Shown here: positions 1 to 64,000 of the stretch, in pieces | Layout of the letters: each line of letters opens with the position of its first letter | Numbering within the stretch: the first letter of the stretch is position 1 | Assembly: GCA_014653835.1 (NCBI GenBank) | Contig: JACWDY010000002.1 | Location: forward strand, 90,001 to 154,000 | DNA: 64,000 nt | Source of the DNA: Pelagibacterales bacterium SAG-MED28 | Lineage (GTDB): Bacteria; Pseudomonadota; Alphaproteobacteria; Pelagibacterales; Pelagibacteraceae | Direction: 5' to 3' | Translations under genes and position numbers: made by a program | Notes under the pieces: generated by a model | Databases searched by the model: none | Seen by the model: the letters and a program-made list of their open reading frames with translations, nothing else | Told to the model about the DNA's origin: nothing

Positions 1-655
<655 letters not shown>

Positions 656-974
656 TAACGGCGCACACTAGCTTTAATAACTTTGAAGTTAATCAAAATT
701 ATTTTTCGTTAAAGCGTGTACGACAATTTCTTTATTAACCTAGCCGTCCACACTTCTCTTCTTAAAAATTTACAATTTAAAAAAGCTAAGATTTTAGTCT
801 TTAAAATCTACACACCCCTAGCTACGTTAAAATATTAATTTCGTAGAGGTGAGCGGAGGTTTTATTACAATTTTGTTATAAGTCAAGGCGTATATTGCTT
901 CAAATAAGCTGTAAAATCTGGCTTTTTTGGCCATCTAGCATTGCAATAATCTTCTTATTTTTATAAAAACAACT
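656..974. other. Spacer between 16S rRNA and the M23 gene: rRNA leader and divergent promoters
   Basis: This 319-bp stretch holds no credible protein gene. On the minus strand it is the 16S leader. A perfect 8-bp inverted repeat (789-796 with 802-809, 5-nt loop) would form an AT-rich hairpin in that leader, and a second short hairpin (TAACT/AGTTA) sits close to the mature 5' end. On the plus strand the last 90 bp must carry the promoter and ribosome-binding site of the M23 gene, but no clear consensus is visible. Confidence 0.6.
859..886 (-). promoter_or_regulatory. Candidate rRNA promoter (-35 and -10)
   Basis: On the minus strand TTGACT (881-886) is followed after 16 nt by TAAAAC (859-864). 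A GC-rich stretch (about 841-858) comes right after the -10 position, as in the discriminators of stringently controlled rRNA promoters. It would give a leader of about 190 nt before mature 16S. The -35 is good and the -10 is only a 4/6 match, so this is a plausible but unproven call. No other -35 of similar quality was seen in the 656-974 spacer. Confidence 0.45.
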
Positions 975-2321
975 ATGACGATTATTCGTAAAATTGGTTT
1001 TCTTGTAAAAAAAAAAATTAATTTTTTGTCACTTTTGGATATTAAGGCTCTTCGTATTCGAAAATTTAACTCATTTATCTTAATATCTTTTTTAGTTTTT
1101 TTTTCTTTAATTTTTTTCATTACTTCAAATTTAATTGATAAAAAAAATAAAGAAAATGAAAGTAATTTTAAAGAAATTACAAAGACTGATGACTTCATAA
1201 ATTTAACTAATTTCTTAATATCTAAGATTAATAGTCCTTACAAAGAGATAAGCTATGTTATTAAAAAAAATGATACGGTTGAAAAAATACTAAACCAGTT
1301 CGAAATAAGAAAAGAAGATATCAATATTATATCACTAAAATTAAAAAAAAAAAAACTCACTAATATATATTCTGGAAGAGAGCTTTCCCTAATTTTAAAA
1401 AAACTAGAGGATGGATCTAATACAATTGTTAATTTTATATACCCTATCAATAACACAACTAGCGTAGAAATAAGAAAATATCAAAATAATTTTTTTCTTA
1501 AAGAAAATATTTTGCAACTTTATAAAAAAGAAGTTGTAGTAAAAAAAGTTATTAAAAATAATTTATATAGTTCAGCGATTGAGTCAGGTATAGAACCAAA
1601 TATAATTGTAGAGTTTGCTAGAATTTTTGGCTTCGAGGTTGATTTTCAAAGAGATATAAGAAAAGGAGACTGGTTCGAAATTCTATACGAAAAATTTGAA
1701 GATGATAATAAAGAAGTTCGAGATACTGGAAAAATAATTTATGCATCTATGTATGTAAATGGAGAAGAATTAAACCTTTACAATTTTAATTTTAAAAATG
1801 ACGAAGAATATTATGATATCAAGGGTAAGAGTATTACAAAATCATTAATGAAAACTCCAATCAATGGTGCAAGATTATCATCATCATTTGGTATGAGAAA
1901 GCACCCTATACTTGGATATAACAAAATGCATAGAGGAACAGATTTTGCGGCACCTAGTGGAACTCCAATAATGGCATCAGGATCTGGAACGGTTACAAGA
2001 GCTAGATGGTGTGGTGGTGGAGGTAACTGTGTAAAAATAAAACATAATTCAACTTATGAAACTATTTATGCTCACATGAAAGCTTTTGCCAAAGGAATAC
2101 GGGAAGGTAAAAAAGTTAAACAAGGTCAAATAATTGGTTATGTAGGTTCTACAGGATTATCAACTGGACCACATTTACATTATGAGGTTTTAGTAAACGG
2201 AAAAAAAGTAAATTCTCAAAAATTGAAGTTACCTTCTGGAAAAATACTCAAAGGAGATGCAAGAAAACAATTCGAATTAGATAGAATTAAAATAGATCTA
2301 AAATTAGCAAATCTAAGATAG
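975..2321 (+). CDS. M23 family metallopeptidase (peptidoglycan endopeptidase), membrane-anchored
   Basis: The 448-aa protein has a basic N-terminus and one membrane segment at about residues 33-52, giving an N-in topology with the rest in the periplasm. A LysM/OapA-like helper region precedes a C-terminal LytM/M23 domain at about residues 290-415. The zinc and catalytic motifs are present: HRGTD (H319, D323), AHM (H367) and HLH (H400, H402). The family cleaves peptide cross-links in peptidoglycan and works in wall growth or division, either directly or, when degenerate, as an amidase activator. Here the metal ligands look intact, so real hydrolase activity is inferred. The start at 975 is the first ATG in the frame. 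The gene stands alone, divergent from the rRNA operon and convergent with the DUF4167 gene. An 11-nt A run lies near the start of the coding region and a 13-nt one around 1343-1355. Confidence 0.9.
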   Translation: MTIIRKIGFLVKKKINFLSLLDIKALRIRKFNSFILISFLVFFSLIFFITSNLIDKKNKENESNFKEITKTDDFINLTNFLISKINSPYKEISYVIKKNDTVEKILNQFEIRKEDINIISLKLKKKKLTNIYSGRELSLILKKLEDGSNTIVNFIYPINNTTSVEIRKYQNNFFLKENILQLYKKEVVVKKVIKNNLYSSAIESGIEPNIIVEFARIFGFEVDFQRDIRKGDWFEILYEKFEDDNKEVRDTGKIIYASMYVNGEELNLYNFNFKNDEEYYDIKGKSITKSLMKTPINGARLSSSFGMRKHPILGYNKMHRGTDFAAPSGTPIMASGSGTVTRARWCGGGGNCVKIKHNSTYETIYAHMKAFAKGIREGKKVKQGQIIGYVGSTGLSTGPHLHYEVLVNGKKVNSQKLKLPSGKILKGDARKQFELDRIKIDLKLANLR

Positions 2322-2340
2322 TTTATCTTAATTATTTTTT
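2314..2340 (+). terminator. Candidate AT-rich intrinsic terminator at a convergent gene end
   Basis: A perfect 7-bp inverted repeat, TAAGATA (2314-2320) and TATCTTA (2324-2330), encloses a 3-nt loop and is followed by ATTATTTTTT. It contains the TAG stop of the M23 gene and the TAA stop of the facing DUF4167 gene. The stem has a single G-C pair, so it would be weak; the T-rich tail favours plus-strand termination. Confidence 0.35.
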
Positions 2341-2714
2341 GGCTGATTTTCTTTTTCTAAAGACTTCTCTTTAGGTAATGATTTTTCTTCTGTAGTTATT
2401 TTATCTACTAAATTTTCTCTTTTTTCATTCAATTCATTGTATCTTCTCAAATAATGATCTGCATGTTGTAAAAAATTTTGTGATAATACTGGATCTCCAT
2501 TACTTTGCGCATCTTTTGCTAGTTGTTGAAATTTTTGCATTGTCTTCTCTACATAATGAATATTATTCATGGAACCATTCCTATTAAAATTTGAGTTGCC
2601 GTTGTTGTTAAGGCTGTTTGAGCTACCTGAATTTACAGTTCCACTTCTTCTTCTAAAGTTGCTCTTTTGAGGCCTAGATCTGAAATTTCTTCTTCTATTA
2701 TTATTATTGTTCAT
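2328..2714 (-). CDS. DUF4167 domain protein (alphaproteobacterial, function unknown)
   Basis: The 128-aa protein opens with an Asn/Arg-rich low-complexity region (about residues 1-50: poly-N, RRRNFRSR, N/G/S repeats). A short folded part of about residues 48-95 follows, with the DUF4167-type pattern of a helix ending in QLAKDAQSNGDPV and a second helix with FLQHADHYLRRYNE. The tail is charged. The family is essentially confined to Alphaproteobacteria and is commonly found downstream of prfA-prmC, as here. The basic N-terminus suggests RNA or ribosome contact, but that is inference. Its ATG directly abuts the prmC TAA with no spacer, so translation is probably coupled to prmC. Confidence 0.8.
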   Translation of the reverse strand: MNNNNNRRRNFRSRPQKSNFRRRSGTVNSGSSNSLNNNGNSNFNRNGSMNNIHYVEKTMQKFQQLAKDAQSNGDPVLSQNFLQHADHYLRRYNELNEKRENLVDKITTEEKSLPKEKSLEKENQPKNN

Positions 2715-3554
2715 TTAGTTGTAGTAAGCAAATACGCACCTAACATTGTTTTTATAATCTCTAATAACGTGTTTTATTCTAAAATTATTATCAATTAATA
2801 TTTTTGAAACTATTTTTATTTGCTCGTTTCCAATCTCCAAGGCGAGCATTCCTTTTATCTTTAAAATATCCTTAGATTTGTAAATAACTTTTTTAATAAG
2901 GTCAAGCCCATCATTTCCGCCATCTAGGGCTAATCGGGGTTCGTACCTTTTTATATCATCACTCAAATTCTTTATATCCTTTCTCTCTACATATGGTGGA
3001 TTAGATACAATTAAATCAAATTTTTTACCAAATATATTCTTAAAAGATTTGTTAAAAAATTTTACCCTTTTAGTTAATTTAAGTTTTAAGGCATTCTTTT
3101 TAGCAGTGAAAATTGCATTTTTAGAAATATCAACACCAATACCATTAGAGTTTTTTAAGCTACTTAATAAACTTAAAATTATACAACCAGATCCTGTGCC
3201 AATATCTAAAATTGATATTTTTTTTTCCTTATATATTTTCAATGTTTTATCTACTAGTAGCTCTGTTTCTGGTCTTGGAATTAATGTATCTTTATTTATA
3301 TAAAATTTTTTGCTCCAAAATTCTTTTTCTTTTAATATGTAAGCTATTGGTTCATAATTGGATCTTCTTTTTAAATATTCTTTAAAAACTAATATATTTT
3401 TTTTACTTATTTTTTGGTCTAAATTTACCAAAACATTCTCTCTAGTTTTATTCAAAGCTTTTGATAGAAGAATTTCTGAGTCTAGAATAAAAGATGAGAT
3501 TTTTTTTTCTTTTAGTAGATTAGACCCTAATTTAATAATTTCAAAAGCATTCAT
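2715..3554 (-). CDS. prmC: Peptide chain release factor N5-glutamine methyltransferase
   Basis: PrmC methylates the glutamine of the GGQ motif in release factors, using S-adenosylmethionine in the cytoplasm. The 279-aa protein has the HemK/PrmC architecture: a helical N-terminal domain (about 1-75) and a Rossmann methyltransferase domain with DIGTGSG (117-123) and the signature NPPY (185-188). Length is normal. It overlaps its substrate gene prfA by 4 nt (ATGA), so the two are translationally coupled, and its stop touches the start of the DUF4167 gene. Pairing of the enzyme with its substrate supports the call. Confidence 0.95.
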
Positions 3555-4627
3555 GAATTTAAATTTTCGAGTTTTAGATTTTGCTCCTTTAGTCTAAGTT
3601 CTTGGTTCATTTCTTCATGAATTTCACCACTTAAGAATTCACCTAATTTGTGCAAAGTTAAATTAATACGATGGTCGGTTACCCTTCCTTGAGGAAAATT
3701 GTAAGTTCTTATCCTTTCTGACCTATCTCCAGATCCAATTTGGCTTCTCCTATTGTTTGACCTTTCTTGATCTTTTTTTCTTTTTTCTGCTTCGTAAACT
3801 CTTGATCTTAATATCTTTAATGCTTTTGCTTTATTTTTATGTTGAGATTTTTCATCTTGTTGACTAACAACAACTCCACTTGGAATATGAGTTATTCTTA
3901 CTGCGCTATCTGTAGTATTAACAGATTGTCCTCCTGGTCCTCCAGCTCTAAAGACATCTATTCTTAAATCAGTCTCCTTAATTTCTATATCTACTTCTTC
4001 CGCCTCTGGTAACACAGCTACTGTTGCCGCAGATGTGTGGACCCTTCCTTGCGTTTCTGTTTCAGGTATTCTTTGAACTCGATGAACGCCAGATTCGTAT
4101 TTTAAATATGAATAAATATCATCTCCATTTACTAAAAAAATTACCTCTTTAAATCCACCAGCCTCACTTTTAGAGATATTTATAATTTCTAATTTCCATT
4201 TTTTTTTTGAGCAAACTTTTTCATACATTTTAAATAAATCTGCACAAAAAAGTGAGGCTTCTAGTCCACCCGTTCCTGCTCTGATCTCTACAATTGCATT
4301 TTTATTATCATCTGCATCTTTTGGTAATAAAAATAATTTTAATTCATTTTCATATTTTTCTTTTTTTTTTATTAGTTCATTTAAATCATTTTGGGCTAGA
4401 TCAATCATTTCTTGATCGTTAGATTTATCTTTTACCATATTAAGTAAATCCTTTTTTTCATTTTCAAAGTTTACATATTCCCTTGCAATTTTAATAACGC
4501 CTCCAAGACTAGAATATTCTTTTGACTTTTTTGCAAATAATTTTGGATCAATACTTCCTGAAGAAAGTTCTTTTTCAAGACTATCGTACTTAATTATAAT
4601 GTCATTTACCTTATTTATAGGAACCAT
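3551..4627 (-). CDS. prfA: Peptide chain release factor 1
   Basis: RF1 terminates translation at UAA and UAG. The 358-aa protein contains the peptidyl-tRNA hydrolysis motif GGQ (232-234) within [17 protein letters not shown] and the RF1 codon-recognition loop RIPETETQG, with PET (188-190) at the position of the PxT tripeptide. This separates it from RF2, which has SPF there. The N-terminal coiled coil (about 15-100) is present. It lies between ispG (9-bp gap) and prmC (4-bp overlap). RF1 is relevant to this window because many of its genes, including the two that overlap tRNA genes, end in TAG or TAA. Confidence 0.97.
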
Positions 4628-4636
4628 AATTAGGTT

Positions 4637-5722
4637 TTAGTCTTTAATCTTTTCTTCAACGAGTTTAACAACTTTGTCAATAATTTCTGAATTTGGAACT
4701 TTTGTATGAGGAACGCCTGAAAGATATAAAAGATTGCTATCATTTCCACCCCCTGTTAAACCAATTTCTGTTTGAGCCGCTTCACCTGGGCCATTAACTA
4801 CACAACCTATTATTGAGAGATTGATAGGTTTTTTTATATGAGCTAATTTTTTTTCTAATATTTTCACAGTTTCAATTACTGGAAATGCTTGTCTAGCACA
4901 AGATGGGCAAGATATAATATTTACTCCCCGTGAGCGAATTCCTAAAGATTTTAAAATCTCATAACCTGCTTTTACTTCATCGACTGGGTCCGAAGACAAT
5001 GAAACCCTTATCGTATCCCCTATACCTTCCATTAAAAGTTTACCAATTCCAATTGAGGATTTAATACTACCAGTAAATAAACCTCCGGCTTCAGTAACTC
5101 CCAAGTGTAGAGGATAATCGCAAATATTTGACAATTTTTTGTAAGCTTTGACAGTTAAAAATATGTCTGAAGATTTTACGCTTATTTTAAAATTAAAAAA
5201 GTCATTGTCTTCCAGTAGTTTAATATTATTTTGAGCGCTTTCCACTAGTGCCTCGGGGCAAGGCTCTTTATATTTTTCTAATAGTTGTTTATCAAGAGAG
5301 CCGGCATTAACACCTATTCGAATTGAACAATTATTGTTTTTTGCTGCTTTGATAACCTCCAAAATTCTACTTTTAGTTCCGATATTACCAGGATTTATTC
5401 TTAAACAACTCGCGCCCATTTCTGCTGCTTCTATGGCTCGTTTATAATGAAAATGAATATCTGCTACTATAGGGACAGAAACATCTTTAACAATATTTTT
5501 TAAAGCGCTAGTGGAGTCTTCATCTGGACAAGAAACTCTAACTATATCGGCTCCCGCTTCTTGTAAAGAATGAATCTGTTTAATAGTTCCTTTGATATCT
5601 GTAGTCAAAGTATTTGTCATTGATTGAACGCTTATTGGAGAGCCACCTCCAACATTAACTTTACCAACTTTAATTTTTTTAGTAGCTTTTCTTTTTATTA
5701 TTCTATGAGGTCTTATTTCCAT
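4637..5722 (-). CDS. ispG: 4-hydroxy-3-methylbut-2-en-1-yl diphosphate synthase (flavodoxin/ferredoxin)
   Basis: IspG reduces the cyclic diphosphate MEcPP to HMBPP in the MEP isoprenoid pathway. The 361-aa short bacterial form has the TIM-barrel part (SVQSMTNT near 31-38, [17 protein letters not shown]) and a C-terminal [4Fe-4S] domain whose ligands are C272 and C275 (CPSCAR), C307 (CVVNGPGE) and E314. Its ATG directly follows the lysC TAA with no spacer. In many alphaproteobacteria ptsP separates lysC and prfA; here ispG occupies that place. Confidence 0.96.
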
Positions 5723-6934
5723 TTAATCTAAATCAAAAATTGTATGTAATTTTTTAACAGCTTTTAAAGTATTTTCTTCCTCAATAATTACTGAAAGTTT
5801 AATTTCTGAGGTTGAAATAGCTAAAATATTAATATCTTCATCAGATAAAGCTCTGAACATTCTATAAGTAATTCCTGGTGTAGACACCATCCCAGCACCA
5901 ACAATTGAAATTTTTGCAACTTTATTATTATGAATTATCTCTTTATATTTTATTTTACTATTGTTTTTTAAAATTTGTGTCGTTTTAGCAACATCATCTC
6001 TTTTAACAGTAAAGGTTATATCTGTAGTCTTTTGATCAGATGATATATTTTGAATTACCATATCTACGTTTATTTGTGCTTTACTTAAAGGTTCGAATAT
6101 ATTAGCAGCCACTCCTGGTTTATCCTCTACACTTATAATTGTTAATTTTGCATCATCTTTGGAATACGCAACTCCTGTAACGCTTTTTGAATAATCAATA
6201 TTTTCTTGGCTAAATATTTTTGTGCCTTTTCTCTCTGTAAAAGTTGACTTCACTTCAAGAGGAATAGCATACATCATTGCCGTCTGAACTGCGGAAGATT
6301 GCATAACTTTTGCTCCCAAAGACGACAATTCTAACATTTCATCATAAGAAATTTTTTCAATTTTTTTTGCAACTGGTATTTTATTTGGATCAGTTGAAAA
6401 CACTCCATCAACATCTGTATATATTTCACAACTATCAGCATTAAATATCTTTGCGATTGCGACTGCTGATGCGTCAGATCCTCCTCTTCCTATTGTAGTG
6501 ATGTCTCCTTTTTTTGAAATACCCTGAAAACCTGGTAAAATTGCAACGCCGTCATCGTCTAGATATTCATTTATTTTTTCAATATTCATGTTTATAATTC
6601 TTGAATTTGTATGTTCTCCCTCAGTAAGTATAGGTATTTGCCAATTTTGCCAAGATTTTGCTTTTACATCTATTTCAGTTAAAGCTCCTGATAAAAGCGC
6701 TGATGTAACCTGCTCTCCTGAAGATAGAAGGACATCCATCTCTCTTTTATTAAATTCCTCTGAAATTTGTTTAGAAAGATTAATCAATTCATTAGTTTTT
6801 CCAGCCATTGCCGAGACAACAACAACAATTTTGTTTCCTGCAAATCGCTCTTTTTTTATAATTTTTGCAACATGCTGTATTCTTTCACTTGTTCCAACAG
6901 ATGTCCCGCCAAACTTTAGTACTTTTTTAACCAT
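5723..6934 (-). CDS. lysC: Aspartokinase
   Basis: LysC phosphorylates aspartate, the first step toward lysine, diaminopimelate, threonine and methionine. The 403-aa protein has an amino-acid kinase domain opening with KFGGTS (7-12), a TTIGRGGSD motif and ELSSLGAKVM, followed by two C-terminal ACT domains (about 265-330 and 345-403) that normally bind inhibitory lysine or threonine. This is the monofunctional alphaproteobacterial type. It starts the minus-strand group lysC-ispG-prfA-prmC-DUF4167 and is divergent from ubiG across a 56-bp spacer. Feedback regulation is inferred from the ACT domains. Downstream dap enzymes dapD and dapE are also in this window, at 24.3-26.3 kb. Confidence 0.97.
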   Translation of the reverse strand: MVKKVLKFGGTSVGTSERIQHVAKIIKKERFAGNKIVVVVSAMAGKTNELINLSKQISEEFNKREMDVLLSSGEQVTSALLSGALTEIDVKAKSWQNWQIPILTEGEHTNSRIINMNIEKINEYLDDDGVAILPGFQGISKKGDITTIGRGGSDASAVAIAKIFNADSCEIYTDVDGVFSTDPNKIPVAKKIEKISYDEMLELSSLGAKVMQSSAVQTAMMYAIPLEVKSTFTERKGTKIFSQENIDYSKSVTGVAYSKDDAKLTIISVEDKPGVAANIFEPLSKAQINVDMVIQNISSDQKTTDITFTVKRDDVAKTTQILKNNSKIKYKEIIHNNKVAKISIVGAGMVSTPGITYRMFRALSDEDINILAISTSEIKLSVIIEEENTLKAVKKLHTIFDLD

Positions 6935-6990
6935 TTAAGAGTGTAATATAATAAATTATAGGTATTAATATTAATTAAAAATTATTTAAA

Positions 6991-7719
6991 ATGAGTACTA
7001 CTATAAATAAAGAGGAAATTCAAAAGTTTTCAAGATTAGCTGAGGAATGGTGGGATGTTAATGGCAAATTTAAACCTCTTCATATGTTTAACCCTATTAG
7101 GATTGAGTACATTACAGATAAAATTAAGATACATTTTAAGTTAAAAAAAGATAAATCTAATTATTTAGAAGGATTAAATATTTTAGATATCGGTTGTGGT
7201 GGAGGGCTTATAAGTGAACCAATGGCACGATTGGGAGCAAATGTAACAGGAATTGATGCATCTGAAAAAAATATTCATATTGCTAAATTACATTCAAAAA
7301 AAAATGGTCTTAAAATAAATTACTTACACTCATCTCCTGAAAATTTAAAAAATATTGAAAAATTTGATATAATTTTAAATCTTGAAATTGTAGAGCACGT
7401 TGATAATGTTAATTTATATATTAGATCTTGTTATAAATTACTTAAGAAAAATGGTTTAATGTTTACTGCTACTTTAAATAGGTCTTTCATTTCTTATATT
7501 AAAGCAATAATAGGTGCCGAATATATTTTAAGATGGCTTCCAATAGGTACTCACGATTGGAATAAATTTATAAAGCCTGAAGAATTAGAAAAGTTTTTAT
7601 CTGATGAAAAATTTTCTACATTAGATGTTAAAGGTTTGAAATTTAATCCATTTTTGAAAAAATGGAAAGAAACTAATGATTTATCAGTCAATTATATTAT
7701 TAGCAGTTTAAAAAATTAG
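6991..7719 (+). CDS. ubiG: Ubiquinone biosynthesis O-methyltransferase
   Basis: UbiG performs both O-methylations in ubiquinone synthesis. The 242-aa class I SAM methyltransferase has the SAM-binding motif DIGCGGG (66-72), preceded by the UbiG-typical N-terminus with FSRLAEEWWD and FKPLHMFNPIR. NLEIVEHVDN and GTHDWNKFIKPEEL further down are characteristic of UbiG. Gene order (ubiG beside lysC and DUF1178) is common in Alphaproteobacteria. Its last 4 bp overlap the end of the convergent DUF1178 gene. Confidence 0.95.
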   Translation: MSTTINKEEIQKFSRLAEEWWDVNGKFKPLHMFNPIRIEYITDKIKIHFKLKKDKSNYLEGLNILDIGCGGGLISEPMARLGANVTGIDASEKNIHIAKLHSKKNGLKINYLHSSPENLKNIEKFDIILNLEIVEHVDNVNLYIRSCYKLLKKNGLMFTATLNRSFISYIKAIIGAEYILRWLPIGTHDWNKFIKPEELEKFLSDEKFSTLDVKGLKFNPFLKKWKETNDLSVNYIISSLKN

Positions 7720-8138
7720 TTATCTTTATTTACCCATGGAATCGAGAGTAAATCTATACCCTCTTCGGCTAATTCTTCTCTCTCATTAGGTGTAGTTGTG
7801 CCATAAATAGCTTTTTTGTTTTTTTTATCATAATAGACTTCTCTTACTTTTTTACTAAAATTTTTTCCAACATAATCAAAATTTTTTTCAATATATTTTC
7901 TTAAATTTAAAAGTTTGTTTTTTTCATCCTTGAAATCTCGATTAATCATTTCAATTTGTTTATTATTTTCTTTTAAATTTAAAATTGTCGGAGCCATTAT
8001 TGACTTATTAATTTTTTTCGAAGAGCAGTAAATACATTCTAACAATGTTTTTTTGTTCAACTTTTCGTATTCTCTTGAATCAGAAAACCAACTTTCGAAT
8101 TCATGATCATTATGACACTTTAAATTATATTTAATCAT
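7716..8138 (-). CDS. DUF1178 family zinc-ribbon-like protein
   Basis: The 140-aa protein starts with a DUF1178-type N-terminus: IKYNLKCHNDHEFESWF, then CIYCSSKKINKSIMAP. The two Cys-containing knuckles (C8 with H10/H12, and the CxxC of CIYC) suggest a metal site. The C-terminus has the family's TTPNEREELAEEGIDLL and a proline-tryptophan end. The function is unknown; the family is found next to ubiG or carbon-nitrogen hydrolase genes in Proteobacteria. Its ATG abuts the TAA of argJ with no spacer, and its stop overlaps the ubiG stop region. Confidence 0.85.
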   Translation of the reverse strand: MIKYNLKCHNDHEFESWFSDSREYEKLNKKTLLECIYCSSKKINKSIMAPTILNLKENNKQIEMINRDFKDEKNKLLNLRKYIEKNFDYVGKNFSKKVREVYYDKKNKKAIYGTTTPNEREELAEEGIDLLSIPWVNKDN

Positions 8139-9443
8139 TTAGTTTCTATAATCTGCGTTTATATTTATATAGTCGTGTGTAAAATCACATGTATAGCATT
8201 TAAACGCGTCGTTACCGAGTTTTAAATTCACCTCAATTTCTATAGAGTCCCATTGCATGTATTCTTTTAGTTTTTTTTCATCATAACTTTCAGTTATTTT
8301 TCCATTTTCTGCTATGAGATAATTTCCTATTTTTATCTTTAATTTTTTTGGGTCAATTATCTCCCCAGATTTTCCTATACCCATAACAATCCTTCCCCAA
8401 TTAGGATCTTCACCAGCCACAGCAGTTTTTACTAAAGGCGAATTAGCAATAGAAAAAGCAATATTTTTTGCACTACCTAAAGATTTAGCGTTAATTACAT
8501 TAATTGTAACAAATTTTTTAGCTCCTTCACCGTCCACAACTATTTGTTTAGCTAGGTTTAAGCATAGCTTTTTTAGCGCTACTTCAAATTTTTGAACTAC
8601 TTTATCATTTAAAGAAATATTTTGCCCAATTTTAATAGCCCTTGTAGAGAAAATAGAGACCATATCATTTGTTGATTGATCACTGTCAACTGTTATTGCA
8701 TTAAAAGAATTTGCTACTGCTCTTTTTAAAAGGATTTTTAAAATATTAGAATTAATGTCAGCATTGGTAAAAATAAAAGATAACATAGTAGCTAAATTAG
8801 GAGCTATCATTCCAGATCCCTTCGCAATACCTGAAATTTTTATTAATTCATCTCCTATTATAATTTCCTCGAAGGCTAGTTTAGGTTTTGTATCGGTGGT
8901 CATAATTGCTGATGCCATTTTAATCCAATACATCTTATTATGATCCTCTCTTAATTTTTCAACTAAGTTAGACAGTCTCTCTTTTATTTTTTCAACTGGA
9001 AACTCTTCTCCTATAACTCCTGTTGAGGCAAAAATTAAGTCTTTGATTTTTACTGTTTCACTTGTACCTTGATTGCCTTTAGATTCTTTAATGGTCAAAA
9101 TTCTTGATAAATTTTTTGCTAATATGTCTATACTTTCTTTGCCTTGTTTGCCTGTAAATGTATTGGCATTTTTTGTATTTACTAATAACCCCTTTATAAT
9201 TTTTTTATGAGAGTTATTGTTCCAAGGGATGAATTCTGAAGTAATGCTGTTAGTAGTGGTTAATGTTGCGTAATTAGCTCCTTTAGTAAAATAAAACAAA
9301 GCTAAATCATCTCTTCCATCTTTGTAAAGATCAGCCGAAATAGATGACATCTCCAAACCTTCAATTTTTTTTAGGCTTTGAAACTCGCCCATTTTAGATA
9401 ATTTTGTTTTATCATTTAAAAAATTTTTAATATTTATTGTCAT
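8139..9443 (-). CDS. argJ: Glutamate N-acetyltransferase / amino-acid N-acetyltransferase
   Basis: ArgJ moves the acetyl group from N-acetylornithine to glutamate, recycling acetyl in arginine synthesis, and in bifunctional forms also uses acetyl-CoA. The 434-aa precursor contains the autocleavage site in APNLATMLSF: cleavage is expected between A218 and T219, leaving T219 as nucleophile of the beta chain. Other family motifs are ASTGVIGEEFP (139-149), VDSDQSTND and AVAGEDPNWGRIVM. Whether it is mono- or bifunctional cannot be decided here. It is divergent from secA (44 bp) and translationally adjacent to DUF1178. argB of the same pathway is at 22.8 kb. Confidence 0.96.
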   Translation of the reverse strand: MTINIKNFLNDKTKLSKMGEFQSLKKIEGLEMSSISADLYKDGRDDLALFYFTKGANYATLTTTNSITSEFIPWNNNSHKKIIKGLLVNTKNANTFTGKQGKESIDILAKNLSRILTIKESKGNQGTSETVKIKDLIFASTGVIGEEFPVEKIKERLSNLVEKLREDHNKMYWIKMASAIMTTDTKPKLAFEEIIIGDELIKISGIAKGSGMIAPNLATMLSFIFTNADINSNILKILLKRAVANSFNAITVDSDQSTNDMVSIFSTRAIKIGQNISLNDKVVQKFEVALKKLCLNLAKQIVVDGEGAKKFVTINVINAKSLGSAKNIAFSIANSPLVKTAVAGEDPNWGRIVMGIGKSGEIIDPKKLKIKIGNYLIAENGKITESYDEKKLKEYMQWDSIEIEVNLKLGNDAFKCYTCDFTHDYININADYRN

Positions 9444-9487
9444 TATTGCTATTTAATTTACATTAATAATACATATATAGATGTATA

Positions 9488-12052
9488 ATGAATTTATTTA
9501 CAAGGACTTTTAGTAAAATATTTAAAAGCTCTAATCAACAAGAATTAGACAAAATTCAAAACATTGTAGAAGCGATAAATAATAAAGAAAATGAATTTAA
9601 GTCTTTAACTGAGGCTGATTTTAAAGAAAAAACATTTAATTTTAAAAAAAATGCTCAAAATGGATCATTTGAAATTGATGAAATAATACCTGAAAGTTTT
9701 GCTTTAGTAAGGGAAGCCGCAAAAAGAACCTTGGGAGAAAGACATTACGATGTACAACTGGCCGGAGGTTTAATTCTACATAAAGGTAAAATAGCAGAAA
9801 TGAAAACAGGAGAAGGTAAAACTCTTGTTTCTACATTACCCGCATATTTAAATTCTTTGACCGGAGCAGGTGTTCATATTGTAACTGTAAATGATTATTT
9901 AGCTAAAAGAGACTCGGAATGGATGGGAAAAGTTTATAATTATTTAGGTTTAACGACTGGTTGCATAACTAATGATTTAGATGATATTGAAAGAAAGAAA
10001 AATTATAGCTACGACATTACATACGCCACAAATAATGAACTAGGATTTGACTATTTAAGAGACAATATGAAGTATGAACTTGAGGAAATGGTTCAACGAG
10101 GTCATAATTTTTGTATAGTTGATGAGGTAGATAGTATTCTTATAGATGAGTCTAGAACACCATTGATCATTTCTGGAAAACTTGAGGATAAGACAACACT
10201 TTATGTAACGTCAAATGAATTTATTAAACATCTTCAGAAAAATGATTTTGAATTAGATGAGAAAAATAAAAATGCAATACTTACTGATTTAGGAATTGAT
10301 AAAATTGAAAAACTTGCAATACAAAAAAGAATATTAAAAAATAATAATTTTTATGATCCAGCTAACTTAGACCTAGTACATCATGTTAACCAGGCTCTTA
10401 AAGCTAACTTGCTATTTAAAAAAGATACAGATTATATAGTTAGAGATAGTAAAGTACAGATTATAGATGAATTTACAGGAAGAGTATTAGATGGCAGAAG
10501 ATTTTCGGATGGGCTGCACCAAGCAATAGAGGCGAAGGAAAATGTTAAAGTTGAGGAAGAAAATCAAACATTAGCATCTATAACTTATCAAAATTATTTT
10601 AGATTATATAAAAAGTTAGCCGGTATGACTGGTACTGCAATGACAGAGTCTGAAGAATTTTATGATATATACAAACTAAACGTAGTTTCAATTCCAACAA
10701 ATAAAGATATGCTACGTAAAGATTTCAACGATCAGATTTATAGAACTAAAAATGAAAAATATTTTGCAATAACAAATAAAATAATTGAGTGTAATAAAAA
10801 AGGTCAACCAGTTTTAGTTGGAACTACAAGTATTGAGAAATCTGAAGAGATTTCTAATTTCTTGAAGAATAAAAAAATTGAACACAATGTTCTGAATGCA
10901 AAGCAACATGAAAAAGAAGCAAGAATTATTGCTGAAGCAGGTAAAGTTGGAGCAGTAACTATAGCAACTAATATGGCGGGTAGAGGAACAGACATTAAAC
11001 TGGGTGGCAATAAAGACTTCATTTATGACGGCAAAAAAGAAGATGTGAATGAGGTAAAACAAAACGAGAATAAAGTAAAAAGCTTAGGTGGATTATGTAT
11101 TGTTGGAACTGAGCGTCATGAAAGTAGAAGAATAGATAATCAATTAAGAGGTCGAGCTGGAAGACAGGGTGACCCAGGTAGCACTATTTTTTTTATAAGC
11201 CTTCAAGATGAGTTAATGAGGATTTTTGGAGGAGATTCGATTGATGGGATACTTAAAAAACTTGGCCTTAAAGAAAACGAGTCAATTGATCATCCTTGGA
11301 TTAATAAAGCCATGGAAAGAGCACAGAAGAAAGTCGAGAGTAGAAATTTTGATATAAGAAAAACTCTAATTAAGTTTGATGATGTCATGAATGATCAAAG
11401 ACAAGTTATATTCTCTCAAAGACTGAAAGTTTTAAAAGAACAAAATATTAACGATATATTAAATGATTTTTTTTCTGAAATATTAAGTAATTTAAATATT
11501 GTAAGAGAAAATTATCAAAAATCTGGTGATGAAAAAAACTATCTTACAGAAACTAAAAACATTACTGGAAATGTTATCAATGACAATGAATTGTTGGAAT
11601 TTGCTAAACTTGATGAAACTATGTTTAATAAAAAAATTAAAGAAATATACTCAAACAAAAAGGCAAATAGAATTAAAATTTTAAATGTGGATCAAAATAA
11701 TAGTCTTGAAAAAAAAATATTTTTACAAATTATAGATTTTTCTTGGAGATCTCATTTACAATATCTCGAACAACTTAGACAAGTGATCGGGTTAAGACAA
11801 TATGGTCAGAAAGACCCCTTATCTGAATTTAAAAAAGAAGCCTTTGTTTTATTTGAGGGTTTACTATTAAAGATTAAGAATGATTTAATAAAATTTCTCT
11901 TTAATTTAAATATAGTTGTTTCAAAAGAAGAACCGAAAGAAATAAAGAAAGAAAATATTTTAGATCCTAAATCAGAGAAAAAAGTTGGTAGAAACGAAAA
12001 ATGTCCATGCGGATCAGGTAAAAAATTTAAACACTGTCATGGCAATATTTAA
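9488..12052 (+). CDS. secA: Preprotein translocase ATPase SecA
   Basis: SecA drives secretory proteins through SecYEG using ATP. The 854-aa protein has the full architecture: Walker A MKTGEGKT (K111), DEVD Walker B box (212-215), the preprotein cross-linking domain, the second helicase domain with TNMAGRGTDI and QLRGRAGRQGDPG, and the C-terminal zinc-binding tail CPCGSGKKFKHCH (C839, C841, C850, H851) used for SecB and lipid contact. It is slightly shorter than E. coli SecA (901 aa), mainly in the C-terminal linker. It is a single-gene unit, convergent with phrB with only 2 bp between the stops. Confidence 0.98.
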   Translation: MNLFTRTFSKIFKSSNQQELDKIQNIVEAINNKENEFKSLTEADFKEKTFNFKKNAQNGSFEIDEIIPESFALVREAAKRTLGERHYDVQLAGGLILHKGKIAEMKTGEGKTLVSTLPAYLNSLTGAGVHIVTVNDYLAKRDSEWMGKVYNYLGLTTGCITNDLDDIERKKNYSYDITYATNNELGFDYLRDNMKYELEEMVQRGHNFCIVDEVDSILIDESRTPLIISGKLEDKTTLYVTSNEFIKHLQKNDFELDEKNKNAILTDLGIDKIEKLAIQKRILKNNNFYDPANLDLVHHVNQALKANLLFKKDTDYIVRDSKVQIIDEFTGRVLDGRRFSDGLHQAIEAKENVKVEEENQTLASITYQNYFRLYKKLAGMTGTAMTESEEFYDIYKLNVVSIPTNKDMLRKDFNDQIYRTKNEKYFAITNKIIECNKKGQPVLVGTTSIEKSEEISNFLKNKKIEHNVLNAKQHEKEARIIAEAGKVGAVTIATNMAGRGTDIKLGGNKDFIYDGKKEDVNEVKQNENKVKSLGGLCIVGTERHESRRIDNQLRGRAGRQGDPGSTIFFISLQDELMRIFGGDSIDGILKKLGLKENESIDHPWINKAMERAQKKVESRNFDIRKTLIKFDDVMNDQRQVIFSQRLKVLKEQNINDILNDFFSEILSNLNIVRENYQKSGDEKNYLTETKNITGNVINDNELLEFAKLDETMFNKKIKEIYSNKKANRIKILNVDQNNSLEKKIFLQIIDFSWRSHLQYLEQLRQVIGLRQYGQKDPLSEFKKEAFVLFEGLLLKIKNDLIKFLFNLNIVVSKEEPKEIKKENILDPKSEKKVGRNEKCPCGSGKKFKHCHGNI

Positions 12053-12054
12053 TT

Positions 12055-13455
12055 TCAGATTTTTTTAAACGCACTTAAAGCTTTAACTCTAGCTTGTTCG
12101 TGTTTTACTATTGGTTTGGGATAGTCTTTTCCTAACTTAAATTTTTCATCGTTAAATTCCCAAGGTTTATGAATAAATTTTTTTGGAAGGTCTTTTAACT
12201 CTGGGACCCATTTTTTTACATATGCTCCCTCCTTATCAAATTTTTCACCCTGTAATATTGGATTAAATATTCTAAAATAGGGAGCGGCATCTGCCCCACT
12301 TCCAGCTACCCATTGCCAACCGGCAACGTTACTTGCTGGACTATAATCTAACAGACAATTCCTAAAATATTTTTCTCCCTCTTTCCAATTTATTAATAAA
12401 TGTTTTACTAAAAATGAACCAACAATCATTCTCACTCTATTATGCATCCATCCAGTTGAATAAAGTTCTCTCATGCCAGCATCAACAATAGGGTATCCGG
12501 TCAAACCTTTTTTCCAAGCATTTAGAAATTTTGAATTTTTTTCCCAAGGAAATTTATCAAATTTTTTTGAGTAATTATTTTTTAACATATGAGAAAAATG
12601 ATTTATCAAAGTATGATTAAATTCTCTCCAACCAATTTCAGCTAAAAATTTTGATGTACCGAAATTTTTAGGCTTAATTTTTTCACACTCAAGCCATATT
12701 GTCTCAACGTGAATTTGACCAAATTTTATGAAGGGAGATAATTTGGATGTTCCAACTATATTAGGATAATTACGACTTTCTGAGTATTTTGTGATTTTAT
12801 TTTTTATAAAATTACGTAACTCCTTTAAAGCATTTTCTTCGCTAGGAAGCCATAAATTTTCAAAATTTTTAAACCAATTTTTATTTGGCAATATTTCTTT
12901 AGGATCAATAGAATTTTCAAAATAATTTTTACTTTTAAAGCATTTTTTTATTAACTTTTCTTTTGGTGGTATTTTTTCAATATAATATTTTTCCGCAATT
13001 CTCCAAAATGGAGTAAATACTTTGAACGGAGTTCCATCATTTTTTTTAATTTCATTAATTTCATTGAGAGTATTTCCTTTACATATCTTGTGTAAAATAT
13101 TCTTATTTCTAAAATTTCTGACTAAATATTCATCAAATTTTAAATAGTCAGGCTCATAAACTTTATTCCAATAAAACGAAAAGTCGTTTTTTTTAAATAA
13201 TTTTTCAAAAAAAAACTTAAAAGACTCTGTTTCAATAATTTCGAGATTAATATTGAGTTTATTTAAATTTTTACGAAAATAAATTAAAGATTTGCTTAAC
13301 CACCATTTTTGAGCTTCTTGGTATTTATAATTATGTTTTTTGTATAAGTAAAAAACCACAACTTGATCATGGCTTCTAGTTGCCTCTATAAGCCCATAAT
13401 TTTTTAAAACCCTGAAATCGTCTCTCAACCAAAATAATCCAATTTTTTTATTCAT
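12055..13455 (-). CDS. phrB: Deoxyribodipyrimidine photolyase (cryptochrome/photolyase family)
   Basis: This FAD-containing enzyme repairs UV-induced pyrimidine dimers using blue light, which fits a sunlit-surface bacterium. The 466-aa protein begins MNKKIGLFWLRDDFRV, the photolyase N-terminal alpha/beta domain with the WxRxDLR-like motif. The FAD domain contains KLSPFIKFGQIH, EIGWREF, GYPIVDAGMRELYSTGWMHNRVRM and a WQWVAGSGADAAPYFRIFNP block. The start at 13455 is preferred over an upstream in-frame ATG at 13530, because that extension would run into tRNA-Phe and lacks homology character. It lies 51 bp downstream of tRNA-Phe on the same strand, so it probably rides on the infA/tRNA transcript. 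Confidence 0.96.
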   Translation of the reverse strand: MNKKIGLFWLRDDFRVLKNYGLIEATRSHDQVVVFYLYKKHNYKYQEAQKWWLSKSLIYFRKNLNKLNINLEIIETESFKFFFEKLFKKNDFSFYWNKVYEPDYLKFDEYLVRNFRNKNILHKICKGNTLNEINEIKKNDGTPFKVFTPFWRIAEKYYIEKIPPKEKLIKKCFKSKNYFENSIDPKEILPNKNWFKNFENLWLPSEENALKELRNFIKNKITKYSESRNYPNIVGTSKLSPFIKFGQIHVETIWLECEKIKPKNFGTSKFLAEIGWREFNHTLINHFSHMLKNNYSKKFDKFPWEKNSKFLNAWKKGLTGYPIVDAGMRELYSTGWMHNRVRMIVGSFLVKHLLINWKEGEKYFRNCLLDYSPASNVAGWQWVAGSGADAAPYFRIFNPILQGEKFDKEGAYVKKWVPELKDLPKKFIHKPWEFNDEKFKLGKDYPKPIVKHEQARVKALSAFKKI

Positions 13456-13506
13456 AAATATAAGAATTAACAGATTAAATTTTATATTACGATGTGTAAA
13501 AATTGG

Positions 13507-13581
13507 TGGTGGCCTTGGTAAGAATCGCACTTACGACACATACCTTTTCAGGGTACTGCTCTACTACTGAGCTACAAGGCC
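13507..13581 (-). tRNA. tRNA-Phe (anticodon GAA)
   Basis: A 75-nt cloverleaf can be drawn by hand. The acceptor stem GGCCTTG/CAAGGCC is perfect, with an A discriminator and encoded CCA. The D stem is GCTC/GAGC. The anticodon stem is GTACC/GGTAT (one G-T pair) around the loop CTGAAAA, giving anticodon GAA. The T stem is GTAAG/CTTAC. Two details are unusual. The D loop is only 7 nt (AGTAGTA) with a single G where G18-G19 is expected, and the T loop reads TGCGATT, with G instead of T at position 55. The first base (13581) is also the last base of the infA TAG stop codon. Confidence 0.93.
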
Positions 13582-13796
13582 TAAAATCTAAAAGTTATTC
13601 TACCTTTAGTTAAATCATACGGCGTCATTTCAACCATTACATTATCTCCTGCTAGAACTCTAATTCTATTCTTTCTTAGTTTTCCTGCTGTATGGGCTAA
13701 AATTTCATGGTTGTTCTCTAGTTTTACTCTAAACATAGCGTTCGGTAAAAGTTCAGTTACTTTTCCTTTAAATTCCAAAGTTTCTTGTTTTGCCAA
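13581..13796 (-). CDS. infA: Translation initiation factor IF-1
   Basis: IF-1 occupies the ribosomal A site region during initiation. The 71-aa OB-fold protein has the typical length and sequence, including [33 protein letters not shown] and the C-terminal [15 protein letters not shown]. The start codon is TTG (13794-13796), immediately after the hisD TAA with zero spacing. Homology to the MAK.. N-terminus of other IF-1 proteins fixes this start, and no ATG is available nearby in frame. The stop TAG ends on the first G of tRNA-Phe. Confidence 0.97.
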
Positions 13797-15095
13797 TTAA
13801 TTTTTCCTCTTTAATCTTAATTTTACTGAGTTAGCATGACCATCTAAATTTTCATGCTTTGCTAAATTTATAACCGATGGACCTAATCTTTCAATACCTG
13901 TTTTTGATATTTTTATTAACGAGTGACGCTTTAAAAAATCATTAACTGATAATCCAGAAGAAAATCTCGCAGAACCAGAAGTCGGTAGCACATGGTTCGG
14001 CCCTGCTATATAATCTCCGATAGCTTCTGGTGAGAATTCCCCTATAAAAATTGATCCTGCATTTTTTATTTCATTGATAATTTTATTGTTAATATTTGTA
14101 CATAATTCTAAATGTTCAGGAGCAATAGTATTAATTATTTCTGAAATTCTTTTTTTATTATTAGTAAAAATTGATAATCCAAATTTTTTTAAACTTTGAG
14201 ACGCTATGTTTTTTTTGGGTAACTGTTTAAGCTGTTTATTTAAAGATAAATTTACTAAACGAATTAGATTTTTATTATCAGTAATTAGTATCGATTGAGC
14301 ATAAACATCGTGTTCTGCTTGAGCGATTAAATCTGCAGCAACGAGTTCTGGATCAGCAAACTTATCGGCTACTATGCTTACTTCGGATGGGCCTGCCACC
14401 ATATCAATACCTACATCTCCAAAAACCTCTTTTTTTGCACAGGCAACAAATGTATTTCCTGGTCCAACTATTTTGTCTACTTTTTCAAATTTTTTAGTTC
14501 CGTAAGCTAAAGCTGCAATAGTGTGAGCGCCACCAGTTTTATAAATTGTTTTGACTCCACATTTCTTAGCTGCATAAACTATAGCCGGATTTATTTTTGA
14601 ATCCAATGACGGTGTGGCTAAATATATATTCTTTACCCCAGCAACAATTGCTGGAATACAATTCATTAAAACAGTGCTTGGATAACTTGCTGTGCCACCT
14701 GGTACGTAAACCCCAACTTTATCTATTGATGAATATCTGTAAGACAATTCATTTTTATATTTGTCTTTAAATCTAAAAGAAGAGAATTTTTGCTTTAAAT
14801 GGAATTTTTTTATTCTATTGAAAGCTAAATCAATAGCTTTTTTTAAGTTTTTATCTATTTTTTTTGAAAGTTTATTAATTTCATTGCTAGAGAAAAAAAT
14901 TTTATTTGATTTGTTTTTAATTTTTGAAAATTTTTTTTCATAATTCAAAACAGCTTTATCACCATTTTTTTTCACGTTTAGTATAATTCTGTTCACTGCT
15001 GGTATTTGACTTTTTTGAATAGTTCTACGTTTTTCCAAAAAAGTTTTTAAAGTTCTAATAGAATTTTTTTTATCATAATTTAAATTTTTGAGCAT
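13797..15095 (-). CDS. hisD: Histidinol dehydrogenase
   Basis: HisD performs the last two oxidations of histidine synthesis, histidinol to histidine, with NAD and zinc. The 432-aa protein has DKVGVYVPGGTASYPSTVLM, the GGAHTIAALAYGT motif, GPGNTFVACAKKEVFG, GPSEVSI, the catalytic AEHDVYAQS segment and the C-terminal zinc-binding region ending in HSL..., all in family order. Length is normal. The gene is alone in the histidine pathway here, in a run with murA, DUF2948 and infA; this order (murA-DUF2948-hisD...infA) is typical of Alphaproteobacteria. Confidence 0.97.
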   Translation of the reverse strand: MLKNLNYDKKNSIRTLKTFLEKRRTIQKSQIPAVNRIILNVKKNGDKAVLNYEKKFSKIKNKSNKIFFSSNEINKLSKKIDKNLKKAIDLAFNRIKKFHLKQKFSSFRFKDKYKNELSYRYSSIDKVGVYVPGGTASYPSTVLMNCIPAIVAGVKNIYLATPSLDSKINPAIVYAAKKCGVKTIYKTGGAHTIAALAYGTKKFEKVDKIVGPGNTFVACAKKEVFGDVGIDMVAGPSEVSIVADKFADPELVAADLIAQAEHDVYAQSILITDNKNLIRLVNLSLNKQLKQLPKKNIASQSLKKFGLSIFTNNKKRISEIINTIAPEHLELCTNINNKIINEIKNAGSIFIGEFSPEAIGDYIAGPNHVLPTSGSARFSSGLSVNDFLKRHSLIKISKTGIERLGPSVINLAKHENLDGHANSVKLRLKRKN

Positions 15096-15097
15096 TT

Positions 15098-15538
15098 TTA
15101 AGTTCTGTGTTTTGGTTTATTTTTTGTATCCCAAGCTTCTCCCTGATCATCTAAAGTCACTTCTATTGCTTCAGAGATAATTCTAATTATTGAGTCACCT
15201 GCAAAAGTTATTTTCATTTCATAGTTATTATCAGGAGTTATATTTGTTTCAATAGCTAGAAAATCCAAAAACTTGTCTTTTTTCCGTTGATCTATGTTCT
15301 TAGATAACACATTCAAAACGTTTTCAAATTTTAAAATAGTTCTTATACGTTTGTTTTTTCTAAATACCCCTTTTTCCACATCCTCCCACATAAAGCGGTT
15401 CAATTGCATAAGAAAAATCTTATTTTTTTTAAGATTTGCAATGTCAGAAACACTTGCGATGGAGTCTTGAAGGTGAGCGGAAACTACTCTCAGATCTTCC
15501 TCTGTTTTTGCTATGAGTCTTAAATTTTTAGGTTTCAC
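15098..15538 (-). CDS. DUF2948 family protein
   Basis: The 146-aa protein matches the alphaproteobacterial DUF2948 pattern: LRLIAKTEEDLRVVSAHLQD near the N-terminus, the central LNRFMWED segment, and a C-terminal beta-rich part with AGDSIIRIISEAIEVTLDD and the end QGEAWDTKNKPKH. The function is not known. It sits between murA (1-bp gap) and hisD (2-bp gap), its usual position in the class, so co-expression is almost certain. There is no signal peptide or membrane segment, so it is presumably cytoplasmic. Confidence 0.85.
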   Translation of the reverse strand: MKPKNLRLIAKTEEDLRVVSAHLQDSIASVSDIANLKKNKIFLMQLNRFMWEDVEKGVFRKNKRIRTILKFENVLNVLSKNIDQRKKDKFLDFLAIETNITPDNNYEMKITFAGDSIIRIISEAIEVTLDDQGEAWDTKNKPKHRT

Positions 15539-15539
15539 T

Positions 15540-16802
15540 TTAAATTCTTTTTATTTCTGCTTTACAGTTTTTCAATTTTCTTTCTAAAAATTCGTATCCT
15601 CGGTCAAGATGATAAATTCGATTTATAATAGTCCTGTTTTCTGCAATTAAGCCTGCAAGTACTAAGCAGACAGAAGCTCTTAAATCGGTAGCCATAACTT
15701 CTGCTCCCGTTAATTTAGTTGGTCCTTTTATTATGGCAGTTTTATCTTTGATTTCAATCTGTGCACCCATTCTTTTTAATTCGGGAACATGCATGAATCT
15801 ATTTTCAAATATGTTCTCTTTGATTTTAGATACACCTTCAACTTGAGTCAAAAGCACCATAAGTTGAGCCTGTAAATCAGTTGGAAAACCCGGATAGGGT
15901 TTCGTTGTAATATTGATATTTTTTAATTTTTTTTTTTTTTTTATAATTATGGAAGACTTTTTCTTTAGTATTTTAACACCTAAAATCTTTAAAACATTTA
16001 TTTCATTTTTAACAATTTTTGGATCAATTTTATCAATTATTACATTTTTTTTTGCTAATAGCGCACAAGCAATCATGTAAGTACCTAGTTCTATTCTGTC
16101 AAAAATTACCTCGTGGGTAATATTTGAACTTTTTAATTTATTTTCGTAAATTGTTATAGTCCTTCCTTTGAAATTTATTATTGATCCTAGTTTATTCAAA
16201 AAAAATATTAAGTCTTTAATTTCAGGTTCGATTGCACAGTTTTTAAGAACTGTTTTTCCCTTTGCTTTACAAGCCGCTAATAAAGCATTTTCAGTAGCTC
16301 CTACAGATATTGACGGAAAATTTATGATTGTCCCTTTTAATCCTTTTTTTGCTTCCGCAAATATATAGCCATTTTTAATTTTTATCTTTGCACCTAATTT
16401 CTTTAATGCAAATAAATGTAAATCTACAGGTCTGGTGCCAATAGCACACCCGCCTGGCAAGGAAACTTTTGCTTTTCCATATTTTGTCAATAATGAACCT
16501 AATACCAATACTCCAGCTCTCATAGTCTTAACTAGTTTATAAGGAGCAAGCGTATTTATATTTTTTTCATTATTTTTGATTTCAATAATGTTACTTTTTT
16601 TAATAATTTTTGTTTTTAAACCAATAAAGTTTAATAAATCAATCATGGTAAATATATCTTTGACGAGAGGAATGTTTTTAAGACGAACTTCTTTGGCAAG
16701 TATAGAAGCTGCTAGTATCGGTAAAGTTGCGTTTTTCGATCCTGATATAGAAATTTTTCCCGATAATTCTCTTTTACCTTTAATTAATAGCTTTTGCATC
16801 AA
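15540..16802 (-). CDS. murA: UDP-N-acetylglucosamine 1-carboxyvinyltransferase
   Basis: MurA transfers enolpyruvate to UDP-GlcNAc, the first committed step of peptidoglycan synthesis. The 420-aa protein contains the substrate lysine in SGSKNATLPI (K23), the catalytic cysteine in PGGCAIGTRPVDLHL (C119), which is the fosfomycin target in this family, and the C-terminal ATDLRASVCLVLAGL motif. The start may be M1 or M2. A run of 16 consecutive A on the coding strand (plus-strand T 15927-15942) encodes part of a lysine cluster, an unusually long homopolymer inside an essential gene. It is followed by DUF2948 after 1 bp. Confidence 0.96.
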   Translation of the reverse strand: MMQKLLIKGKRELSGKISISGSKNATLPILAASILAKEVRLKNIPLVKDIFTMIDLLNFIGLKTKIIKKSNIIEIKNNEKNINTLAPYKLVKTMRAGVLVLGSLLTKYGKAKVSLPGGCAIGTRPVDLHLFALKKLGAKIKIKNGYIFAEAKKGLKGTIINFPSISVGATENALLAACKAKGKTVLKNCAIEPEIKDLIFFLNKLGSIINFKGRTITIYENKLKSSNITHEVIFDRIELGTYMIACALLAKKNVIIDKIDPKIVKNEINVLKILGVKILKKKSSIIIKKKKKLKNINITTKPYPGFPTDLQAQLMVLLTQVEGVSKIKENIFENRFMHVPELKRMGAQIEIKDKTAIIKGPTKLTGAEVMATDLRASVCLVLAGLIAENRTIINRIYHLDRGYEFLERKLKNCKAEIKRI

Positions 16803-16807
16803 AGAGA

Positions 16808-17362
16808 TTAAATTTTTGGAAGTGTAACACCTTTTTGTTTCATATATTTACCTTTTCTATTAGCATAAGTTACGCTTGGCTTCTCGTTGCCTTTTAAAAA
16901 AATAAACTGAGCTACACCTTCATTAGCATAAATTTTAGCTGGTAAAGGAGTGGTATTAGAGAATTCTAACGTAACATGTCCTTCCCAGCCTGGTTCAAGT
17001 GGTGTTACATTAACTATAATTCCACATCTTGCATAAGTTGATTTTCCTAAACAAATTACCAATATATTATCTGGAATTTTAAAATACTCCATTGTTCTCG
17101 CTAAAGCAAAAGAGTTGGGAGGAATTATACATTCTTTTCCAATTTTAGTTACAAAGCTTTCTTTTTTGAAAACTTTGGGATCAACTATTCCTGAATTAAC
17201 ATTCGTAAAAATTTTAAACTCATTTGAAACTCTTGCATCATATCCATAAGAAGATAAACCAAATGAGATCTTTCCATTCCTTACTTGTTTGTTAACAAAA
17301 GGTTTAATCATTCCCTTTTCTCTGGCTATTTTCTTAATCCATTTGTCTGAAAGAACTGTCAT
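16808..17362 (-). CDS. dcd: dCTP deaminase
   Basis: Dcd deaminates dCTP to dUTP, feeding dUTPase for dTMP synthesis. The 184-aa protein (typical length) has [29 protein letters not shown], the catalytic region with [22 protein letters not shown], and a C-terminal [21 protein letters not shown] end. The start ATG at 17362 gives the family-standard N-terminus MTVLSDKW. The longer in-frame ATG at 17425 would add a lysine-rich extension that is better explained by an overlapping small gene. murA follows after 5 bp. Confidence 0.95.
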
Positions 17363-17465
17363 TTTGTCTTTTGCCTTTTTTTGTTTTTTTTCTTTTTTTA
17401 AGATTTTTCTTAAGTGCAACCTCACGGCTTTTTAACAAAGAATCTTTTTTTTCAAAAGATTTCAT
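17334..17465 (-). CDS. Small basic protein of the LKxNLxxRK type (unknown function)
   Basis: A 43-aa ORF fills the spacer before dcd and overlaps its start by 29 bp in another frame. The protein begins [15 protein letters not shown] and its core is [18 protein letters not shown]. Many Alphaproteobacteria encode short proteins with an ALkaNLrRRKaQaRaR core near murA, so this looks like a member of that group. This resemblance is from memory of the pattern and was not searched. The high lysine and arginine content suggests nucleic-acid or ribosome contact. The alternative is that it is chance reading of a lysine-rich stretch. Confidence 0.55.
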
Positions 17466-17473
17466 TGAAAAGA

Positions 17474-17668
17474 CTAATTCTTATCTGGGTTTGTTAAGTC
17501 CTCTAGTGTTATGGGCTTATCAATATCATGCATCAATTTTTCTTCAGACTCTTTTATGTTTGAATTAGAACGTTTAGCTCTTCTTTGTTCTATTCTAGCT
17601 TTTCGCTTGGCCTCTTTTTTCATAGCTTTATCGCCACGCGTAGATTTATAATCGTAATGAATTCCCAT
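17474..17668 (-). CDS. Small basic hypothetical protein
   Basis: The 64-aa protein begins MGIHYDYKSTRGDKAM, followed by a strongly basic helix (KKEAKRKARIEQRRAKRSN) and an acidic C-terminal tail (ESEEKLMHDIDKPITLEDL). I do not recognise a family. It has its own ATG, sits in a tight same-strand series (16 bp after the 62-aa membrane protein and 8 bp before the 43-aa protein), and the split basic-helix/acidic-tail layout is not what chance frames in this DNA usually give. Cytoplasmic, perhaps RNA- or DNA-binding; this is inference. Confidence 0.6.
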   Translation of the reverse strand: MGIHYDYKSTRGDKAMKKEAKRKARIEQRRAKRSNSNIKESEEKLMHDIDKPITLEDLTNPDKN

Positions 17669-17684
17669 AAAATGCTTTCCTTCA

Positions 17685-17873
17685 TCAATTTTTAAATTTA
17701 CTTCTTGAACTTCTATTTTGCAAGTCTCTTGATTTAAACTTCTGAATAATTATAAATAATACAGACAAAATTACGGCAACTAATACATCTTGAAGTGGCG
17801 TAGCTTTTGGATAGCCATAATTCCACAAAATTACCAAAACAAGCCATGCAAACCAATTAATTTTTTTAAACAT
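17685..17873 (-). CDS. Small two-helix membrane protein
   Basis: The 62-aa protein has two predicted membrane segments, INWFAWLVLVILWNYGYP (about 5-22) and LQDVLVAVILSVLFIIIQKF (about 27-46), and a basic tail (KSRDLQNRSSRSKFKN), so both ends are likely cytoplasmic. It is not a family I can name. The ATG lies 8 bp inside the 3' end of the upstream YyaL-like gene, a coupled arrangement. It could be an accessory membrane subunit or an independent small envelope protein. Confidence 0.65.
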   Translation of the reverse strand: MFKKINWFAWLVLVILWNYGYPKATPLQDVLVAVILSVLFIIIQKFKSRDLQNRSSRSKFKN

Positions 17874-19587
17874 CTATTTTACAACCTTGTTCATTACAAT
17901 TCTTGCCAGAACTTATATTGTTGAAAAAATCTAAAGCTCTTATACCAGTCATCATATGACTTTTATAAATGTTCAAATATCCATTTAGACTTTTAGCTAA
18001 TTTCGCTGCCTGTTCCATCATTCCTAGTCTAACTAGATTGATCAACATTACTGCATTTCCATTTGGAATAGTATTATCGCCTATATCTATAGGCGTGAAA
18101 AAAATATCATTATTAAATTTGTTATTTTTCTGAAAAATATCTTTTTCTTCGACATAAAATTTTGAAATGGCTTCATTACATATTTTTTTAGCCAAATCTT
18201 TGTATTTAAAATTCATAGTTTTATCTGAGAGATCATTTAACAAATTTATTAAAAAGGCATAATCTTCTAAAAAAACAATCTCTTTAGAATAACTATGTTG
18301 AATAGTGTTTTTGATATATTTGTCATCTATTTTAGTAAAAAATACCTCAGCTAAATTTAAATAATTATTTTTGGGTAATATTTCATGAGCTGAAATTAAC
18401 GCACTCACACACAAACAATTTAAATCTAATTGAGTTTTGTCGTCAAAAAAAGGTTTTTTTTTCTTGTTCCTAATTTCTAAAAGTTTTTTAATTATCTCTT
18501 CGGGTGGCTTTTTTTTTTCTACTAAGATAATTTTACCCTCCCAATTACCTTTGGTGTTAATTTCGAAATACTCATTTATTTCTTTTATTTCTTCATAATT
18601 ATAAACATAATACTCTCCCTCTTTTCCATCACTATCTGCATCATATGATGATCCAAAAAGTCCGTCTTTATTTAAAAATTCTTTTTTTAAAAATTCAATT
18701 GTATGGCTCAATTTTTCTTTAAAATAATTATTGTTATCAATTTTACAGTACTTTGATAATAAAAAAATAAATTGTGCATTATCGTAAAGCATTTTTTCAA
18801 AGTGTGGAATAATCCAATTTTCATCAATTGTGTACCTAGCAATACCTCCTTCTACATGATCATAAATTCCTTTTGATGTTATTTGTTTAATCATTAAAGT
18901 TACAGGATCTAAATACTTTTTTTTATTTGTTTTGTTATAAAAATATAAAAGAGTTTCAAATAAATTGAATGTTGGAAATTTAGGCGCTCCTTTATACCCG
19001 CCTTTGACTGTATCAAGATAATTTAAAGAAGTTTCTAAAATTGGTTCTAAATCTTGGCTTAAAACTGAATTTTTTTTTAAAACTAGATTTTTTATAATTA
19101 AATCTTTTTGTTTTATTATATTGTTTTTTTGTTCTTGATAAGCATCATGTACTTTTTGTAAAACTTCTTTAAATGATGGAAGACCATTTTGACTAGTTTT
19201 CGGAAAGTATGTGCCTCCCATGAAAGGTACACCGTTTTCGTCCAAAAACATTGTTAAAGGCCAACCACCCCCTGATTGATTAAATAACTGAAAGGAACTT
19301 TGAAATACAAAATCGAGATCGGGCCTTTCTTCTCTATCAACTTTTACATTTATAAAAAATTTATTCATTAAATTCGCTGTTTCTTTATCTTCAAAACTTT
19401 CATGCGCCATAACATGGCACCAATGACAACTAGAATAACCAATGCTTAGCAAAATCGGTTTAGAATTTTTTTTAGCAATTTCGACTATATCTCGGGACCA
19501 AATTTGCCAATTAACAGGATTATTTTTATGTTGCTGCAAATAAGGACTAGGATAATTTATTAGATTATTTTTATTTAATTCAATCAT
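17866..19587 (-). CDS. Thioredoxin-domain protein of the DUF255 / YyaL (SPATA20) family
   Basis: The 573-aa protein has an N-terminal thioredoxin-like domain with the family signature NPVNWQIW ... SIGYSSCHWCHVMAHESFED, active-site pair C54-HW-C57. An (alpha/alpha)-barrel-like region follows, with GGWPLTMFL, GGTYFP, APKFPTF, GGIARYTIDENWIIPHFEKMLYDNAQ and SYDADSDGKEGEYYV. Members are widespread, and their biochemical role is unsettled; the barrel resembles N-acylglucosamine epimerases. It is shorter than many homologues (about 670 aa), with loss in the C-terminal half. It overlaps the TVP38-like gene by 8 bp and the small membrane protein by 8 bp, so the three are probably co-translated. Confidence 0.88.
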   Translation of the reverse strand: MIELNKNNLINYPSPYLQQHKNNPVNWQIWSRDIVEIAKKNSKPILLSIGYSSCHWCHVMAHESFEDKETANLMNKFFINVKVDREERPDLDFVFQSSFQLFNQSGGGWPLTMFLDENGVPFMGGTYFPKTSQNGLPSFKEVLQKVHDAYQEQKNNIIKQKDLIIKNLVLKKNSVLSQDLEPILETSLNYLDTVKGGYKGAPKFPTFNLFETLLYFYNKTNKKKYLDPVTLMIKQITSKGIYDHVEGGIARYTIDENWIIPHFEKMLYDNAQFIFLLSKYCKIDNNNYFKEKLSHTIEFLKKEFLNKDGLFGSSYDADSDGKEGEYYVYNYEEIKEINEYFEINTKGNWEGKIILVEKKKPPEEIIKKLLEIRNKKKKPFFDDKTQLDLNCLCVSALISAHEILPKNNYLNLAEVFFTKIDDKYIKNTIQHSYSKEIVFLEDYAFLINLLNDLSDKTMNFKYKDLAKKICNEAISKFYVEEKDIFQKNNKFNNDIFFTPIDIGDNTIPNGNAVMLINLVRLGMMEQAAKLAKSLNGYLNIYKSHMMTGIRALDFFNNISSGKNCNEQGCKIDV

Positions 19588-20296
19588 TAAAAAATTTTTT
19601 TTTTATAAATAAAGACAGTAAAATTAAAAAAATAAATATTAATAAAGGCACGTAAATCTCTTTACTTAGAATTAAATGTAATAAATTAAATTCATCAGAT
19701 TCTTGCACAAATTTGTTTATACCTGCTCCCATTGCATTCCATATAAAAAAATGTGGAATAAAACCAAGTAGGCTTCCAAAAAAATAATTTATATTTTTAA
19801 TTTTAAAAATTACTGGTAAAAGATTTTGTAAAAAAAAAGGTATTCCCAATCCCCCTGAAAGTCTATAAGCAAAAAAATAATAAAATTCTTTATCTTTAAA
19901 ACGTTCTATAAATTTTGAAAATTTATCTTTTAGTATTTGTTCTATAAGATCTAAAAAAAAATAATTAGCGATCATATATAAACACAAAGCCCCAATTGTT
20001 ATAGAAAAAATAGAAATTAAAGTACCAATCCACTTACCAAATAATATTCCTGATAAAAGAAGCAGAGGAGTGCCAAAACCACATAGAACTACCCATATTA
20101 TTGAGAATAAAGAAAAGAGAATAAGATTAAGTATTAAATTATTTCCTATTATTTCATCTATGTTTAATTGGATTGTCTTATAGTAAGAGAAGTCATCGAT
20201 CCGCGAAATATCAAATTTTGAGAAAATAAAATATAAAAAGGCAATCAAAATAATTAAATAAACTGATCCTAAAGTAATTTTAATATTTTTACTCAT
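19580..20296 (-). CDS. TVP38/TMEM64 (VTT/DedA-like) family membrane protein
   Basis: The 238-aa inner-membrane protein has about six hydrophobic segments and the VTT-domain signature: a FGTPLLLLSGILFGKWIG motif (the family pattern of G-rich loop and FG), a re-entrant IGALCLYMIANYF, and the second half motif RLSGGLGIPFFLQNLLPVIF leading to GFIPHFFIWNAMGAG. Relatives act in lipid scrambling or membrane homeostasis, and the substrate here is unknown. It heads the minus-strand group leading to dcd-murA, divergent from rpmH across 50 bp. Confidence 0.85.
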   Translation of the reverse strand: MSKNIKITLGSVYLIILIAFLYFIFSKFDISRIDDFSYYKTIQLNIDEIIGNNLILNLILFSLFSIIWVVLCGFGTPLLLLSGILFGKWIGTLISIFSITIGALCLYMIANYFFLDLIEQILKDKFSKFIERFKDKEFYYFFAYRLSGGLGIPFFLQNLLPVIFKIKNINYFFGSLLGFIPHFFIWNAMGAGINKFVQESDEFNLLHLILSKEIYVPLLIFIFLILLSLFIKKKFFND

Positions 20297-20346
20297 ATTT
20301 TACCTGTACAATAGACTTCTTTTAAAATATATACCTTAAAATATTT

Positions 20347-20481
20347 ATGAAAAGAACTTATCAACCAAGCAATTTAGTAAGAAAAAGAAGACATGGTTTT
20401 CGTTCTAGGATGGCAACTAAAGCTGGTAGACAACTTATAGCAAGAAGAAGGGCAAAAGGAAGAAAGACTCTTTCAACATAA
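20347..20481 (+). CDS. rpmH: Ribosomal protein L34
   Basis: The 44-aa basic protein [18 protein letters not shown]... through [12 protein letters not shown] is a full-length L34 of the large ribosomal subunit. It heads the classical rpmH-rnpA-yidD-yidC cluster, with rnpA starting 9 bp downstream. The dnaA gene and a replication-origin region, which flank rpmH in many other bacteria, are not next to it here; the TVP38-like gene is. Confidence 0.98.
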
Positions 20482-20490
20482 ATTATTTTA

Positions 20491-20844
20491 ATGGTTAAGC
20501 TTGAAAGCTTAAAAAAAAGCTACCAATTTAAAAAAACATTAAGAGAAAAAAAAGTTCACTCCGATTTTTTCTCAATATTTGCTACAAAAAATTTTTATAA
20601 CCCTAAATTTAAATCAAACTTACTTATTAGTTTTGTAATGAAAAAAAAAATTGGAAATGCTGTAAAAAGAAACAAAATAAGAAGAAAATTAAAAGCAATT
20701 GTTCAAAAACTTCTTAAAAAAAGAGGTGCAATTAGTAAAGATTATACTTATATAGTTTTTGGTAAATCGAATGCTTATACACGAAAACAAAATTTGCTTA
20801 TGCCTTTGATGGAAAAAAGTTTTAATAAAATAAAAGATAAATGA
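20491..20844 (+). CDS. rnpA: Ribonuclease P protein component
   Basis: RnpA is the protein subunit of RNase P, which makes the mature 5' ends of tRNAs. The 117-aa protein has the family's LKKSYQFKKTLREKK start, the beta-strand FFSIFATKN, and the RNA-binding motif KIGNAVKRNKIRRKLKA (the RNxxKR-type basic helix). Its ATGA overlap with yidD and 9-bp distance from rpmH support operon expression. It bears on this window because both tRNAs here overlap the stop codon of the preceding gene, so RNase P cleavage would cut those messages. Confidence 0.93.
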   Translation: MVKLESLKKSYQFKKTLREKKVHSDFFSIFATKNFYNPKFKSNLLISFVMKKKIGNAVKRNKIRRKLKAIVQKLLKKRGAISKDYTYIVFGKSNAYTRKQNLLMPLMEKSFNKIKDK

Positions 20845-21110
20845 TTAATATATTAATAAATTTCAAAATAAAATTAATTAAATTTTATAAATATATATTT
20901 TCACCTTTGCTAGGAAACAATTGTAGATATTTAACGCCTTGCTCTGAATATTATATTCAGTCACTAAAAAAACATGGGTTATTTAAAGGAACATTTATGG
21001 GAGTTAGAAGAATTTTTAGCTGTCATCCTTTCAAAAGTTTAGGTGGCGGTTCTGACTTTGATTTTGTACCCGATCAAAACCAAATTAATAGAGAGAGTAA
21101 AAATGGATAA
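20841..21110 (+). CDS. yidD: Membrane protein insertion efficiency factor YidD
   Basis: YidD is a small membrane-associated helper found between rnpA and yidC. The 89-aa protein has the family motifs YKYIFSPLLGNNCRYLTPCSEY (here cut to the core NNCRYLTPCSEY), ALKKHG-like SLKKHGLFKG and RIFSCHPFKSLGGGSD. The conserved cysteines of CRY, PCS and SCHP are all present. It overlaps rnpA by 4 bp and yidC by 8 bp. Confidence 0.95.
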   Translation: MINILINFKIKLIKFYKYIFSPLLGNNCRYLTPCSEYYIQSLKKHGLFKGTFMGVRRIFSCHPFKSLGGGSDFDFVPDQNQINRESKNG

Positions 21111-22803
21111 TAAAAACGTATTTGTAGCCATTGCCTTATCAATGTCAGTTTTATTATTCTGGGGAGCATTTTTTGAAACTCCAAAGAGTCAAATTGAGCA
21201 AAAAACTAATAACCAAATTCAAGAAAAGACAGATAATTCTATTACGCCAAACACTAATCAAGCTCCATCTATTAATCAATTTTCTGTTGAGAAAAAAGTT
21301 TCAAGAGACGAGTCTATAAGCAACTCAGATAGAATTAGAATTGAAAATGAGAATATTATTGGCTCTATTTCATTAGAAGGTGGTTTAATTGACGATATTT
21401 CTTTTAAAAATCATAAACAAAAAGTTCAAGGAAGTAAAAATATTGAATTTCTTAATCCCGCACAAACAGAAAATGGTTTTTACGCTGAGTCTGGTTGGGC
21501 AAGTATTGGTAACAAAATCAAGGTACCTACCAAAAATTCTAAATGGATAGTCGAAGGTAACAAAGTTTTAACGGATAAATCTCCAGTAATATTAAAATGG
21601 AATAATAATGAAGGAGTTATTTTTAAGAAAAAAATTGAATTAGATGAGAAATATTTATTTAAAATCAGTCAAGAAATTGAAAATAACTCTTCTCAGAGTG
21701 TAGAGCTTTATCCTTATGCTCAAATCACAAGAAATAAAGTACCAGATGATATTCAAAATTTTTATATTTCACATGAGGGTTTTATTGGAGTTTTTGATGA
21801 TGAACTTAAGGAAGATGATTATGACGATATTGAAGATAATAAGATTGTAAGAGAAACCAATGAAGGATGGCTTGGTATTACGGATAAATATTGGATGACA
21901 GTTTTAGTTCCTGAAACGGGCAAGAACTTTAAATCTACTTATCAATATAACGATAGTTTTAAGGCAAATTATATTATTAATGATCCAGTAAAAATTAATG
22001 CTAATTCAAGTGGGGTCAATAGTCTAAGATTATTCGTTGCAGCTAAAGAAGTTGAAACAATTGATTCTTATGCAGAAAATCAAAATATAAAAAAACTAGA
22101 TTTAGTAATTGATTGGGGGTGGTTCTATTTCTTTACTAAACCTTTATTTTTTGTAATTGATTATTTGTTTAAATTTTCAGGAAATTTTGGATTAGCTATT
22201 GTTTTAATTACTTTAGCTATTAGGGCTTTATTTTTTCCACTTGCAAATTTTTCATTCAGATCAATGGCAAAAATGAAAGCTGTTACACCTGAAATGCAGA
22301 GACTGAAGGAGCTTCATAAAGACGACAAAGTAAAATTACAGCAAGAGATGATGGCTTTATATAGAAAAGAAAAGATTAATCCTGCTTCGGGTTGTTTGCC
22401 GGTTTTAATCCAAATACCTTTCTTTTTTGCTATTTATAAAATGTTATTTATTTCTTTAGAAATGAGACATCAACCTTTTTTTGGTTGGATTAAGGATTTA
22501 TCAGCAGCTGATCCAACATCCATTTTTAATCTGTTTGGTTTAATTCCTTGGGATCCACCAAGCTTTATGATCATTGGTATTTGGCCAATTTTAATGGGGG
22601 CATCAATGTGGGTGCAACAAAAATTAAATCCAGCACCAGCAGATCCTATTCAAGCAAAAATTTTTGCTTTTTTCCCTCTTTTCCTAACAATAATTTTAGC
22701 TTCATTTCCTTCAGGTTTGGTAGTTTATTGGACTGTAAATAATATTCTTACAATTGCTCAGCAATGGGTAATAAACAAAAATACCAAAGTGAAGACAAAT
22801 TAA
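21103..22803 (+). CDS. yidC: Membrane protein insertase YidC
   Basis: YidC inserts inner-membrane proteins with or without SecYEG. From ATG 21103 the protein is 566 aa, beginning MDNKNVFVAIALSMSVLLFWG, the expected N-terminal membrane helix; the longer frame from 21043 would read through the yidD coding region and adds nothing family-like. A periplasmic beta-domain of about 300 aa follows, then the five-helix insertase core with RSMAKMKAVTPEMQRLKELH, the MALYRKEKINPASGCLPVLIQIPFFFAIY segment (given here as its core INPASGCLPVLIQIP), and FLTIILASFPSGLVVYWTVNN. Its TAA abuts the argB ATG. An engB gene often sits between yidC and argB in related bacteria; none is present here. Confidence 0.96.
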   Translation: MDNKNVFVAIALSMSVLLFWGAFFETPKSQIEQKTNNQIQEKTDNSITPNTNQAPSINQFSVEKKVSRDESISNSDRIRIENENIIGSISLEGGLIDDISFKNHKQKVQGSKNIEFLNPAQTENGFYAESGWASIGNKIKVPTKNSKWIVEGNKVLTDKSPVILKWNNNEGVIFKKKIELDEKYLFKISQEIENNSSQSVELYPYAQITRNKVPDDIQNFYISHEGFIGVFDDELKEDDYDDIEDNKIVRETNEGWLGITDKYWMTVLVPETGKNFKSTYQYNDSFKANYIINDPVKINANSSGVNSLRLFVAAKEVETIDSYAENQNIKKLDLVIDWGWFYFFTKPLFFVIDYLFKFSGNFGLAIVLITLAIRALFFPLANFSFRSMAKMKAVTPEMQRLKELHKDDKVKLQQEMMALYRKEKINPASGCLPVLIQIPFFFAIYKMLFISLEMRHQPFFGWIKDLSAADPTSIFNLFGLIPWDPPSFMIIGIWPILMGASMWVQQKLNPAPADPIQAKIFAFFPLFLTIILASFPSGLVVYWTVNNILTIAQQWVINKNTKVKTN

Positions 22804-23673
22804 ATGTCTAAGAATGTTTCTTTAGATGAAATAAAAAAGTTTTGGCCTGAAAAAGCTCCAAATATTAATATAGTTCAAAAATATGTGTCTAAATATGAAA
22901 AAGAAAGAATTGTAATTAAGTATGGGGGAAATGTACTTATAGATAGAAACGTATTCAATAATTTTATTTCTGATATTAATGTTCTTAATAAACTAGGTTT
23001 ATCAATAATAGTGGTACATGGAGGTGGACCAAGAATTCAAAGAGAACTTGATAAAAAAAAAATTGTTTCAAAGTTTATCAATGGTCTGAGAGTTACAAAT
23101 AAAGATATAATAGATACCGTTGAAAAAGTTTTAGTAGATTTTAATATAGATATTGTTAGTTCTCTTAAAAATTTAGGTTGCGAGGCAATCTCTTTCCATA
23201 CAAAAAGTGAAAATATTATAGAAGTTGAACCTGAAAAAAAAGAGTTGGGTTTTGTAGGAATACCAAAAAAAATTAATATCAATTTAATTGAAAACATCTT
23301 AAGTGAAAATAAAATTCCAATTATTTCCCCTCTTGGGTTAGATAAAAATAAACAAACTTTCAATATAAATGGTGATACTGCTGCAAGCGCAATAGCAAAA
23401 AAGATTAAGTCTAGAAGACTAATATTAATGACAAATGTTGAAGGTGTATATGATGACAGAAAAAGTTTGATCTCTGAAATTAAACCTGAAGATTTAGAAA
23501 ATTTAATAAAATGGAAGATTGTTGAAGGTGGGATGATCCCTAAAATCGCAAATTGTGTTGACGCCGTTGAAAATGGCGTCAGAGGTGTAGTTATCTTAGA
23601 TGGAAGAAAACCACATTCAATACTTCACGAGATTTTTTCAGATACTGGTTCAGGTACACTAATTAGAAAATGA
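22804..23673 (+). CDS. argB: Acetylglutamate kinase
   Basis: ArgB phosphorylates N-acetylglutamate in arginine synthesis. The 289-aa protein shows the amino-acid kinase motifs: VIKYGGNVLID near the N-terminus, IVVHGGGPRIQ, the NGDTAASAIA motif and LMTNVEGVYDD, plus KWKIVEGGMIPKIANCVDAVENGV (core EGGMIPKI). Length is normal. The ATG abuts the yidC TAA with no spacing and the 3' end overlaps the HAD gene by 4 bp. The partner gene argJ is at 8.1 kb. Feedback inhibition by arginine is common in the family but cannot be judged from this sequence. Confidence 0.97.
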   Translation: MSKNVSLDEIKKFWPEKAPNINIVQKYVSKYEKERIVIKYGGNVLIDRNVFNNFISDINVLNKLGLSIIVVHGGGPRIQRELDKKKIVSKFINGLRVTNKDIIDTVEKVLVDFNIDIVSSLKNLGCEAISFHTKSENIIEVEPEKKELGFVGIPKKININLIENILSENKIPIISPLGLDKNKQTFNINGDTAASAIAKKIKSRRLILMTNVEGVYDDRKSLISEIKPEDLENLIKWKIVEGGMIPKIANCVDAVENGVRGVVILDGRKPHSILHEIFSDTGSGTLIRK

Positions 23674-24335
23674 AAGATCTACACAATATAAAATATTGGT
23701 TATTTGATTTAGATAATACGTTATACGACGGAGCTACTAAGGTTTTCGACCAAGTAGATAAAAAAATGTCAAAGTTTATTTCTGATAAGCTAAAAGTTGA
23801 TATTGCAGAAGCTCGAAAAATACAAAAAAGTTACTTTCAAGAGTATAATACAACTTTAAACGGAATGATCAAAAATCATAAGATTGATGCGGAAGAATTT
23901 CTAGAATTTGTTCATGATGTAGACCTCAGTTTCCTCAATAAAGATCAAATTTTAGAAAATGAGATCAAAAAACTAAGTGGTAAAAAAATTATTTTTACTA
24001 ATGGCTCAAGAGCACATGCGCTAAATGTAACTAAAAGGATTGGGATTGATCAACTTTTTGACGGTATTTTTGATATTAAAGATTGTGAATTTATTCCCAA
24101 ACCATCGAAAGAGCCTTATAAAAAATTGGTAGAAAATTACAAAATTGAGCCACAATATTGTATATTCTTCGAAGATATAGCAAGAAATTTAAAACCAGCA
24201 TTTGAAATGGGAATGAAAACTGTTTGGATAAAAAATGATGAACCGTGGGCAGCAAAATTTTCAGATTCTGATTTTATTAATTATAAAACTGATAAACTTT
24301 CAAATTTTTTAAAGGAGATAAATGAAAATTGCTGA
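23670..24335 (+). CDS. HAD-superfamily phosphatase, pyrimidine 5'-nucleotidase (SDT1) type
   Basis: The 221-aa HAD hydrolase has motif [13 protein letters not shown] (catalytic aspartates in DLDNT), a helical cap, motif [10 protein letters not shown], and motif [14 protein letters not shown] ... [10 protein letters not shown]. This matches the SDT1/YjjG-like pyrimidine 5'-nucleotidase group, which dephosphorylates UMP/CMP-type nucleotides. Its position between argB and dapD is conserved across Alphaproteobacteria. The precise substrate is inferred from family only. It overlaps argB by 4 bp and dapD by 14 bp. Confidence 0.85.
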
Positions 24336-25149
24336 ACTTAAAGAAATAATAAATAATGCGTTTGAAAACTTACAAAATATATCTGAGAAATCTGATGCGA
24401 GTATTTTAAACGCAATAAGAGAAACTATTGAATTAACTGATAAAGGTGAATTAAGAGTTGCAATTAAAGAAAATGGTAAGTGGACTGTTAATCAATGGAT
24501 CAAAAAAGCAATTTTGTTAAGTTTCAGAATTAACAAAATGACGATGTCTAAAGGACCATACACTACTTGGTATGACAAAGTTCCGGGTAAATCTGTGTCT
24601 TGGAGTGAAGATGATTGGAAAAAAGCTGGCTACAGACATGTTCCCAATGGAGTTGTTAGAAAAGGTTCATATATCGCTAAAGGTGCTGTATTAATGCCAT
24701 GCTTCATAAATCTTGGAGCGTACGTAGATGAAGGTACAATGATAGATACTTGGGCTTCTGTAGGTTCATGTGCTCAGGTCGGAAAAAACTGTCATATATC
24801 AGGCGGGGCTGGAATAGGTGGAGTGCTTGAACCATTGCAAGCAGGCCCTGTAATCATTGAAGATAATTGCTTTATAGGAGCTAGATCTGAAATAGCAGAG
24901 GGAGTTTTAGTTGAAGAAGGGGCAGTAATTTCAATGGGCGTTTATATCGGAGCATCTACAAAAATCGTTGATCGATCTTCGGGAAAAGTTACTTACGGAA
25001 AAGTTCCAGCTTTTTCTGTAGTGGTTCCAGGAAGTTTACCAAATAAATCAAATCCTGATGGTCCATCTTTATATTGTGCAGTTATTGTAAAAAAAGTTGA
25101 CTCAAAAACTAGAAGTAAAACTTCAATTAATGACTTGCTAAGAGAATAA
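24322..25149 (+). CDS. dapD: 2,3,4,5-tetrahydropyridine-2,6-dicarboxylate N-succinyltransferase
   Basis: DapD succinylates tetrahydrodipicolinate on the way to meso-diaminopimelate and lysine. The 275-aa protein has the N-terminal helical domain with GELRVA and the left-handed beta-helix hexapeptide region (about 105-240) with [45 protein letters not shown] in family order (core [13 protein letters not shown]), then [17 protein letters not shown]. Length is standard. dapE, the desuccinylase two steps later, follows with a 1-bp overlap, so both succinyl-branch enzymes are co-expressed. Confidence 0.97.
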
Positions 25150-26306
25150 TGACGAGAATTACAGAATTAAATTTAGCTAAAGAGCTTATTAAATTTCCTA
25201 GCATTACTCCTCAAGATGCTGGGGCGATTAGTTTTTTGAGCAGAAAATTAAAATCGCTCGGATTTAATTGTAAGATTTTAGAATTTAAAGATAAAAAGAG
25301 TAAACCAATAAAAAACTTATACGCAAGATTAGGAAAAAAAAGTCCTAACTTATGTTATGCGGGTCATACAGACGTTGTTACTCCAGGAAATATAAAGGAC
25401 TGGACTGTAAACCCTTTTAAACCAACAATTAGAAAAAATCATTTAATAGGCAGGGGAGCTAATGACATGAAGAGTTCAATAGCTTGTTTTGTGTCTGCGG
25501 TGGACAAATTTTTAATAACAAATAAAAAATTTAATGGCTCTATAAGTTTTCTTATTACCGGTGACGAAGAAGGGTTGGCGATTAATGGAACTAAAAAAGT
25601 TGTTGATTACTTGAAGAAAAGAAAAGAAAAAATAGATTTTTGCATTGTGGGTGAACCAACAAATCCTAATAAACTTGGAGAAATGATCAAAATTGGTAGA
25701 AGAGGAAGTTTATCGGGCGTAATAGAAATATCTGGATCGCAAGGCCATGTAGCCTACCCTCATTTATCAAATAACCCTATTAATACATTAGTCAATATTT
25801 GCAAAAAACTTAAAGAAAAAAAACTTGATGCAGGAAACAAGAATTTTCAACCGTCAAACTTAGAATTTACATCTATTGATGTTGAGAATAAAGCTCATAA
25901 TGTAATTCCTGCAAGAGCAAAGGCTCAATTTAATATTAGATATAATAATCATCACAATTCGATAACATTAAAAAGAAAAATTAATTTGGTGGTGAGAAAT
26001 ATTTGTAAAAAAAATAATTGTAAATTTAAAATTGACTTTACAGTTAATGGCGACTCTTTTTTAACTAAGCCAAATAAAACTATATTTATGGCTAAAAGTA
26101 TAATTAAAAAAATAACTAAGGTATCGCCTAAATTCTCAACAACTGGCGGAACATCTGACGCAAGATTTATTAGAAAAATTTCTCCGTGCCTTGAGTTTGG
26201 TTTAGTTAATAAAACAATGCATAAAGTTGATGAATGTGTATCTTTAAAAGATCTTAAAAATTTAACAAAAATATATCAAAATATCCTCGAGGATTATTTT
26301 AGGTGA
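25149..26306 (+). CDS. dapE: Succinyl-diaminopimelate desuccinylase
   Basis: DapE removes succinate from N-succinyl-LL-diaminopimelate. The 385-aa M20-type dizinc enzyme has AGHTDVVTPG (H73), GRGANDMKSS (bridging D106), ITGDEEG (catalytic E140 and ligand E141), a dimerisation lid domain with GRRGSLSGVIEISGSQGHVAYPH (core GSQGHVAYPH), and the C-terminal TGGTSDARF with the last ligand histidine in NKTMHKVDE. Sequence layout is complete. It is joined to dapD by a 1-bp overlap and to the SET-domain gene by a GTGA overlap. Confidence 0.97.
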   Translation: MTRITELNLAKELIKFPSITPQDAGAISFLSRKLKSLGFNCKILEFKDKKSKPIKNLYARLGKKSPNLCYAGHTDVVTPGNIKDWTVNPFKPTIRKNHLIGRGANDMKSSIACFVSAVDKFLITNKKFNGSISFLITGDEEGLAINGTKKVVDYLKKRKEKIDFCIVGEPTNPNKLGEMIKIGRRGSLSGVIEISGSQGHVAYPHLSNNPINTLVNICKKLKEKKLDAGNKNFQPSNLEFTSIDVENKAHNVIPARAKAQFNIRYNNHHNSITLKRKINLVVRNICKKNNCKFKIDFTVNGDSFLTKPNKTIFMAKSIIKKITKVSPKFSTTGGTSDARFIRKISPCLEFGLVNKTMHKVDECVSLKDLKNLTKIYQNILEDYFR

Positions 26307-26767
26307 AGCCATATAAAGTTAGAAAATCCAAAATTGATAACTTGGGTTTGTACGCAGCTAAAGATATTAAAAATGGTGAGAAGGTAATTCAATATAAAGG
26401 GAAAGTTATTACTAGGAAAGAGGCTGAGGAAAATCCCAAATACGACAATGACAAAGCTATTTATCTTTTTAATTTGAATAAAAGATATGATCTTGACGGT
26501 GATTTCAAATTTAATACTGCTAGATTAATTAATCATTCTTGTAACCCTAATTGTGAAGTCACTGGTACAGGTTTAAAGGTGTGGGTTCACGCAATTAAAA
26601 ATATTAAAAAAGGTGAAGAGTTTTCATATGATTATGGATTTAGTTTTGACGAGGATTATAAAAATTATCCCTGTCGATGTAGATCAAAAAATTGTTGTGG
26701 GTTCATTATAAGAGAGGGCTCTAGATGGAGGATAAAAAATCGAAAAAGTCCCAAACAAGATAAATGA
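26303..26767 (+). CDS. SET-domain protein-lysine methyltransferase with post-SET cysteines
   Basis: The 154-aa protein is almost only a SET domain. It has an N-terminal GLYAAKDIKNGEKVIQYKG core (here shown as GLYAAKDIKNGEKVI), the pseudoknot motif NHSCNPNC (77-84), a GEEFSYDYGF motif with the likely catalytic Y109, and a post-SET-like cluster (C124, C126, C131, C132) which, with a SET-domain cysteine, could bind zinc. Such proteins use SAM to methylate lysines and are best known from eukaryotes; compact versions occur in scattered bacteria. The protein target here is unknown. The start codon is GTG, overlapping the dapE TGA, and it overlaps the glycosyltransferase ATG by 4 bp. Confidence 0.88.
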   Translation: MKPYKVRKSKIDNLGLYAAKDIKNGEKVIQYKGKVITRKEAEENPKYDNDKAIYLFNLNKRYDLDGDFKFNTARLINHSCNPNCEVTGTGLKVWVHAIKNIKKGEEFSYDYGFSFDEDYKNYPCRCRSKNCCGFIIREGSRWRIKNRKSPKQDK

Positions 26768-27894
26768 AAAAAATTCTTTTTATTGCAACTAGAGACCCGT
26801 ACTCAGGCAGATACTCTGGGGATGTTATAGGCTCGAATAAAATTATAAATGTTTTAAAAAAAAAAAATATTTTAGATGTGGTATGCTTCGGAAAAAAAAC
26901 CATTTCGCAAAAAAACGTTTTTAAGTTCAAAAAACCTTTTTTTTTAATAAGAATATTTTATGTGATTAAATCCTTAATCTTGCTTCAACCTCTTCAGTTT
27001 GGACTTTTTTTTTCAAAAGATATGGAAAGATTTGTTTCTTCAAGAGCTGATAGTTACGATTTAATTTTTTTTTATCATATAAGATCTAGTCAATATCTTC
27101 CTAAAAACTTCAAAGGAAAAAAAATTATTGAAATGGGAGATTTATATTCAAGTAATTATTTACAAACTTTTGATAATTTAAGTTTGTTCAATCCATTAAA
27201 ATACGTTTACTTTTTAGAAAGCATACTTATTAAAAAAGTTGAAATAAATATTTTTAAAAAATTTGACAAAATAATTTTATTTTCTAAAAGTGAAATTAAA
27301 AAAGTTAATAAAATTTTTATAAAAAAAATAATTCATATAAATATTTCTATTGATAAAATTAAAAAAAAATACGTTTTTTCTAATAAAAATAAAAAGATTC
27401 TATTCATTGGTAATTTAAAATATTTACCAAATAAACTAGCAGTAAAAAATTTTATAAAAAATATCCTTCCTAAGCTAGAAAAAAAAATACCTGAAGTCAG
27501 CCTAGAAGTGATTGGTGATATAAGCAAAATGAATAAGGTTTTGTTATCTTCAAATAAAAAAGTTAAATTTTTAGGTGTACAAAAAAATATTGATAAATTT
27601 ATAAAAGGTTCATTTTGCGGTTTAGCAAATTTAAAAATAGCTACTGGTATGCAAGGCAAAATTTTATCTTACATGTCTTATGGGTTGCCAGTTATATGTT
27701 CAAGACAAGTTGCTTATAACTTTAATAAAAACGTTCTAAGTTATAGTAATGATAACGAATTAATAAATAAAATTGTCTCTTTAAAAAATAATAAAAAAGT
27801 AAGCTCTCTAATATCAAAAAAATCTCTAAGATTTATTAATAATTTTACTTGGAAAAAAATAGCTAAAAAATATTTAAATATGATTAAAAACTAA
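26764..27894 (+). CDS. Glycosyltransferase, GT4-like (Glyco_trans_1_4 C-terminal domain)
   Basis: The 376-aa protein has two Rossmann-like halves. The N-terminus MKKILFIATRDPYSGRYSGD with a nucleotide-sugar glycine loop resembles GT4 enzymes. The C-terminal domain begins KKILFIGNLKYLPN and has GVQKNIDKFI, GMQGKILSYMSYGLPVIC, the acceptor/donor motif area where most GT4 members have an EX7E. A clear EX7E is not visible, so activity or donor cannot be assigned. It is more lysine- and asparagine-rich than its housekeeping neighbours. It is linked to the SET gene by a 4-bp overlap and convergent with truA (4-bp overlap). Surface polysaccharide or LPS-core synthesis is the likely area. Confidence 0.7.
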   Translation: MKKILFIATRDPYSGRYSGDVIGSNKIINVLKKKNILDVVCFGKKTISQKNVFKFKKPFFLIRIFYVIKSLILLQPLQFGLFFSKDMERFVSSRADSYDLIFFYHIRSSQYLPKNFKGKKIIEMGDLYSSNYLQTFDNLSLFNPLKYVYFLESILIKKVEINIFKKFDKIILFSKSEIKKVNKIFIKKIIHINISIDKIKKKYVFSNKNKKILFIGNLKYLPNKLAVKNFIKNILPKLEKKIPEVSLEVIGDISKMNKVLLSSNKKVKFLGVQKNIDKFIKGSFCGLANLKIATGMQGKILSYMSYGLPVICSRQVAYNFNKNVLSYSNDNELINKIVSLKNNKKVSSLISKKSLRFINNFTWKKIAKKYLNMIKN

Positions 27895-28631
27895 TAAAAA
27901 ACTTTTTCTAAATAAAGACCATCAGGAGGTGCTGGAGGAGCGCAAAGTTCTCTTCTCCTAGATTTTAAAACAAATTTTATTTTTTCAGGTTTCCATTTAT
28001 TCTCTCCTACATATTTAAGACAGCCAACCATAGATCTCACTTGTTTCTGTAAAAAAGATTTTGACTCAAAATTAATTATTATCTTATCTTTTTTTTTTCT
28101 TACTTGGGCTTTTGTAATAGTTCTCTTGGGATTTTTAGCTGAGCACGAGCTTGCTCTCATTGATGTAAAGTCGTGTAATCCTAAAAAATATTTGATACCT
28201 TTTTTCATATTATTGAAATTAAGTTTTTTTTTTATTACCCATGATCTATTTTGATGTAACGGTGAACTAGTAATTCTATTAAAAATAATATATTTATACG
28301 TTTTTTTTTTTACATTATGGCGGGCATGGAAATTTAATTTTTTACTAGTTAAATTTATAATAGAAATTAAATTTCTTCTTAAAAAAAAATTTATAGAACT
28401 CAAAAATTTATATTTATCTTTTATCTCTTTTGCGAAAAAAAAATTTGCGCTTTGCCCATAGGCGTGTACACCTTTATCTGTTCTTCCAGCTCCTATAATT
28501 TTTATTTTTGCTCTTAAAACTTTTTTTAAAGCTTTTTCAATGTTATCTTGTATAGATTTTCCATTTTTTTGGCTTTGCCACCCTACATAATTTGTGCCCT
28601 CATATTCAATTTTTATAAGGTAATTAAACAT
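27891..28631 (-). CDS. truA: tRNA pseudouridine(38-40) synthase
   Basis: TruA converts uridines 38-40 of the tRNA anticodon stem-loop to pseudouridine. The 246-aa protein has the N-terminal YEGTNYVGWQ motif, the catalytic aspartate D52 within GAGRTDKGVHA, the FHARHNVKKKTYKY segment and the C-terminal FLQKQVRSMVGCL plus CAPPAPPDGLYLEKV motif. All are in order. It follows fmt after 1 bp in the def-fmt-truA group and ends convergently on the glycosyltransferase. Confidence 0.96.
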   Translation of the reverse strand: MFNYLIKIEYEGTNYVGWQSQKNGKSIQDNIEKALKKVLRAKIKIIGAGRTDKGVHAYGQSANFFFAKEIKDKYKFLSSINFFLRRNLISIINLTSKKLNFHARHNVKKKTYKYIIFNRITSSPLHQNRSWVIKKKLNFNNMKKGIKYFLGLHDFTSMRASSCSAKNPKRTITKAQVRKKKDKIIINFESKSFLQKQVRSMVGCLKYVGENKWKPEKIKFVLKSRRRELCAPPAPPDGLYLEKVFY

Positions 28632-28632
28632 T

Positions 28633-29550
28633 TTAATTTAAACTCTGACCAGTTTTAATTTTATTCCCTTTTAAAAACTCATCAGCTGTCATTTTTTGTT
28701 TACTCTCTTTCTTAAGTTCCACTATCCGTATAGCATTTTTTGAACATGCTATTGTGAGATTATCGTCTAATATTGTACCAGGTATACCCTTACTCAATAC
28801 CTTTTTAGCTTTGATTATTTTTATTCTATTTCCATTGAGGTCAAACCAACTACCTGGATTGGGACTAAAAGCATTTATTTTAGCTATAATTTTTTCAGCG
28901 TCATCGTTCCAATTTATTTTAGTCTCTGTTTTTTCAATTTTCTTAGCGTAAGTAGCTTCCGACTCATTCTGTTCTTTAAAATTAGCCCTTTTATCCTCGA
29001 TTAATTTTAATGTATCTAAAATTAATTTTACTCCTAATTCTGACATTTGATCGCTTAGTTCTTTGTAATTAGTTTCTTTTGTAATTTTTATTTTAGATTG
29101 TAATAAAACTGGCCCAGCATCTAATTGGGTTACTATTTTCATAATAGAGACGCCTGTTTCATGATCCAAATTCATAATTGCTCTTTGAATTGGAGCAGCT
29201 CCTCTCCACCTGGGCAGTAAAGAGGCATGAACATTTATGAACAAAGGTTTGTCCGAATTTAATATTTTAGCAGGTAAAATTTTTCCATAAGCAACTACAA
29301 TTACAAGATCAGGATTTAGTTTTTTTATGTGATTGATTTCTTTTTCATCGAAAACAATAGGACATCTAACAGGTAAATTTAACTTATTTGAAAAATTATG
29401 AATTGGTGAATTTTGGATTTTTTGTCCACGATTTTTTTTTTGAGGAGGCTGAGTGTAAACCTCTAAAATATTGTGATTTAAATTACTAATAGATTTTAAA
29501 ATTGGAACAGCAAAATCAGGTGTACCCATAAAAATTATATTTAGCGCCAT
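28633..29550 (-). CDS. fmt: Methionyl-tRNA formyltransferase
   Basis: Fmt formylates initiator Met-tRNA using 10-formyl-tetrahydrofolate. The 305-aa protein has the catalytic core NVHASLLPRWRGAAPIQ (N106, H108), TGVSIMKIVTQLDAGPVL with the third catalytic aspartate, and a C-terminal OB-fold domain (about 205-305) with NAFSPNPGSWF. Length is normal. It forms the def-fmt pair, which adds and removes the N-terminal formyl group, with a 5-bp gap. Confidence 0.97.
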   Translation of the reverse strand: MALNIIFMGTPDFAVPILKSISNLNHNILEVYTQPPQKKNRGQKIQNSPIHNFSNKLNLPVRCPIVFDEKEINHIKKLNPDLVIVVAYGKILPAKILNSDKPLFINVHASLLPRWRGAAPIQRAIMNLDHETGVSIMKIVTQLDAGPVLLQSKIKITKETNYKELSDQMSELGVKLILDTLKLIEDKRANFKEQNESEATYAKKIEKTETKINWNDDAEKIIAKINAFSPNPGSWFDLNGNRIKIIKAKKVLSKGIPGTILDDNLTIACSKNAIRIVELKKESKQKMTADEFLKGNKIKTGQSLN

Positions 29551-29555
29551 GTAGG

Positions 29556-30080
29556 TTAAAGTACAATTTTGTTTAGTTCTTTTTTATTCTTTACTAATTT
29601 TTTTATAATCATGTCTCTTTTTAATTTGGATAAATAGTCTATAAACAATATACCATTTAGATGATCCACTTCATGCTGAATACAGGTCGCTAAAAGTCCG
29701 TATGCCTTCATTTCTTTTTTTTTACCGTCATAATCTATATATTTGATTTGACATTCAGCTGGTCTTTCAATTTCAGCGAAATAACCAGGTAAAGATAAAC
29801 ATCCTTCCTCATAAACAGAGGTGTTGTCAGATTTAGAAATTATTTCTGGATTTACTAAAAATAAAGGATTTTTTTTTTCTTTTTCTCTAGAAACATCAAT
29901 TACTATTAGCCGTTTTAGAATACCAATTTGCACGCCTGCCAAACCTATACCTGGTGCTGCGTACATGGTTTCCAACATATCATCCATTAACTTTCGTAGT
30001 TCGTTATCAACTTTTTCTAAAGATACGCTTTTTTTTCTTAAAATAGTATCTGGTTCAGTTATAATTTTTCTTTCAGGCAT
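29556..30080 (-). CDS. def: Peptide deformylase
   Basis: Def removes the formyl group from nascent proteins. The 174-aa metalloenzyme has the three signature motifs GIGLAGVQIG (44-53), EGCLS (C94) and QHEVDH (H136, E137, H140). C94, H136 and H140 bind the metal and E137 is catalytic. Length is typical of type 1 deformylases. It is followed by fmt after 5 bp and preceded by the 576-aa unknown gene after 6 bp, so that gene is probably in the same transcript. Confidence 0.97.
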   Translation of the reverse strand: MPERKIITEPDTILRKKSVSLEKVDNELRKLMDDMLETMYAAPGIGLAGVQIGILKRLIVIDVSREKEKKNPLFLVNPEIISKSDNTSVYEEGCLSLPGYFAEIERPAECQIKYIDYDGKKKEMKAYGLLATCIQHEVDHLNGILFIDYLSKLKRDMIIKKLVKNKKELNKIVL

Positions 30081-30086
30081 TATAAT

Positions 30087-31817
30087 TCAAGTTCTTAAAG
30101 GAAGAGCAGAATTTAAAACTTTATTTCTTATTGTTACCAAATTCATTTTATTTAAAAGATTTGTTACAAAATATATAGTTTCTGGATCAAGTTGATAGGG
30201 TTCATCTTCACCAATTATCTCTACTATTTTTAGTGCTAAAAAAGCTTTCTGATCGTTATCAATTAATTTCAATAAATTACTTGGAACATCAAATTTATCT
30301 AAAAGCTCACTATATTTGAAATTTGACGGAAGAGAAAAACCATCTGTAATAAGTGTATCAACCAGAGCAAGATCTTTGGCTGAAATGAAATATTTTTTAT
30401 TCTTTGCAACCTTTTTAAAAATTTTATTAATGTCTTTTTGAACTTTCTTCTTACTTTCTCCTTCAATATAATACTTTAATATTTTTGATTGGTGTAAAAT
30501 TTTATCGTTATATTTTACTTTTCCTAAAATTGAGTCCTCTTCAGAAACTATACGTGCTTGTGCAATCTCTTGATAATTCTCAGGTAAGTTTTTAATGCCA
30601 ATTTCTTCAATTCTATCACTTAAATATTTTGAAAAGACGTTTGCTAAATCAGCTTTTTTAAACAATTCCTCTAATAAAAATAGGTATTCTATTTTTATCT
30701 CATTTGCCTCAGATAATAAATATTTTTGATAAATTAGAGCTCTTGCATCACTTTCATCAAGTGTTTTATAATTATTCTTTGCGTTTAATAAAGTGCTTAA
30801 ATTAAATGGAATTTTTTTGTAAATTTCAAAAATTTTTTTTTTGTCTAATTTATTGTTATTTGCAGCTATCTCTAATTCTTTTAACTTATCTTTATCGGAT
30901 GCATCTTCTAACTTAATCAAGTTCGCTGCATTTAAATATTTCCATATTTCACTTCTAGTTTTTTTTGTAGGCTCGTATTTAAAATCTGCAATAGTTATGC
31001 TGGAAAGGTAAAAGCTTAAAAGATTTTTTTCATTGATTTTATTGCTAGTTTTATCTGTAACACCAAGTAAAAAGTTGATTTTATCGTCGTAAAATTTACT
31101 TGATAGTTTTTGCTCTCGTAAAAGATCAAGTAGAAGTTGGGCTTCTGATTTTTTATCATTAAATATTAAGCAATAAATTTTAAATTTCTCTAAATATGAG
31201 TCTTTAATATTAGCATCAATAAACTTGATTTGCTCACACCCCTCTTTTATATTTCCACTTGCAATATTTTTATCGACTAAATATTGAACAGCTTTACTTT
31301 TGCTATCAAACTGTTCATTTTGTTTTAAAAAACTTTTTAACAAATCTACTCGATCATTTGTTATTAACCAATTAATTTTTAGATCGACGAATTCTGTTTC
31401 ATCCATTCCCTGTGGAGGATAAGAAAATGAAAATAGGATCGCTTCAAGTATTTCAATTGAGGATTTTGAAAGGTTGATCTTATTAATTCTTCTTAAACTT
31501 GACCTTAAGTCTTCCGCCTTAGTTGTTGACCACATATTCAAATTAAAATCAAAATTAGCAGGCTCATATACACCGTAAACTATTTCTTTTGCTGCTTGAA
31601 TTTGATCACTTTCTTCAATTTGAATTTTTTCAATAGTTTGAATAGTCTCAGATGATGGTAATTTTATTTTATCTTTATCATTATCTTCTTGATTAGGTGA
31701 GTCTACAGCTAATTCTTTTTTATTTTTCCATATATCTATTTTTTCTTCACTCAAAAGAGGTGAATATAGAAAGATGATTAATAAGCCTAAGAAGTAATTA
31801 AAGCTTTTTAATTTCAT
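30087..31817 (-). CDS. Exported hypothetical protein, mostly helical
   Basis: The 576-aa protein begins with a signal-peptide-like stretch, MKLKSFNYFLGLLIIFLYSPLLSEE, shown here only by its features: two lysines, a 16-residue hydrophobic core and a short polar end near residue 23. The rest is charged, without further membrane segments, and looks like alpha-helical repeats of a TPR- or HEAT-like solenoid character; a short low-complexity acidic/lysine part spans 30-65. I do not recognise a named family. It starts 20 bp inside the 59-aa membrane protein gene upstream and lies 6 bp from def. A periplasmic scaffold or binding role is possible, but nothing catalytic is visible. Confidence 0.75.
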   Translation of the reverse strand: MKLKSFNYFLGLLIIFLYSPLLSEEKIDIWKNKKELAVDSPNQEDNDKDKIKLPSSETIQTIEKIQIEESDQIQAAKEIVYGVYEPANFDFNLNMWSTTKAEDLRSSLRRINKINLSKSSIEILEAILFSFSYPPQGMDETEFVDLKINWLITNDRVDLLKSFLKQNEQFDSKSKAVQYLVDKNIASGNIKEGCEQIKFIDANIKDSYLEKFKIYCLIFNDKKSEAQLLLDLLREQKLSSKFYDDKINFLLGVTDKTSNKINEKNLLSFYLSSITIADFKYEPTKKTRSEIWKYLNAANLIKLEDASDKDKLKELEIAANNNKLDKKKIFEIYKKIPFNLSTLLNAKNNYKTLDESDARALIYQKYLLSEANEIKIEYLFLLEELFKKADLANVFSKYLSDRIEEIGIKNLPENYQEIAQARIVSEEDSILGKVKYNDKILHQSKILKYYIEGESKKKVQKDINKIFKKVAKNKKYFISAKDLALVDTLITDGFSLPSNFKYSELLDKFDVPSNLLKLIDNDQKAFLALKIVEIIGEDEPYQLDPETIYFVTNLLNKMNLVTIRNKVLNSALPLRT

Positions 31818-31977
31818 TTGTAATGTCTATTTGATATTTTTTTTCAGGACTTGGGAAACTAATTTTTTCTATTAAAAAAATTGCAAAAATTAACACAACG
31901 ACCACTAATAATAATTTAAATAAAGTTTTTCTTATCGAACTACCTAAGCTTGATTGTCTGTTGTATTTAAGTTGCAT
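31798..31977 (-). CDS. Small single-pass membrane protein
   Basis: The 59-aa ORF reads MQLKYNRQSSLGSSIRKTLF, then the hydrophobic segment KLLLVVVVLIFAIFLIE (about 21-37), and a short outer tail ending ITNEIKKL. It has a basic N-terminus and one helix, so an N-in membrane anchor is expected. It overlaps the 576-aa exported protein start by 20 bp in another frame, a coupled arrangement that suggests the two act together. Nothing else explains this stretch between aroK and the unknown gene. No family was recognised. Confidence 0.6.
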   Translation of the reverse strand: MQLKYNRQSSLGSSIRKTLFKLLLVVVVLIFAIFLIEKISFPSPEKKYQIDITNEIKKL

Positions 31978-32037
31978 ACTTTACGAATTGATTTAAACTT
32001 AATAAATAAGACATATTTATGAAAAATCAAAATCAAA

Positions 32038-32052
32038 AAGGAAGCTAAATTG
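32038..32052 (+). promoter_or_regulatory. Ribosome-binding site deciding the aroK TTG start
   Basis: AAGGAAG (32038-32044) lies 5 nt before the TTG at 32050, a good Shine-Dalgarno in a window where such motifs are rare. The in-frame alternatives upstream are closed by a stop, since the ATG at 32019 opens only a 9-codon frame that ends at 32048. Confidence 0.6.
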
Positions 32053-32571
32053 AGAAAAAACCTTACTTTGACCGGGATGATGGGGGTTGGAAAATCTACT
32101 ATAGGTAAAATATTAGCCAAAAAGCTTAATTATAAATTTGTGGATGTTGATAAACTAATTGAGGATAAAGAGGGCTCGACAATTACTTTTATATTTAAAA
32201 ATAAGAGCGAAAGTTACTTCAGAAAAATTGAAAACGATATTACTCTGAATGAATTAAAAAAAAATAACTCTGTTATATCTATGGGTGGAGGTGCTTTTTT
32301 AAGTAATTCAATAAGGAAAAGTGCAAAAAAATTATCTACTAGCTTTTGGTTAGATGTTCCAATAGATGAATTAATCAAAAGATTAAAAAATAACAATAAA
32401 AGACCTCTTTTGTTAAAAAAAAACTCAAACGCAGAGGTAAAAAAAATTTATTTTGACAGAAAAAAAATTTATAATGAGGCTGATTATAGAATTAAATGTA
32501 GCTCTCTAAGATCTGAAGAAATAGCAGTAAAGATAATAAATTTATATGAAAAATCAGGAAATAAAATTTAA
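32050..32571 (+). CDS. aroK: Shikimate kinase
   Basis: AroK phosphorylates shikimate in aromatic amino-acid synthesis. The 173-aa P-loop kinase has Walker A GMMGVGKST (9-17), the shikimate-binding VDVDKLIED segment, SYFRKIE, MGGGAF and the lid arginine in NKRPLL. The start codon is TTG, supported by the preceding AAGGAAG and by the N-terminal homology (LTLTGMMGVGKS near residue 5). It overlaps aroB by 26 bp, giving a coupled aroK-aroB pair, as is common in Proteobacteria. Confidence 0.96.
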   Translation: MRKNLTLTGMMGVGKSTIGKILAKKLNYKFVDVDKLIEDKEGSTITFIFKNKSESYFRKIENDITLNELKKNNSVISMGGGAFLSNSIRKSAKKLSTSFWLDVPIDELIKRLKNNNKRPLLLKKNSNAEVKKIYFDRKKIYNEADYRIKCSSLRSEEIAVKIINLYEKSGNKI

Positions 32572-33658
32572 AAGCAAAAGTCAAAGTTACTCAATAATTA
32601 TAGGAAAAAATTCGATTAATATTTTACCTAAAAAAGTAAAATCGTTGTGTCCCAAATCAAAAAATATTGCCCTTATAATTGATAATAATGTTCCGATTAA
32701 ATTCAAAATTAACTTAAAAAAAAAGTTGAAAAGTTACAACTTACTCTTCTTATCTTTTTCAGCTAACGAAAAAAATAAGTCCTTTAATTCAGTCAATTAT
32801 TATTTAAAGATTTTGTTATCTAAAAATTTTAATCGATCTGATTTAATAATTAGTGTTGGTGGCGGTATCACAGGCGATATTGCAGGTTTTGTTGCAAGTA
32901 TTTATAAAAGAGGTATTAATTTTATTAATATTCCCACAACTCTACTCGCTCAAGTAGACTCAGCAATTGGTGGAAAAACTGGAATCAACTCTAAGTATGG
33001 GAAAAATCTTATAGGCTCGTTCTATCAACCAAAACTAGTTATCAGTGATACATCTTTTTTAAATTCTTTACCTAAAAAAGAGATGATCTGCGGGTTTGCT
33101 GAAATTTTAAAACATTCTATTATTAAAGATAAAAAATTTTTTTATTGGCTAGAAAAAAATACAAAATATATATTTTCCAAAAAAAATAAAGAGTTGACGT
33201 ATGCTATTAAAAAAAGTTGTGAAATTAAAATTCATTTTGTTACAAAAGATATAAATGAAAAGGGGTTAAGAATGATTTTAAACTTCGGTCATACATTTGC
33301 ACATGCAATAGAGGTAAAAAATAGTTACTCAAAAAATATTACTCATGGTGAAGCTGTTTTATCTGGTATGCTTTTAGCAACTAAATTATCAGTAGTAAAA
33401 AAAATCTGTTCATCTAAGACACTGCGACTTATTAAAAAAATTTATTTACAAAATAAATTAGATTTTAGTTTCAAAAATTATTCTAATCAAAGTTCAGTAA
33501 ACAAATTAATTCCTTATTTGAAGAATGATAAAAAAAATAATGATAGCAAAATTAATTTTATTTTATTAAAGAGTATTGGAGAAACCGCTCTTCCGAATAA
33601 AAGTAAAATTTCAATCAAAAATTTAAAAAAAATTAGTAAAGCTATTTCTCAATACTAA
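32546..33658 (+). CDS. aroB: 3-dehydroquinate synthase
   Basis: AroB makes 3-dehydroquinate from DAHP using NAD and a divalent metal. The 370-aa protein has the NAD-binding GGGITGDIAGF, the substrate lysine region IPTTLLAQVDSAIGGKTGIN (core QVDSAIGGKTGIN), metal-ligand segments GFAEILKHSIIKD and NFGHTFAHAIE. The C-terminal part is lysine-rich but unbroken. It overlaps aroK at the 5' end and ends 17 bp inside the convergent bolA. Confidence 0.96.
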   Translation: MKNQEIKFKSKSQSYSIIIGKNSINILPKKVKSLCPKSKNIALIIDNNVPIKFKINLKKKLKSYNLLFLSFSANEKNKSFNSVNYYLKILLSKNFNRSDLIISVGGGITGDIAGFVASIYKRGINFINIPTTLLAQVDSAIGGKTGINSKYGKNLIGSFYQPKLVISDTSFLNSLPKKEMICGFAEILKHSIIKDKKFFYWLEKNTKYIFSKKNKELTYAIKKSCEIKIHFVTKDINEKGLRMILNFGHTFAHAIEVKNSYSKNITHGEAVLSGMLLATKLSVVKKICSSKTLRLIKKIYLQNKLDFSFKNYSNQSSVNKLIPYLKNDKKNNDSKINFILLKSIGETALPNKSKISIKNLKKISKAISQY

Positions 33659-33899
33659 TTTCAAGCGCATGAATTTTTGTAATAAGATCATCTTTTAAGA
33701 CTTTCATGATCATTTTTTGAGCACTTACCCTTGATATGGAATCTAAATATATAGACTTGATTTTTAAATGTAAGTGAAATTTTTCTGGAGAAAAAGATTT
33801 ATGTCTTTTATGTTTATGAGAATTATCAACAATATCGATATGTTCAATTTCAATTTCATCGATTAATTTTGTACAAAGTACTTCAAAATAATTTTTCAT
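33642..33899 (-). CDS. BolA family protein
   Basis: The 85-aa protein (start ATG 33899, preferred over 33926 because MKNYFEVLCTKL begins the BolA domain) has the BolA fold signature: an N-terminal helix, IEHIDIVDNSHKHKRH, the FHLHLKIKSIYLDSISRVSAQKMIMKVL block (core SRVSAQKMIMKVL), and a final IHALEISIE strand. BolA proteins act with monothiol glutaredoxins in Fe-S cluster handling. It sits divergently from the J-domain gene (30 bp apart), an arrangement common in Alphaproteobacteria. Its 3' end overlaps aroB by 17 bp. Confidence 0.9.
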   Translation of the reverse strand: MKNYFEVLCTKLIDEIEIEHIDIVDNSHKHKRHKSFSPEKFHLHLKIKSIYLDSISRVSAQKMIMKVLKDDLITKIHALEISIEK

Positions 33900-33929
33900 A
33901 TATTTAATTTTACTATATAGAGTCATGCA

Positions 33930-34445
33930 ATGAAAATTATTTGTGATTGGGATAATTGTAGTGAAATTGGGGCATATAAGGCTCCTGTAGAAAAGGACAA
34001 TAGCAAAAAATATAGATTGCTTTGTTTAAATCACATTAAAATTTTTAATAAGAACTGGAACTATTTTGAAAATATGAATGATCAAGAAATTGAGTTTTTT
34101 ATAAAATCAGATTTAACATGGCACAAATCAACAAAAACTTTTGGATCCTCTGACAATTTCTTTAATATTTTATGGAATAACGCTTTAGATGATAAATTAA
34201 ATATCTTCAAAAGCTCAAATTTCAGAGAATTTAAAAAAACCAAAGTGTCTCAACAAGATAAAGATGCTTTACAAGTTATGGATTTGAATGAAGAAGTAAA
34301 ATGGCAACAAATTCACACTAAATTCAAAGAACTTGTAAAAAAATATCATCCTGATAAAAACCAAGGAAATAAAAAGTTTGAAGATAAATTAAAAAAAATT
34401 ACACTAGCTTATAGTCAACTTAAAAAAACTTTGGGGAAAAAATGA
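33930..34445 (+). CDS. J-domain protein with N-terminal CxxxxC...CxxH zinc-finger-like motif
   Basis: The 171-aa protein is a co-chaperone of the kind that sits beside bolA and cobS in Alphaproteobacteria. Residues 5-35 carry CDWDNC ... CLNH (C5, C10, C32, H35), a likely zinc site, followed by a helical [15 protein letters not shown] segment. The C-terminal J domain (about 110-171) has the HPD motif at 140-142 ([10 protein letters not shown]), so DnaK stimulation is expected. The gene overlaps cobS by 4 bp (ATGA). Function is unproven; the context ties it to the CobS/CobT AAA+/VWA pair. Confidence 0.9.
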
Positions 34446-35419
34446 GTTCACAACAATTGTTACAAAAGCCCGATATCAAAATTTCAGTGAAACAAACCTT
34501 TGGCTTTGAAAGTGATATGCAGGCTGGAGCCTTTTCAAAAAAAAATGAGTATGTTCCAAAAATAGACGCAGATTATAAATTTGATAAAGATACTACTTTA
34601 GCAATTTTGGCAGGTTTTTCATTTAATAAAAGAGTCTTAATTCAAGGCTATCACGGAACTGGAAAATCTACTCATATAGAACAGGTTGCTGCAAGATTAA
34701 ACTGGCCATGTGTTAGGGTTAATTTAGACAGCCATATCAGTAGAATTGATTTAATTGGTAAGGATGCAATTGTGTTGAAGGATGGTAAGCAGATAACAGA
34801 ATTTAAAGAGGGTATTTTACCTTGGTCAATTCAAAACCCTGTTGCTCTTGTCTTTGATGAATATGATGCAGGAAGGCCGGACGTAATGTTTGTTATTCAA
34901 AGAGTTTTAGAAAGTGATGGAAATTTTACATTATTAGATAAAAATAAAGTTTTAGAGCAACACGATTTTTTTAGAATATTTGCAACCACAAATACTGTGG
35001 GGTTAGGCGATACAACAGGTCTTTATCACGGTACACAACAGATTAACCAAGGTCAGATGGATAGATGGAATATAGTTTCCACTTTAAATTATCTTCCATT
35101 TGAAAAAGAGTTTGAAATAGTTTTAGCAAAAAACAAAGATTTAAATAATAAAGAAGGAAAAGAACTTTTATCAAATATGATCAAAGTGGCCGATCTAACA
35201 AGAAAAGGATTTATCAATGGAGATATTTCAACGGTGATGAGTCCTCGAACGGTTTTACACTGGGCTGAAAATACAAGTATTTTTAAAGATCAAGGATATG
35301 CATTTAGAATTACATTTTTGAATAAATGTGATGAATTAGAGAAAAAAATAATTTCTGAATATTACCAAAGATGTTTTGGTGAAGATTTGCCAGAGTCATC
35401 TATTAATATCACTTTATAA
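34442..35419 (+). CDS. cobS: CobS-like AAA+ ATPase (MoxR family)
   Basis: The 325-aa protein has the full CobS layout: an N-terminal [13 protein letters not shown] motif, Walker [10 protein letters not shown] (K75) and Walker [10 protein letters not shown] (D139, E140), then sensor and arginine-finger segments near GQMDRWNIV and SPRTVLHW. In B12-making bacteria CobS is the ATPase of the aerobic cobaltochelatase with CobT and CobN. No cobN or other B12 gene is in this window, and such CobS/CobT pairs without a chelatase partner are known in bacteria that do not make B12. The MoxR/VWA reading, a chaperone-like machine, is therefore the safer one. It is the middle gene of J-cobS-cobT. Confidence 0.9.
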
Positions 35420-35420
35420 A

Positions 35421-37220
35421 GTGGAAAACAAAAAAGAAAAGATTGAAGATTTTAAAACTGCAATAAGTTCAACTGTTAGGTCACTATCTAATTCTGAAAA
35501 AATCGAAGTTTCGTTTGGAAATGAAAGTCCCAAATCTGAAGAAAACACAATAAGATTACCAGATCTTAACCAAATAAATAACAAACTAAATTACAATCAA
35601 ATAAGAGCAATAGCTGACTCAAAATCATTAAGGCTTCGATTTTCTGATGCAAAAACATTTAAACAATACGAACCTGAAGGAAATATTTCTAGACAACTCT
35701 ATAGAATTTCAGAAAAAATAAGGTTCGAAAAGATAGGTACTAATTATTTTAAGGGAGTTAAGAATAATATTGAAAACTTTTACCAAGAAAGAATATCTGG
35801 CTTAGATCTTAAAAGCAGTGAAGACAAGATTGTAGAGTCTTTTGAAAATTACTTGAGAATAAAATTTCTTGATTTTGAGAATAATACCCAAATCGATAAA
35901 AAATTAAAATCGTACAAGAAGGATTTAAATGAAAAATTTAAAGGGAAAATAAATCAATTAAATCAGTGCGCTTTAGATCAAAAAAAATTTAATTCTTTAA
36001 TATCTGAGCTTATTGCAAACATGAATTTAGATGAGAGTCTTGACGAGGAAGAAAAAAAAGATGACGGCAAAAATAATGATGATAAACAAAGCAAACCCGA
36101 CAATCAGGAAAAACAAGCTAAAGAAAAAGAGAATAAAGAAGAAGAAATGTCAATAGACTCAGGAATGCCTGATCTAGAAAATGAAGCAAAAGAATCTGAT
36201 CAAGCTGATGAAGAAGTTGAAATAGAAGATAGTTCTCAACCTGATTTGAAGAGGAAAGGTAAAAGTTCTTTGGGTGACATAGATTATAAATCTTATACTG
36301 AAGAATTCGATGAAATTATAAAAGCTGAAGATTTAGAGAATATAGAGGAGCTAACAAGATTAAGAAAGAATTTAGATCAACAATTATTACAATTAAAAAA
36401 TTTTATTTCTAAACTCGCAAATAAATTACAAAGGAAACTTTTGGCAAAACAAAATAGGTCATGGAATTTCGATCTTGAAGAAGGGTTGTTAGATACTTCG
36501 AAATTACCAAGAATTATTATGGATCCATATAACTCTCTATCTTTTAAGAAAGAAAAAGATATTGAGTTTAAAGACACATTGGTAACAATTTTAATAGACA
36601 ACTCTGGTTCCATGAGAGGAAAACCTATTTCTGTTGCAGCTATATGTGCAGATATTCTCTCAAGAACTTTAGAGAGGTGTGCAGTTAAAGTTGAAATACT
36701 TGGCTTTACAACAAAACATTGGAAAGGTGGATCATCAAGGGAAAAATGGATGAAGAATGATAAACCAAATTTGCCGGGGAGACTAAATGATCTTAGACAT
36801 ATAATTTATAAATCCGCTGACACTCCTTGGAGACAAGCTAAAAATAACATGGGCCTTATGTTGAAAGAAGGTTTGCTTAAAGAAAATATAGATGGTGAAG
36901 CTCTTAAATGGGCTTACAATAAAATGAATAGAAGAAAAGAAGAGAGAAAAATTTTAATGGTTATCTCAGACGGCGCTCCTGTTGACGATTCTACTTTATC
37001 AACTAATACAAGCGATTATCTAGAGTCTAACTTAAAAAAAACAGTTAAATGGATTGAAAATAAAACTAATATTGAATTACTTGCTATAGGAATTGGCCAT
37101 GATGTTACTAGATACTACAATCAAGCAGTGAAAATTACAGACGTTCAAGATTTAGGAGATGTAATGATTAATCAATTAACTGATCTTTTTGTTGAAAAAA
37201 ATAGAAAGACAATTCACTAA
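35421..37220 (+). CDS. cobT: CobT-like VWA-domain protein
   Basis: Beginning at GTG 35421, the protein is 599 aa with the expected N-terminus [16 protein letters not shown]; the open frame extends to a TTG at 35376, but that would overlap cobS by 44 bp and gives no family-like sequence. The N-terminal helical part is followed by a long acidic, low-complexity linker (about 205-285: [15 protein letters not shown] and similar), then a CobT-type C-terminus with [20 protein letters not shown] and a VWA domain whose MIDAS is DNSGSMRG (D393-x-S-x-S). It pairs with CobS as the ATPase's binding and metal-dependent partner. The start follows the cobS TAA after 1 bp and the 3' end overlaps the YhhQ gene by 4 bp. 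Confidence 0.88.
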
Positions 37221-37795
37221 TTTTTAGCTCTAGGAATAGACGCGCTTTCTGAAAAATCTTTAATTTTTATAAGAAGTAATCTAAACGGTATAAGCATTGC
37301 CAAGGCAATAAATAGTTTTACTATTAAATCTCCAAATGCTAAAGTTACCCAAGGTATGCCTGTTGCATAAAAAGCAATAGAAAAGAATAAAAGTGTATCA
37401 GTGATTGATCCCAAAATTGAGGACGTTAAAGGAGCTACATACCACGTTTTTTTTCTCAAAGAGTCAAAAATTTGAACATCTAAATTTTGAGCAATAAAAA
37501 ATGCTACTCCCGATCCAATTGCTATTCGTATAGATATGATATCTGAAAAATTTGTTGATACAAATAAAGTTAAAATTATTCCAATTGTAAAACCTACGTA
37601 TACAATCTTTCTCGCCACCACTTTTCCATATGCACGATTTGCAAGATCTGTGATTAAAAAAGTGATGGGATAACTAAAAGCTCCATAAGTTAAGATTTCA
37701 CTTAAACCAAATTGCTGTATAGGAAATTGAACTAAGTAGTTTGAAGCTACTACCACTAAACCCATTATAATTGAGAGTTTATAAAATAAGTTCAT
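37217..37795 (-). CDS. Queuosine precursor transporter, YhhQ/VUT family
   Basis: The 192-aa membrane protein has about six hydrophobic segments and the family motifs [20 protein letters not shown] (core [17 protein letters not shown]), the central segment with [20 protein letters not shown], and [20 protein letters not shown]. Relatives import the queuosine precursors preQ0/preQ1, used for tRNA wobble modification; the substrate is inferred from family. It shares the strand with rpmB upstream (7 bp) and overlaps the cobT end convergently. Confidence 0.88.
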
Positions 37796-37802
37796 TAGTT
37801 GA

Positions 37803-38081
37803 CTATGATTTTGCTGAAATAGAAGCTTTGATTTTTTTTACTTTTTTAGAAAGTTTTGCGTTTTTTGTAGAAATTAAAAATTTATCAAGCCCACCTTTAA
37901 AATCTACGGTTCTTAAAGCAGCGTTAGCTACGTTTAATTTAATATCTTTTTTCAAAATATCACTTCTGAATGTAACTTTCTTTAAATTTGGTAAAAACCT
38001 TCTTTTAGTTTTATTTTTTGCGTGACTGACGTTATTACCCTTTAAAGGAGATATTCCTGTTAATTCGCATCTTTTAGACAT
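37803..38081 (-). CDS. rpmB: Ribosomal protein L28
   Basis: The 92-aa protein begins MSKRCELTGISPLKGNNVSHAKNKTKRRF, shown here by its family core SKRCELTG and GNNVSHAKNKTKRRF, followed by LPNLKKVTF, the L28 order. The start at 38081 is chosen over an in-frame ATG at 38147 because the extension lies in the pyrD end and has no L28 resemblance. Alphaproteobacterial L28 proteins are about 90-100 aa, as here. It is not followed by rpmG, its frequent partner. Confidence 0.96.
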   Translation of the reverse strand: MSKRCELTGISPLKGNNVSHAKNKTKRRFLPNLKKVTFRSDILKKDIKLNVANAALRTVDFKGGLDKFLISTKNAKLSKKVKKIKASISAKS

Positions 38082-38121
38082 AATTTTTATTGCTGTTATA
38101 TAATTCTTGTAGATAGCAGGG

Positions 38122-39168
38122 TCAAGCGTTAATTCCGACCGCTTCACTAATGTTCTTAATGTTTTCTTTTTTTAGTATCGATATTAAGTCTTTTTTAATC
38201 TCTTTCACTATGCCAGGTCCTTTGTATACCATGCCTGTATACAATTGAACTGCATCGGCGCCTGCTGTGATTTTTTCATAAGCGCTTTGACCAGAGTCAA
38301 CCCCGCCTACACCTATTATTTTAATTTTTCCTTTGGCTTCTCTATAAAATCTTTTTATTAACTTTGTAGAAATATCTTTTAGTGGCTGGCCAGATAAACC
38401 TCCAGATTCATGTTTTTTAATATCAGAAAGATTGTTTCTGTTACTATCTGTTGTGTTTGAAACAACAATTCCTTTTATATTATGACTGCTTGCTAATTCG
38501 ACAATTTTACCAATTTCATTGTCTTTAATATCTGGTGAAATTTTTATAGCTATTGGACATTCAATTTTCTTTTCATTTATTATTTTATTTAATCCAGTTA
38601 AAAGTTTTTTTAGTTCACCTTGATCATGAAAATCCCTTAGCCCTTCTGTATTTGGTGAAGATATATTTATTGTGACATAACCTGCAAACATAGATAGTCT
38701 TGAAAGACATATATAATAATCTTCTTCTTTATTTTTTGTTTCTTTATTAGGCCCAATATTAATTCCTAAAAAACCTTCAGGATGATTATTAGAAATTCTT
38801 TTTGATATTACTTCTGATCCGTGGTTATTAAAACCAAGTCGATTTATAAGTGCTTGATCTTTTTCTAATCTAAATATTCTCGGTTTTGGGTTTCCTAATT
38901 GTTTTTTTGGTGTAACAGTGCCAACTTCTATAAAACCAAAACCAAATTTGAAAAGAGAATTATAAACTTCGGCGCTTTTATCAAACCCAGCGGCTAAGCC
39001 AATTGGATTAGAAACGTTATTTCCAAATAGTTTGGTTTCCAATATTTCTTCATCTTCAACTTTAAAAAAGCTTTTTGGTAAAATATTTGCTTTTAAAGAT
39101 TTGATGGCTAAATCATGTGCAACTTCTGGATCTAGAGAAAATATGTAAGGTCTTAAAATTGAAAACAT
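38122..39168 (-). CDS. pyrD: Dihydroorotate dehydrogenase (quinone), class 2
   Basis: PyrD oxidises dihydroorotate to orotate in pyrimidine synthesis and passes electrons to quinone at the inner membrane. The 348-aa protein has the class 2 layout: an N-terminal helical membrane-associating part (LRPYIFSLDPEVAHDLAI), NPIGLAAGFDKSAEVY, NRLGFNNHG, INISSPNTEGLRDF with the catalytic serine region, and the C-terminal FMN-binding IIGVGGVDSGQSAYEKITAGADAVQLYTG (core GVGGVDSGQSAYEKI). The first base of its ATG is the last base of the lysS TAA (1-bp overlap). Confidence 0.95.
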   Translation of the reverse strand: MFSILRPYIFSLDPEVAHDLAIKSLKANILPKSFFKVEDEEILETKLFGNNVSNPIGLAAGFDKSAEVYNSLFKFGFGFIEVGTVTPKKQLGNPKPRIFRLEKDQALINRLGFNNHGSEVISKRISNNHPEGFLGINIGPNKETKNKEEDYYICLSRLSMFAGYVTINISSPNTEGLRDFHDQGELKKLLTGLNKIINEKKIECPIAIKISPDIKDNEIGKIVELASSHNIKGIVVSNTTDSNRNNLSDIKKHESGGLSGQPLKDISTKLIKRFYREAKGKIKIIGVGGVDSGQSAYEKITAGADAVQLYTGMVYKGPGIVKEIKKDLISILKKENIKNISEAVGINA

Positions 39169-40736
39169 TAATTATTATTAATTTTATCTTTCATTAGTTC
39201 AATTGTCTCTTTTAATCCAAAAAAACTGACAAAATATCCCATCCTAGGACCATTTTCTTCTCCAAATACAACTTCATAAATTAATTTGAACCAATCTCTT
39301 AAGTTTTTTTCGTACCCATTTTCTTTACCAGCTGAATAAACTATTGTTTGAATTTCTTCAGGTTTAAGAGAATGATCAATTTCAGATAATTTTGTGATTA
39401 GATTTTCTAATGCTTTTTTTTCATTTGAAGAAGGTTTTTTAAATTGTTTATTTGGTTCAACTTTATCTTTAAAATAATTTATAGCATATTCGGTCAATCC
39501 ATCTAATATAGGAAAATCTTTAGGCCTAATTTCTTGGTGAAATCTATTTATAAATTTCCAAAGAACCTCTTTGTTATCTGCATTACTAGATCCAACTAAG
39601 TTTAATAACATCGAAAATGGCATTACATGCCTTTCTGACGGTGGCTTGCCGTTATGAACGTGCCATACTGGATTTAAAATCTGATCTTTTTCTTTTTGGG
39701 TTGAAAATTTTTCAACACTAGACAAATATTCATCGACAGTCTTCGGCACAACTTCAGCATAAAGTTTTTTTGCTCTTTTAGGATTTGGATACATATATAA
39801 AGATAAACTTTCAGGCGATGCGTATCTAAGCCATTGTTCAATTGAAATTCCATTTCCTTTTGACTTTGAAATTTTTTCTCCCTTTTCATCTAAGAAAAGT
39901 TCATAAGCAAAACCATTGGGAGGATTTTTTCCAAGTATTTTACAAATTTTATTTGATAAAATAGCACTTTCAGTCAAATCTTTTCCATACATCTCAAAAT
40001 CAACATCAAAAGTAAACCATCTCATTGCCCAATCGACTTTCCATTGCAACTTGCAATTTCCATCTAAAATACTTGCTTCAATTTTTTTCCCGTCATTATT
40101 AAAAATAATATTCCCATTTTTTTTATTCATTTCTATCAAAGGTATTTCCAAAACTTTTCCAGTTTTTGGGCAAATAGGTAAAAATGGACAATATGTTTTT
40201 TTTCTTTCCTCTCTAAGAGTTGGTAAAACAATATTCATTACATCTTCATATTTTTCTAAAACTCTCATCAAAGAATTGTTAAATACTCCTTTTTTATAAT
40301 TTTCTGTAGAACTTTTAAAAATGAAATTAAATTTAAACTTATTTAAAAATTCTTTTAGCATCTCATTGTTATGTTCTCCAAAACTTTTAAATTTTTTAAA
40401 AGGATCTGGAATATCCGTTAAAGGTTTTCCTAAATTATCTTTTAAAACTTGATCATTAGGAATATTATCTGGAACTTTTCTTAAACCATCCATATCGTCT
40501 GAAAAAGTTATAAGTTCATGATCAATTTTTTCTATATGATTCAGAGCATTAATCATCATGGTGGTTCTGGCTACCTCACCAAAAGTGCCTATATGTGGCA
40601 ATCCGCTAGGCCCGTATCCTGTCTGAAAAGTAATTTTATTTTTTTTTTTTATAATATCTTTTCTGTCTTTTAATAGCTTTCTAATTTCAACAAAGGGCCA
40701 AGATGAAGTAGATTGAATTAAGTTATTATCAAGCAT
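39168..40736 (-). CDS. lysS: Lysyl-tRNA synthetase, class I
   Basis: The 522-aa protein is the class I lysyl-tRNA synthetase (the archaeal-like LysK type), not the usual class II enzyme. It has the class I signatures HIGTF (48-52, the HIGH box) and KISKS (288-292, the KMSKS box), an N-terminal Rossmann fold with GYGPSGLPHIG, and a helical anticodon-binding C-terminus with QEIRPKDFPILDGLTEYAI. Alphaproteobacteria are one of the bacterial groups with this enzyme. It starts a minus-strand run (lysS-pyrD-rpmB-YhhQ) and is divergent from trkH across 93 bp. A 12-nt T run on the plus strand (40639-40650) lies within the coding region. Confidence 0.93.
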   Translation of the reverse strand: MLDNNLIQSTSSWPFVEIRKLLKDRKDIIKKKNKITFQTGYGPSGLPHIGTFGEVARTTMMINALNHIEKIDHELITFSDDMDGLRKVPDNIPNDQVLKDNLGKPLTDIPDPFKKFKSFGEHNNEMLKEFLNKFKFNFIFKSSTENYKKGVFNNSLMRVLEKYEDVMNIVLPTLREERKKTYCPFLPICPKTGKVLEIPLIEMNKKNGNIIFNNDGKKIEASILDGNCKLQWKVDWAMRWFTFDVDFEMYGKDLTESAILSNKICKILGKNPPNGFAYELFLDEKGEKISKSKGNGISIEQWLRYASPESLSLYMYPNPKRAKKLYAEVVPKTVDEYLSSVEKFSTQKEKDQILNPVWHVHNGKPPSERHVMPFSMLLNLVGSSNADNKEVLWKFINRFHQEIRPKDFPILDGLTEYAINYFKDKVEPNKQFKKPSSNEKKALENLITKLSEIDHSLKPEEIQTIVYSAGKENGYEKNLRDWFKLIYEVVFGEENGPRMGYFVSFFGLKETIELMKDKINNN

Positions 40737-40829
40737 AGTAATGGTTTATTAAATTTTAATTGCAAAATACAGATATAATTGCGTCATATTAAGTTGAATT
40801 TTAAAACTATTTAAATAATCTCATTTTTA

Positions 40830-42278
40830 ATGGCTAGTAACAAAACAGTATTTTTCTTAATCGGAGTGTTGCTTATAGTGCTTGGGTTTTCAATGTTGGC
40901 GCCCTATTCAATGCAAATTATACATAATGAAAATAGTCACAGCTTTCTTTCATCATCCTTTGTGACAATATTTATTGGAATTCTTTGCGTTTTAGCTAAT
41001 TTAGAAAAAGATTTTAGATTAAACCTCAGACAAACTTTTTTATTTTCAACACTTGCCTGGGTAATGGTTGCGATTTTTGGTAGCTTACCGTTTTTGTTAT
41101 CAAATCAATCATTCTCATTCAGTGATGCTTTTTTTGAAAGCATGTCTGGAATAACCACTACAGGTGCAACGATTATTTCTGATTTAGATAATAGCTCAAA
41201 GAGTATTTTATTATGGAGAGCAATTATGCAATGGTTAGGCGGAATTGGTATTGTGGTAATGGCTATAACAATTTTACCCTTATTAAAAGTTGGCGGAATG
41301 CAACTTTTTAAAATGGAAGGGCCTAATTCAACTGAAAAGATTTTACCAAGGACTGTCGAAGTAGCAGCTATAATAATTTCTACATACATAGCCCTTACAT
41401 TTTTCTGTGGTTTTTTTTATTGGATATTTGGTATGACAATCTTTGATAGTATCTGTCATGCTATGACTACTATAGCCACTGGTGGTTTCTCAACTCATAA
41501 TGACTCGATTGGTTTCTTTGAAAATTCAAATATAGAAATTGTAGCAAGTATATTCATAATTCTAGGAAGTATTCCATTTATTTCTTATCTTAAATTTTCT
41601 CAAGGAAATAGAAAAATTTTTTTTCAGGATGTTCAGATTAAAGGTCTAATTTATCTACTGGCTATTTCAATTGCAATTATGTTTTCATATTTAATATTTA
41701 TAAATTATGAGAGTAATATATTTGATAAAGTAAGAATTTCTTCTTTTAATGTAATATCTATATTATCAGGTACAGGCTATGTGACTGATGACTTTGGCTT
41801 ATGGGGAAAATTTTCTTTAATTTTTTTCTTATTTTTAATGTTTATTGGTGGCTGCGCAGGTTCAACTGCATGTGGTATCAAAATTTTTAGGCTGCAAATG
41901 CTTTTGATTTTTTTGAAAAATCAGATTAAAAAATTAATTTATCCTAATAGTGTCCTTATCGCTAAATATAATAATCAAAAAATTTCTGACGATTTTATAA
42001 GATCAGTAATTATTTTTATCTTTTCTTTTTTATTTATATTTTTGATTATTGCAATGCTTCTCTCTATAAGTGGCTTAGATTTTGTTACGTCCATATCTGG
42101 GGCAGCTAGCTCAATTTCTAATGTAGGGCCTGGATTGGGTGAAATAATAGGACCAGATGGAAATTATAAAAATTTACCAAATTTGTCTAAATGGATTTTA
42201 GCTGGCGGTATGTTGCTTGGAAGATTGGAATTATTTGCAGTTCTTGTGCTTTTCTTTCCATCTTTTTGGAGAAACTAA
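40830..42278 (+). CDS. trkH: Trk-type potassium uptake protein TrkH
   Basis: The 482-aa inner-membrane protein has the four pore-loop repeats of the TrkH/KtrB superfamily. They are seen as SMSGITTTGAT (about 104-114), TIATGGFSTHNDS, ILSGTGYVTDDFG and SISNVGPGLG, each with the filter glycine. Ten or more hydrophobic segments are present. TrkH imports potassium, usually with the TrkA regulatory subunit, which is not in this window. It is followed by ampG after 3 bp, so the three plus-strand genes may form an operon that ends at 44388. Confidence 0.93.
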   Translation: MASNKTVFFLIGVLLIVLGFSMLAPYSMQIIHNENSHSFLSSSFVTIFIGILCVLANLEKDFRLNLRQTFLFSTLAWVMVAIFGSLPFLLSNQSFSFSDAFFESMSGITTTGATIISDLDNSSKSILLWRAIMQWLGGIGIVVMAITILPLLKVGGMQLFKMEGPNSTEKILPRTVEVAAIIISTYIALTFFCGFFYWIFGMTIFDSICHAMTTIATGGFSTHNDSIGFFENSNIEIVASIFIILGSIPFISYLKFSQGNRKIFFQDVQIKGLIYLLAISIAIMFSYLIFINYESNIFDKVRISSFNVISILSGTGYVTDDFGLWGKFSLIFFLFLMFIGGCAGSTACGIKIFRLQMLLIFLKNQIKKLIYPNSVLIAKYNNQKISDDFIRSVIIFIFSFLFIFLIIAMLLSISGLDFVTSISGAASSISNVGPGLGEIIGPDGNYKNLPNLSKWILAGGMLLGRLELFAVLVLFFPSFWRN

Positions 42279-42281
42279 ATT

Positions 42282-43655
42282 ATGGAAATTAAAAAAAAAC
42301 AAAGTTTAGCTGAAACCTTTTCAGTTTATTTTGATCGAAGAATGATCAAAATATTACTACTTGGTGCAATAAGTGGTTTTCCTTGGGTTATCATTGGTAG
42401 TAGCTTAAGTCTTTGGTTGCAGGAAGATGGTTTAAGTAGAAGTACTATCGGTTGGGCTGGATTAATATTTGCTGTTTATGCGTTTAATTACTTATGGGCG
42501 CCAATAATAGATAGAGTAAGGATTCCATGGTTAACAAATAAAATTGGTCATAGGCGTGGATGGATTGTTTTAATGCAAACAATCATTTTATTAAGTTTAA
42601 TTTGTTGGAGCTTAATAAATCCGACTACAAATTTGGCATTAGTGATAGCTATAGGCCTTATTATTGCTATAGCATCAGCCACTCAAGACATTACAGTTGA
42701 TGCATTAAGAATTGAGCAAATCGGGGAAAATGAAGGCAAATCTATGCAAGCTGGTGCTGCAATGGCAGTTGTTGGTTGGTGGACTGGATATAAATTAGGA
42801 GGTGTAGTCGCTCTTACATCAGCGGAATTTTTTCAAAATTTTGGGTTTGAAAATTATTGGCAAATAACTTTTTTGATTTTAGGTATTTTAATTATTGCTT
42901 GTAACATAGGCCTGATGTTTATAAATGAAACTGCACAAACAGACAGAAAAGAATCTCAAAGAAGAACGGACAAAATGATTGAAGATAAATTAGGGTCTTC
43001 AAATTTAATAACAAAAATTATCGCTTGGTTAACTGGTACAATTGTCGGACCAATCATTAGTTTTTTTAAAAAAAATGGTTTCAATATTGCGCTTGCGATA
43101 CTTGCGTTTATTTTTCTCTTTAAAATTGGTGAAGCTTTTCTCGGTAGAATGTCAGTGATCTTTTATAAAGAAATAGGTTTTACTAAGTCTGATATAGCTT
43201 TGTATTCAAAAGGTCTTGGATGGGTAACTACAGTAATTTTTACTCTTTTAGGCGGTCTTTTTGCAATCAGGTCAGGGGTTATAAAAGCTTTGTTTGTCTC
43301 TGGAGTATTAATGGCTTCAACAAATTTATTATTTTCAATATTGGCCTGGTCTGGAAAGTCTGAATTGTTATTTGCAGTTGCAGTAATATTTGACGATATG
43401 GCAGCTGCATTTGCAACTGTTGCTTTTGTTGCTTTTATCTCAATGTTAGTAGATAGGACTTATACTGCTACACAATATGCGCTACTAGCATCAATTGGTA
43501 CAGCTGGAAGAACAACTCTTGCTGCTTCCTCTGGAGCTTTAGTAGATTGGTTAAATGGAGACTGGGGTATATTTTTTATCTTTACAGCTATAATGGTAAT
43601 TCCCTCTTTAATATTTCTTTATATGATTAGACATAAATTGAAGTTAAATGACTAA
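42282..43655 (+). CDS. ampG: AmpG-type muropeptide permease (MFS)
   Basis: The 457-aa membrane protein has about 12 hydrophobic segments of the MFS fold and the AmpG signature: GFPWVIIGSSLSLWLQEDGLS (core ISGFPWVIIGSSLSLW), FNYLWAPIIDRV, IGHRRGWIVLMQ and DITVDALRIEQI. AmpG imports anhydro-muropeptides released from the wall during growth for recycling. It is linked to the NlpC/P60 gene by an 8-bp overlap, which fits a recycling pair: importer then cytoplasmic peptidase. The substrate is inferred from family and context. Confidence 0.9.
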   Translation: MEIKKKQSLAETFSVYFDRRMIKILLLGAISGFPWVIIGSSLSLWLQEDGLSRSTIGWAGLIFAVYAFNYLWAPIIDRVRIPWLTNKIGHRRGWIVLMQTIILLSLICWSLINPTTNLALVIAIGLIIAIASATQDITVDALRIEQIGENEGKSMQAGAAMAVVGWWTGYKLGGVVALTSAEFFQNFGFENYWQITFLILGILIIACNIGLMFINETAQTDRKESQRRTDKMIEDKLGSSNLITKIIAWLTGTIVGPIISFFKKNGFNIALAILAFIFLFKIGEAFLGRMSVIFYKEIGFTKSDIALYSKGLGWVTTVIFTLLGGLFAIRSGVIKALFVSGVLMASTNLLFSILAWSGKSELLFAVAVIFDDMAAAFATVAFVAFISMLVDRTYTATQYALLASIGTAGRTTLAASSGALVDWLNGDWGIFFIFTAIMVIPSLIFLYMIRHKLKLND

Positions 43656-44388
43656 ATTTTACACAAATCCAATTACTGTTTTAAACATTTATAAAAAGCC
43701 CTCATTAAAATCTGAGGTAACAAGTCAAATGATTTACGGTGATAGTTTTTCGATATTAAAAAAAACAGCCCAATGGGTCAAAATAAAAACTAAAGAGGAT
43801 AATTATAGTGGTTATGTACAAAGAAAAAAATATTTGGAATATCAGAAACCTACACACAAAATTAGTGTATTAAATGCAAAAACTTACAAACTACCTAATA
43901 AGACTAGAAAATTAAATGAACTTTCCTTTAATTCAAAAATAAAAGTTACTAGCATTAAAAATAATTTTTTAAAATTTGCAAAAGGCTGGGTTTATAAAAA
44001 TCAAGTAAAACCAATTAAATATATTGAGAAAAATCCCTTTAAAAGAATAACCATTTTTAAGAATATAAAATATAAATGGGGAGGAAAGTCCTACAAAGGA
44101 ATTGATTGTTCAGCTCTAATACAAGTATGCTTAAATTTTAACAATAAATACTGTCCTAGAGATACGAAAGAACAAATTAAATACTTTAAAAAAAATGTAA
44201 AACTTAAAAGTATTAAAAAAAATGATATAATTTTTTGGAAAGGTCATGTTGCTTTAGCAATTTCAAATAAAAAGCTTATCCACGCATATGGCCCAATGAA
44301 AAAAACTGTTATCATGGACATTGAAAAAACAATAAAAAGAATAGATAAAACAGCTAAATTAAAAGTAAATGGAATTAAAAGGTTATAG
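43648..44388 (+). CDS. NlpC/P60 peptidase with N-terminal SH3-like domains
   Basis: The 246-aa protein has two SH3-like segments (about 10-60 and 72-122, the second with KGWVYKNQV) and a C-terminal NlpC/P60 cysteine peptidase. The catalytic residues are visible: C154 in GIDCSALIQ, H200 in WKGHVALAI and a third polar ligand at H212. There is no signal peptide or membrane segment, so a cytoplasmic place is likely. The family cleaves gamma-D-glutamyl-diaminopimelate bonds, and the YkfC-like members act in muropeptide recycling. The overlap with ampG supports that job. A GC-rich hairpin starts 6 bp after the stop. Confidence 0.88.
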   Translation: MTKFYTNPITVLNIYKKPSLKSEVTSQMIYGDSFSILKKTAQWVKIKTKEDNYSGYVQRKKYLEYQKPTHKISVLNAKTYKLPNKTRKLNELSFNSKIKVTSIKNNFLKFAKGWVYKNQVKPIKYIEKNPFKRITIFKNIKYKWGGKSYKGIDCSALIQVCLNFNNKYCPRDTKEQIKYFKKNVKLKSIKKNDIIFWKGHVALAISNKKLIHAYGPMKKTVIMDIEKTIKRIDKTAKLKVNGIKRL

Positions 44389-44393
44389 ATAGC

Positions 44394-44425
44394 AAAGGCA
44401 GCTTCAGTCTCCCTCCACTGCCCTT
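44394..44425 (+). other. GC-rich hairpin of unknown role, possible terminator or small RNA
   Basis: AAAGGCAG (44394-44401) and CTGCCCTT (44418-44425) form an 8-position stem with one A-C mismatch around a 16-nt pyrimidine-rich loop, just after the NlpC/P60 stop. The local GC content is far above the surrounding spacer. On the plus strand it could end the trkH-ampG-NlpC transcript, although the following tract (TTAATTT) is weak. I could not match it to a known RNA family. Confidence 0.4.
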
Positions 44426-44448
44426 AATTTGATATTATTAGATTCGTT

Positions 44449-44474
44449 TAAAAAACTTAAGACTCTTATAAGTT
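44449..44474 (-). terminator. Candidate intrinsic terminator after tRNA-Ser
   Basis: On the minus strand AACTTA (44469-44474) and TAAGTT (44454-44459) form a 6-bp stem with a 9-nt loop, immediately followed by a T run (TTTT), 18 bp past the tRNA-Ser 3' end. It is the right place to end the long thrS-lepA-tRNA-Ser transcript. The stem is AT-rich, so confidence is moderate. Confidence 0.45.
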
Positions 44475-44491
44475 GTATGTGGATATTTAAA

Positions 44492-44581
44492 TGGCGGAGA
44501 GAGAGGGATTCGAACCCTCGAAACGGTTTCCCGTTTACACGCTTTCCAAGCGTGCGCCTTCAACCACTCGGCCACCTCTCC
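44492..44581 (-). tRNA. tRNA-Ser (anticodon GGA)
   Basis: The 90-nt class II tRNA has acceptor stem GGAGAGG/TCTCTCC with one G-T pair, a G discriminator and encoded CCA. The D arm is GCCGAGTGGTTGAAGGC. The anticodon stem CACGC/GCGTG encloses loop TTGGAAA, giving anticodon GGA for UCC/UCU codons. The long variable arm is AAACGG-GAAA-CCGTTT, and the T arm GAGGG-TTCGAAT-CCCTC is canonical. The long variable arm is the serine identity feature. Its first base (44581) is the last base of the TAG stop of the upstream glycosyltransferase gene, repeating what is seen at tRNA-Phe. Confidence 0.97.
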
Positions 44582-45606
44582 TAATTAAAGTCATCAATAT
44601 ATTTTACAAATTTTTCGATAAATTCTTTGTTAGTTGGAAGCTTGTTTTTTTTCATGTCTTTTTGAATTTTTTTGTAATTTTTTTTAATACTATTCAATGT
44701 ACCAAAAAAATTAATAAAATTTCTTTTAGAAACAAAAATTCCTTTTTTATTTCCTATGATATGTTGAATATCTTCAAAAACAATCACGGGTCGTCTCCTG
44801 GCTAGGGCCTCGAGAACAACCATTGGATGGCCTTCTGTGTAAGAGGGTAAAACAAAAATATTATGATCATCATAGTGTTTTATCAATTTTAGTTTACTTG
44901 CTTGGGTTTGGAGAATTTTTACATTACTTTGACTTGTATAATTTGAGACTTCTTTTTTTTCCGATCCAACTACAGTTAGTGATATATCTTTTTTGTTTTT
45001 AATTAAGTTAAATAAAGAAAAAATTCCTTTTTCAATTTTCATTCTACCTACGTATAATAATTTAAAGTTCTTAACATCAATATTTTTAGGCTGTCTTAAC
45101 CAATTAGAGTCTAATTGTGAGGGATTAATAATTTTTCCCTTTTTTCCCTTGAGAATATAATCCCTGCAACTAATTAAATTTGAAATAGAACAAGTTATAC
45201 TAAAGATAAAATAATAAATTAAAGGTCCTATTTTTCCAAAAATAGCTTTATATTCACCAAATCCGTCACTTCTGAGATAAACAATTGGCTTCTTTCCAAA
45301 AAATCTCAAAAAAACGGAAATGATAAAAGTGTAAGGTGAAATTGAGATAATCAAATATTTTGCATCCTTTTCTTTTGTAGTAGCAATGACTGAAGAAATG
45401 TATGAAAAAATATTATTAAAGATTTTTGTGTTTTTTATTTTAATCTCATGAGATCTATGTATATTAGATTTTCTTCCGAATAAATTGACTTCAAATTTTT
45501 TATTTAAACCCTCTGGAGTAGTTTTTAAGTCGATATTGTCGCAATAAAACTTACCATCTAATGAATTGATGCTTTCATTAGAAAAAATGAATAATTTTTT
45601 TTTCAT
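44581..45606 (-). CDS. Glycosyltransferase family 4-like protein
   Basis: The 341-aa protein ends in a GT-B C-terminal domain with [22 protein letters not shown] (core [14 protein letters not shown]), [29 protein letters not shown], shown here by its core [19 protein letters not shown]. The EX7E motif (E in EGHP and E in LEAL) is intact. The N-terminal half has a conserved [13 protein letters not shown] segment. The donor and acceptor are unknown; lipopolysaccharide or exopolysaccharide synthesis is the likely field. It follows lepA with a 1-bp overlap, and its TAG stop ends on the first G of tRNA-Ser. Confidence 0.85.
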
Positions 45607-47414
45607 TATGTTTCTTTATTAATTTTTAATACTCCAATAAAAGCCTCTTGAGGAATTTCAACTTTACCAAATTGTTTAGATCTCGCTTTTCCTTTTTTTT
45701 GTTTTTCTAAAAGTTTCCTTTTTCGATCGGTAGCGCCCCCACCATGTATTTTAGTTAAAACATCTTTTTTAAAACCTTTGATCGACTCTCTCGCAACTAT
45801 CTTTCCTCCAATAGCTGCCTGAACAGGTATCATAAAATTATGTCTGGGAATTAAATCTTTTAATTTTTCACAAACCTGACGTCCAGTAGTTTGTGCAAAA
45901 TCTTTATGAATAATCATAGCCAGCGCATCTACAGGTTCAGAATTAACTAAAATACCTAATTTAACTAAATCTCCCTCTCGATAATCAGAAATTTCATAAT
46001 CGAAGCTAGCGTAACCACTGGAAATAGATTTTAATTTGTCGTTAAAATCGAAAACTACTTCATTGAGTGGAAGATCATATGATAGTACCGCTCTTTTCCC
46101 TGAATAGCTTAAATTTGTTTGAATACCTCTTTTATCTTGGCAAATTTTAATTATCGATCCTAAATATTCATCTGGAGTAATAATTGTAGATTTAATCCAT
46201 GGCTCTTCAATTTTTTCTATTATAGAAGGATTTGGCATATTAGAAGGGTTTTGCAAATCTATAATTTCTCCTTTTGTTTTGTGAACTTTATAGATCACTC
46301 CTGGTGTAGTAGTAATCAAATTAACATCAAATTCTCTCTCAAGTCTTTCAGTGATAATTTCAAGATGTAGTAAGCCCAAAAAGCCACATCTAAAGCCTAA
46401 ACCTAAAGCACTAGAAGACTCTGGTTCGTAAGAAAAGCTGGCGTCATTTAATTTTAGTTTTGCTAAACCATCTTTAAGTTTTTGATACTCGGAACTATCA
46501 ACAGGAAAAAGACCGCAAAATACAACTGGCTTACTTGGTTTAAATCCAGGTAACGGATTAGTGATGGGGTCATTGCCATCACAAATCGTATCTCCAACTT
46601 TAGTTTCTAAAAGAGACTTAATTCCAGTTATTATAAAACCAATTTCCCCAGAATTTAACTCCCCGATATCGTTTGGTTTTGGGGTGAAAACGCCAACTTT
46701 TTCTACTATGTATTCTTTTTCATTGGACATTAGTTTGACCTTCATATTTTTTTTTAATTTACCATTAATAACTCTGACTAAAATTACTACTCCTAAATAA
46801 CTGTCGTACCAACTATCGACCAATAGACATTTTAATTTTTCATCAAGTTTACCTTTTGGAGAAGGTAGCTTATTTATAATTGCCTCTAAAATTTCATCAA
46901 TACCTTCCCCAGTTTTTCCTGAGCAAGAAATAGCATTTGTTGTTTCTATTCCCACAACATCTTCGATTTCTGTTTTTGTTTTTTCGATATCAGAGGCTGG
47001 TAAATCTATTTTATTTAAAATAGGTATAACTTCATGATTAATTTCTAGTGCTTGGTATACATTTGCTAAAGTCTGAGCCTCTACACCTTGTGTGCTATCT
47101 ACAATTAACAAAGAACCTTCGCATGCAGACAAAGAACGACTTACTTCATAACCGAAATCTACATGTCCTGGTGTATCAATAATATTCAATATATAATCTT
47201 TGCCATCTTTTGCTCTGTAATTAAGTTTTACTGTTTGAGCTTTAATTGTAATTCCTCTTTCCCTTTCAATATCCATTGAGTCTAATACTTGTTGTTTCAT
47301 TTCACGATCTGTTAACCCACCACATTTATGAATAATTCGATCAGCAATTGTTGATTTACCGTGATCAATATGCGCAATTATAGAAAAATTACGAATTCTT
47401 TTTATATCTGACAT
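45606..47414 (-). CDS. lepA: Elongation factor 4 (LepA), back-translocating GTPase
   Basis: LepA is a ribosome-bound GTPase related to EF-G. The 602-aa protein has G1 AHIDHGKST (14-22), the [12 protein letters not shown] switch [23 protein letters not shown] and the LepA-specific C-terminal domain with [19 protein letters not shown] and the conserved [42 protein letters not shown] region (core [13 protein letters not shown]). Length is normal. It is joined to pheT upstream (1-bp overlap) and to the glycosyltransferase downstream. Confidence 0.97.
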
Positions 47415-49816
47415 TAAGACCTAATTGTAGCCCCAGTTTTTTCACTTACAGTCTTAATAATCTTTTTACTAATTTGATCTAAGTCGTTTTCTGTAAGAGT
47501 TTTATCTGTAGCTCGTAAAGTTACATTGATCGCAACAGACTTTTTATCTTTTGGAATATTTTCCCCCTCATAAACATCAAATGTTGATACTTTCTCAATT
47601 AGTTTTTCATCTACTTCTTGAATTATTTTTTCTAGTAATCCAATCTTAAAAATTTTATCTATTACAAAGGCAAAGTCTCTTTCTGATTTTTGAAAATCAG
47701 ATGATTGAAAACTTTTTTTACTTTCCCTAATTTTTTTATTAGGTTCAGAAATATTTTTTAAAAATATTTCAAAACCAAAAATATTTTTATCATTAAAATC
47801 TAAATTTTTAATAATACCAGGATGTATTTCTCCAAAGTAGGCTAGGTGAGGACCTTTTTCAGATTTTAAAGATACTGATCCGGATCTTCCAGGGTGATAA
47901 CTATGCTTAGTGTTATCAGTTACAAAAATGTTTTGTTCCTCAACGCCAAGTTCGATTAATGTTTTTATAGTATCACTTTTTATATCAAAGACATCTATAT
48001 TTCTTTCTTTATCAAGCCAACTCTTTCTATTTACTTTTCCGGATTTCAAACCTCCAACAACAATTTGTTGTTCTCCAGGATTTTTACCAAAGAATGTTGG
48101 GCCTATTTCAAATAACGATAAATCTTCATATCCTCTATCATGATTTTTTTTTAGATGAATTGCTAAATTTGAAAAAATTGAACGTCTCATAACATCTAAA
48201 TCAGAAGATATAGGATTCAATATTCGAATTTCTTTTTCACCTTTTGAAAACTGCTTATCTACTTTTGAATCGGTAAAAGACCATGTTACCGCTTCCATAT
48301 AGCCTTTTGTAGCCAAAGATCTTTGGGACAAATGAAAAAGTTTTTGATTAAAGTTTAATGTTTCCTGTGTTCTTTTTTTTTCAGGTTCAATTAATTTAAT
48401 TTTGTTAAATCCTTTTATTCTTATTAGTTCTTCAACTAAGTCTTCATTTAAACTTATATCGGGTCGCCAACTTGGAACCTCAACCTTTATATTGTTTTTA
48501 TTTTTTTTACATTTAAATCCTAGAGAGGACAAAATCTTATCAATTTCATTTATAGTAATTGGAATTCCTATTAATTTTTCGAATTTATCTATTTGAAAGT
48601 TTATTATTTTATTTTTGTGTTTTGTTTTACCCGTAATAATAAATTTACTCGCTTGGCCTCCACAAATTTCTAGGATTAATTTTGTTGCAAGTTCTAAACC
48701 TTCTTGAATAGAATTTGGATCAATACCTCTTTCAAATCTAAATTTAGCATCAGTAGTAATGTTAAGTATTCTACCAGTCCTTCTTATTGATGAAGGTTTA
48801 AAATAAGCTGCTTCAAGTAATATATTTTTAGTCTTAAATTCAGTTGAAGTAGTTATTCCTCCAATAATACCGCCCAAACCTAAAACTCTTGATTTGTCAG
48901 AAATGACACACATGTCTTTTTTTAACTTGTATTTTTTATTATCTAATCCCTCAAAAATTTCACCTTCTTTAGAATTTCTAACTATAATTTCTTTATCAAT
49001 TTTATCAGCATCATATGCGTGTAGTGGACGATTTAAATCAAACATAACGTAATTAGTAACATCCACTACCGCTGAGATAGGTTTAAGACCTAGTGCAATT
49101 AATTTATTTTTAAGCCAGTCTGGACTCTCTTTATTGATAATATTTTTTATGTAACAACTTCCAAAAGTTTCACATCCTTGATTTTTCTCCTTTGATATGG
49201 ATGTTTTTATTAAATGTTTAGTAACTTGCTTAATTTTTTTCCTTTTGGTTTGTATTAGTTTCCCAACTCCTGCAGAGGATAAATCTCTAGCAATACCTCT
49301 TACTCCTAAGCAATCAGCTCGATTTGGAGTAATTGAAATATCAATAGCTTTTTCTGAATTACTTTGAAAATAACTTTTCCCAATCTCTTTTTTTTTATTT
49401 TTAAGTTCAATAATTCCCTCGCTAACTTCAGATAAATTGAGTTCATTTTCAGAGCAAAGCATCCCTTCAGACTCTACTCCCCTTATTTTAACAATCTTTA
49501 ATTCAAATTTAGTTTTAGGAATAATCGCTCCTGGTGGAGCATAAATTGTTATAAGACCCTCTCTAGCATTAGGCGCTCCACAAACAACTTTTAAAATTTC
49601 ATTACCACCAATTGTTACATCGCAAACTTTTAGCTTATCCGCATTAGGATGTTTTTCTGCTTTAAGAATTTTTGCAATTTTAAATTTTCTCATTTCTCCA
49701 GAGTTTTCTTTTACTCCTTCGACTTCAAGACCAATATTTGTCAATTGACTTATAATCTCTATCTCTTTAGCATTTGTCTTTAAGTGTTCTTTAAGCCAGG
49801 GAATAGTAATTATCAT
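47414..49816 (-). CDS. pheT: Phenylalanyl-tRNA synthetase beta subunit
   Basis: The 800-aa beta chain has the expected order: N-terminal PheT with [11 protein letters not shown], a tRNA-binding EMAP-like OB domain (about 40-150, [12 protein letters not shown]), the B3/B4 editing domain with [20 protein letters not shown] (core [16 protein letters not shown]), B5, the catalytic-like core, and a C-terminal ferredoxin-like anticodon-binding domain (about 700-800, [15 protein letters not shown] and FDVYEG). It pairs with pheS upstream (4-bp overlap). It charges the tRNA-Phe found in the same window. Confidence 0.97.
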
Positions 49817-50880
49817 TTGCTTAGTCCTCTGTAATTTGTAGGAACGTCTAATGGATCAAAACCAAAATGACTTAACCATCGATAATCTGTTTCAAAGAAA
49901 GCTCTTAAATCATTAATACCATACTTAAGCATCGCCAAACGATCTATACCTATACCAAAGGCAAAACCTTGATATTTTTTTGTATCTATTTTTACATTAT
50001 TTAGAACATTAGGATGAACCATCCCACATCCTAAAACCTCTAACCATTTATCTCCCTCGCCAATAATTATTTTATCTTTTTCAATCCTGTATCCAATATC
50101 AACTTCTGCAGATGGTTCAGTAAAAGGGAAATGACTCGGCCTGAACCTCATTTTTAAATTTTTAACTTCAAAAAATTCTTTAATAAAATAGTCAAGACAT
50201 CCTTTTAAGTGTCCCATTGTTATTCCTTTATCTATATGAAGACCCTCTAACTGATGAAACATCGGAGCGTGAGTCTGATCACTATCACATCTATATGTCC
50301 TTCCAGGTACAATTATTTTGAAAGGGGCCTTTCCAGACAACATCGTTCTAATTTGAACTGGTGATGTATGCGTTCTTAATAATAACTTTTTATTTTCTTC
50401 CAAATAAAAAGTATCGTGCATATCTCTAGCAGGATGATCCTCAGGAGTATTTAAAGCTGTAAAGTTATTGTATTCAGTTTCAACGTCAGGTCCCTCTGCA
50501 ACTGAAAAACCTATTTCTGAAAAAATCGAAGAAATTTCATCAATGACTTGAGAAACAGGATGTATCTTGCCTTGTCGATAAGGTCTAATTGGTAAAGTAA
50601 CATCAACTTTTTCATTTTTTAATTTTTCATTAATCTCATTAGTTTCAATTTCAAGATTTTTTTGCTCGATTTGATTTGTTAAATCATCTTTGATTTTATT
50701 TAAATTTGATGCAAACCCTTTTCTTTTTTCTGGGTCTAGATTTCCCAAGGTTTTGAATTGTTGAGTAATTTGACCATTTTTTCCAAAAAATTCAGTCTTA
50801 ATATTTTGAAGGTCGTCTTTTGTTTTTACAGAATCAATCTTAGCATTGAATACTGAACTTATTTTATCTAAATCACTCAT
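49813..50880 (-). CDS. pheS: Phenylalanyl-tRNA synthetase alpha subunit
   Basis: The 355-aa alpha chain has an N-terminal coiled coil (about 1-90) and the class II core with [19 protein letters not shown], the motif 2 region [22 protein letters not shown] shown by its core [18 protein letters not shown]-type [16 protein letters not shown] and the motif 3 [17 protein letters not shown]. It directly precedes pheT, and 48 bp separate it from rplT. That spacer is too short for the pheM-type attenuator known from enterics. Confidence 0.98.
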
Positions 50881-50928
50881 TAGGTAATTGATTTTTTATA
50901 TTAAGTTGAGATTAAATCAAAGACCCTT

Positions 50929-51285
50929 TTAAGCTAGGGAGGATTGAACCTTTTTAACTACAGATTTAAAGACTTCAGGATTATTGTAAGCAAGCTCTGC
51001 TAGAACTTTTCTATCTAACTTTATTTTGGATTTAGCTAGACCATTAATGAATTTAGCATACGTTAAACCTTCTGCTCTCACCCCGGCATTAATTCTTTGG
51101 ATCCATAAAGATCTAAACTCTCTTTTTTTTGCTTTTCTATCTCTGTAAGCGTATTGCATTGCCTTCTCCATTGCTTGACGAGCAATACGAATAGTATTTT
51201 TTCTTCTTCCTCTTTGTCCTTTTACAGATTTTAAAACCTTATTATGTTTTGCTCTACTTACTACCCCTCGTTTTGTTCTAGCCAT
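50929..51285 (-). CDS. rplT: Ribosomal protein L20
   Basis: The 118-aa basic protein begins [19 protein letters not shown] and has the L20 signature [26 protein letters not shown] (core [20 protein letters not shown]) and [20 protein letters not shown]20 binds 23S rRNA early in assembly. It follows rpmI after 1 bp in the infC-rpmI-rplT order. In some bacteria L20 represses its own operon through an mRNA mimic upstream of rpmI; no such structure was evident in the 59-bp infC-rpmI gap. Confidence 0.98.
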
Positions 51286-51286
51286 A

Positions 51287-51493
51287 TTATCCTCTTAAAT
51301 TATATGGCATATACGATTTGACAATTTTTGAGTCTTGTTTTGTCATTATTGTAGTGCCTCTTTGTTTTCTTATTTGTGAATTTGTTCTCTTAATCATTCC
51401 ATGTCTTTTACCCGCTTGAGGCATTTTAATTTTACCTGAAGCAGTAAATCTAAATCTTTTTTTTGCTGAGCTTTTTGTTTTAAGTTTTGGCAT
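51287..51493 (-). CDS. rpmI: Ribosomal protein L35
   Basis: The 68-aa basic protein [24 protein letters not shown] with [19 protein letters not shown] is a full-length L35 of the large subunit (core [16 protein letters not shown]). Located between infC and rplT as in most bacteria. The upstream gap of 59 bp to infC is the longest within this operon and may carry a translation signal, but no conserved structure is apparent. Confidence 0.98.
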
Positions 51494-51552
51494 AAAATAA
51501 TCGGTCTTATATAGGCATTAATAAATCATTACAAGATGCAATTATTGGTGAT

Positions 51553-52098
51553 TTACAGAGGTTGAATTATCATCACCATTTGTCGTCCTTCAAATTTTGG
51601 CTTACTTTCAACTTTGGCAATATCTTTTGTCTCTTCAATAATTTTATTCATCAAATCTTTACCGAGGTCAGTATGTTGCATTTCTCTTCCTTTAAATTTA
51701 ACAGTGAATTTTACTTTGTCACCTTTTGTGATAAATTTCTTTGCATTTTTAATTTTAAAATTATAGTCGTGTGTTTCTGTACCTGGTCTTAACTTAATTT
51801 CTTTAAGAGAAACTGTTTTTTGTTTTTTTTTGGCTTGATTGGCTTTCTTTTGCAAATCATATTTATATTTACCCATATCCATAATCTTACATACAGGCGG
51901 GTTTGCATTAGGAGAAATTTCAATTAAATCTAACCCTTCTTGCTTTGCTAATTCAATAGCTTTGTTTAAAGGCATAGCACCGAGATTTCCTCCTTCACTT
52001 CCTATTACTTGAACATCCAAAGCTCTAATTCTTTCGTTGGCTTTTGGTCCTTTTGGTTTGCTTCTTCTTTGAAAGTAGTTTGGCTTAAAACTTGACAC
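51553..52098 (-). CDS. infC: Translation initiation factor IF-3
   Basis: IF-3 keeps 30S subunits apart from 50S and proofreads start-codon choice. The 181-aa protein has the N-terminal domain with ANERIRALDVQVIGSEG, the linker ending QEGLDLIEISPNANPPVCKIMDMGKYKYDLQKK (core LIEISPNANPPVCKIMD), and the C-terminal domain with KEIKLRPGTETHDY and KVKFTVKFKGREMQH. The start is GTG at 52098, directly after the thrS TAA with zero spacing and in the same frame. In many bacteria infC uses AUU/AUC; none fits here. A non-AUG start for IF-3 is in keeping with known autogenous control. Confidence 0.96.
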   Translation of the reverse strand: MSSFKPNYFQRRSKPKGPKANERIRALDVQVIGSEGGNLGAMPLNKAIELAKQEGLDLIEISPNANPPVCKIMDMGKYKYDLQKKANQAKKKQKTVSLKEIKLRPGTETHDYNFKIKNAKKFITKGDKVKFTVKFKGREMQHTDLGKDLMNKIIEETKDIAKVESKPKFEGRQMVMIIQPL

Positions 52099-54018
52099 TT
52101 AGTTTAAAGGTAATTTATTTGCTGAAAGCATATTTTTTATTAGAACCTCCCGTTTAATAGTTTCTTGTTTTTCGGATCCTAATTTTCTAACTGTTACAGT
52201 GTTGTCTTTAACTTCTTTTTTTCCGCAAACAATTATAAATGGAACTTTTGCTAGAGAATGTTCTCTTATTTTATAATTTATTTTTTGATTTCTTAAATCC
52301 ACTTCGCATTGTATACCTTCTTTAAACAAATCTTCAAATATTTTTTTTACATAATCATTATTCTCTTCTGCTATGGGGCATACTACAGCTTGTGTCGGTG
52401 ACAACCAAAAGGGTAATTTACCAGCATAATTTTCTATTAAGATTCCAATAAATCTCTCCAATGATCCGAATAGAGCTCTGTGCAACATTACCGGAACTTT
52501 TTTTGTTCCATCTTTATCAACAAAAGTCGCGCCTAACCTTTCAGGTAAATTTAAGTCAACTTGCAAGGTCCCACATTGCCAATCTCGGCCTATTGCATCT
52601 CTAAGAACAAATTCTATTTTTGGTCCATAGAATGCACCCTCTCCTTTATTAATTGTATATTCAAGTTTAGATTTTTTTATAGCTGATAAAAGTGCAGCTT
52701 CAGATTTATCCCATATGCTATCATCTCCAACTCTTTTTTCTGGTCTATCGGAATATTTTAATATTACGTTTTCAAACCCAAGTGCTTTGTAAATTTCTAA
52801 AATCAGATTTGTTACTATTAATGACTCTTGCGTTATTTGATCCTCTGTACAAAAAATATGAGCGTCGTCTTGTGTAAAGGCCCTTACTCGAAGCAGTCCA
52901 TGAAGTGCTCCTGATGGTTCATATCTATGGACTTTGCCAAATTCGGATAGCTTCAACGGTAAATCTCTATAACTTTTTAATCCCTGGTTAAAAACCTGAA
53001 CACACCCAGGACAATTCATAGGTTTTACCGCAAAAGTTTTTTCATCAGGTGTTTCAGAAGTAAACATATGTTCACCAAATTTTTCCCAGTGACCAGACTT
53101 TTCCCATAAAGTTTTATCTAAAAGTTCTGGAGTATTTATTTCTTTGTAACCTGCTAATCTTTGTTTCATTCTCATATATTCTATTAACCTTTGAAATAAT
53201 ACCCAGCCTTTCTCATGCCAGAATACTGAGCCTGGACTTTCTTCTCTAAAATGAAATAAGTCCATTTCTTTTCCCAATTTTCTGTGATCTCTTTTTTCTG
53301 CCTCTTCAAGTCGATGTAAATAATCATCAAGTTCTTTTTTAGAGCTCCAACATGTTCCATAAATTCTTTGCAACATTTCATTGTTAGAGTCTCCTCTCCA
53401 GTAAGCTCCAGAAACTTTGGTTAATTTGAAGGCTTTACCTATTTTACTTGATGAAACCAAATGTGGTCCTCTACATAGATCGTGCCAAGTATCTCCATGA
53501 TAATAAACAGAAAGTTCTTCGTCTTTAGGGATACTTTCGATTATCTCAGCTTTATACTTTTCACCTATTTTTTTAAAATGAGCAATCGCTTTATGCCTCT
53601 CCCAAACTTCTCTCTTTGTTTTAACATCCTTATCAATTATTTCTGACATTTTAATCTCTATTTTTTTTAAGTCTTCACTTGTAAAAGGTTCTTTCCTAGC
53701 AAAGTCATAATAAAATCCATTTTCAATTACAGGTCCTATAGTAACTTGTGTTCTTGGAAATAATTCTTGCACTGCCATAGCCATTATATGTGCAGCATCA
53801 TGTCTTATAACTTCTAATCCCTCTTTATCTTTTGAGGTAATTATTCTTACTTTTGCATCTTTTGTAATCTCATGACTTAAATCTTTAAGATCACCATCTA
53901 CTTCCATTATCAAGGCAATTCTTTCAAGTGATTTACTAATTTTTTTTGTTAAGTCAAAACCATTAATAGTTTTATCAAAATTTATTTTTTTTCCGTCTAA
54001 TAACTGAATTTGAGGCAT
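52099..54018 (-). CDS. thrS: Threonyl-tRNA synthetase
   Basis: The 639-aa class II synthetase has an N-terminal TGS domain (about 1-60), the editing domain with HDAAHIMAMAVQELFP (HxxxH), the catalytic core with the zinc-ligand region VKPMNCPGC (C336), motif 2 LRVRAFTQDDAHIFC and motif 3 LHRALFGSLERFIGILIE, and a C-terminal anticodon-binding domain (about 535-635). It heads the thrS-infC-rpmI-rplT-pheST operon, a classical bacterial order. It overlaps the upstream glycosyltransferase by 1 bp (TAATG). Confidence 0.98.
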   Translation of the reverse strand: MPQIQLLDGKKINFDKTINGFDLTKKISKSLERIALIMEVDGDLKDLSHEITKDAKVRIITSKDKEGLEVIRHDAAHIMAMAVQELFPRTQVTIGPVIENGFYYDFARKEPFTSEDLKKIEIKMSEIIDKDVKTKREVWERHKAIAHFKKIGEKYKAEIIESIPKDEELSVYYHGDTWHDLCRGPHLVSSSKIGKAFKLTKVSGAYWRGDSNNEMLQRIYGTCWSSKKELDDYLHRLEEAEKRDHRKLGKEMDLFHFREESPGSVFWHEKGWVLFQRLIEYMRMKQRLAGYKEINTPELLDKTLWEKSGHWEKFGEHMFTSETPDEKTFAVKPMNCPGCVQVFNQGLKSYRDLPLKLSEFGKVHRYEPSGALHGLLRVRAFTQDDAHIFCTEDQITQESLIVTNLILEIYKALGFENVILKYSDRPEKRVGDDSIWDKSEAALLSAIKKSKLEYTINKGEGAFYGPKIEFVLRDAIGRDWQCGTLQVDLNLPERLGATFVDKDGTKKVPVMLHRALFGSLERFIGILIENYAGKLPFWLSPTQAVVCPIAEENNDYVKKIFEDLFKEGIQCEVDLRNQKINYKIREHSLAKVPFIIVCGKKEVKDNTVTVRKLGSEKQETIKREVLIKNMLSANKLPLN

Positions 54019-55175
54019 TAATTTTTTATTAATCTTCTGTATTCTTTTAAATTAGATTGACACATTATTTCAACATCGAATTTTTTAGTAATGTTTTTTC
54101 TACCTTCATTTCCCATTGATTTCAATTCATCTGGGGATAATTGAATAACAGCATTTAAGCTTTTAGCAAGTTCTCTTGGATCATCACTTTTATATAATAA
54201 ACCAGTTTTTTTATTAATCACTGTCTCTTTTGATCCTCCAATATTGCTTGCGATAATTGGTTTTCCCATAGACTGGGCTTCGACAGAAATTCTACCAAAA
54301 GCTTCTGGCTCAATAGAAGCTGAGACTACTACATCAGACAAAGAGTAGGCTAGTGGCATCTCTTTACAATGTTGAACAAATTTAATTTTTTTGTTTAGAT
54401 TATATCTCTCTACCAGATTAATTAATTTTTTTTTGTAGACTTTTCTTCCTTGCTCAGATCCAAGTATGATGGCTTGAAAATTTACAACATCATAATCCTC
54501 TATTAAAATATTCAATGACTCAATAAACTTTTCCTGTCCTTTCCAGTAAGTAAGTCTACCAGGTAAAAGTATAGTGAATTTGTTGGGAGATAAGTTCCAT
54601 TCTTCCTTAAGTTTTTCTTGTTTAAGCATCGATATATTTTTTGAATTATAGTAATCGACATTAATTCCTCTATAAATTACTCTAAGTTTTTTTTCTTTAC
54701 TGAGAAATTCACTATAGTTTTCATTAATATGACTAAAAATAAAATTTGAACCAGCAATTGTTAATTTTGCTCTTAACATAATGCTGTTGTAAAATTTTTT
54801 GATATTATTCTTAAAATTATAAGTACCATGAAAAGTTGTCACAAAAATTCGTCTAGTCAAAAAAGATGCAAAATAACATGACCAAGCTGGTGCACGACTT
54901 CTTGCATGAACAATATTAATTTTAAATATAATAATATATAGAGATAGTATTAAAGAATTTAAAATAATTAAAAGAGGATTTTTTGAATGAACGGGTAATC
55001 TCAAAACCTTCACTTTATCTTTTTTTATAAATTTTAATAATCCTCCGCCTGATGTAGCTATAAAAGATCCACAATCATTTTCTGATAAGAAATGAGCTAT
55101 ATCATAGCAACCAGTTTCGGCTCCGCCATAACCAAGCTTAGGTATAACTTGAAGAACATTTAATTTAGTAGTCAT
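54018..55175 (-). CDS. Glycosyltransferase family 4 (GT-B fold)
   Basis: The 385-aa protein begins NVLQVIPKLGYGGAETGCYDIAHFL, the GT4 N-terminal glycine motif (core PKLGYGGAETGC). The C-terminal domain carries ILLPGRLTYWKGQEKFIESL and the full EX7E signature in EPEAFGRISVEAQSMGKPIIAS (E for donor binding). It resembles enzymes that build LPS core or O-antigen. It precedes thrS with 1-bp overlap, which places it at the head of a translation operon. The membrane-facing amphipathic N-terminal half suggests peripheral membrane association. Sugar specificity is unknown. Confidence 0.92.
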   Translation of the reverse strand: MTTKLNVLQVIPKLGYGGAETGCYDIAHFLSENDCGSFIATSGGGLLKFIKKDKVKVLRLPVHSKNPLLIILNSLILSLYIIIFKINIVHARSRAPAWSCYFASFLTRRIFVTTFHGTYNFKNNIKKFYNSIMLRAKLTIAGSNFIFSHINENYSEFLSKEKKLRVIYRGINVDYYNSKNISMLKQEKLKEEWNLSPNKFTILLPGRLTYWKGQEKFIESLNILIEDYDVVNFQAIILGSEQGRKVYKKKLINLVERYNLNKKIKFVQHCKEMPLAYSLSDVVVSASIEPEAFGRISVEAQSMGKPIIASNIGGSKETVINKKTGLLYKSDDPRELAKSLNAVIQLSPDELKSMGNEGRKNITKKFDVEIMCQSNLKEYRRLIKN

Positions 55176-55211
55176 GTTAATTGTTATATAATAGCACTTA
55201 AATATTCTTAT

Positions 55212-55967
55212 ATGAAAAAATTCAAATATTTAAAATTAACAAAGACTAAAAAACTTAGATTTATTGATAATTACTTTGAAAAAAAACTTTATGTAGTTTT
55301 TTTACATGGATTTATGTCTGATATTGAAGGAAAAAAACCTCAGTCTCTTCTACGCTTTGCAAAAAGAAATAAGTTAGGCTTTGTGGCACTTGAATACTCT
55401 GGTCATGGTAAATCATCAGGGGATTTCACCTCAGGAAATATAAGTTCCTGGACGAATGAAACAAAATTTATAATCGAAAAAATTGTTAAAAAAAATGATT
55501 TTATTCTTATCGGTTCAAGCATGGGTTCATGGATAGGACTTAATCAATTTAAACACTTCAAAAGACAGATTAAAGGATTTATTGGAATTGGTTCGGCTCC
55601 AGAATTCCTAACAAGATTAATTTGGAACAAATTTACAAAAAAAATTAAATCGGAGTTAATAATGAACGGCAAAACAATTATAAAAAGTGGAAATTATGAA
55701 TACCCCATTACTTACCAGCTAGTAAAAGATGGAAGAAAAAACAAAGTTTTAAATAAAAAGATTAATTCAAAGATTAAAGTGACAATGATTCATGGAAAAA
55801 AAGATGAAGTGGTCCCAGTAAAATTTTCAAAATTAGTTTTGTCTCTATTCAAAAATGCAAAGAAGAAATTAAAAATTATTAGTAATGGAGATCATAGTTT
55901 GTCGAGCTCAAGACAATTAAAAATTATTATTAAAGAGTTAAACTATATCATTAAGGATTTTATCTAA
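55212..55967 (+). CDS. Alpha/beta hydrolase, ABHD10-like
   Basis: The 251-aa protein has the alpha/beta-hydrolase core: VVFLHGFMSDIEGKKP (oxyanion-hole HGF), YSGHGKSSGDFTSGNISSW, the nucleophile elbow GSSMGSW, the acid region IHGKKDEVVPVKF and the catalytic histidine in NGDHSLSS. This pattern resembles the alphaproteobacterial and mitochondrial ABHD10 group, which hydrolyses acyl esters or S-acyl groups. There is no signal peptide, so it is cytoplasmic. The substrate is unknown. It stands alone on the plus strand, divergent from the GT4 gene, and its last 30 bp overlap the end of the SDR gene on the other strand. Confidence 0.87.
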   Translation: MKKFKYLKLTKTKKLRFIDNYFEKKLYVVFLHGFMSDIEGKKPQSLLRFAKRNKLGFVALEYSGHGKSSGDFTSGNISSWTNETKFIIEKIVKKNDFILIGSSMGSWIGLNQFKHFKRQIKGFIGIGSAPEFLTRLIWNKFTKKIKSELIMNGKTIIKSGNYEYPITYQLVKDGRKNKVLNKKINSKIKVTMIHGKKDEVVPVKFSKLVLSLFKNAKKKLKIISNGDHSLSSSRQLKIIIKELNYIIKDFI

Positions 55968-56813
55968 ACCCTCTTTGTAAGTTGGGTAAGTTAATTGATA
56001 ATTAAAGAACTCTTTTACTTTTTGATTATCAACTTTTTTTGAGTCTTTATAAAAATCTTTTAACATCCCATCTTCTAAAGTATCTAATTCAAAAAATTCT
56101 GGAGATTTTATTTTAAGTAGTTTTGAGCCATATGAAGCAATTTCTTCTTGTGAAGCTGGTTTATCATCTGAAACATTATAAATTTCATTACTTTTAAATT
56201 TTTTCATTGAATGAAACAAAAGATTTGCAATATCCTCGACATGGATCCTTGAAAAAAAATGATTTTCCTTTTTGACTATTTGAGCTTGACCAGAAATTAA
56301 TCTTTTTAAAATGTTGTTTTGTAATGAATAAATTCCAGATAATCTAAAAATTTGTAGGGGTAAGTTATTTTCATTTGAAAATTCTAGCCACTGATTTTCA
56401 GCTTGTAGTCTTTTGATGCCGCTATTAGATGTTGGTTTAGTTTCGCTTTTTTCATTAACCCATTCACCATCATGATTCCCATAAACACTAGTTGCAGATA
56501 GGTAGGTAATCCATTTTGTTTTGGATTTTTTAATTATTTCTTTAAAAAATTTAATCACAATATCTTTTTCATTTACAGGTGGTATCGAAACTAATATGTA
56601 ATCTGTATTAAGTATTTTTTTTTCAATATCTGTATCAATCTGGTAATCGTCAAATTGATAAGAGTTATAATTTATCTTTTCAAAATTTGCCAAACGTGTT
56701 TTTTTGCGAGAAGAAACATTAAGTTCTATTGCTATTTTTTCTTTCAAAATTTTCCTAATAAAATTTTGTGCTACTTGTCCAAACCCAAAACAGAAAATAT
56801 TTATATTTTTCAT
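55938..56813 (-). CDS. Atypical SDR family NAD(P)-dependent protein (YeeZ-like)
   Basis: The start at 56813 gives a 291-aa protein beginning MKNINIFCFGFGQVAQNF, the Rossmann dinucleotide motif (GFGQVA); the longer start at 56840 would put nine extra residues ahead of the Rossmann strand and was not chosen. The region YLSATSVYGNHDGEWVNE with PTSNSGIKRLQAENQW is characteristic of YeeZ-type atypical extended SDR proteins, in which the usual YxxxK active site is changed. The substrate is unknown. Its start overlaps the stop of the membrane-protein gene by 1 bp (TAATG), and its 3' end overlaps the hydrolase by 30 bp on the other strand. Confidence 0.85.
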   Translation of the reverse strand: MKNINIFCFGFGQVAQNFIRKILKEKIAIELNVSSRKKTRLANFEKINYNSYQFDDYQIDTDIEKKILNTDYILVSIPPVNEKDIVIKFFKEIIKKSKTKWITYLSATSVYGNHDGEWVNEKSETKPTSNSGIKRLQAENQWLEFSNENNLPLQIFRLSGIYSLQNNILKRLISGQAQIVKKENHFFSRIHVEDIANLLFHSMKKFKSNEIYNVSDDKPASQEEIASYGSKLLKIKSPEFFELDTLEDGMLKDFYKDSKKVDNQKVKEFFNYQLTYPTYKEGLDKILNDIV

Positions 56814-58630
56814 TATTTTTTTTTTTTGTAAATTTCCCAATGACTTATCTTTTGATAAAAATTATAGTTTTCCTTAATATAGCCATCAAGTAGTTTTAAC
56901 CTATCCCCAACATGTCCATAGGCGTCAACGTCAGATTTATACACCAAATATTTTGAGGTACTAATATTCAAATCTTTTATAATATTTTTTTGAATTTGAG
57001 GCGGTGTAGCTAAATAAAGCAAGTAATGCTTACTACATGTTGGTTTTTTTAACAAATAAGGAAGAGCGACTTCATTGGTATAAATCATTACACATTCATC
57101 TTGGGAAGATAATTCTTTATATTGTAGAATGAAATTTTGATAATCTTTACTAATATATTTATTGTCTGAGTAATTCAGAAGTCTTTGAATGTTATCTTTC
57201 GAATGAATAAAATTAGTCGGTGATTTGATTTCATATTTTTTATTTAAAAAAATTGTACTAAAAAAAATTATAAGTAAGGCGGTATTTATATAATTAGGTC
57301 TTATAAATGAAATTTTATTTTGATTAAAAATAAATTGTAGAATTTTGAAATATAATATTGAAAATAAAGGAATATATAAAAAGCTTGAAGCTACTTTTAT
57401 ATGTCCTCCATCCGATCTGCTTAAACCATATTTGAAATATAAAATACTTGTTATAAAGAGAAAAGTTGTGATTAAAAGAAATTTAAATTCTTTTTTTTTT
57501 GCAAAGTTTATTTCCTTTATTATTAAAAACCCAGTAATTAGGAACAAAATTAAGACTTTAGTAGACCTTGTATCTTGAGACAAAAAAGGCGTAGGGAAAA
57601 TTAATCCATGAATGTAGTCTATAGTGACTATTAATAATTTAGTATTATTTATAAATTGATTAAATTCATTTTCGGAGATGTAAGCATAGAAAATCACCCA
57701 ACCTAAAATTATGAAAGTTGATAATGAAAAAACGTAAGCAAATTTTTTTTTTAAAATTAACACTATAAGTATAAAAAGAATTAAAGTATTAATATAAATA
57801 CCTATATCAATATACCAAAAAAGACTTAGGCTAGATAGAAGGCCTATTGCAATAAGATTTATAATTTTTTTATTCTCTAAGATAATAAAATTTAAGAATA
57901 AAAATATAAATATCAAAAGTAATAAACTTCTTAAAAAAAATACTGGAGCGAAATAACTCGTGTAGATTAATAAAGTAAGTGACAGTAACAAATAGAAAAT
58001 TATTTTTTGTTTTTTTTCTAGATTAACAACTGATGCAATTCTGTAAGCTATAAGCATAAGAAAAACTTTGTTGAAGAAAATTACAAATAAATTTAAAAAT
58101 CTTGTCACACCAATTGACTCAATATTGAAAAATTTCCATAGTAAATAAGGATAAAAATTTCCAAAAAAACCTCTTTCGACGTAAGAAGATTGCCAGAATT
58201 CATCTTTAATTATTGCATTATTAGATGGCGTAAGCCATAACCCTTCATGAAAAATATCTATTTGATGATTTAAAACTTTAAAATCTATAAAAAAAAATTC
58301 TATAATTATAAATATAATAGTGATCCCAAAAAAAAAAATTAAATTTTTGTGATCGCTAGAATAAGTAAGGTCATACTTTAAAATGATGTCTTTTACATTT
58401 ATAAAAAATATTTTTTCATATATTTGATAAAAAAAAATTAATATTAGAAAAGGTATAGAGAGATATAAGACAAAACGTAAAGTATCATTTTGTGAATGAT
58501 GAAGATTATTAGCGTAACTGTCCCCTAAATAAGATTTATCTTCATTAAATGGAAGGCTAATCGAGTCCCACAAGAAAGTTAAAAAAATTATTGAAGATAT
58601 AAATAATAAGTAAGGTGCTATTTTTTTCAA
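56813..58630 (-). CDS. Multi-pass integral membrane protein, unknown function
   Basis: The 605-aa protein has an N-terminal signal-anchor-like helix, about 11-13 hydrophobic segments over residues 5-440, and a soluble C-terminal part of about 150 residues containing SQDECVMIYTNEVALPYLLKKPTCSKHYLLYLATPP (core DECVMIYTNEVALPYLLKKP). A loop region with IDIFHEGLWLTPSNN and YVERGFFGNFYPYLLWKFF resembles the catalytic side of GT-C glycosyltransferases (ArnT/PMT-like), but I cannot name the family. The 12-nt T run at 56816-56827 is the coding lysine tail. It follows gltB after 1 bp and is coupled to the SDR gene. Confidence 0.75.
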   Translation of the reverse strand: MKKIAPYLLFISSIIFLTFLWDSISLPFNEDKSYLGDSYANNLHHSQNDTLRFVLYLSIPFLILIFFYQIYEKIFFINVKDIILKYDLTYSSDHKNLIFFFGITIIFIIIEFFFIDFKVLNHQIDIFHEGLWLTPSNNAIIKDEFWQSSYVERGFFGNFYPYLLWKFFNIESIGVTRFLNLFVIFFNKVFLMLIAYRIASVVNLEKKQKIIFYLLLSLTLLIYTSYFAPVFFLRSLLLLIFIFLFLNFIILENKKIINLIAIGLLSSLSLFWYIDIGIYINTLILFILIVLILKKKFAYVFSLSTFIILGWVIFYAYISENEFNQFINNTKLLIVTIDYIHGLIFPTPFLSQDTRSTKVLILFLITGFLIIKEINFAKKKEFKFLLITTFLFITSILYFKYGLSRSDGGHIKVASSFLYIPLFSILYFKILQFIFNQNKISFIRPNYINTALLIIFFSTIFLNKKYEIKSPTNFIHSKDNIQRLLNYSDNKYISKDYQNFILQYKELSSQDECVMIYTNEVALPYLLKKPTCSKHYLLYLATPPQIQKNIIKDLNISTSKYLVYKSDVDAYGHVGDRLKLLDGYIKENYNFYQKISHWEIYKKKK

Positions 58631-58631
58631 A

Positions 58632-61600
58632 TTAACTTACTTTTTTTTCAAACTTTTTATGTGTAATCGGATGATCTAATTTGTCTAGCATTTCTATTGG
58701 GCATATTAGTTTAAATTTTTTAATTTCATTTTCAAAATTATTAAATATTTTTATAGCTATTTTTGAATTTGTTTCCTTAATAAAAGAATTCAAATTATCT
58801 TTTAAAAAGTTTTTCCAATAATCTGTTTCAATTTCTTGCCAAATAATTGAAGCTGGATTTGCAAAATTTTCAAAAGTATTTTTTTCATCGTAAACAAAAG
58901 CCATACCACCAGTCATGCCTGCACCAAAATTATCACCGACTTCACCTAATATAATGACATTTCCTCCAGTCATATACTCACATCCATGAGCGCCACAACC
59001 TTCTATTATCGATAAACTTCCAGAATTTCTAACCGCAAATCTTTCTCCTGCTTGTCCAGACGCAAATAATTTACCCGATGTCGCTCCATAAAGAACGGTA
59101 TTGCCAATTATTGTATTCTCATTTGAAACTAGCTTACTTTTCAAAGAAGGGTAAACAATAATATTTCCTCCTGATAAACCTTTGCCTACATAGTCATTGC
59201 AATCACCCTCTACAATTAACTTAATACCTCTAGTTAAAAAAGCTCCAAGTGACTGTCCAGCTGAACCATCTAATTTAATTTGGATTGTGTCTTCTTCTAA
59301 TTTATTATTGCCGAATTTTTTGTAAATATGATGAGATAATCTCGTACCTACAGATCTTAAAGTATTTTCTATCTTATAACTAAACTTATTTTCTGAACCT
59401 AATTTTATTTTTTCTTTTACTTCAGACCATATTTTCTCATCAAGAGTATTTGGAACTTTATTGATATGTTTGTCTTTACAATACCTTAAGTTTTCTCCGG
59501 GATCAGCTTGAACTAAAAGAGGGTTTAAATCTAAATCGTCTAGATTAGCGGCGCCCTTATTAACCTGAGATAATAAATCTGTTCTACCAATAATTTCATT
59601 CACTGATTTAAAGCCTAGAGAGGCGATTATCTCTCTTACTTCTTTTGCAACAAATTTAAATAAGTTAACAACTTTTTCTGGTGTTCCATTGAATTTTTCT
59701 CGCAAAGCTTTGTCTTGACTGCAAACTCCTACCGGACATGTATTAGAATGACATTGCCTAACCATTATACATCCCATAGCAACTAGTGAAGATGTGCCCA
59801 TACCGTATTCTTCTGCACCCATCATTGCAGCCATGACTACATCTCTTCCAGTTTTTAATCCTCCGTCAGTTCTTAAGGTTACATTATGTCTTAAATTATT
59901 TAATGTTAAAATTTGATTGGCCTCGGTTAAACCCATCTCCCAAGGTATGCCTGCATATTTAATGCTTGTTTGAGGGCTCGCACCTGTGCCACCTGAGTGA
60001 CCTGAAATTAAAATTATATCTGCTTTAGCTTTAGCAACCCCAGCGGCGATTGTTCCGATACCAGTTGATGCAACCAACTTAACTCCAACTCTTGCGCCTG
60101 GGTTAATTTGTTTTAGGTCATAGATTAATTGAGCTAAATCTTCGATTGAGTAAATGTCGTGATGTGGTGGTGGCGATATTAAAGTTACTCCTGGCGTAGA
60201 GTGTCTTAACCTTGCTATTTCATCTGTAACTTTAAATCCTGGTAGCTGCCCTCCTTCTCCTGGTTTTGCCCCTTGAGCAATTTTTATCTCTATTTCATTT
60301 GCATTATTTAAATAATCTACTGTCACTCCAAATCTTGCTGATGCAATTTGTTTTACTCTTGAATTTGCGCTATCTCCGTTTGAAAGCTTAACAAATCTTT
60401 TTGCGTCTTCTCCACCCTCGCCACTACATGAAGCGCCTTTAATTCGATTCATTCCCATGGCTAAAGTTTCATGTGCTTCAGCAGATAATGCTCCGTGGGA
60501 CATACTTCCGCTTCCAAACCTTTTTAAGATTTCATCAACTGACTCTACTTCATCAATATCGACTGGCTTTTGTAATTTTTTAAATTCAATTAAGTCTCTA
60601 ATATTAATTGGTGGTAAATTATGTATACCAGCTGAATACTTTTTATATTGATCGTATGACCCGCTACTTACTGCACTTTGCAACAAATGAATGAGCTTAC
60701 CTTGATACTGATGATTCTCACCGCTTTTTCTGTATCTGTACAAACCTCCAATAGGAAGAGTAAATACATTTTTCGCTTTAAATTTTACATGAAGTTCTTT
60801 TATTTTTTTTTCAATTCCAATTATACCTATTCCTGAAATTCTTGACGACATTCCTGGAAAATAGTCTGAAACGATAGCTCTACTAAGACCTACAGCTTCA
60901 AAATTACATCCGCCTCTGTATGAACTAATTACTGAGATACCCATTTTAGACATTATTTTAAGAAGACCCGAGTCTATTGATTTTTTGAATTTACTCACGC
61001 AAGTTTCAAAATCAGATTTACCAAACAGCTTTTTTTCAAATCTTTGGAAGATGCTATCTATTGCTAAATACGGATTTATTGTTGTAGCGCCAACTCCGAT
61101 TAAAATAGCAAATGAATGTGTATCCATAGCGTCAGAACACTCAACATTTAATGAACAATAACCTCTCAGACCATTTTTGACCAAGTGTGAGTGCACAGCT
61201 CCTACAGTTAATATACTGGGTATACTTGCTTTTTGATCAGAAATATTTTTGTCAGAGAGCACTATACACGTGCCTCCTTCTCTTACTGCGGTTTCTGCTT
61301 CTTCTCGAATTATCTCTATTCTTTCTTTTAGAGTTTTGTGAATATCGAAAGTACAATCAATTACTTTAATTTTTTTTGAAAAAAATTTTTTAAATTTTGA
61401 AAATTGTGAATTAGTTAGTATAGGACTATCGAGAACGTAAATATTCTCCTCGGTCAAATTATCGAAATCTAAAATATTTCCCAAGTTTCCGAATCTAGTT
61501 TTTAAACTCATCACTTTATTTTCTCGAAGAGAATCAATCGGTGGATTAGTAACTTGACTAAAATTTTGTCTGAAGTAATGTGATACAGGTCTAAAGTGAC

Positions 61601-63128
61601 TTGACAGAACTGCAACTGGAGTATCATCTCCCATAGAGCCTGCTGCTTCTTTTCCTTCTTCGGCCATGGGGTGAAGTATTAATTCTAAATCCTCAATGCT
61701 TAGACCAGATAAATATTGTCTTTTTCGTAAATCTTCACTTACAAAATTTGGTTTTTCGTTTTCAGAAAATAGCTTTTTCTCTAAATCAATAATTTGTTTA
61801 TTATATTTTTTATAATCTTTTGCTAAGAGATCTTTAATCTCCTTATCCTTAAATAATTTTCCCTTTCTTAAATCTATAGCAATAATTTGTCCTGGGCCAA
61901 GTTTGCCTTTTTCTATAATTTTCTCTTCGGGAATTTTTATCATTCCAGCTTCAGAACCAACAAAAAATAAATCCTCTGAACTTATCGAGTACCTAAGTGG
62001 TCTTAAACCATTTCTATCAGATGAAGCTAAAACCCATTTAGCGTCTGTTGCACAGATAGCTGCCGGACCATCCCATGGTTCTATGGTGCTATTTAAGAAA
62101 TTAAATAAGTCTTGATGGTTTTTTGGTACAGTCTTACTTCTTTTTGACCAAGAGTCAGGTATCATCATTAATTTAATTAATGGAGCAAGTTTTCCAGAGT
62201 GCGTAAGTAATTCGAAAACATTATCTAGAGCACCAGAGTCTGACGTACTTTGTATAACTGGTTTTAAATCTTTTACATTTTTAAACAATGAACTAGACAT
62301 GTCTTGCTCATGGATCTTCATCCAGTTAATATTTCCTCTAACAGTATTTATCTCTCCATTATGGGCCAGGGTTCTAAAAGGCTGGGCCAAGTCCCAGCTT
62401 GGAAATGTGTTAGTAGAATACCTTTGATGAAAAATCGCAAATCTCGAAGATAATTTTTTATCATTAAGATCGGTATAAAAATCTGATAACATTTCTGCTA
62501 GGAACATGCCTTTGTAAACAATTGATCTTGAGCTTAGTGAACAAATATAAAAATCTTTTAACTGTTTTTCTCTAGCTATCTTTTCAATTTTTTTTCTAGT
62601 TTCAAATAAATCTCTTTCAAGATCGTTAGTCTCAAGATTTTCATTTTTTTTGAACATCACTTGTGCAATTTCTGGACGGTTTTGATCTGCTGTTTTTCCT
62701 AGAACACTGGGATTAATTGGTACCTGTCTCCAACCATAAATAAAGTAGTTTGCCTTTAGCAGAGAGGCTTCTATTACTTCTCTGCATTTTTCTTGTTGGG
62801 CATAATCTGTTCTTGGAAGAAAAATCATACCTACACAAATTCTTTTTTTTTCGTCAGGAGTATGACCAGTAGATAATATTTTTTCGTTAAAAAACTCTGG
62901 CGCTATCTCAATTTGTATACCAGCACCATCTCCCGATTTTCCGTCTGCGTCAACGGCTCCTCTATGCCAAATAGCTTTTAATGCTTGAATACCATAATCA
63001 ACTATTTTTCTAGACTTTTTTCCATTTGTAGAAGCAATAAGTCCCACACCACAAGCATCGTGCTCCATTTCTTGATTATAATTAAAACTCTCTTCTAATA
63101 TTTTTTTATTTTTTTTGTAGTTTTTCAT
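58632..63128 (-). CDS. gltB: Glutamate synthase (NADPH) large subunit
   Basis: GltB transfers the amide of glutamine to 2-oxoglutarate, the core of ammonium assimilation. The 1498-aa protein has a short propeptide (about 25 aa) before the nucleophile C26 in HDACGVG of the class II glutamine amidotransferase domain. The central domain, the FMN-binding synthase domain with GEGGEDAKRF and LISGHSGGTGASPQ, and the 3Fe-4S ligands in CIMVRQCHSNTCPVGVC follow, and the protein ends with the beta-helix GXGXG domain with GGNIIVYP and GGNVIILGEVGDNFGAGMTGG (core GDNFGAGMTGG). It is paired with gltD upstream (5-bp gap). Regulation by nitrogen is not visible here because the operon promoter lies beyond the window edge. 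Confidence 0.98.
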   Translation of the reverse strand: MKNYKKNKKILEESFNYNQEMEHDACGVGLIASTNGKKSRKIVDYGIQALKAIWHRGAVDADGKSGDGAGIQIEIAPEFFNEKILSTGHTPDEKKRICVGMIFLPRTDYAQQEKCREVIEASLLKANYFIYGWRQVPINPSVLGKTADQNRPEIAQVMFKKNENLETNDLERDLFETRKKIEKIAREKQLKDFYICSLSSRSIVYKGMFLAEMLSDFYTDLNDKKLSSRFAIFHQRYSTNTFPSWDLAQPFRTLAHNGEINTVRGNINWMKIHEQDMSSSLFKNVKDLKPVIQSTSDSGALDNVFELLTHSGKLAPLIKLMMIPDSWSKRSKTVPKNHQDLFNFLNSTIEPWDGPAAICATDAKWVLASSDRNGLRPLRYSISSEDLFFVGSEAGMIKIPEEKIIEKGKLGPGQIIAIDLRKGKLFKDKEIKDLLAKDYKKYNKQIIDLEKKLFSENEKPNFVSEDLRKRQYLSGLSIEDLELILHPMAEEGKEAAGSMGDDTPVAVLSSHFRPVSHYFRQNFSQVTNPPIDSLRENKVMSLKTRFGNLGNILDFDNLTEENIYVLDSPILTNSQFSKFKKFFSKKIKVIDCTFDIHKTLKERIEIIREEAETAVREGGTCIVLSDKNISDQKASIPSILTVGAVHSHLVKNGLRGYCSLNVECSDAMDTHSFAILIGVGATTINPYLAIDSIFQRFEKKLFGKSDFETCVSKFKKSIDSGLLKIMSKMGISVISSYRGGCNFEAVGLSRAIVSDYFPGMSSRISGIGIIGIEKKIKELHVKFKAKNVFTLPIGGLYRYRKSGENHQYQGKLIHLLQSAVSSGSYDQYKKYSAGIHNLPPINIRDLIEFKKLQKPVDIDEVESVDEILKRFGSGSMSHGALSAEAHETLAMGMNRIKGASCSGEGGEDAKRFVKLSNGDSANSRVKQIASARFGVTVDYLNNANEIEIKIAQGAKPGEGGQLPGFKVTDEIARLRHSTPGVTLISPPPHHDIYSIEDLAQLIYDLKQINPGARVGVKLVASTGIGTIAAGVAKAKADIILISGHSGGTGASPQTSIKYAGIPWEMGLTEANQILTLNNLRHNVTLRTDGGLKTGRDVVMAAMMGAEEYGMGTSSLVAMGCIMVRQCHSNTCPVGVCSQDKALREKFNGTPEKVVNLFKFVAKEVREIIASLGFKSVNEIIGRTDLLSQVNKGAANLDDLDLNPLLVQADPGENLRYCKDKHINKVPNTLDEKIWSEVKEKIKLGSENKFSYKIENTLRSVGTRLSHHIYKKFGNNKLEEDTIQIKLDGSAGQSLGAFLTRGIKLIVEGDCNDYVGKGLSGGNIIVYPSLKSKLVSNENTIIGNTVLYGATSGKLFASGQAGERFAVRNSGSLSIIEGCGAHGCEYMTGGNVIILGEVGDNFGAGMTGGMAFVYDEKNTFENFANPASIIWQEIETDYWKNFLKDNLNSFIKETNSKIAIKIFNNFENEIKKFKLICPIEMLDKLDHPITHKKFEKKVS

Positions 63129-63133
63129 TTGTA

Positions 63134-64000
63134 TTAGGCTGCTTCCACAGACTTATTCTTATTAATTTTTAGTTGTAAATATTTTTCTATTTGTGTTGCT
63201 GCATCTCGTCCGTCTCTTATCGCCCATACTACCAATGATGCTCCTCTTACAATGTCACCTGCTGCAAAAACTCCATCTAGATTAGTTTGCATAGATTTTA
63301 AATCTATTTTTATTGTACCCCATTGAGAAACAACTAACTCCTCAGCATTAAATAATTTAGGTAAGTTTTCAGGATCAAACCCTAAAGATTTTATTACAAG
63401 ATCTGCGGATATTTTATACTCGGAACCTAAATCAATTTCTGGTCTTCTTCTACCTGAAGAGTCGGGTTCACCTAATCTCATTTTATTTACTTCTACCGCT
63501 TCCACCTTAGTATTTCCAATAAACCTTTTGGGACTAGTAAGCCAAACAAAATCTACACCCTCTTCAATGGCGTTGCCTACTTCTCTTGCGGATCCTGGCA
63601 TATTCTCTCTATCTCTTCTATACAAACATTTGACTGATTTTGCCTTTTGTCTCACCGAAGTTCTTACGCAATCCATTGCAGTATCTCCACCACCAATAAC
63701 TACTACATTTTTTCCTTCAGCGTTAAGTGTTCCGTCATCAAATAATTTGACTTTATCTCCCAGTCCTTTTCTATTTGAAGCAGTTAAAAATTCCATTGCT
63801 GGAAAAATGTTGTGAAGTTCGTGACCTGGAATATTAATTTCTCTTGCTTTATAAACTCCAGTTGAGATTAATATCGCATCATGTTTTTCTTTAAGTTCAT
63901 ACAATGTTTTATCTTGTCCAACTTCAAAATTTTGAACAAATTTTATTCCATTTTCTTTGAGTAACTTAGTTCTTCTTTCAACAACAAACTTTTCTAGTTT
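63134..64000 (-). CDS. gltD: Glutamate synthase small subunit (partial, continues past the window)
   Basis: GltD carries FAD and two [4Fe-4S] clusters and passes NADPH electrons to GltB. The last 288 residues and stop are present; the frame stays open to base 64000 (KLEKFVVERRTKLL at the edge), so the N-terminus with the cysteine clusters is missing. The visible part has the NADPH-binding motif VVIGGGDTAMDCVRT (the usual GxGxxG/A form), a CLYRRDRENMPGS segment, and the C-terminal FAD motif TNLDGVFAAGDIVRGASLVVWAIRDGRDAA (core DGVFAAGDIVRGASLVVWAI). gltB follows on the same strand after 5 bp. Confidence 0.97.
   Translation of the reverse strand, partial: KLEKFVVERRTKLLKENGIKFVQNFEVGQDKTLYELKEKHDAILISTGVYKAREINIPGHELHNIFPAMEFLTASNRKGLGDKVKLFDDGTLNAEGKNVVVIGGGDTAMDCVRTSVRQKAKSVKCLYRRDRENMPGSAREVGNAIEEGVDFVWLTSPKRFIGNTKVEAVEVNKMRLGEPDSSGRRRPEIDLGSEYKISADLVIKSLGFDPENLPKLFNAEELVVSQWGTIKIDLKSMQTNLDGVFAAGDIVRGASLVVWAIRDGRDAATQIEKYLQLKINKNKSVEAA

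Follow-up and report, generated by a model that had tools for sequence, protein, structure and literature searches.

How far can the compaction of a genome go before RNA processing collides with translation, and is it by rescue, by timing or by A-tailing that bacteria cope with such collisions? Both questions are raised by a junction in the 64-kb stretch of DNA analysed here, hereafter the window, where the infA gene for translation initiation factor IF1 adjoins the gene for tRNA-Phe (Table 1). An earlier note on this DNA had claimed that the TAG of infA and the 5' end of the tRNA overlap at a single base, 13581, and on this the open reading frame (ORF), the ARAGORN and Rfam predictions and the acceptor stem agree. 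The 3' end of infA reads AGA TTT TAG; of the stop only TA belongs to the gene alone, the final G being borrowed from the tRNA as its G1. The seven pairs of the acceptor stem GGCCTTG/CAAGGCC, beyond which come A73 and a CCA that the gene encodes, fix the 5' boundary of the tRNA at 13581. Because the stop of hisD abuts the start of infA and the stop of infA overlaps the tRNA, hisD-infA-tRNA-Phe contains zero non-coding bases. The genome, which is 89% complete, has one match to infA and one copy of tRNA-Phe among the 25 tRNAs detected. A second CCA follows the encoded one (CCACCA, 13504-13509), as it does in many, not all, relatives. The names hisD and photolyase-like are presumptive, having been read off the sequences.

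Table 1. Features at the infA/tRNA-Phe junction and at two further tRNA junctions; positions refer to the window unless another locus is given.
Feature	Position	Strand	Remarks
infA (IF1)	13581..13796	-	71 codons, TTG start, TAG stop; Pfam PF01176, E 7.6e-26, above cut-off
infA stop TAG	13581..13583	-	base 13581 doubles as G1 of tRNA-Phe, paired with C72
tRNA-Phe(GAA)	13507..13581	-	ARAGORN; Rfam RF00005 match at 13581-13510; CCA encoded
Possible 8-bp hairpin CUAAAGGU/ACUUUUAG	13588..13609	-	infA tail, 6 nt before tRNA-Phe
hisD	13797..15095	-	upstream of infA; stop abuts the TTG start at 13796
Photolyase-like ORF	12055..13455	-	downstream of tRNA-Phe; listed to 13530, likely start ATG 13455
Glycosyltransferase-like ORF, 341 aa	44581..45606	-	TAG stop at 44583-44581 overlaps tRNA-Ser at base 44581
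tRNA-Ser(GGA)	44492..44581	-	starts at 44581
recJ-like ORF/tRNA-Glu example	L021 1501-1522 (G000:C1:83472 on)		22 nt inside the tRNA, whole stop borrowed

Within the genus, the shared base at infA was found in 42 of the 43 genomes read. This count takes each genome once; six of the 27 genus genomes in which the family survey matched infA lie outside it, and the named single-cell loci were kept out because some of them appear to be genomes already counted. The first search of the genus yielded 30 loci, every one with TTTTAG followed by GCC, and the same one-base overlap occurs in L058, which ends GGCTAG, and in 11 named single-cell loci (L108-L118). Across 42 loci, which represent 39 distinct sequences, infA invariably stops with TAG. 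Synonymous sites in infA vary widely among these loci, several four-fold sites carrying all four codons, and the variation is apparently lower in the last nine or so codons. The T-stem of the tRNA is GTAAG/CTTAC in 33 of the 42 loci and GTTTG/CAAAC, a compensated change, in the other 9, from which tRNA-Phe appears to behave as a tRNA under selection. In the sole exception, G202, an insertion of 2748 nt parts the two genes and infA ends with TAA; this may be viewed as a natural experiment, albeit a single case, in which separated genes come with a complete stop. The insertion (L370/L454, G202:C3; about 2.7 kb) holds three ORFs of at least 250 amino acids, one of which appears to resemble pyruvate kinase.

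The arrangement recurs at other tRNAs of the same genome. It had been noted before that the tRNA-Ser in the window is overlapped in the same manner, and this is borne out, the TAG of the upstream ORF ending on the first base of the tRNA. A third one-base overlap, outside the window, involves tRNA-Val(GAC) and a sugar-nucleotide-transferase-like ORF; the names glycosyltransferase, sugar-nucleotide transferase and recJ are read off the sequences and should be taken as presumed. Seven G-starting tRNAs in this genome lie no more than 60 nt from the end of an ORF on their own strand, and exactly one base is overlapped at three of them, for which P is about 1.4e-4 under a naive null of uniform offsets. 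TA precedes 13 of 41 G-starting tRNAs that have such an ORF end at this distance versus 4 of 65 without one nearby, 5 of the 13 being the infA junction in five related genomes. Of the window ORFs with 100 amino acids or more, 7 of 54 stop with TAG; near tRNAs, 50 of 201 ORFs with 150 amino acids or more do so.

Five genus genomes contained 132 tRNAs, 59 of which had a same-strand ORF ending between offsets -100 and +60, positive values being bases inside the tRNA. Offset +1 was observed seven times (infA in all five genomes, and the Ser and Val junctions in the genome of the window) and +2 once, at tuf (EF-Tu)/tRNA-Trp in G101. Offset +22 was found at recJ/tRNA-Glu in G000, G006 and G101, and also in G021, where recJ was missed by the ORF filter and the offset was assigned manually; recJ of G117 ends at offset 0 with TAA. 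A row at +24 for tRNA-Asp in G101 was discarded as spurious, the 67-aa ORF in question running through the upstream tRNA-Val. For comparison, 58 of the 65 alphaproteobacterial loci L123-L187 were used, 7 Pelagibacteraceae or uncertain loci being left out. They contained 92 tRNAs, and near 22 of these an ORF on the same strand, no shorter than 100 amino acids, came to its end: none at +1 but 8 at +10, 1 at +21 and 1 at +35; the comparison is a weak one, since long ORFs in GC-rich genomes may be spurious and tRNAs carry TAG at positions 8-10.

Wider sampling within the genus revealed several depths of overlap at genes unrelated to infA. In 30 tRNA-Ser(GGA) loci, taken from 73 genomes with a match, eight upstream ORFs overlap the tRNA by one base with TAG (seven with IDDF-type ends, one different), two end at 0 with TAG, ten at -2 to -6 with TAA, and single ORFs at -5 (with TAG), -17 and +47, the remaining seven loci having no nearby ORF. 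Among 22 tRNA-Val(GAC) loci, six ORFs end at +10, using the TAG that occupies tRNA positions 8-10, two at +1, one at +21, one at 0 and ten at gaps of 1 to 185 nt, and two loci have none. Thirty tRNA-Glu loci were taken from 61 genomes with a match, and in 28 of them the recJ frame enters the tRNA by 22 nt and stops on the TAG of its D-loop. One of the other two ends at 0 with TGA; in the second, L193, which has only 54 nt to the contig end, the frame seemingly stops 10 nt ahead of the tRNA. The tuf gene of G101 (L271, G101:C3) ends in T, and its UAG is completed by A1 and G2 of tRNA-Trp; the gap between tuf and tRNA-Trp is 5 nt in the genome of the window. To judge from these sequences, tRNA genes are ready-made stop donors in the genus. 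The view that the infA overlap belongs to a pattern of compaction rather than to chance, already put forward in the earlier note, is thereby backed by its conservation, by its recurrence at the tRNA-Ser, tRNA-Val, tRNA-Trp and tRNA-Glu junctions of the same lineage, and by the three one-base overlaps at seven tRNAs.

To place the overlap in the family, 147 genomes were searched, of which 126 contained infA, and 74 of the 99 genomes from outside the genus, representing 11 genera, were read. In 55 of these 74, tRNA-Phe lies near infA, at gaps of 53, 51, 40, 13, 8, 7, 6, 5, 4, 3, 1 and 0 nt, and all 55 retain a complete infA stop; in the other 19, tRNA-Phe was absent from the stretch read after infA. 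None of the 74 has the overlap, and among the genomes read only the genus of the window reaches +1 at this junction. The overlap, its recurrence and the link to compaction stand as first described; to these can be added that the one-base overlap at infA is restricted, as sampled, to one genus. Further afield, 61 other alphaproteobacterial loci were compared. In 21 of them tRNA-Phe follows infA on its strand at a distance of 883-1407 nt; the other 40 lack a tRNA-Phe up to 1500 nt, break off at the end of the locus or defeated the search pattern, which missed or misread L178 and L183, both counted as misses. In three relatives (L160, L161 and L178) the sequence after infA reads like Maf, an identity presumed from a motif. 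With a distant tRNA-Phe in other alphaproteobacteria, Maf-like sequence in between and short gaps in the genera of the family, we infer that the change ran towards adjacency, by loss of the intervening genes and of spacer. On a hisD tree of 36 rows, the +1 state needs two changes, and the rows with a gap, L119, L120 and L122, nest among the +1 rows. The tree would allow one gain and one escape, an uncertain reading, since it leaves ten of its inner branches open and contains two very long rows.

Two further features of the genes vary among these lineages. The infA gene starts with TTG (13794-13796 in the window) in every row of g1, g5, g6, g7, g9, g11, g13 and g17, the sampled genera with tRNA-Phe at 40 nt or less, and with ATG in g8, g10, g12 and g15. 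Of 62 alphaproteobacterial loci from elsewhere, 61 have ATG and one was unmatched. For a gene that encodes an initiation factor, TTG is a weak start codon. The tRNA-Phe has the D-loop AGTAGTA and the T-loop TGCGATT in 42 of 42 genus loci and in 7 of 7 named sister loci; GG and TTC are found instead in the one tRNA-Phe seen from f2 and in 43 alphaproteobacterial tRNA-Phe of the listed classes. G18 and U55 are near-universal in tRNAs. We take the loops to carry A18 and G55 in place of G18 and U55, which, as far as the sequences tell, is a paired change at a core tertiary contact.

What would the shared base mean for the expression of infA? Since G1 is also the third base of the stop, every transcript that holds the full infA stop holds the first base of the tRNA, and every one that extends across the entire tRNA would be a substrate for RNase P. 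RNase P cleaves at the 5' end of tRNAs, before G1, and from this known site and the anatomy of the junction the infA message is predicted to be cut to an end in UA. Competition between tRNA maturation and infA translation, one of the options in the earlier note, would in part be imposed by this anatomy. We consider it probable, at roughly 0.6 for the account as a whole, that the junction arose by compaction and that its consequences are met by ribosome rescue. Genes between infA and tRNA-Phe, maf and perhaps others, would have been lost so that the two became neighbours, and the spacer would have shrunk until G1 became the third base of the UAG. hisD, infA and tRNA-Phe would most likely be carried on one transcript. 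As long as this is uncut, ribosomes would terminate normally at UAG; once RNase P has cut before G1, tRNA-Phe would be freed and the infA message would end in UUUUA with no stop codon. Ribosomes reaching this end would then be released by tmRNA/SmpB and the message would decay, so that each infA message would template IF1 only until its own tRNA-Phe matures, a cost that the lineage would tolerate. The gene loss, the co-transcription, the cleavage and its timing, and the rescue are all inferred from the genome sequences.

The rescue system on which this account draws is present, tmRNA having been found in 33 and SmpB in 38 of 41 genomes, and each in 14 of the 14 that are at least 90% complete. 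In a bacterial PURE system, a stop codon spanning the human ND1/tRNA-Ile junction permits termination and the processed, stopless end blocks it (PMC9674279). Non-stop products seem to be tolerated in the genus, because A-tailing cannot mend the stops at 28 of the 30 recJ/tRNA-Glu junctions. The 55 adjacent relatives that keep a whole stop nevertheless suggest that crossing into the tRNA carries some cost, and given complete stops in 55 of 55 genomes outside the genus, simple tolerance may not be the whole story. At 1.3 and 2.4 kb beyond the tmRNA gene (G000:C42:5673-5754 and 6768-6850) there are weak, partial matches to tmRNA that stay below cut-off, with similar ones in six other genus genomes; these are perhaps remnants of integrations at tmRNA.

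The conflict would be small if tRNA-Phe were made mainly from a promoter of its own inside infA, so that few infA messages span the whole tRNA. A tRNA-Phe found only once must be made in quantity, and a promoter could account for the reduced synonymous variation in the last nine or so infA codons. However, a consensus scan of 13440-13900 gave two promoter-like sites versus 1.9 expected, and no terminator-like site. The two promoter-like sites lie inside hisD, so that infA contains none. The 13 overlapped tRNAs score no better than shuffled sequences, yet neither do 73 isolated tRNAs: the mean excess of the promoter score was 0.05 for isolated (n=73), -0.19 for overlapped (n=13) and -0.26 for gapped tRNAs (n=46), a comparison that has no power because the isolated tRNAs also resemble shuffles. 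Moreover, a promoter inside infA would leave the tRNA base in any message with an intact UAG. We regard separate transcripts as a possible but rather unlikely way out.

It is less probable again that essential genes are punctuated here in the manner of mitochondria, RNase P stripping one or two bases from the stop and either A-tailing rebuilding UAA or the loss coupling IF1 to tRNA-Phe maturation. For the first of these variants, a nucleotidyltransferase or PNPase would add A residues to the UA end. The ends left at +1 (UA) and at +2 (U, tuf/tRNA-Trp in G101) are precisely those that tailing converts to UAA; one nucleotidyltransferase of the PAP/CCA type was found, in a genome where 25 of 25 tRNAs already encode CCA; and such tailing occurs in human mitochondria (PMC4493943). 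The enzyme, however, scores below every NCBIfam cut-off, and best as a CCA enzyme. Nor would tailing, from the two bases before the tRNA, mend the 28 recJ/tRNA-Glu cases at +22 or five of the six tRNA-Val cases at +10, the exception being L238, which ends in TG. Repair by A-tailing is accordingly doubtful, and the recJ and tRNA-Val sequences favour plain tolerance with rescue over it.

The second variant, a selected regulatory link in which IF1 output drops as tRNA-Phe maturation rises and the supply of initiation factor and tRNA is thereby balanced, strikes us as more doubtful still. Both genes serve translation, 42 of the 43 genomes read share the base, all 47 genus rows have a TTG start for infA and a possible hairpin lies just ahead of the cut site. 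Against this, the same overlap occurs at the glycosyltransferase-like/tRNA-Ser and sugar-nucleotide-transferase-like/tRNA-Val junctions, and TTG starts are also found in other genera that have no overlap. The hairpin has a mean of 7.6 of 8 pairs in the genus versus 5.8 in tails redrawn from the codon use of infA, a difference in which ancestry and codon bias remain and one side is fixed by the amino acids; it also retains 7 of 8 pairs in L121, which has no tRNA within 600 nt of infA. Its conservation is suggestive, a hint only. Finally, although TA before G is cheap in an AT-rich genome, as the 4 of 65 tRNAs with no nearby ORF end illustrate, and TAG is common near tRNAs (50 of 201 ORFs), coincidence or an annotation artefact can be set aside for infA, given the 13 of 41 tRNAs with a nearby ORF end (five of them infA in related genomes), the retention of the overlap across wide synonymous divergence and its presence at several different genes.

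The reading that we prefer, compaction with rescue, has parallels in several known systems. Zero spacers and overlaps, as in hisD-infA-tRNA-Phe, are shared with the gene overlaps of streamlined SAR11 genomes, but here a protein gene is joined to a tRNA on one strand, and RNA processing of one product would damage the other. The arfA message of bacteria is reportedly a programmed non-stop message, cut by a nuclease inside the coding region for regulation; the infA message, too, should be deprived of its stop by a nuclease and become a client of tmRNA, except that the cut would be tRNA maturation itself, any regulatory role being hypothetical. At secG-leuU of Escherichia coli, RNase P is said to separate the tRNA from the upstream message, as it would at infA, but there the stop is spared because untranslated sequence lies between it and the tRNA, a protection that infA does not have.

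The closest known system is the tRNA punctuation of animal mitochondria, as in human MT-ND1/TRNI and MT-ND2/TRNW, where a coding sequence with an incomplete stop directly adjoins a tRNA. A literature search that covered few subscription papers found this mitochondrial work and no description of a bacterial gene whose stop codon extends into a tRNA. This is weak evidence that the setting of the junction-shared stops seen here, a free-living bacterium instead of mitochondria, is new. In human ND1 and ND2, the uncut junction with the tRNA reads an in-frame stop and tRNA 5' cleavage leaves U or UA (PMC4493943; PMC9674279), whereupon polyadenylation completes UAA (PMC4493943). The bacterial junction differs in that UAG spans it and tmRNA/SmpB are present, completion by an A-tail being known for the mitochondrial junctions. 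Ready-made controls exist in the other genera, where the gap is 0-8 nt, and in G202 with its insertion. Were mitochondria-style punctuation or a coupling of IF1 to tRNA-Phe to prove true after all, the junction would be a bacterial example of the processing logic of organelles.
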